Positions 1 through 54,754 of a stretch of DNA of 54,754 nucleotides are shown piece by piece. How positions within the stretch are numbered: position 1 is the stretch's first letter; every line of letters begins with the position of its first letter. The translations under genes were made by a program, and so were the position numbers. The notes under the pieces were generated by a model. That model ran no database searches and was not told where the DNA came from. It saw only the letters and a program-made list of their open reading frames with translations. Source of the stretch: Nitriliruptoraceae bacterium (GTDB lineage: Bacteria > Actinomycetota > Nitriliruptoria > Nitriliruptorales > Nitriliruptoraceae); the NCBI GenBank assembly GCA_007130695.1, contig SLRZ01000066.1:1-54754 (forward strand), in the 5' to 3' direction.

Positions 1-2
1 GC

Positions 3-479
3 ATCGACGCTGCGGTCACGACGCTTGCCGAGGCCGACGCCACACTCGTCAGCGGGCGCGGCCTGGCGTACGGCACCGCCCTCGAGGTGGCCCTCAAGCT
101 CGAGGAGACCTGCCTCAGGCCTGTGCGGGGCCTGTCCTACGCGGACCTGCGTCACGGTCCGATCGCCGTCGTCGACCCCGGGGTCGCGGTCGTGCTCGTG
201 GCCGCCGCCGACGGCCCGATGCTCGAGGGGATGACCGGTCTGGCCCGCGACCTCGAGGTGCTGGGTGCCCCCACGGTGGGCATCGGCGGCGACATCGGAT
301 TCCGGGAGGCCTGCACCACACTCGTCGACGGACCCCGCCTGCCCGAGCCAGTGGCGCCGATCGGGCTCGTCATCCCCGCACAGCTCATCGTCGAGCAGCT
401 GGCCAGGCGGCTCGGCCTGGACCCCGATGCCCCCCGGGGACTGACGAAGGTCACCGACACCGACCCGCCGCAGGCCTGA
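3..479 (+). CDS. SIS-domain protein (GlmS C-terminal-like sugar isomerase/deaminase), 5' truncated by window start
   Basis: Open frame from base 3; ...TLVSGRGLAYGTALEVALKLEETCLRPVRGLSYADLRHGPIAVVDPG... is typical of SIS domains. Confidence 0.85.
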   Translation: MDAAVTTLAEADATLVSGRGLAYGTALEVALKLEETCLRPVRGLSYADLRHGPIAVVDPGVAVVLVAAADGPMLEGMTGLARDLEVLGAPTVGIGGDIGFREACTTLVDGPRLPEPVAPIGLVIPAQLIVEQLARRLGLDPDAPRGLTKVTDTDPPQA

Positions 480-781
480 ACGGCGACGTTTCTGGAGCCG
501 CCCCGCTCGAACATCCTCCCCTTGTCCGGTCCCGGCGCATCCGGCCCTCGATCTGTCCGGGACGAAGTGCGCGAGATGCGTGCGACCCGATGAAGTGGGG
601 CCACAAGCCCATGGGGCGGCCTGGCAGCGCGTGGCATGGTCGATGGATCCTGATGTGCTGAGACGGGAAGGGTGTGCGGCGTGATCGATGAGGAGCAACT
701 CGTTCGGTGGTCGGAGCTCAGCGGGCAGGTGGTCCGGGGACGTGAGTTCGACACTGCCCGTCGCGGCACGGGCCCGACGAC

Positions 782-3580
782 GTGAGCGCCGGCACAGGAC
801 GCCCGGCGACGGACCTGACCCCAGGCGACGATGAGGGTCGGAGCGGAACGGGATCGGCGGATGTGTGGCACACCATGTCGGTGGCCGAGGTGGAAGAGCG
901 CCTCGAGGCGACGTCGCACGGCCTGTCCAAGGAGGAGGCGACGCACCGTTTCGAGGTGCATGGGCCCAACCGGCTGGCCGAAGCGCGTGTGACGCCCGGG
1001 TGGGTGACGTTCCTGGCGCAGTTCAAGAGTCCGCTGATCTTCATCCTGCTCCTGGCGGGGGTGATGACGCTGGCGCTGGGGGAGTACGTCGACACGGGGG
1101 TCATCGCCGCCGTGTTGCTGCTCAATGCCTCCATCGGGTGGTATCAGGAGCGAAACGCGGAACGTTCGGTCCTCGCGCTGATGCAACTGGTCAGCCCCAC
1201 GGCACGGGTGGTGCGTGGCGGCCGTGAATGGGAGATCGACAGCGACGACGTGGTCCCGGGTGACGTGGTCGTGTTGGAGTCGGGGGCGCGCGTGCCCGCT
1301 GACCTCCGGTTGGTCTCGGCGACCGCGTTGCAGATCGACGAGTCGATGCTGACGGGCGAATCCTTGGCGGCGACGAAGGGCACGGCCGCCGCCGACGAGG
1401 ACGCGTCCGTCGGTGACCGCACGTGCATGGCGTACACCGGCTCCACGGTGTCGGCGGGCCGGGCCCGCGGACTGGTGGTGGCCACCGGCCCGGCCACCGA
1501 GCTGGGGAAGATCTCGACCCGGCTCGAGGCCGAGGAGGTCCCGGTCACCCCGTTGCAGGAGCGCATGTCGCGCTTCGGCTGGATCATCGGCGCCATCGTC
1601 GTGGGTGCGGCGACGCTGACGTTCCTGCTCGGGCTCGCGCTGGGCGAGCCCCCGGACGAACTGCTGCTCACCGCTGCCGCGCTGGCGGTCGCGGCGGTGC
1701 CCGAAGGGCTCCCGGTGGTACTCACCGTGGCTCTCGCCCTGGGTGTGCGGCGCATGGCCCGACGCAACGCCATCGTGCGTCGCCTCCCCGCGGTGGAGAC
1801 GCTCGGAAGCACGACACTGATCGGTTCGGACAAGACCGGCACACTCACCGAGAACCGCATGACCGTCCAGGAGCTGGTCACACCGGTCGACCGGCTGTCC
1901 ATGGAGGAAGAGGAGATCCCCGCGGACCCGCGGGACGTCGAACAACGGGAGGTCCCCGGCCCAGGGTCGGACCCGCGTTCGCTGACCCTGCTCGCGGGCG
2001 TGCTGGCCAACGAGAGCGAGCTCACCTACACCGACGAGGGGGTCGAGGGCCGGGGTGACCCCACCGAGGTCGCGTTGCTCGTCTCGGCCGCCCGGCTGGG
2101 CATCGAGCCCGGCGAGTGCCTGGAGGCCTACCCCGAGATCGGCCAGATCCCCTTCGAGCCCGAACAGCAGTACGCCGCGAGCATCCGCAGACACGGCGAC
2201 GAGCACCTCGTGTTCGTCAAGGGATCTCCCGAGCGGGTGCTGTCGATGTGCCACACCGCGGCTGGCGGCGTGCTGCTCGACCACGAACGCATCCGCGCCG
2301 AGGTCCAGCGCATGGCCGGCGAGGGGCTGCGGGTCCTGGGCCTGGCGATGCGTCACCATCCGGCCGACGACGACCCGTCGGCCCTGGCCGACCAGGAGCC
2401 CCACGGGCTGGTGTTCCTCGGGCTGCAGGGCATGCTCGACCCGCCCCGCGAGGGGGTACGGGAGGCGATCGCCGCCTGCCAGCACGCCGGTCAACGCGTG
2501 ATCATGATCACCGGCGACCACGCCGCCACCGCCGCGACGATCGCCCGGGATCTCGGCATCGTCGACGGTGACACCGAGGTGTGTACCGGCCAGGACCTCG
2601 GCGAGCTCACCGACGACCAGTTGCGCCAGACGCTCGAGCGGGTCTCCGTCTACGCCCGCACCTCTCCCACCCACAAGCTGTACATCGTCGAGGCCGCGCG
2701 TGCCGCCGGCCATGTCGTGGCGGTCACCGGCGACGGGGTCAACGACGCCCTGGCCCTGCGGGCTGCCGATATCGGAGTCGCGATGGGGCGCGACGGCACC
2801 GATGTGGCCCGTGAGGCCGCCGACATGGTGCTGGCAGACGACAACTTCGTCAGCATCCACGCGGCGGTCGAGGAGGGCCGCATCACCTTCGACAACGTCC
2901 GCAAGGTGACCTTCTTCCTGCTGTCCACCGGTGTGGGCACCTTCGCCCTCATCCCCGTCGCGATGGTGTTGGGGTGGCCGCTGATCATGGTCCCCGCCCA
3001 ACTGCTGTGGCTCAACCTCGTGACCAAGGGCCTGCAGGACCTCGCGCTGGCCTTCGAGCCCGGCGAGCCCGACGTCCTCGACCATCCTCCACGGCCGCGC
3101 CGCGAGGCCATCATCACGCCCATGCTCTGGTGGCGCACGCTGCTGGTCGGTGCCGTGATGACGATCGGGGGACTGGTCATGTTCGACTGGGCCCTCAACC
3201 AGGCGGACTACACGATCGAGCAGGCCCGCACGGTGGCGCTGACGACCCTCGTCGTCTTCCAGGCCTTCCACCTCGGTAGCAGCCGCTCCGAGCGGCGTTC
3301 CGTGCTGAGCGTGCCGCTCACCTCCAACCGGTTCCTGCTGGTGGCGCAGGCGGGCGCGCTCGGGACCCACGTCGCGGCGCTCCACCTCCCGTGGACGCAG
3401 GCGATCCTGCGCGTGGAGCCGATCGGTGCCGGCGCCTGGTGGCGCCTGACCGCGATCGCCACCAGCGTCCTCGTCGTGGTCGAGCTCGACAAGCTGCTGC
3501 GACGGCGCTTCTCCGCGAAACGGGACGCACGTGGTTCCCGGGAGACGTCCTCCGTCGGTTCCCGTGCCGGCACACGGTGA
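782..3580 (+). CDS. P-type cation-transporting ATPase (Ca2+-ATPase-like, HAD-IC)
   Basis: 932 aa; DKTGTLT phosphorylation motif, TGES, MITGDHAATA, TGDGVNDALAL, multiple TM segments. Confidence 0.95.
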   Translation: MSAGTGRPATDLTPGDDEGRSGTGSADVWHTMSVAEVEERLEATSHGLSKEEATHRFEVHGPNRLAEARVTPGWVTFLAQFKSPLIFILLLAGVMTLALGEYVDTGVIAAVLLLNASIGWYQERNAERSVLALMQLVSPTARVVRGGREWEIDSDDVVPGDVVVLESGARVPADLRLVSATALQIDESMLTGESLAATKGTAAADEDASVGDRTCMAYTGSTVSAGRARGLVVATGPATELGKISTRLEAEEVPVTPLQERMSRFGWIIGAIVVGAATLTFLLGLALGEPPDELLLTAAALAVAAVPEGLPVVLTVALALGVRRMARRNAIVRRLPAVETLGSTTLIGSDKTGTLTENRMTVQELVTPVDRLSMEEEEIPADPRDVEQREVPGPGSDPRSLTLLAGVLANESELTYTDEGVEGRGDPTEVALLVSAARLGIEPGECLEAYPEIGQIPFEPEQQYAASIRRHGDEHLVFVKGSPERVLSMCHTAAGGVLLDHERIRAEVQRMAGEGLRVLGLAMRHHPADDDPSALADQEPHGLVFLGLQGMLDPPREGVREAIAACQHAGQRVIMITGDHAATAATIARDLGIVDGDTEVCTGQDLGELTDDQLRQTLERVSVYARTSPTHKLYIVEAARAAGHVVAVTGDGVNDALALRAADIGVAMGRDGTDVAREAADMVLADDNFVSIHAAVEEGRITFDNVRKVTFFLLSTGVGTFALIPVAMVLGWPLIMVPAQLLWLNLVTKGLQDLALAFEPGEPDVLDHPPRPRREAIITPMLWWRTLLVGAVMTIGGLVMFDWALNQADYTIEQARTVALTTLVVFQAFHLGSSRSERRSVLSVPLTSNRFLLVAQAGALGTHVAALHLPWTQAILRVEPIGAGAWWRLTAIATSVLVVVELDKLLRRRFSAKRDARGSRETSSVGSRAGTR

Positions 3581-3586
3581 GGCCCG

Positions 3587-4861
3587 TCAGAGGTCCGGCG
3601 GCTCGTCGGAGTGCAGGTTCGGATCGATGCGCAGCCGCTGTACCCGGCGGCGGCGCAACGACTCGACCGTGACGCGGCGGCCGTCGAGCTCGATGGTGTC
3701 CCCCGGCTCCGGGAGCCGGCCCAGCCGCTCGGCCACCAGGCCGCCGACGGTGGTGGCTTCCGTGGCCGGGGGTTCGATCCCCAGGGTCGGCAGGTCGTGC
3801 ACCGGGTAGCGGCCCGGCAGGCTCATCCCGCCCCCGGCTGTCTCCCGCACTCCCTCGACCTCGCGGTCGTGCTCGTCGCGGATCTCGCCGACGAGCTCCT
3901 CCACCAGGTCCTCGACGGTCACCAGGCCTGCCACGCCCCCGTATTCATCCACCACGAGGCTGAGTTGCTGCCGGTTGGCCTGCAGGGTGCGGAGCGCCTC
4001 CACCACCTCGAGGGTGTCCGGCAGGGCCAGGACGGTCGTGGCATGGTCTGCCACACGGCCGTCCCGACCGACGAGTGACAGGACGGAGACCTGCCGGTTC
4101 GCGGCGTCGAGCCGTTCGCGGTAGACCGGTGCCCGGGAGTGACCGGCCTCGACGAGCAGCCGCAGCCCCTCGTGCGCCGGTAGCTCGTCGGGCAGCGCGA
4201 CAATGTCCGGACGGGGCACGAGCACCTCGCGAAGCGTGCGCTCGGTGAAACGGAGTGCTCCGTGGATGATCTCCCGTTGCGCCCCCGTGTACAGCGCCGG
4301 CTCGGAGACCAGCTCGCGGATCTCGCTGCGGGTCACCCGTTCCCTGACCTTGGCGGGGTCACCGCCGAGCAGGGCCACCACCCGGTCGGTGAGCCGGGAC
4401 AGCGCCCAGATCACCGGGGTGGCGACCCACGCCGCTGCGGACAGTGGCCGGCTCGCCCGCAGGCTCCACCGCTCGGGTGACTGCATCGCCAGCCGCTTGG
4501 GAGCGAGCTCGCCGACCACCAGGGTGAACAGCGTGACGCCCAGGGTCACCAGCAGGACGGCCGTCGGCTCCGCGGCCGCCCCCAGGACACCGAGGGATCG
4601 CGCCAACGGCTCGGCCAGGGCCACGGCTGCGGTCGCTGCTGCCAGGAACCCCGTCAGGGTCACGCCGACCTGCACGGTGGCAAGGAAGCGGTTCGGGTCC
4701 GCGGCGAGGCTCGCCAGCGCATGTCCCGACCTGCTCTCGCGCTCCCCCTTCGACAGGCGCGCCTGCCGTACGGTCAGGAACGCGATCTCGGAGCCCGACA
4801 GGAGGGCGTTGACCAGCACGAGAGCCACGATCAGAGCGAGCTGCGGGCTGATCCCGTCCAT
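3587..4861 (-). CDS. CNNM/HlyC-CorC family protein (DUF21 + CBS pair + transporter-associated domain)
   Basis: ATG at 4861 ([31 protein letters not shown]...), ...[25 protein letters not shown]... Confidence 0.92.
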
Positions 4862-5244
4862 TGAGGTCTCCCTGCGCAGACGTACCCGGGCGCACGAGAG
4901 CGCACATCGATACTCCCCGACCGGGAGCGGCCGCGGCACCCGCGAGGGACACCGGCTCATGGGACCTTCGGCGCCCGCGCCGCGTGACCGGAGGTCTCGT
5001 CGCCTGCGCGCGGCGTCGAGTTGCGTGCGATCATCTCCGGCCGAGCCACGAGCCCTGGGTGTCGTTCGTCTGCTCCGGGAGGGGCGTGCGGCCCTTGGCA
5101 GCGGTGCCTTTTGGGTGCAGGGTGACTGCGGCTGATCGAACGGCACCGTTGTTCTGCCGGCACCTCGAGCACCTCGAGGTGTGGGTCCGAGAGGGCGGCG
5201 CCCCACGAGGAGCTCTGACGAGCTCTGAAACCGGAGGAGACACC

Positions 5245-5670
5245 ATGTCGCGCATCACGGTTGGAATCGACGGCTCGCAGCAGGCGCTGCGGGCCCTGAG
5301 TTGGGGGGTCGAGGAGGCCCGGCTGAGGGGCGCGACGCTGGAGGTGTTGCACGCGGTGGCACAGCCGGACCTGCCGGCCTACCCCGTGGTCACGGCAGCC
5401 TTGTCGCAGCCGGAACTCACCGAGGCCGGCCGGCAACTGGTCGAGGACGTGCTCGCGACCGTTGACATCGAGGGGCTGGAGGTGTCCCGCACGGTCAAGC
5501 CAGGCACGGGCCCGACGTTGTTGTGCGAGGCGAGTCGGGAGGCCGACCTGCTGGTCGTGGGCGCGCGGGGGCTCGGTGGATTCCGCGGGCTGCTGTTGGG
5601 GTCGGTGACCCAGCAGGTGATCGCACACGCCGCGTGTCCGGTGGTCGTAGTGGTGCCCGAGGATCGGTGA
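5245..5670 (+). CDS. Universal stress protein (UspA family)
   Basis: ATG 5245 after GGAGGAGA; MSRITVGIDGSQQALRALSWGVEEA...LLVVGARGLGGFRGLLLGSVTQQVIAHAACPVVVV. Confidence 0.95.
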   Translation: MSRITVGIDGSQQALRALSWGVEEARLRGATLEVLHAVAQPDLPAYPVVTAALSQPELTEAGRQLVEDVLATVDIEGLEVSRTVKPGTGPTLLCEASREADLLVVGARGLGGFRGLLLGSVTQQVIAHAACPVVVVVPEDR

Positions 5671-5682
5671 GCACGTCACGTT

Positions 5683-5704
5683 GGACCTCGAGCACCGGAG
5701 GTCC
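5683..5704. terminator. Hairpin between convergent usp and sigma genes
   Basis: GGACCTC-N8-GAGGTCC perfect 7-bp arms between stop codons of 5245..5670(+) and 5732..6760(-). Confidence 0.55.
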
Positions 5705-5731
5705 GTGCCCGGGGCAGTTTCGGGTCGGCGG

Positions 5732-6760
5732 TCAGGCGGCGGGGTCGAACAGGTCCAGCCAGGCGGCGAGTCCGTCTGCGTGGGCGGAGTCGCGAAGCGT
5801 GCCGAGCGCGCGGTTCTGTAGCTGCCGTACGCGCTCACGTGAGAGCCCGAGTCGGGCACCGATCTGATCGAAGGTCTGAGCTGGCCGGCCGTCCAGCGCG
5901 AACCGCCGTTCGAGGATCAGCCGTTGGAGGGGTTCGAGGTCGTTCAGGGCCGTTCGGACGCTGTGGGTCACCTCATTGAGCAGCGCCGTTGCCTCGGGGT
6001 CCTCCGCGCCGGTGTCGGCCAGCAGGTCACTGAACACCGCCTCGCCGTCGTCGCCGATGGGCCGGTCGAGGCTGGCCAGCTCCTTGGTCGCCTGGCGAAT
6101 CTCACGCACCCGTTGTGCGCTGAGACCCAGTTCGTCGGCGAGTTCCGGCTCGGTGGCGTCACGGCCCTGCTGCTGGAGCAACTGCAGTTCGGCGTGGCGC
6201 AGCCGGCTGTGCTGCTCCCAGAGGTGGACGGGGACACGGATCGTGCGAGCCTTTTCGGCCATACCCCGCTGCAGCGCCTGCCGAATCCACCAGGTGGCAT
6301 AGGTGGAGAACTTGTAACCCCTGGTGTGATCGAACTTCTCCACCGCACGCAGCAACCCGAGGTTGCCCTCCTGGATCAGCTCGAGGAGGTCCAGTCCGCG
6401 GCCCGTGGATCGGCGCGCCAACGAGACGACCAGCAGCAGGTTCGCCTGGATCATCGTCTCCTGCGCCCGCTGCCCGTCACGAACCATCCTGTGCAGTTCG
6501 TCGTCGCGGCCCGGTGCCGGTGCGGGATCGGCCAGCAGGTGTGCTGCGGCCAACCCGGCCCGGTAGCGCTTGGCCAGGTCCGCCTCGTCCTCACGGGTGA
6601 GCAGCTGGTGACGGCCGGCTTCGTTGAGGTACTGCCGCACGAGATCGACCGTCACCCCGGCGTTGCCGTCGAGGGTCTCGGTGGGCGCATGTGCCGCAAC
6701 GTCATCCAGGGCCGCGGGAGCGGACGGGTGGGTCGTGACCATCGGCATCTCCACGTCCAT
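5732..6760 (-). CDS. RNA polymerase sigma-70 factor (group 2-like)
   Basis: NLLLVVSLARRSTGRGLDLLELIQEGNLGLLRAVEKFDHTRGYKFSTYATWWIRQAL (region 2) and C-terminal HTH LGLSRERVRQLQNRAL; start could be 6760 or a few codons downstream. Confidence 0.92.
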   Translation of the reverse strand: MDVEMPMVTTHPSAPAALDDVAAHAPTETLDGNAGVTVDLVRQYLNEAGRHQLLTREDEADLAKRYRAGLAAAHLLADPAPAPGRDDELHRMVRDGQRAQETMIQANLLLVVSLARRSTGRGLDLLELIQEGNLGLLRAVEKFDHTRGYKFSTYATWWIRQALQRGMAEKARTIRVPVHLWEQHSRLRHAELQLLQQQGRDATEPELADELGLSAQRVREIRQATKELASLDRPIGDDGEAVFSDLLADTGAEDPEATALLNEVTHSVRTALNDLEPLQRLILERRFALDGRPAQTFDQIGARLGLSRERVRQLQNRALGTLRDSAHADGLAAWLDLFDPAA

Positions 6761-6899
6761 GTCGTGGGTGAGCAGTCTTCGTGTCGTTTGTGATCGGTGG
6801 GTGTTCAGGCTGTGCGACTCCGGCCACGATGTCTGGCGGCGCACGCCCCTGGTCCGATGGACGAACGCCGCGGTCCGTCAGCACGGCAGCCACCGCTGC

Positions 6900-6931
6900 C
6901 GGGTGGAGGCCGAGCACTCGCCCTCCACCCG
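6900..6931. terminator. Strong hairpin downstream of Zn-alcohol dehydrogenase
   Basis: CGGGTGGAGG ... CCTCCACCCG 10-bp arms plus inner CGAG/CTCG; begins 11 nt after the ADH stop (minus strand). Confidence 0.6.
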
Positions 6932-6941
6932 ACGCACGCCT

Positions 6942-7997
6942 TCAGCGCGAGATCGCGACCTTCATCGCCTTGGTCTCGGCCGCTCGGCCGAAGGTGTCGT
7001 AGGCATCCATCATCTCGTCGAGCTTGAATCGGTGGGTGACGAACAGGGCAGGCTCGAGCTTCCCCTGAGCGACCAGCTTGAGCAGCATCGGCGTCGTGGT
7101 GGCGCTGACCAGGCCCGTGGTGATCTTGACGTCCTTGATCCACAGGTCCTGCAGCTTGAGTTCGACCGACGTGCCGTGCACGCCGGCGTTGGCGACCGCG
7201 CCACCGGGCCGGATCAGCTCGGCACACATGTCGAAGGTCTTGGGGATGCCCACCGCCTCGATGGCGACGTCGACGCCCAGGCCGTCGGTCATGGCGATCA
7301 CCTGCTTGAACCAGTCGTCGTCGCCGCTGTTGACCGTGTCGGTGGCCCCGAACTTGCGGGCGAACTCCAGCCGGTTGTCGTCGAGGTCGATGCCGATCAC
7401 CCGCGAGGCGCCGTAGAGGCTCGAGGTCATGATCGCCGACAGACCTACGGGGCCGGCCCCGACGACCGCTACGACGTCGCCGGGCTTGACCCCGCCGTTG
7501 CGCACGCCGATCTCGAAGCCCGTTGGCAGGATGTCGGAGAGCATGATCGCGGCCTCGTCGCCGATGCCGTCGGGCAGCTTGTGCAGCGAGCTGTCGGCGA
7601 ACGGGATGCGCACCGACTCGGCCTGGGTGCCGTCGATGAGGTGGCCCAGGATCCAACCCACGCCCTCGGCGCCCTCGGCTGCGAGGCAGTGGGACGGCAG
7701 GCTCTGATGGCAGTAGGCGCAGGCGCCACACGGCGAGATGCACGAGATGATCACCCGGTCACCGACCTCGAGGCCCTGGACCGCGGAGCCGAGCTCGGTG
7801 ATGGTGCCAACGCCCTCGTGGCCCAGGATGCGGCCTTGTTCGACCGTGGGCACGTCGCCCTTGAGGATGTGCAGGTCAGTGCCGCAGATGGTGGTGGTCT
7901 CCACCTGCACGATCGCGTCGGTGGGTGTCTGTAGCTGCGGGTCGGGGACGTCTTCCCAGCTCTTTTCGCCGGGTCCGTGGTAGACGAGTGCCTTCAT
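6942..7997 (-). CDS. Zinc-dependent alcohol dehydrogenase (MDR superfamily)
   Basis: MKALVYHGPGEKSWEDVPDP...TTICGTDLHILKGDVPTVEQGRILGHEGVGTI...VAVVGAGPVGLSA. Confidence 0.95.
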   Translation of the reverse strand: MKALVYHGPGEKSWEDVPDPQLQTPTDAIVQVETTTICGTDLHILKGDVPTVEQGRILGHEGVGTITELGSAVQGLEVGDRVIISCISPCGACAYCHQSLPSHCLAAEGAEGVGWILGHLIDGTQAESVRIPFADSSLHKLPDGIGDEAAIMLSDILPTGFEIGVRNGGVKPGDVVAVVGAGPVGLSAIMTSSLYGASRVIGIDLDDNRLEFARKFGATDTVNSGDDDWFKQVIAMTDGLGVDVAIEAVGIPKTFDMCAELIRPGGAVANAGVHGTSVELKLQDLWIKDVKITTGLVSATTTPMLLKLVAQGKLEPALFVTHRFKLDEMMDAYDTFGRAAETKAMKVAISR

Positions 7998-8330
7998 CGT
8001 GGGTGTCCTTCGTCGTCGGTGGATCGCAGGTCGAAGGCCACGGGGTTGCCCGCGCACGGTGACCTCGTCGATCGAGCAGACCGACGTGTGCCGACGCTAC
8101 GAAAACGATCGGTGCTGAGGTAGGGACGGTTGTCCTCGAATGAAGGGACCGTCGGCGGCCGGAGGGCTCGATCGTGGGCGACGGGTCAGCCACGCGGGAC
8201 GGCGCAGGGTGGGGTGCCCTTGGCGATCCGGGACCTCCGGCCCTACGGACCACTCGGTGGCGATGCCATGGTCGTTGGGTCCGAGGCCGCACACGTTTCT
8301 GTCCTCGAGCGGCCCGGTGGGAGAGAGCAA

Positions 8331-8570
8331 ATGCGCAGCACACCGTCCTTGCCGGTGGCGTTCGCGCCACTGCACGATGAGCTGGTCCTGGAGGCCGGCA
8401 TCACCCTCCGTGACGCGCTCGTACGCCTCGAGGAGGCCCGAACGCGAGCCGGCGGACCCCGGGACGTGAACTCCGCCCGCCGCAAGGCCCTGGCGTTGGT
8501 GGCCGACGCGCAGGAACTGCTGCACCGTGCAGAACTGGCCGCTGTGGACGTGCACGGAGCTCCGAGATGA
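8331..8570 (+). CDS. Hypothetical protein (79 aa)
   Basis: ATG 8331; MRSTPSLPVAFAPLHDELVLEAGITLRDALVRLEEARTRAGG...; overlaps next start by ATGA. Confidence 0.6.
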   Translation: MRSTPSLPVAFAPLHDELVLEAGITLRDALVRLEEARTRAGGPRDVNSARRKALALVADAQELLHRAELAAVDVHGAPR

Positions 8571-8830
8571 ACGCGCCGCTGACCACGACCCCCGACCCTT
8601 CGGTCGCCCCGGATTGGGTGGCGGTGTTCGCGCTGGGTCTGGCCTACTCGCAGCGCCCGGAGCACGAACTGGTCTGCGAGCTGCGCGAGGTCACGGTGAA
8701 CCAACCGTGGCTGCTGGGGGAGGCGCGACAGCAGCTCGCCAGCCGTGCCGTCGCCGAGCCCGCCATCTGCCGCCAGGCGGTGAGGCTGCTGTCCCGTGCC
8801 GAGGCCTCGACGTCGCCGGCCTGTTGCTGA
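8567..8830 (+). CDS. Hypothetical protein (87 aa)
   Basis: ATG 8567 overlapping upstream stop (ATGA); MNAPLTTTPDPSVAPDWVAVFALGLAYSQRPEHELVCELREV... Confidence 0.6.
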   Translation: MNAPLTTTPDPSVAPDWVAVFALGLAYSQRPEHELVCELREVTVNQPWLLGEARQQLASRAVAEPAICRQAVRLLSRAEASTSPACC

Positions 8831-8885
8831 CGCCCGACACCGCCACACGGCCTCCGCTGGCCGGTCGCGGTCACGTGTCGTGCGG

Positions 8886-10622
8886 TCAAAGCGGGGGTGG
8901 GGGGCTCTCCTCGAGGTAGCGGTGCTCGATCGCGTCGCGGATGGCGTCGCGGACCTCTTCCACACTGCGGTCGTCGAACTGCAGGCTGCGTTCGGCCACG
9001 GCGATGTGCTGGGCGAGTTCGAGGTCCTGGAGCACGGCCCGGATCCAGCTCGAGAAGTCGTGGTGGCGGGCGTGGCGCTCGATCCACTCTGCGGGACATC
9101 CGCCGAGGTGACGGTGGAACTCGCGGAGGTTGGCCGCCACCCGACCGTGGGCGTGGGGCTCGAAGTAGAAGCGGTACGAGGGCGGCAGTTCACTCTCGAT
9201 GTACTTGTGCCAGTGCCGCACGTGGCTGCTGCTCCTGGGGCCCACGGTGAAGTCCGTCGGCGGTCCGTCGCGTCGGACGAGCAGCGCTCGGCCTCGAGGA
9301 CTGCCGGTGAGCGGGGCGGTGAGGCGGTGCTCGGGCCAGCCGGTCTGCTCGGCGACGAACGTCGTGGCCGACGCGCTGCCGTCGCCGCCCCCAGCGGAGA
9401 GTACGAACAGGTCCAGTTCGTCCCGCACCATCGTCGGCAGGGCGTCGGGCCGGTAGGTGCTCAGGCAGAGTCCCGACATCTGGTCGGCCAGACCACGCCA
9501 GGGGTGCGGGTCGACGAGCAGGCTGTGCGCCTCCTCGAGGACGAGCCAGTGGGGCAGGCCGGTCACCGCCCGCTGGGCGAGCACGCTGGGCATCACCTCG
9601 GCGAGATATGCCTGCTGGGCGAGCTCATCGTGTTGCGACAGGTCCACGACCACGCTGCCGAACCGGTGGCGCAGCAGCGCGGTGAGCTCCTGTGCCGTCG
9701 GCAGGCGCTGGGTTCCCCCGACGGCGAGGATGCCGCGCCGGTCACCCAGGCTGTGATGGTCACCCTCCCGGTCGAGCACCAGCACGCTGTAGTCCAGCCG
9801 GACGAGCTGTTCGACCAGCAGGCCGGCCAGATAGGACTTGCCCGAACAGCTGCCCCCGGTGAGCAGCAGGTTCTGCTGCGAGGCGGGTACGCGCACGGGG
9901 TTGCGGTCGGCGTCGTGCCCCAGCTGCAGCTGCCAGTGTCGCGGTGGCAGCCGTCGGGTGCCGGCCATCACCGGGCCGGTGAGCAGCTCGATGATCCCGG
10001 CACCGTCGGGCTGGTCGAGCACGAGATCGGCGCGCTGCTTGAGCGCTGGCACGGCGTTGGCCACCGCGGCACCCAACTCGCAGCTGGCCAACAGCTGGTG
10101 GTCGTTCTCCGCATCGCCCACTCCCAGGGTGCTGTGCCGTGAGATGCCGAGGTTTCCCAGGGCCCGGACCAGTCCGCTGCCCTTGGTCACCCCCGAGGGC
10201 AGCACCATCAACGCCCCGCGGTTGCGAACCACCTGCCCGTCGATACCCAGACGCATGAGCTCGTCGAACACCGTCGCCGCATGGCGGGAGTCGCACGCCA
10301 GCAGTACCCGGCCCTGCTGCACCGTGATCTCGCGCTGGGCCAGCACCTGGCCCAGGGTCGGGTCCACGGGCGCGGCCAGGTTGCGCACCCCGTCGGCATC
10401 GGCGAGCACCGCACCGTTCTCCGCGACGATCGCGTCGAACTCCTGGTCGACCCCCGGAAAGACCGTCCGCAGCTCCGAGAGGATCCGGCCGGTCACCAGC
10501 ACCACCACCCGGCCACCCACGCGTGCAGCCCGGAGCGCATCGAGCACGGCCATGTCCGGCACGTCGTTGTGGGTCAACGTCCCGTCATAATCGACGGCGA
10601 CCGCCTGCACGTTCCAGCTCAT
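8886..10622 (-). CDS. HAD-IIB family phosphatase fused to HerA/VirB4-like P-loop ATPase and C-terminal domain
   Basis: N-term AVDYDGTLTHNDVPD and GVGDAENDHQLL (HAD); central LLLTGGSCSGKSYLAGLL (Walker A) and HWLVLEEAHSLL (Walker B); C-term HWHKYIESELPPSYRFYFEPHAHGRVAANLREFHRHL. Confidence 0.88.
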   Translation of the reverse strand: MSWNVQAVAVDYDGTLTHNDVPDMAVLDALRAARVGGRVVVLVTGRILSELRTVFPGVDQEFDAIVAENGAVLADADGVRNLAAPVDPTLGQVLAQREITVQQGRVLLACDSRHAATVFDELMRLGIDGQVVRNRGALMVLPSGVTKGSGLVRALGNLGISRHSTLGVGDAENDHQLLASCELGAAVANAVPALKQRADLVLDQPDGAGIIELLTGPVMAGTRRLPPRHWQLQLGHDADRNPVRVPASQQNLLLTGGSCSGKSYLAGLLVEQLVRLDYSVLVLDREGDHHSLGDRRGILAVGGTQRLPTAQELTALLRHRFGSVVVDLSQHDELAQQAYLAEVMPSVLAQRAVTGLPHWLVLEEAHSLLVDPHPWRGLADQMSGLCLSTYRPDALPTMVRDELDLFVLSAGGGDGSASATTFVAEQTGWPEHRLTAPLTGSPRGRALLVRRDGPPTDFTVGPRSSSHVRHWHKYIESELPPSYRFYFEPHAHGRVAANLREFHRHLGGCPAEWIERHARHHDFSSWIRAVLQDLELAQHIAVAERSLQFDDRSVEEVRDAIRDAIEHRYLEESPPPPL

Positions 10623-10690
10623 GGCTCCGCCTGTGCGGTTGTCACGGACTCGATCATCGCGGGCACCACCTGGCAGCACCAGAGGCGTGT

Positions 10691-10707
10691 GGCCCCTCCA
10701 GGGGGCC
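10691..10707. terminator. Hairpin between ppsA and the HAD-ATPase gene
   Basis: GGCCCC-TCCAG-GGGGCC just downstream of the ppsA stop. Confidence 0.4.
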
Positions 10708-10718
10708 GGTGGCGCGCG

Positions 10719-13112
10719 TCACCGGGTGGCGTCGAGCTCCCGTTCCACCTCGGCGATGCGAGGGATCACGGTGGCGATGCTGTCGGGGTTGAGTGACATC
10801 GAATCGATGCCGTGGCGGACCAGGAACGCGGCGAACTCCGGGTGGTCGCTGGGGCCCTGCCCGCAGATACCCACCGGGGTGTCGTGTCGATGCGCCTTGT
10901 CCAGCAGTTCCACGATGCGGCGCGTGACGGCCTCGTTGCGCTCGTCGAACAGCTCGGCGAGCCGCCCGGAGTCGCGGTCGATGCCGAGTTCGAGTTGGGT
11001 GAGGTCGTTGCTGCCGATGGAGAAGCCGTCGAAACGCTGGGCGAACTCCTCGGCCATCGTGATGTTCGAGGGCACCTCGGCCATCATGTAGATCTCGAGC
11101 CCGGCCTCGCCGCGAGCGAGCCCGTTCTCGGCCATCACCTCGAGCACCCGGTCGGCTTCCCAGACGGTGCGTACGAAGGGGATCATCAGCTTGATGTTGG
11201 TCAGGCCGATCTCCTCCCGGGCCTTCTTCATCGCCCGGCACTCCAGCGCGAAGCCGTCGCGGTAGTGCTCGCTGTAGTAGCGCGAGGCGCCCCGGAACCC
11301 GATCATCGGGTTGTCCTCCTCGGGTTCGAAGGTGCGCCCGCCGAGCAGGTCGGCGTATTCGTTGGTCTTGAAGTCCGACATGCGCACGATCACCGGATCC
11401 GGATATCGGGAGGCGGCGATGCGCGCCACACCGCGCGCCAGGCGGTTGACGAAGTAGTCGGTCCGGTCGGCGTAACCGGCGGTCAGCTTGTCGATGCGAC
11501 GGCGTGCCTCGAGATCGTCGACCTCGTCGTAGCGGGTCAGTGCGAGCGGGTGCACGCCGACGTGGCTGTTGATGATGAACTCGATCCGTGCGAGCCCGAT
11601 TCCCTGCGCCGGTAGCCGCCACCAGCGGAACGCCGCGGCCGGACTGGCCAGGTTCATCATGATGCGTGTGCGGGTGGTCGGGAGGCTGGAGAGGTCGACC
11701 TCGTCACGCTCGAAGGTGAGTACGCCCGGGTAGACGTACCCGCGGTCGCCCTCGGCGCAGGAGACGGTCACCACCTCGCCTTCGCGTAGCACCCGGGTGG
11801 CGTCGCTGGTGCCCACGAGCGCCGGCACTCCGAGTTCGCGGCTGACGATGGCCGCGTGGGCGGTGCGCCCACCGTGGTCGGTGACGATCGCCGCGGCGCG
11901 CTTCATGATCGGCACCCAGTCCGGGTCGGTCATGCCGGTGACCAGCACGCCACCGTCGGTGAACCGGTGTCCGTCCGCCGCGCTCTCCAGGCGCACGACG
12001 GGGCCCGAGGCGATCGCGTCGCCGATCGCCAGCCCGTCGACCAGGGGCTCACCCGATTCGGTGAGCCGGTAGGTGGACAGCACGCCGGCGTCGGCGCGTG
12101 ACTGGACGGTTTCCGGGCGGGCCTGGACGATGAACAGCTCGCCCGTGTGCCCGTCCTTGGCCCACTCGATGTCCATGGGCACGCCGTAGTGGTCCTCGAT
12201 GGTCACGCACCACCGGGCGAGCGTGAGGATCTCGTCGTCGTCGAGGACGAAGCTGGAGCGCTCCTCGGCGCTCGTGGACAGGCTGATGGTGCCCTGCCCG
12301 GCTTCGTCGTAGACGATCTTGACCTCCTTTGCGCCGCGCTGTTTGGTGACGATCGGTCGCAGCGTCGTGTCGGTCAGCAGGGGCTTGAACACGACGTAGG
12401 TGTCGGGATCGACCTCGCCGGCGACCACGGACTCGCCGAGCCCCCAGGCGCCATCGATCACCAGCACCTGGTCGAACCCGGTCTCGGTGTCGATGGTGAA
12501 GGCCACGCCGGCACCGGCGAGGTCCGAACGGACCATCCGCTGCACTCCGGCCGACAGGGCGATCTCGAGGTGGCCGAAGCCCTGCTCCTCGCGGTAGATG
12601 ATGGCCCGGTCGGTGAACAGCGACGCGAAGCAACGCTGTACGGCGGCGACGACCTCGTCCGCACCGGAGACGTTGAGGAAGCTGGCCTGCTGGCCCGCGA
12701 AGCTCGCGTCGGGCAGGTCCTCCGCGGTGGCGCTCGAGCGCACGGCGACGTCGACGTCGTCCCGTCCGACGCGTTCGCTGAGCCCGGCGTAGGTCGTGCG
12801 CACGGCCTCGGCGAGGTCGTCAGGCATCGTGGCGGCCTCGAAGGCCTCCCGGATCCTCGGCCCCACCTCGTGGACGCGTCGGCCATCGTGCAGTTCGTCG
12901 ATGTGGTGTCGGACGACCTCCGCGAGCCCGTTGGCCTCCACGAAGCGGCGGTAGGCGTCGGCGGTCGTCGCGAACCCCTCGGGCACGGCGATGCCCTTGG
13001 CTCCGAGCCGCTGGATCATCTCCCCGAGGGACGCGTTCTTGCCGCCCAGCGTGGGCACGTCGTCCCGGTCGGCGTCCTCGAGCCACCGGACGAGCTCTAC
13101 CTGCATCTCCAT
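10719..13112 (-). CDS. ppsA: Phosphoenolpyruvate synthase
   Basis: MEMQVELVRWLEDADRDDVPTLGGKNASLGEM...TDHGGRTAHAAIVSRELGVPALVGT (phosphohistidine loop)...GICGQGPSDHPEFAAFLVRHGIDSMSLNPD. Confidence 0.95.
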   Translation of the reverse strand: MEMQVELVRWLEDADRDDVPTLGGKNASLGEMIQRLGAKGIAVPEGFATTADAYRRFVEANGLAEVVRHHIDELHDGRRVHEVGPRIREAFEAATMPDDLAEAVRTTYAGLSERVGRDDVDVAVRSSATAEDLPDASFAGQQASFLNVSGADEVVAAVQRCFASLFTDRAIIYREEQGFGHLEIALSAGVQRMVRSDLAGAGVAFTIDTETGFDQVLVIDGAWGLGESVVAGEVDPDTYVVFKPLLTDTTLRPIVTKQRGAKEVKIVYDEAGQGTISLSTSAEERSSFVLDDDEILTLARWCVTIEDHYGVPMDIEWAKDGHTGELFIVQARPETVQSRADAGVLSTYRLTESGEPLVDGLAIGDAIASGPVVRLESAADGHRFTDGGVLVTGMTDPDWVPIMKRAAAIVTDHGGRTAHAAIVSRELGVPALVGTSDATRVLREGEVVTVSCAEGDRGYVYPGVLTFERDEVDLSSLPTTRTRIMMNLASPAAAFRWWRLPAQGIGLARIEFIINSHVGVHPLALTRYDEVDDLEARRRIDKLTAGYADRTDYFVNRLARGVARIAASRYPDPVIVRMSDFKTNEYADLLGGRTFEPEEDNPMIGFRGASRYYSEHYRDGFALECRAMKKAREEIGLTNIKLMIPFVRTVWEADRVLEVMAENGLARGEAGLEIYMMAEVPSNITMAEEFAQRFDGFSIGSNDLTQLELGIDRDSGRLAELFDERNEAVTRRIVELLDKAHRHDTPVGICGQGPSDHPEFAAFLVRHGIDSMSLNPDSIATVIPRIAEVERELDATR

Positions 13113-13337
13113 GGGGCATTCCTCGTGTCCGGGGCGCGACGATCGTGCCCGACCCTCCCAGGCTCCTCGACCCGACCGGGGCGGGCAACGGTCATCAGAC
13201 CCCTCTGGCACCGACAACCGGCCCGGTCGTCGGTCAGGACATCGGTGACCACTGACCCTGGCCCCCGGCGCACGCCTCGCGCATGCTCGTACCACGACGG
13301 CGATCCGGCACGAGCGTGCTGGACGAAAGGAGCGGTC

Positions 13338-13727
13338 ATGGCGACCCGACTGGAAAATCGACCCGGCGCCTTCGGCGGCGAGGACCGCAGCGTCCTGCTC
13401 GACGCCGAAGCCATCGCCGGCCTGCCCCGCCGGACGCAGTCGCCCGGTGTGACCACGGCCATGCTGTGGCGCCGCGCTGACTCACACGCTGGCGTGCTGT
13501 GGCTGGAGCCCGGTGCCAGACTCGGCGCACACACCCACCGTCGGCACGTCCACCATGTCTGGGTCGTCGAGGGCGAGATGCACTGCCTGGGTCGCGACCT
13601 CGGCCCTGGCTCCTACGTCTACGTCCCACTGGGCATCGAGCACGACTCGCTGGCCGGACCCGACGGTGCCGCGTTCTTCTACCTCTACCACGACGTCCGG
13701 GAGGAGCCGCCCGTCACGCCCGTCTGA
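13338..13727 (+). CDS. Cupin-domain protein
   Basis: ATG 13338 after AAAGGAG; WLEPGARLGAHTHRRHVHHVWVVEGEMHCLGRDLGPGSYVYVPLGIEH. Confidence 0.85.
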   Translation: MATRLENRPGAFGGEDRSVLLDAEAIAGLPRRTQSPGVTTAMLWRRADSHAGVLWLEPGARLGAHTHRRHVHHVWVVEGEMHCLGRDLGPGSYVYVPLGIEHDSLAGPDGAAFFYLYHDVREEPPVTPV

Positions 13728-13765
13728 AGAGAGGCCAAACGCCAACGTGACGGAGGAGACCCTTC

Positions 13766-14113
13766 ATGGACGTGGAACAACTGATCGCCAGCGCCCGTGA
13801 CACACTCACGGTCAAGAGGGTCTTCGGCGACCCCTATGAGCGCAACGGCGTCACCGTGCTCCCCGTCGCCAAGGTCCAGGGCGGGGGAGTAGGCGGTCAG
13901 GGCGACCCCGCAGAGGGCCAGGGATCCGGCGGCGGCGGTGGGCTCGCCGCCCGCCCGGCCGGGGTGTACGTGCTCACCGGCGAGCAGGTGCGCTGGCAGC
14001 CGGCCGTCGACGTGACCCGCATCGTCGTCGGTGCCCAGGTCGTCGCCGTGGTGGCGTTGCTCACCTGGCGCAGCGTGGCCAAGGCGTGGTTGAAGTCCCG
14101 ACCGCAGCCGTAG
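13766..14113 (+). CDS. GerW/YtfJ family protein
   Basis: MDVEQLIASARDTLTVKRVFGDPYERNGVTVLPVAKVQGGGVGG...GLAARPAGVYVL. Confidence 0.75.
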   Translation: MDVEQLIASARDTLTVKRVFGDPYERNGVTVLPVAKVQGGGVGGQGDPAEGQGSGGGGGLAARPAGVYVLTGEQVRWQPAVDVTRIVVGAQVVAVVALLTWRSVAKAWLKSRPQP

Positions 14114-14181
14114 CAAGCTCGGACAGGGCCTTCGCCACGACCGGTGTGGTCGGGTCGGAGGGTGGCGGCCGGGGTGCCCTC

Positions 14182-16569
14182 CTACTCGTCCGCATCGACC
14201 TCTGGAAGGGTGAAGCGCAACTCGGCGCCTTGCTCCCGGGTCGGCTCGACCCAGATGTGGCCCCCGTGTCGAGCCAGGAGATTGCGGCACCCGAAGAGCC
14301 CCACCCCGGTGCCGGGTCGCTCGTTCTTGGTCGTGTCGCTGCCACGGTCGCCCTCGGCGAAGATGCGCTCCCGGTCCGCGTCGGCGATCCCGAGCCCGTT
14401 GTCGGCGACGGCGATCTCGCACTCACCGTTCCGGTGACGCGCCCGGATGCTGATCCGGGGAGGCCGGTCCGGCGCCCGGTAGTGGATCGCGTTCTCGATC
14501 AGGTTGACGAGCACGCTGCTGAGCTCACCGGCGCCCATGGCGACCTCAGGGAGCGGGCCGTCGACCTCGACCCGCGCCCCGTGCTCCCTCAGTGGTTCGG
14601 CCAGCACCGCGGTGGCGACGTCCACCGCCTTGGCGAGCGAGCAGGTCGGACCGCTCACGTCGGTCAGGTCGGCGAGCACGTCGTCCACCTGACCGGCGAG
14701 GCGGGTCCCGGTGGCCACCAGACGTTGCAGCAGCTGGTCCCGGTCCTCCTGGCTCAGCAGGTCGTGCTTGTTGAGCAGTGTGTCGGCGAAGCCGATGAGG
14801 GAGGTGATCGGTGTCTTGAGGTCGTGGGCCACCTGGTGGGCGTAGCGCTCGAGCGCGGCGTTCGTGCGTTCGAGTTCGCGGCTGAGCCGAACCGGCTGGA
14901 GGAGGTTCTCGATACGTGCACGAAGCTCGGCGACCGAGAACGGCTTGATCAGGTAGTCGGACGCGCCCCCTGCCAGCAGCTCCTCTCGCAGGGCCTGGTC
15001 CTCTCGCGCGGTCACGACGAGCACCGGGATGCTGGCGAAGGTGCCGTCGGCCTGGAGTCGACGGACCAGTTCGTCGCCGCTCATGCCCGGCATCATGACA
15101 TCGGTGACGATCAGGTCGACGTCCGGCCCGCTCTTGAGGAGTTGCAGGGCCTCGGACCCATTTCTCGCGGTCGACAGCCGGTAGTCCGCGGCCAGCTGCT
15201 GGCGGAGGAAGTCGAGGAGGTCGGTGTTGTCCTCCACCACGAGCACGTGGTCGACGCTCGCGGCTGGGCGTGGGTCCCTGCTCGGCTCAAGCCGCACCTC
15301 AGCCGACCGGTCGTCCAACCGCCGGGAGGCCGCGAGGGTGCTCGCGGCGGCGGTCGCGGGACGCTGGTGGGAGTCGTGAGGGTCGTCAGCCGTCTGGGCC
15401 CGGCGGAGTGGGAGCCGCACCTCGAACCTGGCGCCGCCCTCGGGGGCCTGGTCGACCCGGACCGCCCCGTTGAGCAACTCGACCAGCTGCCGCACGATCG
15501 CCAGCCCGAGCCCGGTGCCCTCATGTCCTCGTGAGGCGACGCGGTCCAACTGGTGAAAGGGGTCGAAGATGCGGTCCCGTTCCTGTTCGGGAACGCCGGG
15601 TCCGTCGTCGCGTACCTCGATGACCACGTCTTCGTCGGTCGCCACCCGCACCACGACCACACCGCCCTCCGAAGCGAAGCGGCAGGCGTTGGCGACGAGG
15701 TTGACCAGTACCGTCTCGACGTGCTCCGGGTCGGTGACCACGGGCAGCGTTTCCGGGACGTCCACGTGGAGACCCGCCCCACGCTCGGCCGCCAGGGAGG
15801 TGAAGTTGCCGGCCACCCACCGGGCGATCTCCGCGAGGTCCGTCGGTCGCGGCTCGACCGGCACCCCGCTGCCCTCGAGTGCCGCCACCTGGAGCAGGTC
15901 GTTGACCTTGGCCAACAGCACCCGTGCGTTGTCCCCGACCCGGCTGGCTTCTTCGCGCAACGGACCGGGCTCGAGCTGTTGCTCCAGTGCCTTCGCGCGG
16001 CCCAGTATCAGCGTCAGGGGCGTGCGGAGCTCATGGCTGACGTTCGCGAACATCTGGTCCTTGGCCTGTCGGGCCCGCTGCTTCTCCTCGATGTCGCGGC
16101 CTTCGAGGACCAGGAAGGCAACCCGCCCGTGTGAGTCGTGGACCGGCCGGGCCGAGAAGTCGATCGCGACCGTTGCGGTCCCGTGGGCGCCGGCGTAGAC
16201 ATCCATGTCGTAACGGACGAGGTCCCCCGACGCGACCGCCTGCTGGATGGCGTCCTGCAGGCCGCGCTGCGTCTCCCCGGACACGGTGAACCAGTGCGCC
16301 TCCCACACCGGTCTGCCGATGACGTCGCGGCGCTCGATACCCCCGCCGTCCAGTGCGGTCTGGTTGGCCTCCAGCAACGTGCCGTCGAGATCGGCGAGGC
16401 CGGTGAACTGGAACATGTGGTTGAGGATCACCCGGGCCTTGAGGCCACGGACCTCGTCGTTGCTGTCCGCATCATCCGCCGAATCGATCAGATCCCGCAG
16501 GAGATCGATCTCCTCGGCCGCGACGGCGCGCGCCTCGGAGGAGGAGGAATACGGGTGCAATCTGATCAC
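14182..16569 (-). CDS. Hybrid histidine kinase with two kinase cores: PAS-HisKA-HATPase-REC-HisKA-HATPase
   Basis: [16 protein letters not shown] (first H-box), VLVVEDNTDLLDFL...LIVTDVMMPGMSG (REC), YAHQVAHDLKTPITSLI (second H-box), second ATPase domain NGLGIADADRERIF...GTGVGLFGCRN; likely GTG start at 16569. Confidence 0.85.
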   Translation of the reverse strand: MIRLHPYSSSSEARAVAAEEIDLLRDLIDSADDADSNDEVRGLKARVILNHMFQFTGLADLDGTLLEANQTALDGGGIERRDVIGRPVWEAHWFTVSGETQRGLQDAIQQAVASGDLVRYDMDVYAGAHGTATVAIDFSARPVHDSHGRVAFLVLEGRDIEEKQRARQAKDQMFANVSHELRTPLTLILGRAKALEQQLEPGPLREEASRVGDNARVLLAKVNDLLQVAALEGSGVPVEPRPTDLAEIARWVAGNFTSLAAERGAGLHVDVPETLPVVTDPEHVETVLVNLVANACRFASEGGVVVVRVATDEDVVIEVRDDGPGVPEQERDRIFDPFHQLDRVASRGHEGTGLGLAIVRQLVELLNGAVRVDQAPEGGARFEVRLPLRRAQTADDPHDSHQRPATAAASTLAASRRLDDRSAEVRLEPSRDPRPAASVDHVLVVEDNTDLLDFLRQQLAADYRLSTARNGSEALQLLKSGPDVDLIVTDVMMPGMSGDELVRRLQADGTFASIPVLVVTAREDQALREELLAGGASDYLIKPFSVAELRARIENLLQPVRLSRELERTNAALERYAHQVAHDLKTPITSLIGFADTLLNKHDLLSQEDRDQLLQRLVATGTRLAGQVDDVLADLTDVSGPTCSLAKAVDVATAVLAEPLREHGARVEVDGPLPEVAMGAGELSSVLVNLIENAIHYRAPDRPPRISIRARHRNGECEIAVADNGLGIADADRERIFAEGDRGSDTTKNERPGTGVGLFGCRNLLARHGGHIWVEPTREQGAELRFTLPEVDADE

Positions 16570-16762
16570 CTCATCATGGCTGTCCCTGGCCCCCCTGTCT
16601 CGAGGTTGCCACATCGACGGCGTCTTCGCGGCCGTCGGTCCGTGACAGTGAGCGGGGCGTAGCGGGGAGCCTTTGACGGTGCCAGAGCAGCCGATCACGG
16701 CCGACGTCTCCGACTGCCGCAGGGGGTAGGCGTGAGGTCCCCATGGGTTTCTCGACCAGCGT

Positions 16763-16787
16763 CCCGCCTTCTTGAGAAGGAAGCGGG
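16763..16787. terminator. Hairpin downstream of GGDEF/EAL gene
   Basis: CCCG-CCTTCT-TG-AGAAGG-AAG-CGGG inverted repeat. Confidence 0.45.
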
Positions 16788-16798
16788 CAGAACGGGTC

Positions 16799-19693
16799 TC
16801 ACGGCAGATCTCCGGAAGCGGTGGGCAGAAAGGCGATCACGTTCGTCGGATCTCTTTGCGATTGCTGCCCGCCGCTGCACTGCAACAGGCCGCTGAACCG
16901 GTCCGCCGGCACCGCCGGGCTCCACAGATAGCCCTGAGCGTGGTCGCAGCCCAGTTCGGTGAGCTGCCGGAGTTGCTCCGGGGTCTCGACACCCTCGGCG
17001 ACGGTGGTCAGACCGAAGCTGCGGGCCAGATCGATGGCCGCGGTGATCAGCGCACGGTCCTTCGGGTTGGTCGTGATCCCACTGACGAACGTGCGGTCGA
17101 TCTTGAGGATGTCGACCGGGAGCTGCCGCAGATTGGCGAGTGACGAATAGCCGGTCCCGAAGTCGTCGATGGCGAACTTGACGCCGTGCCCCCGGAGCTC
17201 ATCGATGGTGGCCTGGACGGAGGGGTCGCTCATGAGAGCGGATTCGGTGATCTCGAGGTGCAGACACTCGGCGTCGAGGCCGGTTTCGGCCAGCGCCCCG
17301 AGGACCGTGCTCGTCAGGTCGCCGGAGACGAACTGCCGGGGGGAGACGTTGACGGAGAGCATGAACGGGCTGGTGGACGAGTCCGCCCAGGCGAGACCGG
17401 CGAGGCAGGCCTGCTGCAGGATGTGTCCGCCCAGTTGGTCGATGAGGCCGATCTCCTCGGCCAGCTCGATGAACTGATCGGGGGCGACGAACCCATTGGC
17501 ATACCACCACCGGGCGAGGGCTTCGACCCCGATGATCCGGCCGGTCGCCAGGTCGACGATGGGTTGGTAGTGCGGCTCGATCTGCTCGCCATGCAGCGCT
17601 CCGCGGAGAGCTGCGGCGCGGTCGAGGTGGTCCTGGGCCTGCCGCTGCATGGCCTCGTCGAAGAGCTCGACACGGTTGCGTCCGCTGTCCTTGGCCCGAT
17701 ACATGGCGGCGTCGGCGTCACGGAGGAGATCGGCGCCATCGGTTTCCGCGTCGCCGACCGCGATCCCGATGCTGGCGGTGGCCATCAACTCCATCGATGT
17801 CAGCTGGACGGGTGTGTCGAGGGCGCCCTGGATGCGTTCTCCGATCGTCAGCGCCGTGAGTTCGCTGTCGATGTTCGGACTGAGGATCGCGAACTCGTCG
17901 CCACCGAAGCGCGCCAGGGTGTCCGACGGCCGCATGACACCGCGCAGACGGCCGACCACGGCGATGAGCAGCTCGTCGCCGACGTCGTGGCCGAGGCCGT
18001 CGTTGACGAACTTGAACCGGTCGAGGTCGAGGAACAGCACGGCGTAGGGCTGACCGGTGCGTCGGGCGGAGAGCTTCACCTGGTGGAGGCGGTCCAGGAA
18101 CAACGTGCGGTTCGGTAGCTCGGTGAGCGGGTCGTGGGTCGCCAGATGCTCGAACTGTGCGTTCGCCCCGGCGCGTTGGAGCATGAAGTCGAGGTGGTTG
18201 GCCACGTCACCGATGAACTGGTGCCCGTGCGAGGAGAGTGGGGTCTCGTGCTCGCTCCAGACGGCGAGCGTGACCGCCTCGCCGACCTCGACCCGGATGA
18301 CGGTGCCGGTCGCTGCCTCGCCGGGTCCGGTGTCCGGTTCGTCGGGCCAGATCACCCGGGCATCCCATCCGTCAGCCCCGAGAATCCCGGTGATGGTGGT
18401 CTCGGCTGCTCTGGCGACCGAGGCGATGTCGTCGGCAGCCAACGCGTAGCGACCGAGTTCGGCGACCGCGGTCTGCTGGGCCGCGTGGCGGGCGAGCAGA
18501 TCCTGCGCGGAGGTCAGGTCGGTGATGTCCGCTGACACGCCGATCATGCCGCTCAGCGCGCCGGAGTCCTCGTCCGTGATCGGCGAGTTCGAGACCAGCG
18601 CCATGAACGTCGACCCGTCGCGGCGCCGGACGCTGAACTGTCCCGACAGGGTCTCGCCTGCGGCGACGGCGGCCATGATCTCGTTGCCCCGGTCGGCGTC
18701 ACCGGTTGGGACGGTCACCTCCGAGATCAGCCGTCCACGTACCTCCTCGGCCGTCCATCCGTAGAGCCGTTCGGCCGCGGCGTTCCAGTACCGGACGCTG
18801 CCGTCGAGGTCCGTCGCGATCACGGCTTCACCGACCGCCTCGAGCAACTGGGCCTGGAAACGTTGGGCGGCCTGCGCCTGTCGTTCCGCGGTGACGTCGG
18901 CGAGGGTGCCGACCCAACCGGTCCGGCCACCGTCGCCGTCCGAGACGGCGCAGGTCGTCGCGAAGACCGTGCGGGGCCCCGCGCCGGGCGGGTTGATCTC
19001 GAACCGGTACCGAAGGGCCGCTCCGTCGGCGAGCGCGACCGCGTGATCCGCCCGCGACTTCGCATCCACGATCGAGTCCCAGTCGTGCCCGACGGCCTCT
19101 TCCGCCGGGATGCCGGTGATCTCGCTCCAGCGGGCGTTGGTGTAGACGTAGCGGTTGTCCGTGTCGGTCTGGAAGATGCCGACCGGCGCTGCGTCCGTGA
19201 GGAACCGCAACTGGTCGGCGGTCTCCTGCACGATCCTGGCCCGGGCAGCGAGGAGTTCCGCGTTGAGGAAGACGTGAGCGAAGAAGGAGACCTTCGAGCG
19301 CAGATCCGACGGTGGGACGGGGGCGAACAGGAAGTCGACCGCGCCCCCGGCGTAGTGGTCCATCTGCCCGATCTCGTCGCTGCTGTAGGCCGTGACGAAG
19401 ATGATCGGGGTCATCTCGGACTGCCACCGCTCCCGGATCAGCCTGGCCGTCTCGAAGCCGTCCATGCCCGGCATGGTCACGTCGAGCAGGATGACGGCGA
19501 AGTCCTCGGCCATCACACAGCGGAGCGCCTCGATGCCACTGTCGGCCTCGACGATCCGGTGCCCCAACGGGGCCAACGCCGCCTTCATGGCCACCCGCTT
19601 CGACGGGGTGTCGTCGACGACGAGGACCGGGGCCGCCCGCAGGGGCGACGGCGGCGCCATGTTCTCGGTGGTCTGCTGATCGGCGGGTCTCAT
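16799..19693 (-). CDS. Response regulator receiver + PAS + GGDEF + EAL protein (c-di-GMP turnover)
   Basis: [18 protein letters not shown]...[36 protein letters not shown]...[13 protein letters not shown]. Confidence 0.93.
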
Positions 19694-22600
19694 CTGTTGG
19701 ACGGACCGGCGCGCTGCAGCCAGGGTTCGAGTGCGGAGAGGAGTTCGTTCGTATCGACCGGTTTCGGGACGTAGTCGTTCGCGCCGGCGGCGATACAGCG
19801 TTCGCGTTCACCACTGACGACCTTGCCAGTGACCGCGATGATCGGCACGTCGCCCAGCCCGTCGAGGCTGCGGATCGCCCGGATGGCCTCGTAGCCGTCC
19901 ATGACCGGCATCATGATGTCCATCAGGACGATGTCGACCGTCCCGCCACCGTCGACGAGGATGCTCAGGGCCGCGGCACCGCTCTCGGCCGTGACGACGT
20001 TCGCGCGGGACCGTTCGAGCAGCGCCGTGAGCGCGAAGAGGTTGCGGAAGTCGTCGTCGACGACGAGGACCCGGGTCCCGTTGAGGTCTGCGGGCACGCG
20101 GCGCGCAGCGTGACCGTTCTCGGATGCCGGGGACGGCTGAGCGGGCCCCTGCTCCGGTTCCGTGGCAACGGGTGGTCGGTCGGGGACCGGTGCCGCGGCC
20201 ACCGCGGCCGGTCGGGCAACGACCGGCGCCGGCGATGACGTCGGTTCGTCGACGGGCAGGAACACGGTGAACGTGCTCCCCTCGCCTGGTGTGCTGGCGA
20301 CCGTGATCTCGCCGTGGAGCAGGCCTGCCAGCTTCCTGCTGATCGTGAGACCGAGGCCGGTGCCGCCGTAGACGCGGTCCGTGGAGCCGTCGCCCTGCGC
20401 GAACTCCTCGAAGATGCGGTCCCGGTCCTCGGGCTCGATCCCGATACCGGTGTCGCTGACCGTGAACGCGACGACCGTGGGCGCCTGTTCCAGCGAGGTG
20501 TTGGCCGCACTCCAGCCGGAGTCCGATGCTTCGACGCGGACACTCACCCGCCCGTGTGCGGTGAACTTGAAGGCGTTCGCCAGGAGGTTCTTCAGGATCT
20601 GGCGGAGACGTTGGAGGTCCGTGGCGATCGTCGCCGGAGCCCCGGGGTCGGCCTCGATGGCGAACTCGAGGCCCTGGACCTTGGCCACCGGCTCGAACTC
20701 CTTGCGCAGCGCATCGCAGATCGCCTCGATCGGAACCTCGGCGAAGGTGGTGGCGACCGTGCCGGACTCGGCCTTCGCGAGGTCGAGGATCCCGTTCAGC
20801 AGGACCATCAGGTCGTTGCCCGAAGAGCGGATGACGCTGGCGTACTCCACCTGCGTGGTCGTCATGTTGCCGTCGGGGTTGTCCTCGAGCTGTTCGGCGA
20901 GCATCAGCAGGCTGTTCAGCGGCGTGCGCAGTTCGTGGGACATGTTCGCGATGAACTCGGACTTGTACTTCGACGAGAGCGTCAGCTGACCCGCCTTCTC
21001 CTCGAGCAGGCCCCTGGACTCCTCGACCTCACGGTTGCGTTGCTCCGCCTCGGTGTTCTGCGCGGCGAGGAGGTTCGCCTGCTTGCCGAGGTCCGCGTTG
21101 GATTCCCGCAGCTCCTCCTGCTGGGTGCGCAGTTCCTCCGCCGACGACTGTGCCTGCTCCAGCAGTGTCTCGGTGAGCGTGTTGGCCTCGAGGGTGTTGA
21201 GGACGAGTCCGATGCTCTCGGTCAGCTGATCGAGGAACGTCAGGTGGGTCTCGGTGAACGCGGTCGTCGACGCGAGCTCGACGACGGCGCGGACCGATCC
21301 TTCGAACAGGATGGGCAGCACGACGATGTTGAGCGGGGTGGCTGCGCCCAGGCCCGAGTTGATCCGCACGTAGTCGCCGGGGACCTCCGTGAGCAGGATG
21401 CGCTTGCCCTCCTTCGCGCACTGCCCGACGAGCCCCTCACCGAGCCGGAACGAGGTCGACAGCTGCCGTCGCTCCTCGTAGCCGTACCCGGCCTGCAGCG
21501 AGAGCACCGGATCCGTTGCGTTGGCGGATCCGGTCATCGCGTAGAAGACGCCGTGCTGGGCCGAGACGAGCGGGGCAAGCTCCGAGAGGATCGTGGAGGA
21601 CACCGTCCCGAGGTCACGTTGGCCCTGCAGCATGCGGGTGAAACGTTCACGGTTGGTCTTGAGCCAGTCCTGTTCGAGGTTCTGGCGCGTCGTCTCGCGC
21701 AGGTTGCGGATCATCTCGTTGAGGCTGTCCATCAGTGCGGCGACCTCGCCGCTGGCTTCCATCCTGACCTGCCTGGTCAGGTCGCCCTCGGTGACGGCGG
21801 CGGCGACCTCCGCGATGGCACGGACCTGGTCGGTGAGGTTGGTCGCGAGCTGATTGACATGGTCGGTCAGCTCCTTCCAGACCCCACTGACCTCGGCAGA
21901 CTGGGCCTGCCCTCCGAGCTTGCCGTCGACGCCGACCTCGCGGGTGACGCGGGTGACTTCGCCGGCGAACGCGTTGAGCTGATCGACCATGGCGTTCACG
22001 GTGTTCTTCAGCTCGAGGAACTCGCCCTTGACGTCGATCGTGATCTTCTTGCTGAGGTCACCGTTGGCCACGGCCGTGGTCACCTCCGCGATGTTGCGCA
22101 CCTGCCCGGTCAGGTTCCCGGCCATGAGGTTGACGTCGTCCGTGAGGTCCTTCCAGACGCCACCGACCTCGATGGTCACCGCGGCGGCCTGCCCCAACTT
22201 GCCTTCGGTCCCGACCTCACGGGCGACCCGCGTCACCTCGGAGGCGAAGCCGTTGAGCTGATCGACCAGGCCGTTGATGGTCTCCTTCAGCGCCAGCATC
22301 TCGCCATCGACATCGGCCGACACCTGCTTGCTCAGGTCGCCGCCAGCGACCGCGCCGATGACCCGCTGCATCTCGCTGGTCGGCAGGACGAGCGCCTCGA
22401 TGAGGCTGTTGACCGACCCCACGCTCTCCGACCAGCTCTGCGCCTGGCCACTGAGGGCCACCCTCTGTGAGAACACGCCCTGCTCGCCGACGACCTCGCT
22501 CACGCGAGCCAACTCCCGCTCGAAGAGTTGGTTGGCGATGATGAGGTCGTTCATGCCGTCGGCGACCTTGCCCGGAACCCCTGTCCAGTCCAGTGGCATG

Positions 22601-22701
22601 CGGGCGGAGAAGTCACCGTCCTTGACACGGGCGATCACCTGGAGGAACGCCTCGCCGGCGTTGTCGTCCATGAGGTCCTCGGGGGCCGTTGGCATCGTCA
22701 T
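19690..22701 (-). CDS. HAMP-repeat GAF hybrid sensor histidine kinase with C-terminal REC, no evident TM segment
   Basis: HAMP repeats ([11 protein letters not shown]..., [11 protein letters not shown]..., [11 protein letters not shown]...), [17 protein letters not shown], HATPase, [21 protein letters not shown]...[12 protein letters not shown]; stop overlaps next start by ATGA. Confidence 0.93.
21688..22353 (-). repeat. Tandem HAMP/linker repeats (about 92-93 aa per unit, two full units plus one partial)
   Basis: [44 protein letters not shown]... repeated as [44 protein letters not shown]... Confidence 0.8.
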
Positions 22702-22840
22702 CCTCTGCTCACATTCCGGCTACTCGATGAGCAACCACGGTCGCGCGATCATTCCCGGCAACGAGTCGTTCCCCGTGCGCTCGGTTGGTCGTGGTGGTCC
22801 GAACGACCCGACCCCGACGTGATCACCGGAGTGGCCCCTG

Positions 22841-22879
22841 GGGCTCCGCGAACCCGCTCCAGCGGGCTTCCGCGGCTCC
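22841..22879. terminator. Imperfect long hairpin between thioesterase and HAMP kinase genes
   Basis: CCCGCT-CC-AGCGGG core, extended by GCGAA/TTCCGC pairing. Confidence 0.4.
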
Positions 22880-23060
22880 CACGCCTGCAGACGCGGATGG
22901 CGAACCCATCGAGACGCGGTGCAGGCGCTTCCCTTGAGTCCCTCGACCCCGATCAGCTCGAGCCTGAATTCCAGCGGTCTTCCGTGCGCTCACACACGAC
23001 GCCGCCCCGGATACTCGGCGGAATGCGCGAGTCGGCACGCAGTGCTGTGCGAACCGGGTG

Positions 23061-23930
23061 TCAGTGGCGATCTGCACGGGCCGCGGCCAGCGCGGCGAGG
23101 TCGATGGGGCGCATCGCCGCGGTCTGGCTCGCGGTGGCCAGCCAGTGGCCGTCGGGGCTCCAGATGTGGGCGATGCCGTGTCCATAGTCCCCGGCCGCGC
23201 CGTGGGGCCGCAGGTCGAGCAGCATCCACTCGCTCTCGCGGTATTCGCCGACACGGATGGTGTTGTCCAGGCTCGTGCCGCCGGCCACCACACCGAACGC
23301 CATGGCCACGGCCATCGGGACCATGTCCGCGGCGAAGGCCGCCATCGCCGGGGTGAGCGGCGCGCGGTCACGGCGCCGGATCCAGAGGCAGACCCGGCCC
23401 GGACCGTCATCGGGGTGCGCCAGGACCTGCGCCGCCCGCATCTCGATGAGCTTGGTGAAGCCGCGGTGGGTGGGGAGGTCCGGAAGGTCATCGACCCCGG
23501 CCATCCGGGCCATGCCGGCGAAGGGACTGGTCCACGGTTCGCCGTCCTCGGGGCCGGCGACCTCTGGGCAGCGCTCGAGGCCGCCGTCGAGTCCGTCCCC
23601 GCGCAGGTGCCCCGTCGCGCCGAGGGAGGCGAAGACGATGCCTCCGTCGTCGCTGGTGCCCGTGACGCGCACCTGGTTGGTGCGCCGGCCGGGGGCCAGT
23701 ACCTCGGCGTGGACGTCCACCTTCGCCCCCTCCTCGACGGTGGAGACGAACTGGGTGGTCATCCACAGCGGCTGCCGGTCGGACACCAGTTCGGCAGCGA
23801 CGATCGACGCGGCGATCGCGGTCCCGCCGTAGAGGCGCCCGTCGAGCCGTGACAGGTGGTCGGCGACGACGAACCGGAAGCGTCCGTCGTCGACCTCTTC
23901 GAGCCCCAGGAGGGCAGCATCGTCTCTCAT
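23061..23930 (-). CDS. Acyl-CoA thioesterase-like protein (double hotdog)
   Basis: SRLDGRLYGGTAIAASIVAAELVSDRQPLWMTTQFVSTVEEGAKVDVHAEVLAPGRRTNQVRV... Confidence 0.8.
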   Translation of the reverse strand: MRDDAALLGLEEVDDGRFRFVVADHLSRLDGRLYGGTAIAASIVAAELVSDRQPLWMTTQFVSTVEEGAKVDVHAEVLAPGRRTNQVRVTGTSDDGGIVFASLGATGHLRGDGLDGGLERCPEVAGPEDGEPWTSPFAGMARMAGVDDLPDLPTHRGFTKLIEMRAAQVLAHPDDGPGRVCLWIRRRDRAPLTPAMAAFAADMVPMAVAMAFGVVAGGTSLDNTIRVGEYRESEWMLLDLRPHGAAGDYGHGIAHIWSPDGHWLATASQTAAMRPIDLAALAAARADRH

Positions 23931-23989
23931 GGCGACGGGACCCTACTCAACCGACCGTCGGGCACTGCGTTCGTCCCGCCCGGAGATGG

Positions 23990-24814
23990 TCACCGGGCCT
24001 CGAGTGCGGCGCCGATCCCGCCAAGGTCGACGGCGGCATCGTCGACGACCCGGCCCAGCGCGGTGACGGACACGAACCCGGCTTCCAGGGCGCCACTGTC
24101 GGTCCCCGCGGGTAGTTCGACGGGGTCGCCCCATTCCATCTCCACGTCGTAGGCGTCCCGGTGTCCGGCCATCGGCACCAGGCGTGCACTGGCCAGGCCC
24201 CGCGGCGGCATCGTCGCCACCTCGGTGCGGCGCCAGCCGGGGAGGTCCTCGACGGGGAGGTTCGGGACGTTGACGTTGAGGGCCACGGGGTCCTCGGGCA
24301 GGTCGGCGAGCAGGGCGTCGACGACCCGGGCACCGACCTCGGCGGCGCTCTCCCAGAGTTGGCCGACGAGCATCTCGTCCCACCCCTGCCCCTCGACCCC
24401 GAAGCCGACGACCGCCTGGCTGACGGCCACCCCCGACACGCCGCCGACGCGTGCGGTGACGGCCGCACCGACCGTGCCCGAGTGGTAGACGGCCCGGCCG
24501 GTGTTCGCGCCGGGGTTGATGCCGGCGACGACGAGGTCGAAGGGGCCGCCGAAGACCCCGAGCCGGGCGAAGATCACGCACAGCGCGGGCGGCCCCGCCA
24601 CCGACCACGCCTCGTCCACGCCCAGGCCGGACACCCGCCGGACCTCCGGATGCATGAGGTGCAGGGTGCCGACGGCCGCGCTGGCGCCCGAGTACTCCTG
24701 GTCGGGCGCGGCGACCACGACCTCGGAGGCGTGGTCGAGCCTGGTGAGCCGCTCGGCGAGGACGTGGAGCCCGTCCGCGTCGATGCCGTCGTCGTTGGTG
24801 ACCAGGATGCGCAT
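23990..24814 (-). CDS. surE: 5'/3'-nucleotidase SurE
   Basis: MRILVTNDDGIDADGLHVLAERL...VVAGINPGANTGRAVYHSGTVGAA. Confidence 0.95.
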   Translation of the reverse strand: MRILVTNDDGIDADGLHVLAERLTRLDHASEVVVAAPDQEYSGASAAVGTLHLMHPEVRRVSGLGVDEAWSVAGPPALCVIFARLGVFGGPFDLVVAGINPGANTGRAVYHSGTVGAAVTARVGGVSGVAVSQAVVGFGVEGQGWDEMLVGQLWESAAEVGARVVDALLADLPEDPVALNVNVPNLPVEDLPGWRRTEVATMPPRGLASARLVPMAGHRDAYDVEMEWGDPVELPAGTDSGALEAGFVSVTALGRVVDDAAVDLGGIGAALEAR

Positions 24815-24826
24815 GGAGCCGACCTT

Positions 24827-25078
24827 TCACCTGGGCCCCACCCTCGTGCCGGGCCGGCGCCGCTGTGGGTCGGAGGCTATGACAATTCCCTGCGCTGCAC
24901 GCAGGACACGGCCGGTCATCCCCGCGAGCAGGGTGAGCCGGCCGTCGGGCCCGTGTCGTCGTTGTCGTCGGAGGCGCTGCTTGGCGGCTCGACGACGTTC
25001 GGTCATCCGTCGGCGCTCCGCCGCCTCGTGCAGGCGTGTCTCGTGCAGGATCCTGGCGGCCTCGTAGTCGACGGGCAT
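24827..25078 (-). CDS. Hypothetical basic protein (83 aa)
   Basis: MPVDYEAARILHETRLHEAAERRRMTERRRAAKQRLRRQRRH...; upstream of surE in the same orientation. Confidence 0.55.
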   Translation of the reverse strand: MPVDYEAARILHETRLHEAAERRRMTERRRAAKQRLRRQRRHGPDGRLTLLAGMTGRVLRAAQGIVIASDPQRRRPGTRVGPR

Positions 25079-25135
25079 CTGGACGACCTCCGGTTCGGTC
25101 CTGGTGGTTGCGCTCGGCCGCCCCTGGTGGCACCC

Positions 25136-25184
25136 TTTTGCAAAGAACCTTTGCCAAGACTCTTTGCAAAGTAACTTTGCAAGA
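25136..25184. promoter_or_regulatory. Four CTTTGCAAAG-like palindromic boxes at exact 13-bp period (putative ArsR-family operator)
   Basis: TTTTGCAAAG, CTTTGCCAAG, CTTTGCAAAG, CTTTGCAAGA with centres at 25140/41, 25153/54, 25166/67, 25179/80. Confidence 0.8.
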
Positions 25185-25189
25185 GGTCC

Positions 25190-25810
25190 GTGTCAAGAGA
25201 AGGCACCCCTGTGACCGACTCCGGCGTCGAGGCGCTCACCGACGACGAACTCAAAGCCCTCGCACATCCGCTGCGGGTGCGCATGCTCGAGGCGCTGGCC
25301 GACGACGGGCCGGCCACGGCCTCGCAGCTCGCCGAACGCTTCGGAGAGAGTTCGGGCGCGACCAGCTACCACCTCCGGCAGCTCGCACGGCACGGGTTCA
25401 TCGAGGAGGACCCCCAACGCGCGGGGGGCCGCCAACGCTGGTGGCGCATCCTGCGACGGGGATGGAGCATCCCAAGCTTCGATTTCCGTCGCCGGGAATC
25501 CACGCGCGCCCACGCCAGTGTCCTTCTCCACGAGCTCAGCCGTGGCCGCCTCGAACGGCTGACCACCTGGTTCGAGAGCTTCGACTCCTGGGAGGAGCAC
25601 TGGGCCAAGGCCTCACTCGACTCCGAAGCTCGTCTCAAACTCACCCGCGAAGAACTCGAGGAACTCTCCGAGCGGCTCACGAAGATCCTCATGGAGTACG
25701 CCGAGCTCGACGGCGACCGTGAGGAGCCTCCCCCGAAGGCGGCCCTCGTCGACATCCAGCTCTACGCCTTCCCCATCCGACTGACGGATGAGCAGGACGC
25801 CGGCGATTAG
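25190..25810 (+). CDS. ArsR-family winged-helix transcriptional regulator
   Basis: ELKALAHPLRVRMLEALADDGPATASQLAERFGESSGATSYHLRQLARHGFIEE; GTG start at 25190 or 25211. Confidence 0.9.
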   Translation: MSREGTPVTDSGVEALTDDELKALAHPLRVRMLEALADDGPATASQLAERFGESSGATSYHLRQLARHGFIEEDPQRAGGRQRWWRILRRGWSIPSFDFRRRESTRAHASVLLHELSRGRLERLTTWFESFDSWEEHWAKASLDSEARLKLTREELEELSERLTKILMEYAELDGDREEPPPKAALVDIQLYAFPIRLTDEQDAGD

Positions 25811-26101
25811 TCGGGATCAGGCACCGGACGTCCGGTCGACGCGATCGTGTCCGTCCGGACACCCGATCCATCGGGGGTGGCCGCCGACCGGCCGTACGGT
25901 CGAACGACACCGGATTTCTGGGGGCTCCCTCGTGGAGCAGCTGTTCGACAATCCTTGGGGCTGGCGGTCGTCGCGGCCGTCGTCCTGTACTTCCGGCGAT
26001 GACCAGCGGGGGCATCGAAGGCTTCGGACTCGATCCCAGGTTCGCCGACCCGCTGAGTCGCACCGGTCATCGCGGATCGCGTCGAGAGGAGAAGCGTCCC
26101 C

Positions 26102-26566
26102 ATGGTCACTGACGCGGCACCGCAGACGCAGGTCGGCCGGGTGGGCTTCCTCCCACGACTCGCCGCCTACATCATCGATGTGCTGCTCACCTGGGTGATC
26201 GCCGGCATCGTCGGCGGTGGCCTGTGGGCACTGGCCGCGACGGCCGGCGCCACGGAGGAGACCGCCACCGCGATGCTGCCACTGGCAGCCATCGGCGCCG
26301 TGGTGGGCTACTTCACCGTCCTGCACGCGCACGGCCGGCAGACCGTCGGCAAGCGCATCATCGGGGGCGTGGTCCTCGACACCCACCTGCGACCCATCGG
26401 CTACGGCCGGTCACTGGGCCGGCTGGCCGCGGAAATACTCTCGGCCATGCCGTTCAACCTCGGTTACCTCTGGGCGCTGTGGGACCGGGAGTCCCAGACC
26501 TTCCACGACAAGATCGCCGGCACCCTGGTGGTACGCAAGGACGACCTGCACGGCCGGGCCCCGTAG
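26102..26566 (+). CDS. RDD family membrane protein
   Basis: GFLPRLAAYIIDVLLTWVIAGIVGG...GRQTVGKRIIGGVVLDTHLRPIGYGRSLGRLAAEIL. Confidence 0.88.
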   Translation: MVTDAAPQTQVGRVGFLPRLAAYIIDVLLTWVIAGIVGGGLWALAATAGATEETATAMLPLAAIGAVVGYFTVLHAHGRQTVGKRIIGGVVLDTHLRPIGYGRSLGRLAAEILSAMPFNLGYLWALWDRESQTFHDKIAGTLVVRKDDLHGRAP

Positions 26567-26654
26567 GACCCGGCACCGGCCGGCGCGGGACGGCGTCGTC
26601 TTCCTTGCCACCTCGCCGCCGAGTTCGCGCGAACTCGCGATCCCGCGGCTGTGG

Positions 26655-27545
26655 TCACGTCCAGATCGACGGGTGCAGCCACGGCCCGTCCGGTTCGCGC
26701 ATGCGTCGTATGGCGAACACGAGCCACGTCAGGCTCACGGCGACCACGACGACCCAGATCACCGGCTCGCTCGGGTCGGAGAGCCCCGCGGAGGCGGCGA
26801 TGAACGCGTTCATCGAGAGCAGAGCGAGGCCGAGGGTCAACGTCTTGACGAGGAGTATCACCGCGAGCACCGGGGCGACCGGGTGGCCACGCAGCAGCAT
26901 CACGCCGGTGATGGCGAGCAGCGGGAGCACGATCCCGAGATCGAGCACGTGCACGATGCTCGGGATGTCGTAGGTGAACAGCCCGTCGGGGACGCCCCCC
27001 GGCCAGACCGAGAGGATGCTCACCAGCCACATCGTGGTGAACAGTCCGGCGAGGGCGAGGAGGAAGAACGCCAGCCCCCGTCTCGGGAGGCCCTCGAACG
27101 CCTCCGCGACCGCCCGGGCGTCCAGTCGGACCAGCCCGTGCACCAGGCCGTAGGCCCCGAGCCCGATGCCCGCGATGTACAGCAGCAGCGCGTCGTTGTA
27201 CGGCGCAACCGCGTACATCAGGTACGTGTAGGAGATGTAGAGGCAGACCGCGAGCCAGACGACGTGCCCGAGGAGTCTGCCGGCGTGGGCGCGCCACCCA
27301 CCCCAGAGCAGTGCGGCCGCAGCGAGCAGGTTCACGAGGTCCTGTCCCCGCAGCGTCTCCGGCAGGGTCGGCCGCACACCTTCCGGCGCCGGGTATGCCC
27401 CGTCGACGAGGAGGCCGTACGAGCTTGCGGCGACCATGAAGCCCGCCAGCAGCAATGTGTAGGCGAACGGGACCGGACGCCCCGTCACGGCGCCGGTTCC
27501 CCGTGGTGTCGGGTCCGGGGTGGCGGGCCGCGCGGGGGCCCTCAC
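26655..27545 (-). CDS. Hypothetical multi-pass membrane protein
   Basis: Hydrophobic segments from GRPVPFAYTLLLAGFMVAASSYGLLVDG...; GTG 27545 overlaps upstream stop (GTGA). Confidence 0.75.
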   Translation of the reverse strand: MRAPARPATPDPTPRGTGAVTGRPVPFAYTLLLAGFMVAASSYGLLVDGAYPAPEGVRPTLPETLRGQDLVNLLAAAALLWGGWRAHAGRLLGHVVWLAVCLYISYTYLMYAVAPYNDALLLYIAGIGLGAYGLVHGLVRLDARAVAEAFEGLPRRGLAFFLLALAGLFTTMWLVSILSVWPGGVPDGLFTYDIPSIVHVLDLGIVLPLLAITGVMLLRGHPVAPVLAVILLVKTLTLGLALLSMNAFIAASAGLSDPSEPVIWVVVVAVSLTWLVFAIRRMREPDGPWLHPSIWT

Positions 27546-27949
27546 GATCCCTCCGTGCGGTGGCGCCTGCTCCGAACGAGTAGCGCGATCAGGACACCGA
27601 TCAGGGCCACCTGCGCCACCCGGATCGAGATGCCCCAGACCTCGAACCCCGGGTCCCGCTCGACGCCGATGGCCACGTACATCCAGATCATCAGTGCCTG
27701 GAGGACGGCCGTACCGATCCACAGGACACGGCTCGCGAATCGCCAGAGGAGTGCGGCCAGGACCAGGAACACGACACCGGCGACGCCGAGGATTCCGAGC
27801 TCGCCGGGCTGCGACTCCGTGACGACGGTGAGCACTCCCGTCCAGATGAGGCCGTAGAGCACCGCGATCAGGACGCAGATCCCTGCGGCGGAGCGCTGCA
27901 GGACCGCCGTGTTCGCTGCGGTGGTGTGGGCGTGCATCGCGGTGGTCAT
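27542..27949 (-). CDS. Hypothetical membrane protein (about 4 TM)
   Basis: MTTAMHAHTTAANTAVLQRSAAGICVLIAVLYGLIWTGVL...GVAGVVFLVLAALLWRF. Confidence 0.75.
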   Translation of the reverse strand: MTTAMHAHTTAANTAVLQRSAAGICVLIAVLYGLIWTGVLTVVTESQPGELGILGVAGVVFLVLAALLWRFASRVLWIGTAVLQALMIWMYVAIGVERDPGFEVWGISIRVAQVALIGVLIALLVRSRRHRTEGS

Positions 27950-28118
27950 GCCGGTGCCTCCTCGCCGTGTTCACGGCCGTCAGGTTCTTCCTTCAGAATG
28001 CGCTCGGCCGTCTCACCGGTCGAGGGACGAAGGGCTCTGACGCCGGGGTTCGGTGGATCTGCACGCGTCGCGGGCAGGTGCCGGGCACGGGCTCCCGGTG
28101 GATGGTCGGGCTGGCGTT

Positions 28119-28997
28119 CTACGGCCCGACGGCTTCGATGTAGCGGTCGAGATCGGCGTTCAGGATCAGCTCCTCGGTCCGCAGACGGGCCCAGGGTGTG
28201 CCCTCGTCCGCCCAGGTCACGGTGGTCGTCATCGGTACGGTGGCGTCGTCGAGCAGGTCCCAGTCCAGGGCCTCGTTCAGCCACAGGGTCCTGGTCTCGT
28301 CCTGCTCGCCCTTGAAGCGCATCGACTCCATGCGTCGGAGGAGCCCGGTGTCCCCATCGAAGACGATGGTGAACTCCTCCGTCTCCTCGCCGAAGGGCAC
28401 CAGGAGACGTGCGGACGTGGCGTCGACCGGTTCCCAGCGCAGCCGGGGATCCGTCAGCCAGATGGAGGGGAACCAGCCGGCCTCGGCCCAGAGCGCGAGG
28501 TTCGCCCCCTGGTCGATCTTCGGGCCCTCCATCACCCCGAAGGGCAGTTCGAGCCGGGCGCTGCCGTCGAGGAACCACTCGTTCACGGCGAGCAGGCGAC
28601 GCCCGAACCAGGTCACCTCGATGTAGTGCCGGTAGTCGTGGCCGGCCACGTGGCTGAAGCGGTAGCGCGCGGGGAACGTGATCCCGTTCACCCGCATCGT
28701 GCCACGGCCGCTCACCACGGCCGTTTCGATCACGGGGACCTCGTCTCCGTACAGGGTCCGGTAGAAGCGGTCCACCGGATCGGGCAGACCCTCGGGAACG
28801 GGGACCGTCGTGACCGGGCCGGAGACGAGCCCGGCCTCCGGCAGCGCCGGTGGCTCCACACGTAGCCCGACCCACCCGACACCGGTGAGTGCCGCCAGGC
28901 CGCCGAGGGTGTAGGCGGCGGCCCGACGGCCGCGCCGTCGCCGGCGTACGGGCAACGTGCCGGACGTGCGGGCGGGAGGGTCGGTGTCGCGGGTCAT
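28119..28997 (-). CDS. DUF6544-like membrane-anchored protein
   Basis: VDRFYRTLYGDEVPVIETAVVSGRGTMRVNGITFPARYRFSHVAGHDYRHYIEVTWFGRRLLAVNEWFLDG. Confidence 0.7.
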   Translation of the reverse strand: MTRDTDPPARTSGTLPVRRRRRGRRAAAYTLGGLAALTGVGWVGLRVEPPALPEAGLVSGPVTTVPVPEGLPDPVDRFYRTLYGDEVPVIETAVVSGRGTMRVNGITFPARYRFSHVAGHDYRHYIEVTWFGRRLLAVNEWFLDGSARLELPFGVMEGPKIDQGANLALWAEAGWFPSIWLTDPRLRWEPVDATSARLLVPFGEETEEFTIVFDGDTGLLRRMESMRFKGEQDETRTLWLNEALDWDLLDDATVPMTTTVTWADEGTPWARLRTEELILNADLDRYIEAVGP

Positions 28998-29138
28998 GGC
29001 CGGGTCCTTCCGGACCGATGGGGTCGTCAGGGCTCGCAGGATCGCGTCGTGGCTGCGGTCACCGGCGGCGAGGGTGATGGATGGTCAGCTGGGGGTACGA
29101 CCTCGGCTACCCGCCGGGCGACCCTGGTGGCGCCCAAA

Positions 29139-29157
29139 CGGATCGTGCGACGATCCG
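29139..29157. promoter_or_regulatory. Operator-like palindrome CGGATCGT-GCG-ACGATCCG in divergent intergenic region
   Basis: Perfect 8-bp arms, between divergent 28119..28997(-) and 29312..30136(+). Confidence 0.4.
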
Positions 29158-29311
29158 GGAGGAAGCGCCAGTGCCGCTGGGATGGCAACCGGCGGGACCT
29201 TCGCCCCCGGAGCCGGCCGAAGGGTCGTTGGACCCTGTCCCCGCGAGCGGGCGCCTCGGAAGATCGGCATGGGCCACGCGTGCGACCGCGCCGAACCCGG
29301 AGAGGGCCGTC

Positions 29312-30136
29312 ATGACGCGCCAGGATTCGGTCAGGTCGACTCCGGTGCCCGCCGTTTCGTCGGCTCCGTCGACGCACCAGGGTCCAGCTCCCACGACCCC
29401 CGGACAGCACTCGCTGGCCAGGTCGGTGGTGTTGCACCTGTCCCCGGGCCTGGCCCTGGCCACGTTCGTCGTGCTCACCGCCTCCGTGTTCGAATCGTGG
29501 GGCCTGCCCGCCTTGTTCGCCCTCATCGTCGGCATCGGCGTGGTGATCGCCCCGCTCGAGCTCGGCTATCTGAGCATCCACGCCCACCGCACGACCGGTT
29601 CGTGGTCACCGCTGGCGGCGGTGGACTACCGCACCCGCCTCCCCGTCCGACGGCTGCTGTTGGTGGGCGGTGCGCTCGCGGCCTTCATGATGACGTTGGT
29701 CGTCGCCCACGTGCTGGTCCTCGATCGGCTGATCGCGCCCCTGTTCTCGTGGATGCCGGCCACGCTGCTCCAGTCCTCCAGCATCGAGGAGAGCGGGGAC
29801 CCACTGGCCGGCGGAGCGCTCGCCGTCATGGTCATCGCGCTGCTGTTGCTGAACGGCATCGTCGGACCGGTGACGGAGGAGCTGTACTTCCGCGGCCACC
29901 TGCTGCCTCGTATCGATCGCTTCGGCCCCTGGGCGCCGGTCATCAACACCGTGCTGTTCACGCTGTACCACCTGTGGACCCCGTGGCGCTGGCCGCAGGT
30001 CTTCTTCGGCAGTCTCCCCGCGAACTGGCTGGCGTGGCGCGAGCGCAGCGTCTGGCTGCCGATGGTCACCCACCTCATGGTCAACCTGCTGTTCTCGTTG
30101 CTGCTCATCGCCGCCTACCTCGAGGCGGTGTCATGA
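29312..30136 (+). CDS. CPBP family intramembrane metalloprotease
   Basis: GPVTEELYFRGHLLPRI...LFTLYHLWTPW...WLPMVTHLMVNLLF motifs. Confidence 0.9.
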   Translation: MTRQDSVRSTPVPAVSSAPSTHQGPAPTTPGQHSLARSVVLHLSPGLALATFVVLTASVFESWGLPALFALIVGIGVVIAPLELGYLSIHAHRTTGSWSPLAAVDYRTRLPVRRLLLVGGALAAFMMTLVVAHVLVLDRLIAPLFSWMPATLLQSSSIEESGDPLAGGALAVMVIALLLLNGIVGPVTEELYFRGHLLPRIDRFGPWAPVINTVLFTLYHLWTPWRWPQVFFGSLPANWLAWRERSVWLPMVTHLMVNLLFSLLLIAAYLEAVS

Positions 30137-31254
30137 CGTCCACCGCGCCCGGGCACGAGTTCGAACGGCCGGCCGCAACCGACGGGCCGCTCGTACCGAT
30201 CACGCTCGAGCTGGGCCCCATCCGACGGCTGCTGGTCATCGACGTCGACGACGACCCCACCTACCGCGCACTGGAACCGCAGGTGCTCGAAGGTCCCGAA
30301 GGTGGGGGTCTGGTCCTGCTGGCCTACCGCCATGACGGGTACGTCGAGCTCTATGCGGAGCCGCAGGTGCTCATCGATCCCTCCGGCTACGAGGGGCTGG
30401 GCAAGGGAGTGCTCGGTATCCACCACACCGACTTCCAGGCGGCGCGGTTCGAGGTCACGCACGACGGTCTCAAGGTCGACGTCGTCTTCGACGCTCCCGA
30501 CGGTCGCCGTGTCGACCTCCGGATGCACGAGCACCTCGATGGTCCTCGGGACCGGTTCCCGATGCTGGCGCCCGTCGGCGGCGCGTTCGACAGCCCGGCG
30601 TTCTTCCCCTTCATCTGGCTTCCGGGACTGTCCTTCGTGCCGGTCCGCGGCACCGAGGTGGCGCTGCAAGTGGACGGCGAATCGCGGGCGATCCCGCGCC
30701 TTCCCCTGCCCCTCGGCGGGCGGCGGTGCCTGATGGCCAGGTACGAACCCGACGTCATGGCGTGCGAGCTCAATCCCCGCCGGGTCACCGACCTGCTGCG
30801 GGCACCGGTACACGCGGCCCTCGAGAACGAACGGGGAGGAGGTGTCAACGTCGTCGAGGTGGACGGCTACCCGGCCATCGCCGCGGTCTGGGTCGGGCGC
30901 GAAGACCACACGTGCGGTGTGCAACTCGACCCACCGCTGCCCGACATCGCCAGCCTGCCGGCATCTGCGCGCCACCGGGGCACCGTCCGGCTGCGGGCGG
31001 ACGGCGTCACCCAACTGGAGGGGCGCATCGAGCTGCGACGCGACGGCGACCGGGTCGAGCTCGCCATCGATCGGTTCGGACCGTGGCGAACCCGTCGCCG
31101 GCGCCCGCTGCTCGCCGTGCTGTTCCGCCTGCCGCTCTTCCGTCGGTGGCCGACGACCTACCGCTGGCAGGCCACGCTCGACCTCTCCGGCCCGGCCGTC
31201 CCGGAAGCGCGGTGGACCTCCCGCTGGTCCCGGTGTACGCAACCTGAGGGGTGA
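30133..31254 (+). CDS. Hypothetical protein (373 aa)
   Basis: ATG 30133 overlaps CPBP stop (ATGA); long protein with coherent composition, no recognised motif. Confidence 0.75.
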   Translation: MTSTAPGHEFERPAATDGPLVPITLELGPIRRLLVIDVDDDPTYRALEPQVLEGPEGGGLVLLAYRHDGYVELYAEPQVLIDPSGYEGLGKGVLGIHHTDFQAARFEVTHDGLKVDVVFDAPDGRRVDLRMHEHLDGPRDRFPMLAPVGGAFDSPAFFPFIWLPGLSFVPVRGTEVALQVDGESRAIPRLPLPLGGRRCLMARYEPDVMACELNPRRVTDLLRAPVHAALENERGGGVNVVEVDGYPAIAAVWVGREDHTCGVQLDPPLPDIASLPASARHRGTVRLRADGVTQLEGRIELRRDGDRVELAIDRFGPWRTRRRRPLLAVLFRLPLFRRWPTTYRWQATLDLSGPAVPEARWTSRWSRCTQPEG

Positions 31255-31344
31255 CGCCGTTCGGCACCAGCCGGCCACCACCGGAACACGGGACGACGCT
31301 GAGGAGGTCTCCGCCACCGGCGCGGGCGCCGTTGCGACCAGAAG

Positions 31345-32184
31345 TCAGATGATGGGTTTGCCGCCGGTGACGGCGATGTTCGCGCCCGAGACGTAGCTGG
31401 CGTCGTCCGAGGCGAGGTAGACGAAGGCGGGGGCGACCTCGGCGGGCTGGCCCGGTCGTCCCAACGGGGTGTCGTCTCCGAAGCTCTCGACCATCTCCGG
31501 TTTCATGGTCGCGGGGATCAGGGGTGTCCAGATCGGTCCCGGGGCGACGCTGTTGACCCGGATTCCGCGCTCGCCGAGCATCTGGGCGAGGTTGCCGGTC
31601 ATGGTGTGGATGCCGGCCTTGGTCGCGGAATAGGGCAGCAGGAACGGGGAGGGCTGGTCCTCCTGGATGGAGGTGACGTTGATGATCGACGCCCCTTCGT
31701 CCATGTGCGGCAGGGCGGCCTTGGTGAGGAAGAAGATCGCGTTGATGTTGACCTGGAAGGTGCGTTCCCACTCGTCGTCGGGGATCTCTTCCGGGGCGAA
31801 GCGGGCCATCTGCGTGGCCGCGTTGTTGACCAGGACGTCGACACGACCGAAGGCTTCGACGGCGCGGTCGATGACGGTGCGGCAGTGGTCGCGGTCGGCG
31901 ATGTCGCCCGGGACGAGCACGGCGGTTCGTCCCGTGTCCTCGACCCAGCGTGCGGTCTCGGCCGCGTCGTCGTCCTCCTCGAGGTAGGAGAGCAGCACGT
32001 CCGCGCCCTCCCGGGCGAAGGCGATCGCCACGGCGCGGCCGATGCCGCTGTCCCCGCCGGTGATCACGGCGACCTTGCCCTCGAGCTTCGCTGAGCCTTC
32101 GTAGCCCTTCTCACCGTGATCCGCCAGCGGGTCGAGCTGGTGGTCCCGGCCCGGTGGGGTCTGGGTCTGCTTCGGTTGCGGCAT
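31345..32184 (-). CDS. SDR family oxidoreductase
   Basis: KVAVITGGDSGIGRAVAIAFAREGADV...VDVLVNNAATQ...LLPYSATKAGIHTMTGNLA. Confidence 0.95.
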   Translation of the reverse strand: MPQPKQTQTPPGRDHQLDPLADHGEKGYEGSAKLEGKVAVITGGDSGIGRAVAIAFAREGADVLLSYLEEDDDAAETARWVEDTGRTAVLVPGDIADRDHCRTVIDRAVEAFGRVDVLVNNAATQMARFAPEEIPDDEWERTFQVNINAIFFLTKAALPHMDEGASIINVTSIQEDQPSPFLLPYSATKAGIHTMTGNLAQMLGERGIRVNSVAPGPIWTPLIPATMKPEMVESFGDDTPLGRPGQPAEVAPAFVYLASDDASYVSGANIAVTGGKPII

Positions 32185-32561
32185 CGAACCCTCCTCGGTG
32201 GCGTCGTCTTCGTCGGGCCGGGACCCGTTCGTGTCAGGCCCGGTCGTGGGCGTGCTGGCCCGCGGCGGCCCTGCCGGTGGGATACTCCTTGTGTGGACGT
32301 CGGAGCCAGCATGGCCTGCCGGCGCCGTCGGCGTCCCGGCCCGGCCCCCCCGGACGCTCGCGACCGTGTGGGCACCGGTCGGGCTACCGGGCACCTGTCC
32401 CAGCATGGTCGGGGTCGAGCCCGGCACGATGTGGACTCTGGACAAACGGGTATGGCGGACGGGTGTGGTGGGCTTCGAACTTCCCCAAGATGTGGAGCCC
32501 TGGATGCCCGCCGTTTCCGCTCCGGCGGGAAACTCTCGTCGTGCGAGTCGAAGGACAGCTG

Positions 32562-33905
32562 ATGCCCTCCCCGCTTCGGACAGCCTCCCCCAGCGACACG
32601 TTCGCCGCCGTCTCCGAGGTACTCGTGCCGCCCATCGCCAAGGGTGTGATCATCCGCCGGCCGGGCGTACTCGCACTGGCCGAGCGGTGGGACGTCGGGA
32701 CACGTGCGGTGCAGCGGATGCAGCGGCTGAGCGACGGCTACGGCCCCGACCCGCTTCCGCTGGCCATTCCGGGCCGTGACATGGCGCTGGTGCTGTCCAA
32801 CGACGATGTGCGCCGGGTGTTGGGCGACACCCCGGAACCGTTCGCCGCGGCGACCAGTGAGAAGCAGGCGGCCCTGCGCCACTTCCAGCCCCACGGCGTG
32901 CTCGCCTCGCACGGCCCGGAACGCCAGGACCGTCGAGCCTTCAACGAGCAGGTCCTGGGTTCGCAGCTGCCCGTCCACCACCTGGCCGGATCCCTGCTGG
33001 CCAAGGTGGTCGAGGAAGCGGACGTCCTCGCCGAGATCATCGGCCGCACCGGACGGCTGCGCTGGGAGGACTACATCGAGGCGTGGATGCGCACCGTCCG
33101 TCGGGTGGTGCTCGGCGACGCTGCCCGCGACGATCACGCGCTGACCGACGATCTCGCGAGCCTGCGTGCCGCCGGCAACTTCGCGTTCCTCCGGCCAACA
33201 CCGAAGAAGCTGCGGGCGCGTTTCTTCCGCCAGTTGCGTGGCCACCTCGACCGGGCCGAGCCGGACTGCCTCGCCGGTGTCATGGCCGAGACCCCCGCCA
33301 GCGAGATGACCCGCCCCGCGGAGCAGGTTCCCCAGTGGCTGTTCGCCTACGACGCCGCCGCCTGGGCCTCCTACCGGGCCCTGGCCCTGCTCGGCAGCCA
33401 CCCCGACCAGGCAGCGACCGTCCGGGGCGAGCTGCCCGACGACCCGACGGCCGACCCGCCCGACACCGAGTACCTGCGCGCCTGCGTGCTCGAGTCGCTG
33501 CGCCTGTGGCCGACCACACCGGTGGTGCTGCGGGAGACCACGGCACCGACGACGTGGCGCAACGGCACGCTGCCCGAGGGCACCAGCCTCGTGATCTTCG
33601 CCCCCTACTTCCACCGTGACGATCGGTATCTGCCCGAGGCGCACCGGTTCGCTCCGGAGATCTGGACGGGCAACACCGGCGGGCCGCAACTCGGCGCGAT
33701 CACCGACGACGCGTGGCCGCTGATCCCCTTCAGCGCCGGCCCGGCGGTCTGCCCCGGACGCAACCTCGTGCTACTGACGACCAGTGCGATGATCGGGACC
33801 CTGCTCACCAGGCACGACCTGCGGCTGCAAGCCCCACACGCCCTCGACCCCGACCGGGATCTGCCCGGGACCCTGAACCCCTTCGAGCTGACGTTCAACG
33901 CCTGA
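32562..33905 (+). CDS. Cytochrome P450
   Basis: ESLRLWP (ExxR) and PFSAGPAVCPGRNL (heme-Cys motif). Confidence 0.93.
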   Translation: MPSPLRTASPSDTFAAVSEVLVPPIAKGVIIRRPGVLALAERWDVGTRAVQRMQRLSDGYGPDPLPLAIPGRDMALVLSNDDVRRVLGDTPEPFAAATSEKQAALRHFQPHGVLASHGPERQDRRAFNEQVLGSQLPVHHLAGSLLAKVVEEADVLAEIIGRTGRLRWEDYIEAWMRTVRRVVLGDAARDDHALTDDLASLRAAGNFAFLRPTPKKLRARFFRQLRGHLDRAEPDCLAGVMAETPASEMTRPAEQVPQWLFAYDAAAWASYRALALLGSHPDQAATVRGELPDDPTADPPDTEYLRACVLESLRLWPTTPVVLRETTAPTTWRNGTLPEGTSLVIFAPYFHRDDRYLPEAHRFAPEIWTGNTGGPQLGAITDDAWPLIPFSAGPAVCPGRNLVLLTTSAMIGTLLTRHDLRLQAPHALDPDRDLPGTLNPFELTFNA

Positions 33906-33936
33906 GCCGCTCCACGCGACCGGCCTGTGGCAGAGT

Positions 33937-33961
33937 GCCCCTTCGATCGGCGAGAAGGGGC
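33937..33961 (+). promoter_or_regulatory. Hairpin whose 3' arm contains the likely Shine-Dalgarno of the downstream gene
   Basis: GCCCCTTC-GATCGGCGA-GAAGGGGC ends 5 nt before GTG 33967. Confidence 0.45.
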
Positions 33962-33966
33962 GTGAC

Positions 33967-35022
33967 GTGGGTGACGGGCAGATGCGACCGGAGACCTGGG
34001 CGATCACCGCCGGCCGCCCAGATGGCCCCGGGGAGCCGATGAACGTGCCCATGGCCCCGGCGTCGACGTTCCTCCACGGCGGGGAGCGGCTCTACTCCCG
34101 AAACGAGGGCACCCCTGGCTGGGAGGCCTTCGAAGAGGTCATGGGTGGCTGGGACGGGGGAGAGGCGGTCGCGTTCGCCTCCGGGATGGGCGCCTGTGCG
34201 GCCGTCTTCGGTCAGCTGCGACAGGGCGCGCACGTGGTGCTCGGTGACGACTGCTACCAGGGGGTGGTCGGGCTCGCGGAGGCCGGTGCCCGCGACAACG
34301 GCTGGCAACTCGAGCGCTTGCCGATCACCGATCCGCGGTGGCTGGAGCGCGGTGAGGCCGACCTGCTGTGGCTGGAATCGCCCTCCAACCCGCTGCTGGA
34401 GGTCGCCGACGTCGCCGCCATCTGCGGCGCCCCCCGGAGTGCAGGGACGCTGGTCGCCGTCGACAACACCTTCGCCACACCGCTGCTGCAACAGCCCCTG
34501 GCCCTGGGCGCCGACGTCGCCGTCTACTCCGCGACCAAGTTCATCGGCGGCCACTCCGACCTGCTGCTCGGCGCCGCGGTCACCGCCGAGACGGATCTGC
34601 TCGAACGGCTTCGTCGGAACCGTGCACTGGCTGGCGCCACCCCCGGGACCCTCGAGTGCTTCCTGGCGCTGCGGGGAGCCCGGACGCTCCCGCTGCGGCT
34701 GCGGCAGTCGAGCGAGAACGCGGCCGCGCTGGTCGCCCACCTCCGGGGACACGAACTCGTCCAGCGCGTCCGCTACCCGGGCTTCGGCGCGATCGTGAGC
34801 TTCGACCTCGCCGACGCCGACACGGCCGACCGTGTCTGCGAGGCCACCGGCATCATCCGGCACGCCACGAGTCTCGGCGGGGTCGAGACCACCATGGAAC
34901 GTCGCAGCAGCCTCGCCGGTCAGGAGCACATCCCGCAGGGGCTGATCCGGATGAGCGTGGGATGCGAGCACGTCGACGACCTGCTGTCGGACCTCGACGA
35001 CGCGCTCGCCCGCAGCGCCTGA
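33967..35022 (+). CDS. Cys/Met metabolism PLP-dependent enzyme (cystathionine gamma-synthase/lyase-like)
   Basis: VAVDNTFATPLLQQPLALGADVAVYSATKFIGGHSDLLLGA. Confidence 0.92.
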   Translation: MGDGQMRPETWAITAGRPDGPGEPMNVPMAPASTFLHGGERLYSRNEGTPGWEAFEEVMGGWDGGEAVAFASGMGACAAVFGQLRQGAHVVLGDDCYQGVVGLAEAGARDNGWQLERLPITDPRWLERGEADLLWLESPSNPLLEVADVAAICGAPRSAGTLVAVDNTFATPLLQQPLALGADVAVYSATKFIGGHSDLLLGAAVTAETDLLERLRRNRALAGATPGTLECFLALRGARTLPLRLRQSSENAAALVAHLRGHELVQRVRYPGFGAIVSFDLADADTADRVCEATGIIRHATSLGGVETTMERRSSLAGQEHIPQGLIRMSVGCEHVDDLLSDLDDALARSA

Positions 35023-35058
35023 CGCCCGCGGGGCCATCCGCGTGTCCCGTGGCCTCGT

Positions 35059-35101
35059 GGGCCGACGGGTTCGGCCGTGTCGGCCCGTGCTTTCGGGCAC
35101 G
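35059..35101 (+). terminator. Two consecutive hairpins downstream of PLP-enzyme gene
   Basis: GGGCCGAC-N12-GTCGGCCC then CGTGC-TTTCGG-GCACG. Confidence 0.45.
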
Positions 35102-35158
35102 AGCCCGACCGGCGTGTGGGTGTCAGCATGCGCAGGCTGGACCTTCCCGACCCAGGAG

Positions 35159-36673
35159 ATGCCCGTGTCATCCTCGGCCCCGGAGACGACCTCGATCTGG
35201 CGTCGGACCGGCGCACCCCCGGAGTTCGCGCCACTGCCCGGTTCGACGAGCGCCGAGGTGGTGGTGATCGGGGCGGGGGTCACCGGGCTGACCACCGCCC
35301 TGCTGCTCGCCGGGTCGGGTGTCCAGGTCACGCTCGTTGAGGCGGGCGGGATCGGTGCCGGCACCACCGGTGACACCACGGGCAAGGTCACCTCACAGCA
35401 CGGCATGATCTACCGGGACCTGATCGAGCGTCACGGGGAGGCCACGGCCCGCGCCTACGGGCAGGTCAACGAACAGGCCATCGAGCAGATCGAAGCCCTC
35501 TGCCGGACCCACGACATCGACGCCGGCTTCCAACGGCGCGCCGCCTATCTCTACACCACTGCTCAGGACCGGGTCGCGGAACTGCACGCCGAGTTCGACG
35601 CGGCCCGCCGCCTCGGCCTTCCGGCGAACTGGGTCGACGACCCCGAGCTGCCCTTCGACGTGGCCGGGGCGGTGCGCTTCGACGACCAGGCCCAGCTGCA
35701 CCCCATGGATTACCTCGCCGGCCTGGCCGCCACGCTGGCGCCCATGCCGGGGGCCACCGTGCACACCTCGACCCGTGCCGTGAACGTGACGGAGACCGAC
35801 GGCCGGGTGGTGGTCACCACGGAACGCGGCGAGATCACGGCCGACCATGCGGTGCTCGCGACGCTGAGCCCGATCACCGACCGCGGGTTCGAGTTCGCCC
35901 GGCTCAGCCCGGTGCGCGCGTACGGCATCTCGGTCGCCGTCGACGACCCGGGGTTCGAAGGGATGTACCTCTCCGTCGACGACCCCTCCTGGTCGCTGCG
36001 CCGTTATGACGACGGACGGACCCGGCAGGTGGTCGTGGTCGGCGGGTCCCATCCGGTGGGGCGTGCACCGAAGGAGGATGGCCGGTTCGAACTGCTCGAA
36101 CGCTTCGCCCGGGAGCATTTCGAGGTCCGGGAGGTCACGGCGCGGTGGTCGGCCCAGGACCACACCGCGATGGACCGGCTGCCCTTCATCGGCCGGACCG
36201 CCTTCTCCGGGCACATCCACGTCGCCACCGGATTCCAGAAGTGGGGACTGAGTGCCGGCACCTTCGCCGCCCACCTGCTCACCGATCTGATCACCGGGCG
36301 CGACAACCCGCATGCCGCCACGTTCGCCCCGACCCGCCTGGAGGTGACCGCAGAGGCGACGTCGTTCCTGAAGCACAACCTCGAGGTCGCCCGGATGTTC
36401 GTGGAGGACCGGGTGCGTCCCGAGGCCGCCTCGATCGACGACATCCCACCGGGGCAGGGAGCCACGGTGCGTCTCGGCGCGGACCTCGTGGCCGTCAGCA
36501 AGGACCATGAGGGAAACGTGACCCGACGGTCCGCGACCTGCACGCACCTGGGGTGTGTGGTGCGGTGGAATCGGGCGGAGGCCAGCTGGGACTGCGGCTG
36601 CCACGGGTCGAGGTTCGACCGCGAGGGCCGGGTCCTGAACGGGCCGGCGACGACGCCGTTGCGCGAGCGCTGA
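35159..36673 (+). CDS. FAD-dependent oxidoreductase with C-terminal Rieske [2Fe-2S] domain
   Basis: [22 protein letters not shown] (FAD) and [37 protein letters not shown] (Rieske). Confidence 0.94.
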
Positions 36674-36861
36674 ACTGCAGCCGCCAGCCCTCGTTCATCG
36701 CGCGAGGCAGGCGCTCGGACTCGTCGCCCCCGGCACTGATCGTGATGGCCACCCACGGACGCACCGGCCTCGCCCGGGTGTTGGCGGGAAGCGTCGCCAC
36801 CGAGGTCATTCGCCACGCCCCCGTGCCCGTGCTCACTCTGCGTCCCGAACACCTCCGCTGA
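36674..36861 (+). pseudogene. Truncated universal stress protein (C-terminal remnant)
   Basis: Frame encodes [42 protein letters not shown], a UspA C-terminus, without the N-terminal half; end at 36861 overlaps the next gene. Confidence 0.75.
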
Positions 36862-37225
36862 CCGGCGCGGTGTCCATACGCAGATACTCGGTGATGCGCA
36901 GCATCCCCGGCGGACGCTTGACGGCGTCGCCGATCGCCTCCCACGCCTCGTCCCCGCCGATCAGGCGCGGGGCGGTGAGGTCGAATTCCTCCCCGCCGAC
37001 CGTGAGACGCGCGTGCCCGGCCGCCATGCTGTTCCTGACCCAGTCAGAGCGGGAGCCGTAGACGAGGATGAACACGTAGCCGCCGTCGACGGGGTGCGCG
37101 TCGAGTGGTGTGCGGTGGACCGTGCCCGAGGTGCGCCCGACATGGGTCAACACGGGTCGGACCCCGCGTCGGAGTTCGGCGGGGTTGAACACCCGCTTGT
37201 TGATGTGCGTCCACCAGCGGGGCAT
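36833..37225 (-). CDS. Nitroreductase family deazaflavin-dependent oxidoreductase (DUF385)
   Basis: [59 protein letters not shown]. Confidence 0.9.
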
Positions 37226-37527
37226 CGGCACGCAGCCACCTCCTGTGCTCGGGCCACGCGGCCTCCGGCAACCGAGTCTGGCACGACACGACGTGCTGCG
37301 CGTCACAAAGGCGTCGGGTCGTCGGCGGCCGGCCCGGCCCCGAGGGTGGTGGCTGGCGTCCGGTCGCTGCGTCACCGCCGCCAGGTGTGTCGCAGGGGGT
37401 GAGTACCGTCGCGGAGCCGTCGCAGGGGCCCGGCGAGATCACCCACCGGTGTGGAAGGCGAACCGCGTCGCGCGTCCGGCCACGACGCGATCACACCCAC
37501 GGCACACGTGGGAGGAAGCGACACTTG

Positions 37528-37998
37528 ATGCACCGCAACCTTCGCCGCCCGTCGACCCTTGCGGCCGGCGCCCTCGTCGCGGTCGCCGTCGCCGCTGGAT
37601 CCCTCGTCCTGCTGGTGCCGGGTGTCGTGGGCCTGGGCGGCGGTCACGCCGGCGAACAGGTCGCCGACCCCGACACGGACACCGTCGACGAGGATCTGGC
37701 GAGTGCGACCGCGGAACTCCACGCGCACCTGAACTGGTTGATCTGGAGTGACGACGGGCGGGTCGCCCCACCGGCAGCGGAGTTCGTCGTCCTGGCTGAC
37801 CAGACCATCGAACGCGCGACCGCCGAGGGGGAGGAGGAGGTCGCTGACCTCGTCAGGGCAGGCCGTGACGCCCTGCTGCGCGACGAGGGGCGCCTTCGGG
37901 CGCATGACCTGCTCGAGCAGGCCGAAACCATCGCGACCGGCGGTGACCTCGAGGGAGAGCACCGCTACGAGTCCGACGTCGATCCGGAGCGGGACTGA
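37528..37998 (+). CDS. Hypothetical exported/membrane-anchored protein
   Basis: N-terminal hydrophobic segment LAAGALVAVAVAAGSLVLLVPGVVGLGGG then soluble acidic domain. Confidence 0.65.
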   Translation: MHRNLRRPSTLAAGALVAVAVAAGSLVLLVPGVVGLGGGHAGEQVADPDTDTVDEDLASATAELHAHLNWLIWSDDGRVAPPAAEFVVLADQTIERATAEGEEEVADLVRAGRDALLRDEGRLRAHDLLEQAETIATGGDLEGEHRYESDVDPERD

Positions 37999-38165
37999 CC
38001 CAGTCCCGGTGTCTGCACGGGGCCATTGTTCCGCAGCGACCGGGAAGGGTCGGTCGAGAACCCGGCCGCTTCGCGCCGTGTCCACTTCCGGGTTGGAGTA
38101 CGGTGGCGGCAGGGCGGCCCGCCGAACGTTCTTCACCCGAGGCGGCGGACCTGAGGAGCGCCACG

Positions 38166-39401
38166 GTGTGCGACACGATGGTCCGGGTCGAGTCGGGGCG
38201 GGTGCTGTTCGCCAAGAACTCCGACCGGGATCCCAACGAGGCGCAGCTGCTCGAGTGGCATCCGTCGCGGACGCACGCCCGGGGCTCCTCGGTGCGCTGC
38301 ACCTACCTCGAGGTCGCCCAGGTCGAGCAGACCCACGCGGTGCTTCTCTCCCGGCCGTTCTGGATGTGGGGTGCCGAGATGGGCACGAACGAGCACGGCC
38401 TGACGATCGGCAACGAGGCCGTGTTCACCCGTGAGCCCTACGCGAAGACGGGGCTGACCGGCATGGACCTGCTGCGCCTGACCCTGGAACGTGCCGCCGA
38501 CCGTGAGCAGGCCGTGGCGGTCCTGACCGACCTCCTCGAGACCCATGGCCAGGGCGGCGGCTGCGGGCTCGAGGACGCGGACTTCACCTACCACAACAGC
38601 TTCCTGATCGCGGATCCCCACGGGGCGGTCGTCCTCGAGACGGCCGGACAGCACTGGGTCGTCGAGGAGGTCACGGCCGGCGCCCGCAGCATCTCCAACG
38701 GACTGACGATCGAACCCTTCGCCGGCCGCCACACCAACCGCCTGCGTACGAAGGTGTCCGCCTGCGGGCCGCGTCGCGCACTCACCGAGTCGGCCTGCGC
38801 CGTCGCCGAGGGGCCCGCGGACCTGGCGGCCACCCTGCGCAGCCACGGCGGCCACGGATCGGCCGGCCCACCGGACTACTCGCCGGTCAACGGCGCCATG
38901 GCCGCCCCGTGTATGCACGCCGGTGGGCTGCTCGCCGGGTCCCAGACGACCGGGTCGTGGATCTCGGAGCTGACCCCGGGGGGGAACCGCCACTGGGCGA
39001 CGGCGACCGCGGCGCCCTGCACCGCGCTGTTCAAGCCGGTCCGTGTCGACACGCCACTCGACCTCGGTCCCGAGCCCACCGACCGGTTCGACGACGCCAC
39101 CCTGTGGTGGCGCCACGAACGCCTGCACCGCACGGCACTGCGTGACCCGGCGACACTGTTGCCCCGTTTCGCCGCCGAACGCGACGCCGTCGAAGCCGGC
39201 TGGTTCGCCGACCCGGGGGACCCTGAGGACGCCTTCGCCGAGGCCGGCGAACTCACCGCGCGATGGCTCGCCGACGTGGAGGCGGCCGCCGGACCCGACA
39301 CCCGCCCCGGTTACGTGCAGCGGTACTGGCGCAAGCGCAACCACCGGGCCGGCCTGCCCCTCACGGCCTCGGTACCGGACGGGACACGCGCGCAGGCGTG
39401 A
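38166..39401 (+). CDS. Secernin-like C69 family peptidase
   Basis: GTG-TGC start gives (M)CDTMVRVESGRVLFAKNSDRDPNEAQLLEWHPSRTH, N-terminal Cys nucleophile motif of the family. Confidence 0.88.
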   Translation: MCDTMVRVESGRVLFAKNSDRDPNEAQLLEWHPSRTHARGSSVRCTYLEVAQVEQTHAVLLSRPFWMWGAEMGTNEHGLTIGNEAVFTREPYAKTGLTGMDLLRLTLERAADREQAVAVLTDLLETHGQGGGCGLEDADFTYHNSFLIADPHGAVVLETAGQHWVVEEVTAGARSISNGLTIEPFAGRHTNRLRTKVSACGPRRALTESACAVAEGPADLAATLRSHGGHGSAGPPDYSPVNGAMAAPCMHAGGLLAGSQTTGSWISELTPGGNRHWATATAAPCTALFKPVRVDTPLDLGPEPTDRFDDATLWWRHERLHRTALRDPATLLPRFAAERDAVEAGWFADPGDPEDAFAEAGELTARWLADVEAAAGPDTRPGYVQRYWRKRNHRAGLPLTASVPDGTRAQA

Positions 39402-39544
39402 GCGTGGTCGCCGTGCGGCCCGACCTGTCGTCGCCGCGGTGATGCGGGCCCATCGCGGCACTCGGCCCGTTGGGGTCGCGACCACTGCTGCACGTACGCT
39501 CTTCGGTTGGCGAACCATTCCTGCGAGGTCCGAGAGGTTCCAGC

Positions 39545-40426
39545 GTGGCCACCGAAACCGACAACGACACCGAAACCGGACGCGACCGCGAGTTCGACCT
39601 GGCGCGCCACGTCCTGGGTCAGCTCGGCCTGCGTGCCGTGCAGGACGACGACGGCGAGCACCACCTCGATCTCGACCTCGCCCCGGTCCACCTCGACGAC
39701 GAGGGGCACCTCGACTTCGGCGTGCTCGGTGTCTTCCTCGACATGGCCTCCTCACAGCCTCCCGAGATGCGCGGCGTCGGGCCGTGGCTGCACGCCGACA
39801 TGACCATCCACCGGCTGCGTGCGCCACGGGGTGACCGGCTGCGCACCGCCCCTCGGATGGCACGGATGGGTCGACGGACCGGCATCGTCGAGATCGAGGT
39901 CCACGACGACACGGGGGTCCACGTCGCCCGCAGCGTGCAGGAGGTCGCCTTCCCGCAGGGGGCACGGACCACGCCGACGCACGACGACGCCGGGGCGCGC
40001 GAGCGTTTCCGTCGGGTGTTCGACGGCCAGTGTCGGCTCGACGGACCGCTGCCGCAGGTGCTCGAGGTCGGACGCGGGCCGGACGAGGACGGCCGACCCG
40101 GCTGGTCGATGCCGCTCAGCGAGATCGCGCGCAACGGCTTCGGGGCGCTGCACGGCGGATCGGCCACCACGCTGGTCGACGCGGCGGCCGCCGGTGCCGT
40201 CGGTGAGCAGACGGGCCACGGGGCGCGAACGCTGAACGCCGCCGTGCGCTACCTCGCCGCCGGCGCCAAGGGCCCCTTCCGGGCCGAGCCGCAGGTGGTC
40301 GGCTTCGACGGGCGGGTGGCCACGGTCGCCGTATCGGTCCGCGACCTCGGTGCGGACGGGCGGCTGATCATCCTCGCCGACGCGGTGGTCGTCGCCGGTG
40401 ACGGCACGGGCACCGCGGGCGCCTGA
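39545..40426 (+). CDS. PaaI-like double-hotdog thioesterase
   Basis: RNGFGALHGGSATTLVDAAAAGAVGEQTGHGARTLNAAVRYLAAGAKGPFRAEPQVVGFDGRVATVAVSVRD. Confidence 0.8.
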   Translation: MATETDNDTETGRDREFDLARHVLGQLGLRAVQDDDGEHHLDLDLAPVHLDDEGHLDFGVLGVFLDMASSQPPEMRGVGPWLHADMTIHRLRAPRGDRLRTAPRMARMGRRTGIVEIEVHDDTGVHVARSVQEVAFPQGARTTPTHDDAGARERFRRVFDGQCRLDGPLPQVLEVGRGPDEDGRPGWSMPLSEIARNGFGALHGGSATTLVDAAAAGAVGEQTGHGARTLNAAVRYLAAGAKGPFRAEPQVVGFDGRVATVAVSVRDLGADGRLIILADAVVVAGDGTGTAGA

Positions 40427-40480
40427 CCGGAGGACGTCCCCGTCACCGCCACGGCCCGTGCCGGGCGCAGGCGCCGTGTT

Positions 40481-41152
40481 TCAGTCGCGGTGGCCGGCGA
40501 GGTAGAGCAGGACCGCACGCACCCGGCGGTGCACCGCCGCGTCGTCGGCGGGCAGGTCGAGCTTGGTCAGGATGGCGCCGATGTGCTTCTCGACCGCCCG
40601 GTCCGACAGGGTCAGTTCGTCCGCGATCGCGGTGTTCGAACGACCAGCCGCAACGAGGCCCAGGACCTCGAGCTCGCGTGCGGTCAGCCGTGCCAGTGGG
40701 CTGGTGCGCTGGGTGTGGCGCGCAACGACCAGCGCGTCGACCGCCGCCGGGTCGAGGACCGAGCCGCCCCGGGCCACCTCCCCGACAGCGTGCTGCAGTT
40801 GACGCAGGTCACCGACCCGTTCCTTGAGCAGGTAGGCGCGGCCCCGGGCACCCCCGTCGAACAGTCGCAGGGCGTAGTTGGGTTCGACGTACTGCGACAG
40901 GACGACGATGCCCAGCTCGGGACGCTGCTCGGCGAACAGTTCGGCGGCGACGATCCCCTCGTCGGTCCCGGTCGGCGGCATCCGGATGTCGGTGATCACG
41001 ACGTCGGGCTCGTGGCGTTCCACGGCCTCCAGGAGCTCCGGCAGGGTGGCGACGGCGTCGGCGAGCTCCAGGTCCCCGGAGCGTTCGAGGAGCAGTCGCA
41101 GCCCCTCGCGGATGAGGTAGCTGTCCTCGGCGACGACGAGCCGCAGCGCCAT
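40481..41152 (-). CDS. LuxR/NarL-type response regulator
   Basis: MALRLVVAEDSYLIREGLRLLLERSG...VVITDIRMPP...LTARELEVLGLVAAGRSNTAIADELTLSDRAVEKHIGAILTKLDL. Confidence 0.94.
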   Translation of the reverse strand: MALRLVVAEDSYLIREGLRLLLERSGDLELADAVATLPELLEAVERHEPDVVITDIRMPPTGTDEGIVAAELFAEQRPELGIVVLSQYVEPNYALRLFDGGARGRAYLLKERVGDLRQLQHAVGEVARGGSVLDPAAVDALVVARHTQRTSPLARLTARELEVLGLVAAGRSNTAIADELTLSDRAVEKHIGAILTKLDLPADDAAVHRRVRAVLLYLAGHRD

Positions 41153-41288
41153 GCATCCCCGCCTGTTCGGTGGGTCCACCCTACTGCCGGGCTTCGCGAC
41201 CGTGGCGGTGCCGGTCGCGGGCCGCGCTGCGCTCATCACAATCGGCCGGCGCTGCAACGTTCCCTCCGGACGCGGCATCTCCATCCGC

Positions 41289-42278
41289 TCATCCATCGAG
41301 GCTGGGGCGGGCCCGCTCCCCAGGGCGGGCCCGCCCGTCGCGCCCCCAGATGGGCTTTGAGGTCCACATTCGTCTGACGGCGAACCACAGGAGTGGGGCC
41401 GCGGCGACTGCGCTCCAGGCCGCGGGGATGTCCACGCGGCCGTAACCGGCGGTCATCGCGACACCGGCGACCGCCACAGCGAGCACCAGCAGTCCGCCGA
41501 CGAGCCGCCAGCCGGTGCTGGCGGGGTCCGCATTGCTGCGGGCCCACTGCGCGGCCGACCAGAACCAGCCGACCAGGAGCGCCAGCACGAGTAGGCCCCC
41601 TCGGGAGACGATGTCGTTGAACGGCACGACCGGCAGCTGCGACCCGCCGGCCACCAGTGCCGGGGGCCCGGTCCCGCCGTAGCGCCAGGCACCGAGGGCT
41701 GCGACGCCGACGGTGACGGCGACGACCGTGGCGATGCCGATCACCGCCCGACGAAGATCCACCGGGTGCCGTGCCGGCCGGCGGGCCCGGCGCGCCAGCC
41801 AGGCGGTCCACCCGACGGCCAGCGCGACGATGGGGGCGCGCGTGCCCTCCTCGGCGCCGTCGACCATCACGGCGAGGTCGTCGTGCACGAACGCCGCCCT
41901 GGCGACGACCGTCACGGGCACCGAAGTGGTGTTGGTGAGCGCGAGCCGGTGCGGGGCCCAGGCGACCTCGCAGCAGCGGAGAAGTTCGTTGAGCTCGATC
42001 GTGGTTGCGGGGCCCGCCACGACCACCACCTCACCGGCGGTCAGGTCCCACAGCCCGACCTCCACGGGGCCATCCGCCTCGACGCGGCCCACCAGCCGGT
42101 GGTAGTGCAGGTCACCGTCGTAGTTCGCGCTCGCGCCGGGCGCCAGCTCGACCGTCTCGTCGACCAGTCGCACGTCGCCGTGGGCGAGGACGGGGGACGC
42201 CGGTGCGAACGGGCCGAGCGCCACCAGCCCTGCCGCGGCGAGCAGGACGGTGACGCCCCGGAGCGAGGGGGGCGCCAT
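41289..42278 (-). CDS. Hypothetical exported membrane protein with predicted N-terminal His after signal peptide
   Basis: MAPPSLRGVTVLLAAAGLVALGPFAPASPVLA/HGDVRLVDE..., C-terminal TM segments; start abuts upstream stop (TGATG). Confidence 0.75.
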   Translation of the reverse strand: MAPPSLRGVTVLLAAAGLVALGPFAPASPVLAHGDVRLVDETVELAPGASANYDGDLHYHRLVGRVEADGPVEVGLWDLTAGEVVVVAGPATTIELNELLRCCEVAWAPHRLALTNTTSVPVTVVARAAFVHDDLAVMVDGAEEGTRAPIVALAVGWTAWLARRARRPARHPVDLRRAVIGIATVVAVTVGVAALGAWRYGGTGPPALVAGGSQLPVVPFNDIVSRGGLLVLALLVGWFWSAAQWARSNADPASTGWRLVGGLLVLAVAVAGVAMTAGYGRVDIPAAWSAVAAAPLLWFAVRRMWTSKPIWGRDGRARPGERARPSLDG

Positions 42279-43036
42279 CAGCGGACCTCGAGCGTCCCGC
42301 GCATCTCCTCGTGACCGGGGATGTCGCAGATGACCTCGTAGGTGCCGGGCGCGATGTCGACCGGGATGCGCACGCCCTGGCTGGCGGGGATCACGACGTC
42401 GAGGTCGGTGCCCTCGACGGTGTAGGTGTGACGGAACGGTTCCTGGTTGTCGACGAAGAGGGTGTCGCCGGCGTCGACGACCGTGTGGTCGGGGAAGTCG
42501 TGTTCCGTGATGGCGACCTCGACGTCGCCGGACTCGATCTCCTCACCGGTACTGGCCAGCGAGGCCACGGTGCCCACGAGCAGGACGACGCCCGTAAGGA
42601 CGACGGCCGCGGCCCCGAGGCGCCGGGCGCCCGCCGCAGCGGCTGCGCGCAGGACCTGGACCGCCGCCACCACCGCGAGCAGTCGACCGCCGAGGGCGAC
42701 CGCGGCATGGACGAAGTCGAGCCCGGAGGAGGGGTGTGCCAGGTGTTCGGCCGTCCCCAGGCCGCCGATGCCGACCAGCAGGCTGATGGCGCCGAGGACG
42801 ACCACCCCGGTGCGGGGCAGCCACCGCAGCAGCCCGAGCCCGATCCCGACGACGACCGCGCTGATCGCCAGCGGTGGGATGATCGTGGGGATCAGGGCCA
42901 TGAAGATCACGTCGACGGCGGTGAAGACGCCGACGGTCCAGATCAGCAGGCGTCGCCAGGCGGCGGCACCCTCGTCACCATGGTCGGGTGGCCGTGTGGT
43001 GTCGGGGGTGGAGGGGGTGGGGGCGATGGCGGCCAT
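42278..43036 (-). CDS. Multi-pass membrane protein with C-terminal cupredoxin-like domain
   Basis: TM-rich N-terminus; DTLFVDNQEPFRHTYTVEGTDLDVVIPASQGVRIPVDIAPGTYEVICDIPGHEEMRGTLEVR (His/Cys/His/Met type-1 Cu pattern). Confidence 0.85.
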   Translation of the reverse strand: MAAIAPTPSTPDTTRPPDHGDEGAAAWRRLLIWTVGVFTAVDVIFMALIPTIIPPLAISAVVVGIGLGLLRWLPRTGVVVLGAISLLVGIGGLGTAEHLAHPSSGLDFVHAAVALGGRLLAVVAAVQVLRAAAAAGARRLGAAAVVLTGVVLLVGTVASLASTGEEIESGDVEVAITEHDFPDHTVVDAGDTLFVDNQEPFRHTYTVEGTDLDVVIPASQGVRIPVDIAPGTYEVICDIPGHEEMRGTLEVR

Positions 43037-43123
43037 GGTCGGTCCTGTCGTGGGCGGGCCTCAGCCTGCGCCCGCCACGGCCCGGGGGACAGGGCGCGGG
43101 CACGCGCGTCGGCCGGGTGCCGC

Positions 43124-43153
43124 CCCCACCGTCGGCGGTGGGGTGTGCACCCC
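43124..43153. promoter_or_regulatory. Overlapping inverted repeats CCCCACCG-TCGG-CGGTGGGG and GGGGTG-TG-CACCCC
   Basis: Located between divergent cupredoxin gene (start 43036) and sensor kinase (start 43207). Confidence 0.55.
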
Positions 43154-43206
43154 TTCCCTTTTCGTGCGCCGATGGGGATGATGTCGTCGGGGGTCGAGGA
43201 ACACGG

Positions 43207-45426
43207 ATGACGGCGGATCGTTGGCGCACGGCGGCGACGGTGCTGGGCACCGCGCTGGTCGCGGCCGCCCTCGGGTCGATGCTCGTCCGCGGCCGGCCCC
43301 TCGAGGCGTACTACGCACTCTGGATGGTCCACAACGCACCGGTCGCCCTCATGGGCCTGTGGGTGGGCGCGCTGGTCCTGCGTACGCGGCCCGGCAACAC
43401 CCTGGGCCGGCTGCTGGTGCTGTCGGGGATGCTCTGGGCGAGCCACGTGGCGGCGATGGCACTCGCCGACCACGGGTTCGTCGCGGCGGGCCACGTCGCG
43501 GACCTCAACGACCTGGCGTTCGTGCCGGCCGAGCTGCCCCTGTCGACCACGCTGCCGCGATGGTTCGCCTCCTGGGTCTGGGTGCCGGCGGCCACGCTGT
43601 TCGTCACACTCCTGCTCGCCCTGTTTCCCGACGGTCGTTATCCCGGACCGAAGTGGCGGTGGATCGGCCCGGTGGCGCTGGTCGGAGCGACGCTGTTCGC
43701 GTCGGCGTTCGCGATCACCGCCTGGCCGTGGGTGTCCACGCCGATTCGCGTCAACGACCCTCCGGGCGGAACCCCGCTGGTGGACGGCCTGATCGTCGTC
43801 GGTGGGGGACTGGTCGTGACGGCGGCCCTGGGCACGGTCGGTTCGCTCGTGGTGCGCTGGCGAACGGTGACCGGTGAGCAACGGCGTCAGCTGCGCGCCG
43901 TGCTGGTCGCCGGGGGCGCCATGGCGATGGTGTTGACCCTGTTGTGGCCGTGGCAGGCCGTCTGGGTCCCGGTGGGCCTGGTGTCGATAGTCGTCTTCCT
44001 CGTCACCTACACGGTCGCCATCGCCCGTTACCGGTTGCACGACCTCGATGTCGTCCTCAACAAGGCGTTGGTGGCCACCCTCCTCGCGACACTGGTCATG
44101 GCGGGCTACGTCGGAATCGTCGTCGGGGTGGGGACCCTGGTCGACTGGGGTGGTGAACAGCGGATGCTGTCCCTGCTGGCGGTCGGCGTGGTGGCCGTCG
44201 GCTTCGAGCCCGCCCGCCGCCGGGTGCGGCTGGTGGTCGACCGCACGCTGTACGGGCGCGACGGGGACGCCTACGCGGTGCTCTCCGGCCTCGCGACGAG
44301 CCTGCGGAGGGCCGACTCCGAGGAGCAACTGCTCGACCACGTCGCCGAGCGGCTCGCCCGGAGCACCGCGGCCGACGCCGCCGTGGTCGTCGTCGACATC
44401 GACGGGTCGCCCCAGACACTGGCGGTGCACGGCACCCCGGAGGGAGTGCCGCTGCTGGTCGCGCCGCTGGAGCATCACGGCCGAAGCCTCGGTCAGCTGC
44501 GGCTCCACGGTCGCGGTCCCGGGGTCCTCGCTCCCGATGCCGAATCGCTGACGCGTGACATCGCCGCCACCCTCGGACTGTTGGTGGCCAACCTGCGCCT
44601 GCGTCGCGAGCTGCAGGTGCAGGTCACGGAGCTGCAGCGTTCCCGACAGCGTCTCGTGCGGGTCCACGACGAGGCGCGGCGCGAGCTGGAACGTGACCTG
44701 CACGACGGTGCGCAGGCACGGCTGGTGGCACTGCGGCTGCGCCTGGGCCTGGCCGCCGAACTGGCGGCCCTCCCGCAGGCGGACCGCGCGCCCGCGGGAG
44801 GGCGTCTGCGCGCGGAGCTCGATGCACTGGCCGCCGACGTGGAGGAGGCGCTGGCCGAGCTCCGGCAGTTGTCGCACGGGCTCCACCCGGCCGTGCTGCA
44901 GAGCGCCGGCCTCGTCGAGGCGCTGCGCCGCGCCGTGGAGGGCCTGCCCCTGCCGGTGAGGGTCGAAGGGCCCACCGAGCGGCGCTTCGGGCACACGGTC
45001 GAAGCGGCCGTGTACTTCGCCTGCCTCGAAGCGGTGCAGAACGCGGTGAAGCACGGTGCGAGGGAACGGGTGGAGATCCGGGTCAGTGCCGACGAGCGAG
45101 AGCTCTACTTCGAGGTGTGCGACGACGGGCCGGGCTGGGATCCGGCAGCAGTGCCGGGCGGTCGTGGACTGACGAACCTCGGCGACCGGATCGGCGCGGT
45201 CGACGGCACGTTCGAGGTGCTGGCTGCCCCCGGTCGCGGCACCGTCGTCCGCGGCGTCGTCCCGGTGGGCGGCGGCGTGGCCGACACGGCACCCCTCGCC
45301 GGCGAACTCACCGGCCGGGTTTCAGGGGACGGGCCGGGCGCCCGCACGACGACGCCGGGACTTCCTGCGACCGCCGTCGGGCAGGGCGACGTGCGACAGG
45401 GACCACCGGCCGACGCCACAGCGTGA
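43207..45426 (+). CDS. Membrane sensor histidine kinase (HisKA_3 type, GAF-like region)
   Basis: N-terminal TM segments; ELERDLHDGAQARLVALRLRLGLA; ELRQLSHGLHPAVLQSAGLVEALRR; HATPase CDDGPGWDPAAVPGGRGLTNLGDRIGAVDG. Confidence 0.93.
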   Translation: MTADRWRTAATVLGTALVAAALGSMLVRGRPLEAYYALWMVHNAPVALMGLWVGALVLRTRPGNTLGRLLVLSGMLWASHVAAMALADHGFVAAGHVADLNDLAFVPAELPLSTTLPRWFASWVWVPAATLFVTLLLALFPDGRYPGPKWRWIGPVALVGATLFASAFAITAWPWVSTPIRVNDPPGGTPLVDGLIVVGGGLVVTAALGTVGSLVVRWRTVTGEQRRQLRAVLVAGGAMAMVLTLLWPWQAVWVPVGLVSIVVFLVTYTVAIARYRLHDLDVVLNKALVATLLATLVMAGYVGIVVGVGTLVDWGGEQRMLSLLAVGVVAVGFEPARRRVRLVVDRTLYGRDGDAYAVLSGLATSLRRADSEEQLLDHVAERLARSTAADAAVVVVDIDGSPQTLAVHGTPEGVPLLVAPLEHHGRSLGQLRLHGRGPGVLAPDAESLTRDIAATLGLLVANLRLRRELQVQVTELQRSRQRLVRVHDEARRELERDLHDGAQARLVALRLRLGLAAELAALPQADRAPAGGRLRAELDALAADVEEALAELRQLSHGLHPAVLQSAGLVEALRRAVEGLPLPVRVEGPTERRFGHTVEAAVYFACLEAVQNAVKHGARERVEIRVSADERELYFEVCDDGPGWDPAAVPGGRGLTNLGDRIGAVDGTFEVLAAPGRGTVVRGVVPVGGGVADTAPLAGELTGRVSGDGPGARTTTPGLPATAVGQGDVRQGPPADATA

Positions 45427-45445
45427 CGTCGGCCGGTGGGCCCTG
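45397..45445. terminator. Bidirectional terminator-like hairpin overlapping 3' end of the kinase gene
   Basis: CAGGGaCCACCGGCCGACG-N11-CGTCGGCCGGTGGgCCCTG, 19-bp arms with one mismatch between convergent genes. Confidence 0.75.
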
Positions 45446-45460
45446 CACTTCCCGGTCAGG

Positions 45461-45973
45461 TCAGCAGCTGATGCTGGGGTTGTAATCGGCGAACATCCCT
45501 GCGGGGTTGTTCGCCCAGACCCAAACGTGCAGGGCCGGGCCGGCCGGGCCGGGCTGGAAGGGCTGCCCGAACATGGTCTCGTCGGCATCGGTGCTGAGGT
45601 ACTCGACACCGACGAGCCGCAACCCGATGTCCGGGTCGGGGATGTAGAGCAGGGCTTGGGGCCGGGTCGGGTCGAGATCGTCGCCGGACAGCCCCAGCAG
45701 CTCCAGGTTCACGTAGTGGTAGCCCATGGTTCCTAGGTCGGGATGGACCACGCACGGGGTGGCGGGGACGTAGTCGTCCTCCAGGGCGACGGTGACGTCG
45801 TGATAGCGGGCGGTGGCGGCGCGCACGGCGGCCAGCTGCGCCCCGAGGCTGGGGTCGCTCGCACCGTGGGCATGCCCCGGGGCGTTCCCGGGGGCGTTCG
45901 AGCGGGCCGTCGCCGGCCCGGCGACCAGTCCGACGAGCAGCAGTGAGAACAGCAGCAGAGAGGTCTTGCGCAT
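45461..45973 (-). CDS. Secreted hypothetical protein
   Basis: Signal peptide MRKTSLLLFSLLLVGLVAGPATARS; conserved-looking GTMGYHYVN...ALLYIPDPD...GVEYL. Confidence 0.8.
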   Translation of the reverse strand: MRKTSLLLFSLLLVGLVAGPATARSNAPGNAPGHAHGASDPSLGAQLAAVRAATARYHDVTVALEDDYVPATPCVVHPDLGTMGYHYVNLELLGLSGDDLDPTRPQALLYIPDPDIGLRLVGVEYLSTDADETMFGQPFQPGPAGPALHVWVWANNPAGMFADYNPSISC

Positions 45974-46050
45974 GGGGTACCTCCTGGATGGCGCCGTGGT
46001 CGGCGCGCGGTTGGTACGCCGATCCTGGGCCGTGCGGTGCCGACCGCCCA

Positions 46051-46063
46051 GGGTGTGAACCCC
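46051..46063. promoter_or_regulatory. GGGTGTGAACCCC box, near-identical to the box at 43141
   Basis: 78 bp upstream of ATG 45973(-). Confidence 0.45.
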
Positions 46064-46252
46064 CCTCTGTGGGTGGGGCTGCCCGCTGATAGACCGGGGG
46101 GAGCCTCGCCCCTGGGCTCGCGTGACACGCGCCACCTGCATCGAGGCCGTCCACCAGCCGGTATGTCCCCCCGGCAGCTCCGACGTCGTGCAACGATGTG
46201 ACGTTCGCGGGCACCATCCCGCGATTTGCCCCAGGCGGCGGGCCAACTCGGG

Positions 46253-47680
46253 TTAGTCCCGGTCGGGCATGATGTTCTGGTGCAGGCGGAACAGGTTGTC
46301 GGGGTCGAGGCGCCGCTTGAGCTCGCGGAGCCGCGCGTAGTTCGCCTCGCCGTGGGCGGCCCGCAGCGTCTGCTCACCGTCCTCGAGGAATCCCGGGAAG
46401 TTGAGGTACTCGCGCCCCGTCGACAGGCGCTCGAAGGCCCCGACACAGGCCCGGGTCCAGGCGACGTTGGTGTCGTCGTCGGCCGGGTCGGTCCAGTTGG
46501 CCTCGATGCCCAACAGGAAGGGGGCACTGCGGTCGCCGTAGGCGGTCGCGTCGGGGGCCACGCGGGACATCGCACCGCCGTGATGCCACAGATCGAGGGT
46601 GGTCAGCGGTGAGGGGCGCGAGTGCAGCCACTCGATCGTGCGCCCGATCACCTCGTCGGACAGGCCGGGCAGGTGCAGCGAGCGCCAGTAGTAGCGCCTC
46701 CCGTCGGGGTAGTCGGCGTCGAACAGCTGCTGGAGTTCGACATAGGGCACGGGACCGCTGAGGTCGGCGATCGGGTCGTCGAGATCCCGGAGCGGCTGGA
46801 CGAGCGCCTCAGCGCTGGCGGGATCGGTGGCCGCGCAGGCCGCCAGGATCACGCAGGGCTCGCCCCAGTGCTCCCGCGGGAAGTCCTCCCCCGCCGGGAC
46901 GCTGCCGCACTCGACGATCGACGAGACCTCGTCGGGCAGGTCGGCCGTCCAGTCCCGGTAGGCACGCAGGACCTCCTCGGCCCGCTCGGCGTCGTGGACG
47001 ACGATCGCGGCGAAGACCTCCGGCCCGACCGCATGGAGCTGGTACGTGAACTCGGTGACGACACCGAAGTTGCCACCGCCCCCGCGCAGACCCCACAGCA
47101 GGTCGGGGTCACTCTGCTCGTCGACCCGGCGGACCGTGCCGTCGGCGGCGACCAGCGTGGCGGCCACGAGGTTGTCGCAGGTCAGGCCGTGTTTGCGGCG
47201 CAGCCAGCCGATCCCGCCACTCAGCGTCAGCCCGCCGATGCCGGTCTGCGACACGACGCCGCCCGGTGTGGCCAGCCCGTGCTCCTGCGTGGCTGCGTCG
47301 AGGTCCGCGAAGGTCGCCCCACCGTCGGCGCGCGCACGCCGGACGGCGGGATCCACCTCGACGGCGTTCATGTCGGACAGGTCGACGACGATCCCGCCGT
47401 CGACGCCGGCGGTGCCGGCGACGTTGTGGCCGCCGCCACGGACGGCAAGCAGCAGGTCGCGCTCAGCCGCGAACCGCACGACCGCGCTGACGTCGTCGGT
47501 GGTGGCGCACCGCACGATCGCGGCCGGGCGGCGGCGGGTCATCCCGTTCCACAGCGTGCGTACCTGGTCGTAGTCGCTCTCGCCCTCGCGGATCAGCCTG
47601 CCCGCGAGGTGGTCGGCGAGGCCGTCGAGTTCGCCGTCGAGGCGGACCGTCTCGCCGGTGACGGTGGTCATGACGCTCAT
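46253..47680 (-). CDS. FAD-binding oxidoreductase (berberine-bridge-enzyme-like)
   Basis: LLLAVRGGGHNVAGTAGVDGGIVVDLSDMNAVEVDP...GGIGWLRRKHGLTCDNL...NLFRLHQNI. Confidence 0.94.
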   Translation of the reverse strand: MSVMTTVTGETVRLDGELDGLADHLAGRLIREGESDYDQVRTLWNGMTRRRPAAIVRCATTDDVSAVVRFAAERDLLLAVRGGGHNVAGTAGVDGGIVVDLSDMNAVEVDPAVRRARADGGATFADLDAATQEHGLATPGGVVSQTGIGGLTLSGGIGWLRRKHGLTCDNLVAATLVAADGTVRRVDEQSDPDLLWGLRGGGGNFGVVTEFTYQLHAVGPEVFAAIVVHDAERAEEVLRAYRDWTADLPDEVSSIVECGSVPAGEDFPREHWGEPCVILAACAATDPASAEALVQPLRDLDDPIADLSGPVPYVELQQLFDADYPDGRRYYWRSLHLPGLSDEVIGRTIEWLHSRPSPLTTLDLWHHGGAMSRVAPDATAYGDRSAPFLLGIEANWTDPADDDTNVAWTRACVGAFERLSTGREYLNFPGFLEDGEQTLRAAHGEANYARLRELKRRLDPDNLFRLHQNIMPDRD

Positions 47681-47775
47681 GTCTGTGCTCCTCGTCGGAT
47701 CGCGTCGGCATCCGTGTGGTGTGTGGTCGAGTTGGTGGTGCGTGGTGGCAGGGGCGAAAAGCACGAAGCGGGGTC

Positions 47776-48591
47776 TCACGACCGAGGTCGCTCCCACAAC
47801 GTGAACCGGGTGACGGGCAGGAAGTCGAAGCGGCCGACGAGGACGGGGCGGCTGTCGTCGCTCACGATCGTCACACTGGGCAGATCCGGCGCCCGGGCGA
47901 GGCGGTCGGAGACCAGCGCGCCGTAGTAGCCGCGACCACGGGCGTCGGGTCGGACGGTCGAGAGCAACAGCACGTTCGTGCCGTCGATGAGGGCCTGGCA
48001 ACCGACGGCGACCGCTCGGCGGCCGACGCGCCCGATGATGAAGCGGTAGCGCTCATCGGCCAGGATCGCCGGATCGAACAGCGTGCTCGGCGCGTCCACG
48101 TCGGTGAGGGGGAACGCGTCCACCGCGACGGTGCACCACTCGGCCAGCTCGCTCTTGGTCGTGACCTCCGCCACCGTGAGGTGCCCGGGTCGGCGTCGCT
48201 CGACGGGGAGCCCGGCCGGTCGGTACAGCAGGGGAGGGTGGCCCTGCAGCCTCCAGCCGCGTCCGGTCAGGTCGGGGGTCGGCCACGGAGACCACAGCAG
48301 CGTGGCGCCGGTGCCGTGGCCGTCGTAGAACCGCTCGATCCGCCCGACAGTCGTGCCGAAGGTGTCGTCGCGTGCCGGCTGCAGCTGGGTGGCGCTGTTG
48401 AACAGTCCCGCCGGTCGCCCGAGGTCCACGGCGCTGAACCGGTCATCCCGGTGGAGACGGCCGCCAGCGACCTGGCCGAGCGACTCCCATGTCGCGGTCA
48501 TGGCCAGCACACCGCGCCGCACCAGGGTGTCGTCGGTGGGGGTGTCCGGCTCCCATCCGGTCTCGAGGGCCGGCAGGGTCTCGGTGGTCAT
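47776..48591 (-). CDS. GNAT-like N-acetyltransferase
   Basis: VLLLSTVRPDARGRGYYGALVSDRLARAPDLPSVTIVSDD (acetyl-CoA binding R/Q-x-x-G-x-G/A-like). Confidence 0.7.
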   Translation of the reverse strand: MTTETLPALETGWEPDTPTDDTLVRRGVLAMTATWESLGQVAGGRLHRDDRFSAVDLGRPAGLFNSATQLQPARDDTFGTTVGRIERFYDGHGTGATLLWSPWPTPDLTGRGWRLQGHPPLLYRPAGLPVERRRPGHLTVAEVTTKSELAEWCTVAVDAFPLTDVDAPSTLFDPAILADERYRFIIGRVGRRAVAVGCQALIDGTNVLLLSTVRPDARGRGYYGALVSDRLARAPDLPSVTIVSDDSRPVLVGRFDFLPVTRFTLWERPRS

Positions 48592-48641
48592 CGAAAGGCT
48601 CCGCGAATCGGTACTGCATCCACCTCGACCGTGTCACGTGG

Positions 48642-48692
48642 GGTTGCAGACCGGTTCCACCCCGGTTGCAGCCGGGTGCCCGCCGGGTTCGG
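48642..48692. promoter_or_regulatory. Five heptameric direct repeats at 11-bp period (putative SARP operator)
   Basis: GGTTGCA(48642) GGTTCCA(48653) GGTTGCA(48664) GGTGCCC(48675) GGTTCGG(48686). Confidence 0.78.
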
Positions 48693-48734
48693 GTCATCGA
48701 GCCGGTGATCGCCCGGCGTCACTACCCTGGCTGG

Positions 48735-51581
48735 ATGGTGGAAGTGCTGGTGCTGGGGCCGATAGCAGCGCGGGACGCCGACGGCTCCATCGTCCTGAAC
48801 AGCCGCTCCCAGCGGGCGCTGCTGGCTGCCCTCGCCCACGCCCGGGGAGGCGCCGTCCCGGCTGAGGAGCTCATCACCCTGGTGTGGGGCGACGACCCGC
48901 CGGCCAGTGCGCCCACCACGCTCAAGAGCCACGTCTCGCGGCTGCGCCGGGCGCTGCGCGAGGACGTGGTCGCCTCCCAGCCGCCGGGCTACGCGCTGAC
49001 CGTGCCGCTGGACCGGATCGACGTGCACCGCTTCGAACACGGCGTGCACGCAGCCGGCTCTCTCGGGGAGATCGACGAGGTCCTCGCGCTGTGGCGGGGG
49101 CGCCCCTACGGCGAGTTCTCGGACCACGAGCAGGTCGCCGGCGAGGTCGCGAGACTGGTCGAGCTCCACGCCCAGGCACGGTTGCGTCGAGCCGAGCTGC
49201 TGTTCGCGTCGGGCCGGGCCGAACAGGCGGCCGCGGCCTTCAAGGAGCTGACGGCCGAAGACCCGCTCAGGGAGGCGGCCTGGATCGGTTTGCTGCAAGC
49301 CCTGCATGCGACGGGGCGCCAGGCCGAAGCCACGACCGAGGCGCGCAGCTACCGCGAGCGCACGAAAGAGGTGGGACTCGATCCGTCGCCGCACTACGCG
49401 GAGGTCGAGCACGAGGTGTTCGCGACCGCACCACCGGCTCGGACGCCACGGCGGGCCGGGGCGCCGCTGCCCGGCCGCCTGGCCAGCATCGTCGGTCGGC
49501 AGCGCGAGCTCGAGGAGGTCGACGTGCTCCTGCGCCGTCGCCGGCTCGTCACCCTCGTCGGTCCGGGTGGTGTCGGCAAGACGACCCTGGCCGTACAGGT
49601 GGCGCGGGTGATCGCGGACGACCTCGACGACGGTGCCTGGGTCGTGACGCTCGCCGACATCGATGATGAGGCCTCGGTCGTGCCGGCCATCAGCCGGGCG
49701 GTCGAGGCACCCGCCACTGCGCCACTCGCCACCTCGCTGGAGCAGTACCTCGCCGGCCGGCGCGCCCTGCTGGTCGTCGACAACGCCGAACACGTCCGTG
49801 AGGCCGTGCGGTCGGTCACGCAACGCCTGCTCGCGGTGGCGGACGAGCTGCGGGTGCTGGTGACCAGCCGGCAACCCCTGGATGTCCCCGGCGAGGTCGT
49901 CGTGCCCGTCGAACCGCTGGAGCGGGACGCAGCAGCAGAGCTGTTCCGACAGCGGGCCAGCGACGCCGGGGCGCCGATCCCGCGTGAGCAACAGGACCTG
50001 GCAGCCGAGCTCTGCGACCGGTTGGACCGACTGCCGCTGGCGATCGAGATGGCGGCCGCGCGGCTGCGTGGCCTGGGGCTCGTGGACCTCTCCGCGAGAC
50101 TCGACGAGCACCTGCAGCTTCTGCACTCGGGTGAGCAGGGTCGCCACGAGACGCTCGCCGCGGTCGTGGCCTGGTCCTACGACCTGCTGCACGCCGCCGG
50201 ACGATCGCTGCTCGAGCAGCTGTCGGTGTTCGCCGGCACCTTCGACCTCGAGGCGGCGGAGGCGGTGTGCGGCGTGGGAAACGTGCCCGGCGGCATCGTC
50301 GACCTCGTCGACCGCTCGCTGGTGCACCGCGTCGCCGGTGACGGTCACGCCCACTTTCGCCTCCTCGAGACCGTTCGAGCGTTCGCCGCCGAGCGGCTCG
50401 CCGGTTCCGACGCGCATCTCGGGACCGTCGAGCGGTTCGTGCGCTACCACGTCGGCCTCGCGGAGCGCATCGATGACGGCCTGCGTGGACCCGACGAGGG
50501 CGCCTGGGCCGACGTGCTCGAGGGGCAGCTGCCCAACCTCGAGGCGGCGTGTACCCACGCCCGACACCTGGGCGACGTGGACGCGGTCGTGCGCATCGCC
50601 GTCGCGCCGTACGTGTTCGTCTACCAGCGACTGCGCGCCGACGTCGGTGTGTGGGCCGAGGCGGCCCTGCCGATGGCGAGGGAGGTCGACCACCCCCTGA
50701 CTGTGGCCGTGGCCGCCCTCGTCGCCCTCAACCGCCTCCACCGTGGCGACCTCGACGGCGTCGATGCCGTGCTCGGCGATCTGCCCGACGATCCCGTCGC
50801 GCGGCATGCTCACGAGGTGCTCGGCGACCTGCACACCTACCGTGGCGAACTCGACGACGGCATCGAGCACTTCCGGACCGCTGAACGGTTGGCGCGTCGT
50901 GTCGATGACCGCTTCACCGCGCTGCATTGCCGGATGAGCCGGGGCATGGTCACCGGGTACGCCGGCCGTGTCGACGAGGGCCTGGAGCTCGTCGACACCG
51001 TGCGACGCGAGGCAGCCACCCGGCGGATGCCGATCGTCACCGCGTGGTGCGACTTCGCCGAGGGCGAGCTGCTGGCGAAATCGCAGCCACAGCGAGCGCT
51101 CGAGCTGGTGGACCGTGCGGTGGCTGCAGCCGACCGTGCTGGCTGGCGGTTCGGCGCGGGGGTCGGGCGGCTGACCGCCAGCTCGCTGCGGGCCCGGACA
51201 GCCGATCCCGCCGACGCCGTGCCCGGCTTCGAGCGGTTGATCCGCCACTGGGACCGCGTTGGCGACGAGACCCACCAGTGGACCACCCTGCGCAACCTCG
51301 TCGAGCTGCTCACCCGGCTCGGCGCCCATGCGCCGGCGGCACGCCTACTCGGGGCGGTCAGCACCGCCACCCGGCCGACGTACGGTGCCGAGCAACAGCG
51401 GCTCGACGATGCGCGCCAGACGATCCGGGCCCACCTCGGTGAAGAGGGCGATGCCCTGATCGCGGCGGGGCGGCAGGACGACCTCGGCACCGCGGTCGAG
51501 CTCGGGTTGGACACGCTGCGCCATCTGCCGGGCGGGTCGGCCACGGCTGCACCGCGGCCTCGGCACGCAGAGATCCGGTAG
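48735..51581 (+). CDS. SARP/AfsR-like transcriptional regulator (BTAD + NB-ARC-type ATPase)
   Basis: MVEVLVLGPIAARDADGSIVLNSRSQRALLAAL...LWGDDPP-like winged helix; LVTLVGPGGVGKTTLAVQVARV (Walker A). Confidence 0.94.
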   Translation: MVEVLVLGPIAARDADGSIVLNSRSQRALLAALAHARGGAVPAEELITLVWGDDPPASAPTTLKSHVSRLRRALREDVVASQPPGYALTVPLDRIDVHRFEHGVHAAGSLGEIDEVLALWRGRPYGEFSDHEQVAGEVARLVELHAQARLRRAELLFASGRAEQAAAAFKELTAEDPLREAAWIGLLQALHATGRQAEATTEARSYRERTKEVGLDPSPHYAEVEHEVFATAPPARTPRRAGAPLPGRLASIVGRQRELEEVDVLLRRRRLVTLVGPGGVGKTTLAVQVARVIADDLDDGAWVVTLADIDDEASVVPAISRAVEAPATAPLATSLEQYLAGRRALLVVDNAEHVREAVRSVTQRLLAVADELRVLVTSRQPLDVPGEVVVPVEPLERDAAAELFRQRASDAGAPIPREQQDLAAELCDRLDRLPLAIEMAAARLRGLGLVDLSARLDEHLQLLHSGEQGRHETLAAVVAWSYDLLHAAGRSLLEQLSVFAGTFDLEAAEAVCGVGNVPGGIVDLVDRSLVHRVAGDGHAHFRLLETVRAFAAERLAGSDAHLGTVERFVRYHVGLAERIDDGLRGPDEGAWADVLEGQLPNLEAACTHARHLGDVDAVVRIAVAPYVFVYQRLRADVGVWAEAALPMAREVDHPLTVAVAALVALNRLHRGDLDGVDAVLGDLPDDPVARHAHEVLGDLHTYRGELDDGIEHFRTAERLARRVDDRFTALHCRMSRGMVTGYAGRVDEGLELVDTVRREAATRRMPIVTAWCDFAEGELLAKSQPQRALELVDRAVAAADRAGWRFGAGVGRLTASSLRARTADPADAVPGFERLIRHWDRVGDETHQWTTLRNLVELLTRLGAHAPAARLLGAVSTATRPTYGAEQQRLDDARQTIRAHLGEEGDALIAAGRQDDLGTAVELGLDTLRHLPGGSATAAPRPRHAEIR

Positions 51582-51656
51582 AGGAAGAGCTGTCGGCCAC
51601 GTGCTGTGGACGATCCGGGGAGACCTTCTCGCGAGGCACCCTCGGGGCGCGCTGCG

Positions 51657-52192
51657 TCAGCGGGGTCGCTCTTGGGAGCGACGACTCGAGCGGGCACGCG
51701 TCCGTTGTGCCAGCACGACGACGCGCTCTATGGGGCTACCGACGGGCGGGGCGGCGAGCAGCTGCCGGGCTGCGTCCGTGGCGTCGAAGAACAGCCGCAC
51801 CTCGACGACCAGCTGGTCGCGGAAACGCAGAACCGAGACACCCTCGATCTCGACCCGCTGCCCGGTGGGGGCGAATCCCGGCGGGTCGATGGCCCGGAGG
51901 TGGGTGCCCACGAAGCGCCACCGGTAGGAGAGCTCCGGCTCCTCGAGCGAGACGAAGGGATCGCCGAGCATCTCCATTCGACCGTCGGGGAACGGCTCGT
52001 ACTGTCCCTGGCACGTTCCAGGGCTTCGGCCCGGCCACGTGCTGGCTCGGGCATCATCGGGTCGGTGAGCACCACGTCGGGGTGCAGCAGTCGGGCGAAA
52101 CCGTCCCAGTCGCCCGCGTCGGCACGGTCGAGCCAGTCGCCGAAGAACTTCCGCACGTCCTCCGGTGCGCGCGGTGCCTGCTCGTGGTCCAC
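51657..52192 (-). pseudogene. SnoaL-like/NTF2-superfamily gene interrupted by an apparent 1-nt frameshift
   Basis: Frame A: VDHEQAPRAPEDVRKFFGDWLDRADAGDWDGFARLLHPDVVLTDPMMPEPARGRAEALERAR; frame B continues GQYEPFPDGRMEMLGDPFVSLEEPELSYRWRFVGTHLRAIDPPGFAPTG...; junction at C-run 52006-52008. Confidence 0.75.
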
Positions 52193-52302
52193 CGGAACAG
52201 CCTCTCGCGGTCCCCTCCGGGGATCATCCGCGCATCCGGCCACGTTGACAAGGGGGGACCTCGCCTTCCTGACGACACCGACCGGTCCGGCCCGCCGGTG
52301 CC

Positions 52303-53247
52303 CTACGCCGGCTGCTGCTCGGCCTCCCGGAGGAACTCCGTCAACAGCTGTCCGCACCGGTGCGGCTGGTCGAACCACAGACCGTGCCCGCCGGGCAGGA
52401 CCTCGATTCGCCCCTTCGGCAGCAGGCCGGCCGCGCGCTGACCCGCGTCCGGCGACTGGACCTTGTCGTCCTCGCCCCACACGAACAGCACCGGGGGACG
52501 ACAGCCCGACAGCTCCGAATCGCCGAATTGCAGGTGTGGGTGCGGGGTCCGCCAACGGAACAGATCCAGCGAGGTGCTGCTGTCGGTCCCGAGCGCCATC
52601 GCCGCGCCCAGCGCGTCGAACATCGCATCCGGGACCTCGGCGACGGAGCCGTCCCCACCGATCGTCGCGAGCAGCCGTCGGGTCATACGCGCGGACGGTG
52701 GGGGAGTGACGGCCGACAGCCGGCGCCCGAGCCGGGTGCTGGTCACCGCCATCGGCACCGGCACGACGGCACCCGGCAATGCGATCGCCGGCGCGGTGAT
52801 CAGCGCCACCGCCACGACGCGCTCGGGTCGTTCGATTGCGAAGCGCAGTGCGAACCAGCCGCCCATCGACGCGCCGACCAGGGCCGCCTCCTGCAGTCCC
52901 AGTGCGTCCAGGACCGAGCCGACGAACGCCGTCTGGTGCGCGGACAGGTCGACACCCTCGTAGTCGAACGGGTCGGCAAGTCCGCAGCCGGGCAGGTCGA
53001 CGAGGTACAGCGTGCGTCCCTGCAGGTGGGGCAGCAGCGGCGCCCAGGCGGCCGAGGCGAGCGTGGCTCCGTGCAACAGCACGGTGGCGGGCCCATGGCC
53101 GACACGGACCACCCGGGTCCTCATCGGTGGATCAGCGAGGACCAGCGGTCCCGAGACGGCCGCGATCCCATAGTGCGCGAACACCCCGGCCTCCGCGGCC
53201 TGCAGACGTTGGCGCTGACGGGCCCGGCGGTGCTCGGTCCGCTCCAT
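52303..53247 (-). CDS. Alpha/beta hydrolase
   Basis: ATVLLHGATLASAAWAPLLPHL...ALVGASMGGWFALRFA...VLFVWGEDDKVQSPDAG...VLPGGHGLWFDQP. Confidence 0.94.
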   Translation of the reverse strand: MERTEHRRARQRQRLQAAEAGVFAHYGIAAVSGPLVLADPPMRTRVVRVGHGPATVLLHGATLASAAWAPLLPHLQGRTLYLVDLPGCGLADPFDYEGVDLSAHQTAFVGSVLDALGLQEAALVGASMGGWFALRFAIERPERVVAVALITAPAIALPGAVVPVPMAVTSTRLGRRLSAVTPPPSARMTRRLLATIGGDGSVAEVPDAMFDALGAAMALGTDSSTSLDLFRWRTPHPHLQFGDSELSGCRPPVLFVWGEDDKVQSPDAGQRAAGLLPKGRIEVLPGGHGLWFDQPHRCGQLLTEFLREAEQQPA

Positions 53248-53415
53248 ACCGTTCTCGGTGTCCGGCGCTGTCACGATTCTCCGGAGGCAGCCGGTCTGGT
53301 CAAGTGGGGGCGGCGGTGGCGCACACCGGGGGCGTCGCTTCGCGGCGGGTGGCCTCCGCCCGGGTGGACCCAGCGGATTCGCGTCGAGCGGCCCGCACCG
53401 TCCTATCGTGCCCCG

Positions 53416-54690
53416 ATGCGTATCGTCATCTGGCACGGCTATCTGCTCGGCGGCACCGGCTCGAACGTCTACACGCGTTCGCTCGCACGGACGTGGAGTC
53501 GGCAGGGCCACGACGTGGCCGTGGTGTGCCAGGAGCCCCACCCGGAGCGCTACGACCTCGGCGGCGCGCGGGTGGTTCGTCCCGAACTCGGCGGGCCCCT
53601 GCCGGTGTTCGTTCTGGACCATTACGAGGAGGCGGACCCGGTCCTGCTGACCGAGATGTCGGAGGACGACCGGCAGCACTTCGTCGAGGTCAACGCGCAG
53701 GCGGTCCGTCGTGAGCTTCCCGCCGACCTGGTGCTGGTCAACCACGTGCTGCTCGGCGCACCGGTCGGTGCCGCCGTCGGGGGCGACTTCGTGGTGAAGG
53801 CCCACGGTTCGGAGCTCGAGTACGCCATGCGGGACGCGCCCGACCTGGCGCGTTGGGGTGGCGAGACCCTCGCGGACGCGACCGCCGTGCTCGCCGGCTC
53901 CGACCACATCGTCGAGGTGCTCGAGCAGGTCGTCGGCAACGGCGCACACACCTCGAGGATCCAGGTGGTCCCGCCCGGCGTGGACGTGGAGCTGCTCCGG
54001 CCGCAGCATCGGTCGGACGCGCTCGACGCACTGGTGGCCGAGTGCCGGGCCGACCCACCGAACCCGCCCGAGGACCTCGACGGGCGCGCCCCCGATCCGG
54101 GTAACGCCGAGCGCCTCGCCTCGTTCTTCGCCGAGCCGGCACCCACCGTGGTCTATGTGGGCAAGGTCAGTGAGGAGAAGGGCGTCCCACTCCTGCTCGA
54201 GGCGCTGCGCACGATGGACGTCCGTGCGGTCGTCGTCGGCTTCGGGCCCGCCCGCGAGGCGCTGGAGAGGGATGCCGGCCCTCGGGTGCTGTTCACCGGG
54301 CCGCTCGAGCATCGCCATCTCGCCCACCTGTGGCCACTGGCCGACGTCGCCGTCACGCCGTCGGTGTTTCCGGAGGCGTTCGGCATGGTCGCCGCCGAGG
54401 CGGCCGCCTGCGGGTGCCCGCCGCTGGTGGCCCGCCACTCCGGCCTGGCCGAGATCGCCACGAAGCTCGAGGCCGCCTACCCACCCGAGCTCGCGCACCT
54501 GGCCGGGTTCGGGACCGGTGACGTCGACGACCTGCGGGCGAAACTCGACGCCCTGCTCTCGCTGGCGCCCGAGGACCGGGAGCGCCTCCGTCGTGCGGCG
54601 CGGCAGACCGCGGTCGACGCCTGGAGCTGGGACATGGTCGCGGACCGCATCGCCGGGCTCGCCGGAGCAGGAGAGAGAAGTCGGGGGTGA
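53416..54690 (+). CDS. Glycosyltransferase family 4 protein
   Basis: MRIVIWHGYLLGGTGSNVYTRSLARTWSRQGHDVAVV...TVVYVGKVSEEKGVPLLLEAL...VTPSVFPEAFGMVAAEAAACGCPPLV. Confidence 0.94.
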   Translation: MRIVIWHGYLLGGTGSNVYTRSLARTWSRQGHDVAVVCQEPHPERYDLGGARVVRPELGGPLPVFVLDHYEEADPVLLTEMSEDDRQHFVEVNAQAVRRELPADLVLVNHVLLGAPVGAAVGGDFVVKAHGSELEYAMRDAPDLARWGGETLADATAVLAGSDHIVEVLEQVVGNGAHTSRIQVVPPGVDVELLRPQHRSDALDALVAECRADPPNPPEDLDGRAPDPGNAERLASFFAEPAPTVVYVGKVSEEKGVPLLLEALRTMDVRAVVVGFGPAREALERDAGPRVLFTGPLEHRHLAHLWPLADVAVTPSVFPEAFGMVAAEAAACGCPPLVARHSGLAEIATKLEAAYPPELAHLAGFGTGDVDDLRAKLDALLSLAPEDRERLRRAARQTAVDAWSWDMVADRIAGLAGAGERSRG

Positions 54691-54754
54691 GGGCCCGGTC
54701 CCTGCGGTGGCACGTGCTGTCACCTCTCAGCCCTGACGCATCCGCGCTGCCTCC

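Follow-up and report, generated by a model that had tools for sequence, protein, structure and literature searches.

The question raised by this locus is whether a series of short direct repeats, lying between the gene of a large SARP and a divergently oriented gene for a GNAT-fold protein, is the site through which the regulator acts on its neighbor. SARPs have been studied mostly as activators of Streptomyces antibiotic clusters, and a 2020 paper regards their grouping by DNA-binding domains as worthwhile, since their sites vary (PMC7040171). The window, i.e., the whole stretch of 54,754 nucleotides analyzed here, is contig C203 of a 3.3-Mb Nitriliruptoraceae MAG (G000, about 90% complete). 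An earlier note on this DNA had predicted that five heptamers place the GNAT gene and the following FAD oxidoreductase gene under the control of the SARP. Based on the sequence, we estimate at roughly 85% the probability that three of these heptamers form the operator of the SARP starting at 48735, which would activate the GNAT gene and probably also the FAD oxidoreductase gene (Table 1).

Table 1. Features of the SARP–GNAT–FAD oxidoreductase locus, with positions in the window.
Feature	Position	Strand	Basis
FAD_binding_4/BBE oxidoreductase, 475 aa	46253..47680	-	Pfam; follows GNAT in orthologous loci (conserved)
GNAT-fold protein, 271 aa, predicted target	47776..48591	-	Weak GNAT Pfam matches in relatives; predicted fold
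GGAG, putative ribosome-binding site, 7 nt ahead of the GNAT ATG	48599..48602	-	Invariant in nine aligned loci
CACGGT, predicted -10 element of GNAT promoter	48628..48633	-	8 bp from nearest heptamer; SANSST in 11/12 loci
TGA before -10 (putative extended -10, TGn)	48634..48636	-	TGn in 10/12 loci
Putative operator heptamer nearest promoter, TGCAACC on GNAT coding strand	48642..48648	-	11-bp phase and GGTnnC in 12 loci
Putative middle operator heptamer, TGGAACC	48653..48659	-	Conservation in 12 loci
Putative distal operator heptamer, TGCAACC	48664..48670	-	Conservation in 12 loci
Possible fourth unit, degenerate, GGGCACC	48675..48681	-	Weak: 0.79 bits vs 1.51 for units 1-3
TACCCT, predicted -10 element of SARP gene, 6 nt before ATG	48723..48728	+	TACSCT, 6 nt, start codon in orthologs
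Large SARP, 948 aa, predicted activator	48735..51581	+	Pfam; AfsR and EmbR structures matched by sequence

The heptamer array and its conservation

SARP operators consist of direct heptamers spaced by 11 or 22 bp. Rechecked coordinates place the five heptamers of the earlier note, GGTTGCA, GGTTCCA, GGTTGCA, GGTGCCC, and GGTTCGG, at 48642, 48653, 48664, 48675, and 48686, all exactly 11 bp apart, and the near identity claimed for the first three amounts to 19 of 21 pairwise identities. This is the best three-copy score at an 11-bp period in the 143-bp intergenic region; it was equaled in none of 2000 dinucleotide shuffles of that region, nor at any period from 8 to 14 bp in 1000 shuffles, and the best three-copy score at other periods of the intergenic region itself was 12. 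The heptamers at 48642, 48653, and 48664 are far beyond chance.

The relatives of the window are Nitriliruptoraceae MAGs, derived, by their names, from sediment samples. Orthologs of the GNAT protein (59–79% identity) were found in nine further genomes of the family and a relative of 53% identity in an Acidimicrobiales bin. Most ortholog loci contain a divergent SARP gene, the exceptions being G004 (no adjoining SARP), two contigs that break off early, and L010, with a SARP missing its N-terminal part. Twelve loci, comprising ten GNAT loci, a SARP–FAD locus (L034), and the Acidimicrobiales locus (L028), were aligned on the first repeat. Three units at exact 11-bp phase are kept in the window and the 11 related loci, with an autocorrelation of conservation at lag 11 (p 0.0025). 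The heptamers of units 1–3 carry on average 1.51 bits and their GGTnnC core 1.93 of 2 bits, compared with 0.91 bits in the spacers, 0.79 in unit 4, 0.47 in unit 5, and 0.36 in the DNA beyond. Only the repeats and the promoter elements are conserved; the intergenic length varies, and the heptamer letters shift with the SARP clade, from GGTTGCA to GGTGTCA. The claim of five repeats is thereby reduced to units 1–3 and a fourth that is at most degenerate; five functional heptamers are ruled out by the near-background conservation of unit 5. In other respects the proposed comparison of orthologous loci did not refute the reading, since the 11-bp phase, the 8-bp spacer, and A2 and T6 of the -10 element are all kept.

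Several loci depart from the common arrangement. In L003 (G029:C154), the array has grown into a tandem repeat with a 22-bp period (1213–1341; 5.9 copies, about twelve 11-bp units), and a 16-bp tandem repeat (1096–1191) lengthens the GNAT leader. In L010 (G034:C35, SARP start at 2489), the SARP reads MLEVQLLG and then jumps to around residue 453, so that the DNA-binding and BTAD parts seem to have been lost in frame; the operator itself is intact, and either a deletion or an assembly error would account for the gap. In G004, the GNAT gene lies on C356 (L002/L019), with neither a SARP nor an FAD gene beside it, and the FAD gene lies on C210 (L034), facing a SARP; each has its own box and -10 element, and the split may possibly result from mixed bins. 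L028 (SKKL01000269.1, an Acidimicrobiales MAG) carries a divergent SARP–GNAT pair with a GGTTGCC/GGTGTCA/GGTTGCA array in a bin of another class, reflecting either horizontal transfer or mis-binning.

The regulator and its predicted targets

The SARP is composed of wHTH, BTAD, and NB-ARC domains and a TPR-like C-terminus (Pfam). Large SARPs of the AfsR type have an OmpR-type DNA-binding domain and then BTAD at the N-terminus, with a STAND ATPase and TPR at the C-terminal end. Trans_reg_C (residues 23–77) followed by BTAD (108–228), and NB-ARC (269–483), score above the cut-offs, and the C-terminal TPR matches score below them. With 136 bits against the 1430-bit cut-off of the NCBIfam AfsR equivalog, the protein does not qualify as an AfsR ortholog. 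The sole other BTAD protein of G000 (L258, C36:1759-2160) has a long TPR-like region first and its BTAD domain behind it, which inverts the usual domain order.

The product of the divergent gene in the window gave no Pfam match, and its relatives match GNAT models weakly; its predicted fold (mean pLDDT 71) resembles GNAT structures. The FAD oxidoreductase gene begins 95 bp downstream and is probably the second gene of a GNAT operon, although a gap of this length leaves room for doubt about co-transcription. Its product resembles the FAD enzymes of bagremycin and ferroverdin, with scores far under their cut-offs.

Two predicted promoters of different kinds

The positions given earlier for the start codons (GNAT ATG at 48591, SARP ATG at 48735) and for CACGGT on the minus strand (48633–48628), 8 bp from the first repeat, agree with the coordinates. 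In SARP operators the 3' repeat lies 8 bp from the -10 element, and this distance was found in 11 of the 12 loci; L028 fits a GNAT -10 element only with a 9-bp spacer. The minus-strand hexamers at the 8-bp spacer are CACGGT, CACGGT, GACGGT, GAGGGT, and GATGGT in L001–L005, CACCGT, GACGGT, GATGGT, GACGGT, and GATGGT in L006–L010, and GAGGCT in L034, with A2 and T6 invariant and T never at position 1. Read from its letters, the predicted GNAT -10 is a poor one, as is typical of activated promoters. The proposed -10 element was thus borne out by conservation at the 8-bp spacer, while the TG preceding it in 10 of the 12 loci (L005 has none) had been overlooked.

The SARP gene is preceded by a promoter that appears to be of another kind. 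TACSCT, which is near consensus, exactly 6 nt, and a start codon follow one another in seven orthologs scanned, for which reason a leaderless SARP mRNA is predicted as probable, both in the window (48723–48737) and in the orthologs. The distance from the array to the SARP -10 element varies between loci.

The same layout at other SARP genes of the class

For 146 further SARP genes (loci L036–L228) from class-mates of the window genome, the DNA upstream was scanned for three heptamers at an 11-bp period, followed after 8 bp by a -10 element with A2 and T6; the sample contains orthologous groups and does not represent 146 independent cases. The anchored version was used, as the 11-bp scan of paralogs is insensitive without the -10 anchor. 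At score 15, arrays point away from the SARP, at the divergent gene, in 39 of 146 cases and toward it in 4 (shuffled control: mean 0.8, maximum 3 in 60 shuffles), and at score 16 in 22 and 0 cases, respectively. Control periods of 9, 10, 12, and 13 bp gave 0–3 matches at score 15 with the 8-bp spacer. The 11-bp period also scores high with spacers of 7–10 bp, because the 7-mer register can slide inside the 11-mer. Of 117 heptamer units, 103 have A at position 4, compared with a background of 14%, and 37 of 39 -10 elements start with C or G. In 38 of 41 matches at score 14, the -10 element is followed within 6–125 nt by an ORF of 60 or more codons, which in GC-rich DNA is weak evidence alone. 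The divergent targets tested by Pfam include a methyltransferase, an ABC ATPase, SnoaL, rhodanese, and an SSF symporter, as well as a cupin below the cut-off.

The heptamers are specific to groups (TTGAGCG, GCAAGCG, TCCACGC, TGCACAG, GACAGCG, TCGACCG, and others), and their letters cluster by the type of recognition helix: KSH with TGCAACC or TGACACC, RSH/RTH with TCCACGC or TGCACAG, QQR with GACAG or GAAAG, QTY/HTY with GCAAGCG, and QTH with TCGACCG or CTGAGCG. Distances between boxes correlate with distances between helices (partial r 0.17, equaled in 0 of 2000 permutations). After thinning to below 60% identity the correlation is marginal (110 of 2000 permutations), and shared ancestry is therefore a possible source of it. 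A direct residue–base code is suggested by these data, but a residue-by-residue code cannot be regarded as established when the signal is only marginal after removal of close relatives. We lean slightly toward the view that the large SARPs of this class have multiplied into local switches, each with its own heptamer facing a divergent promoter at the 11-bp/8-bp geometry, with box letters tracking the helix type around a common A4; such natural pairs could reveal a recognition code, and their targets would extend beyond antibiotic clusters.

In one group of loci (L208, L200, L214, and L216), the SARP helix reads TLQSYLSRLR or SLQSHLSRLH and the boxes are of GCAGGCG/GCAAGGY type. The SARP of L216 faces a sodium:solute symporter (Pfam SSF), the divergent protein of L200 gave no Pfam match, and divergent proteins of L208, L200, and L214 include some that we take to resemble the N-termini of proline dehydrogenases; a SARP of proline use is possible.

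Comparison with known SARP systems

The box of ActII-ORF4 and DnrI is TCGAGCC. The GGTTNCA box, contrasted earlier with this TCGAG type, proves less unlike it than was claimed, as TGCAACC, in the coding-strand register, shares T1, A4, C6, and C7 with TCGAGCC. The operators of ActII-ORF4, DnrI, and FdmR1 likewise place three direct heptamers ahead of the gene they control (PMC10972967), whereas these regulators are small SARPs without NB-ARC/TPR parts and belong to antibiotic clusters.

A close parallel is AfsR of Streptomyces coelicolor, a large SARP that contains NB-ARC/NOD and TPR parts. According to the cryo-EM study (PMC10936776), the SARP box at the afsS promoter covers the -35 region with 11-bp direct repeats, one of them 8 bp away from a poor -10 element (CACTGT in afsS, CACGGT here). 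The DNA-contact residues are largely conserved: R92, S91, R94, and K95 of AfsR correspond to R69, S68, R71, and R72 of the window SARP, and T88 is replaced by S65. The systems differ in the number of repeats (two in afsS, three here), in their letters (TTCATCG, read in the same 8-bp register, vs TGCAACC), and in the target, which is a pleiotropic gene for AfsR and a local one here. The main operator of PimR from Streptomyces natalensis also has three heptamers with 4-bp spacers, each bound by one monomer with at least two required; in contrast, its CGGCAAG box lies clear of the -35 region and PimR has an LAL-type C-terminus (PMC5930380).

Proposed mechanism and alternative explanations

The mechanism is modeled on the AfsR complex, in which polymerase is brought to a poor -10 element (PMC10936776). 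One SARP DNA-binding domain would sit on each heptamer, side by side on one face of the DNA, and the array would cover the -35 region of the minus-strand GNAT promoter. The BTAD part would recruit RNA polymerase to CACGGT, too poor to work alone, thus turning on the GNAT gene and probably the FAD oxidoreductase gene. A promoter of its own would supply the SARP with a leaderless mRNA, and some signal may gate the activity of the protein through its NB-ARC/TPR part. Besides the evidence given above, G004 favors the inferred control of the GNAT gene by the SARP: the GNAT and FAD genes there, though apart, each keep the box and the -10 element. Against it stand the 9-bp spacer of L028, the missing TG of L005, the GNAT copy of G004, which has no adjoining SARP, and the SARP of G034, which no longer has a DNA-binding domain next to a preserved box; G004 and G034 are both MAGs.

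An improbable alternative is a SARP bound to the array whose main effect is to repress the GNAT gene or to control its own gene. The array does lie between both genes, and PMC10972967 mentions a SARP repressor, Atr32. The fixed 8-bp distance, however, is to the GNAT -10 element, the one of the two that is poor, whereas the SARP -10 element stands at variable distances and is near consensus; the predominance of arrays pointing away among the 146 SARP genes also argues against this alternative.

Even less probable is an operator of another OmpR-type regulator with an incidental SARP neighbor. Direct repeats with an 11-bp period are likewise used by PhoP, whose sites in Streptomyces overlap those of AfsR (PMC10972967), and the period alone cannot tell the two apart. 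A PHO box or the box of a global OmpR-type regulator would be expected at several promoters, whereas in G000, about 90% complete, the triple heptamer has one site when ≤3 mismatches are allowed, and this single genomic site was the ground for rejecting PhoP or another global regulator. The shift of box letters with the SARP clade and the recurrence of the layout, built from other heptamers, at 39 of the 146 SARP genes scanned also point to the SARP. Across 35 genomes of the family, the full-site pattern gave 11 matches, nine at the GNAT locus and two unrelated, and the reversed-pattern control gave one. Extra matches were not counted as a regulon, because the control also yields about one; candidates rejected as members were L057 (only two units matched, within ORFs), L061 (a simple repeat of GGTGGCA), L070 (within ORFs), and L071 (before an unrelated gene).

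That the repeats arose by chance, or are coding sequence of a longer SARP frame, for which orthologs offer 26 to 355 open codons upstream, as is common in GC-rich DNA, is scarcely credible in view of the shuffles and the confinement of conservation to repeats and promoter elements, and a coding extension through the repeats is ruled out by the fixed succession of -10 element, 6 nt, and ATG together with the free intergenic length.

Significance

The abstracts and selected passages of the SARP literature searched contained no TGCAACC heptamer, no match for SARP together with Nitriliruptor, and, with few subscription journals covered, no class-wide set of SARP–operator pairs. The operator of the window is a further case of a known SARP site type, outside Streptomyces and identified, as a prediction, from the DNA alone. 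The class-wide set of regulator–operator pairs is of more interest than this single site. With the 11-bp/8-bp geometry, roughly one in four of the SARP genes sampled in the class gains a candidate operator, and such matched pairs would make SARP specificity testable and the targets of uncharacterized SARPs predictable.
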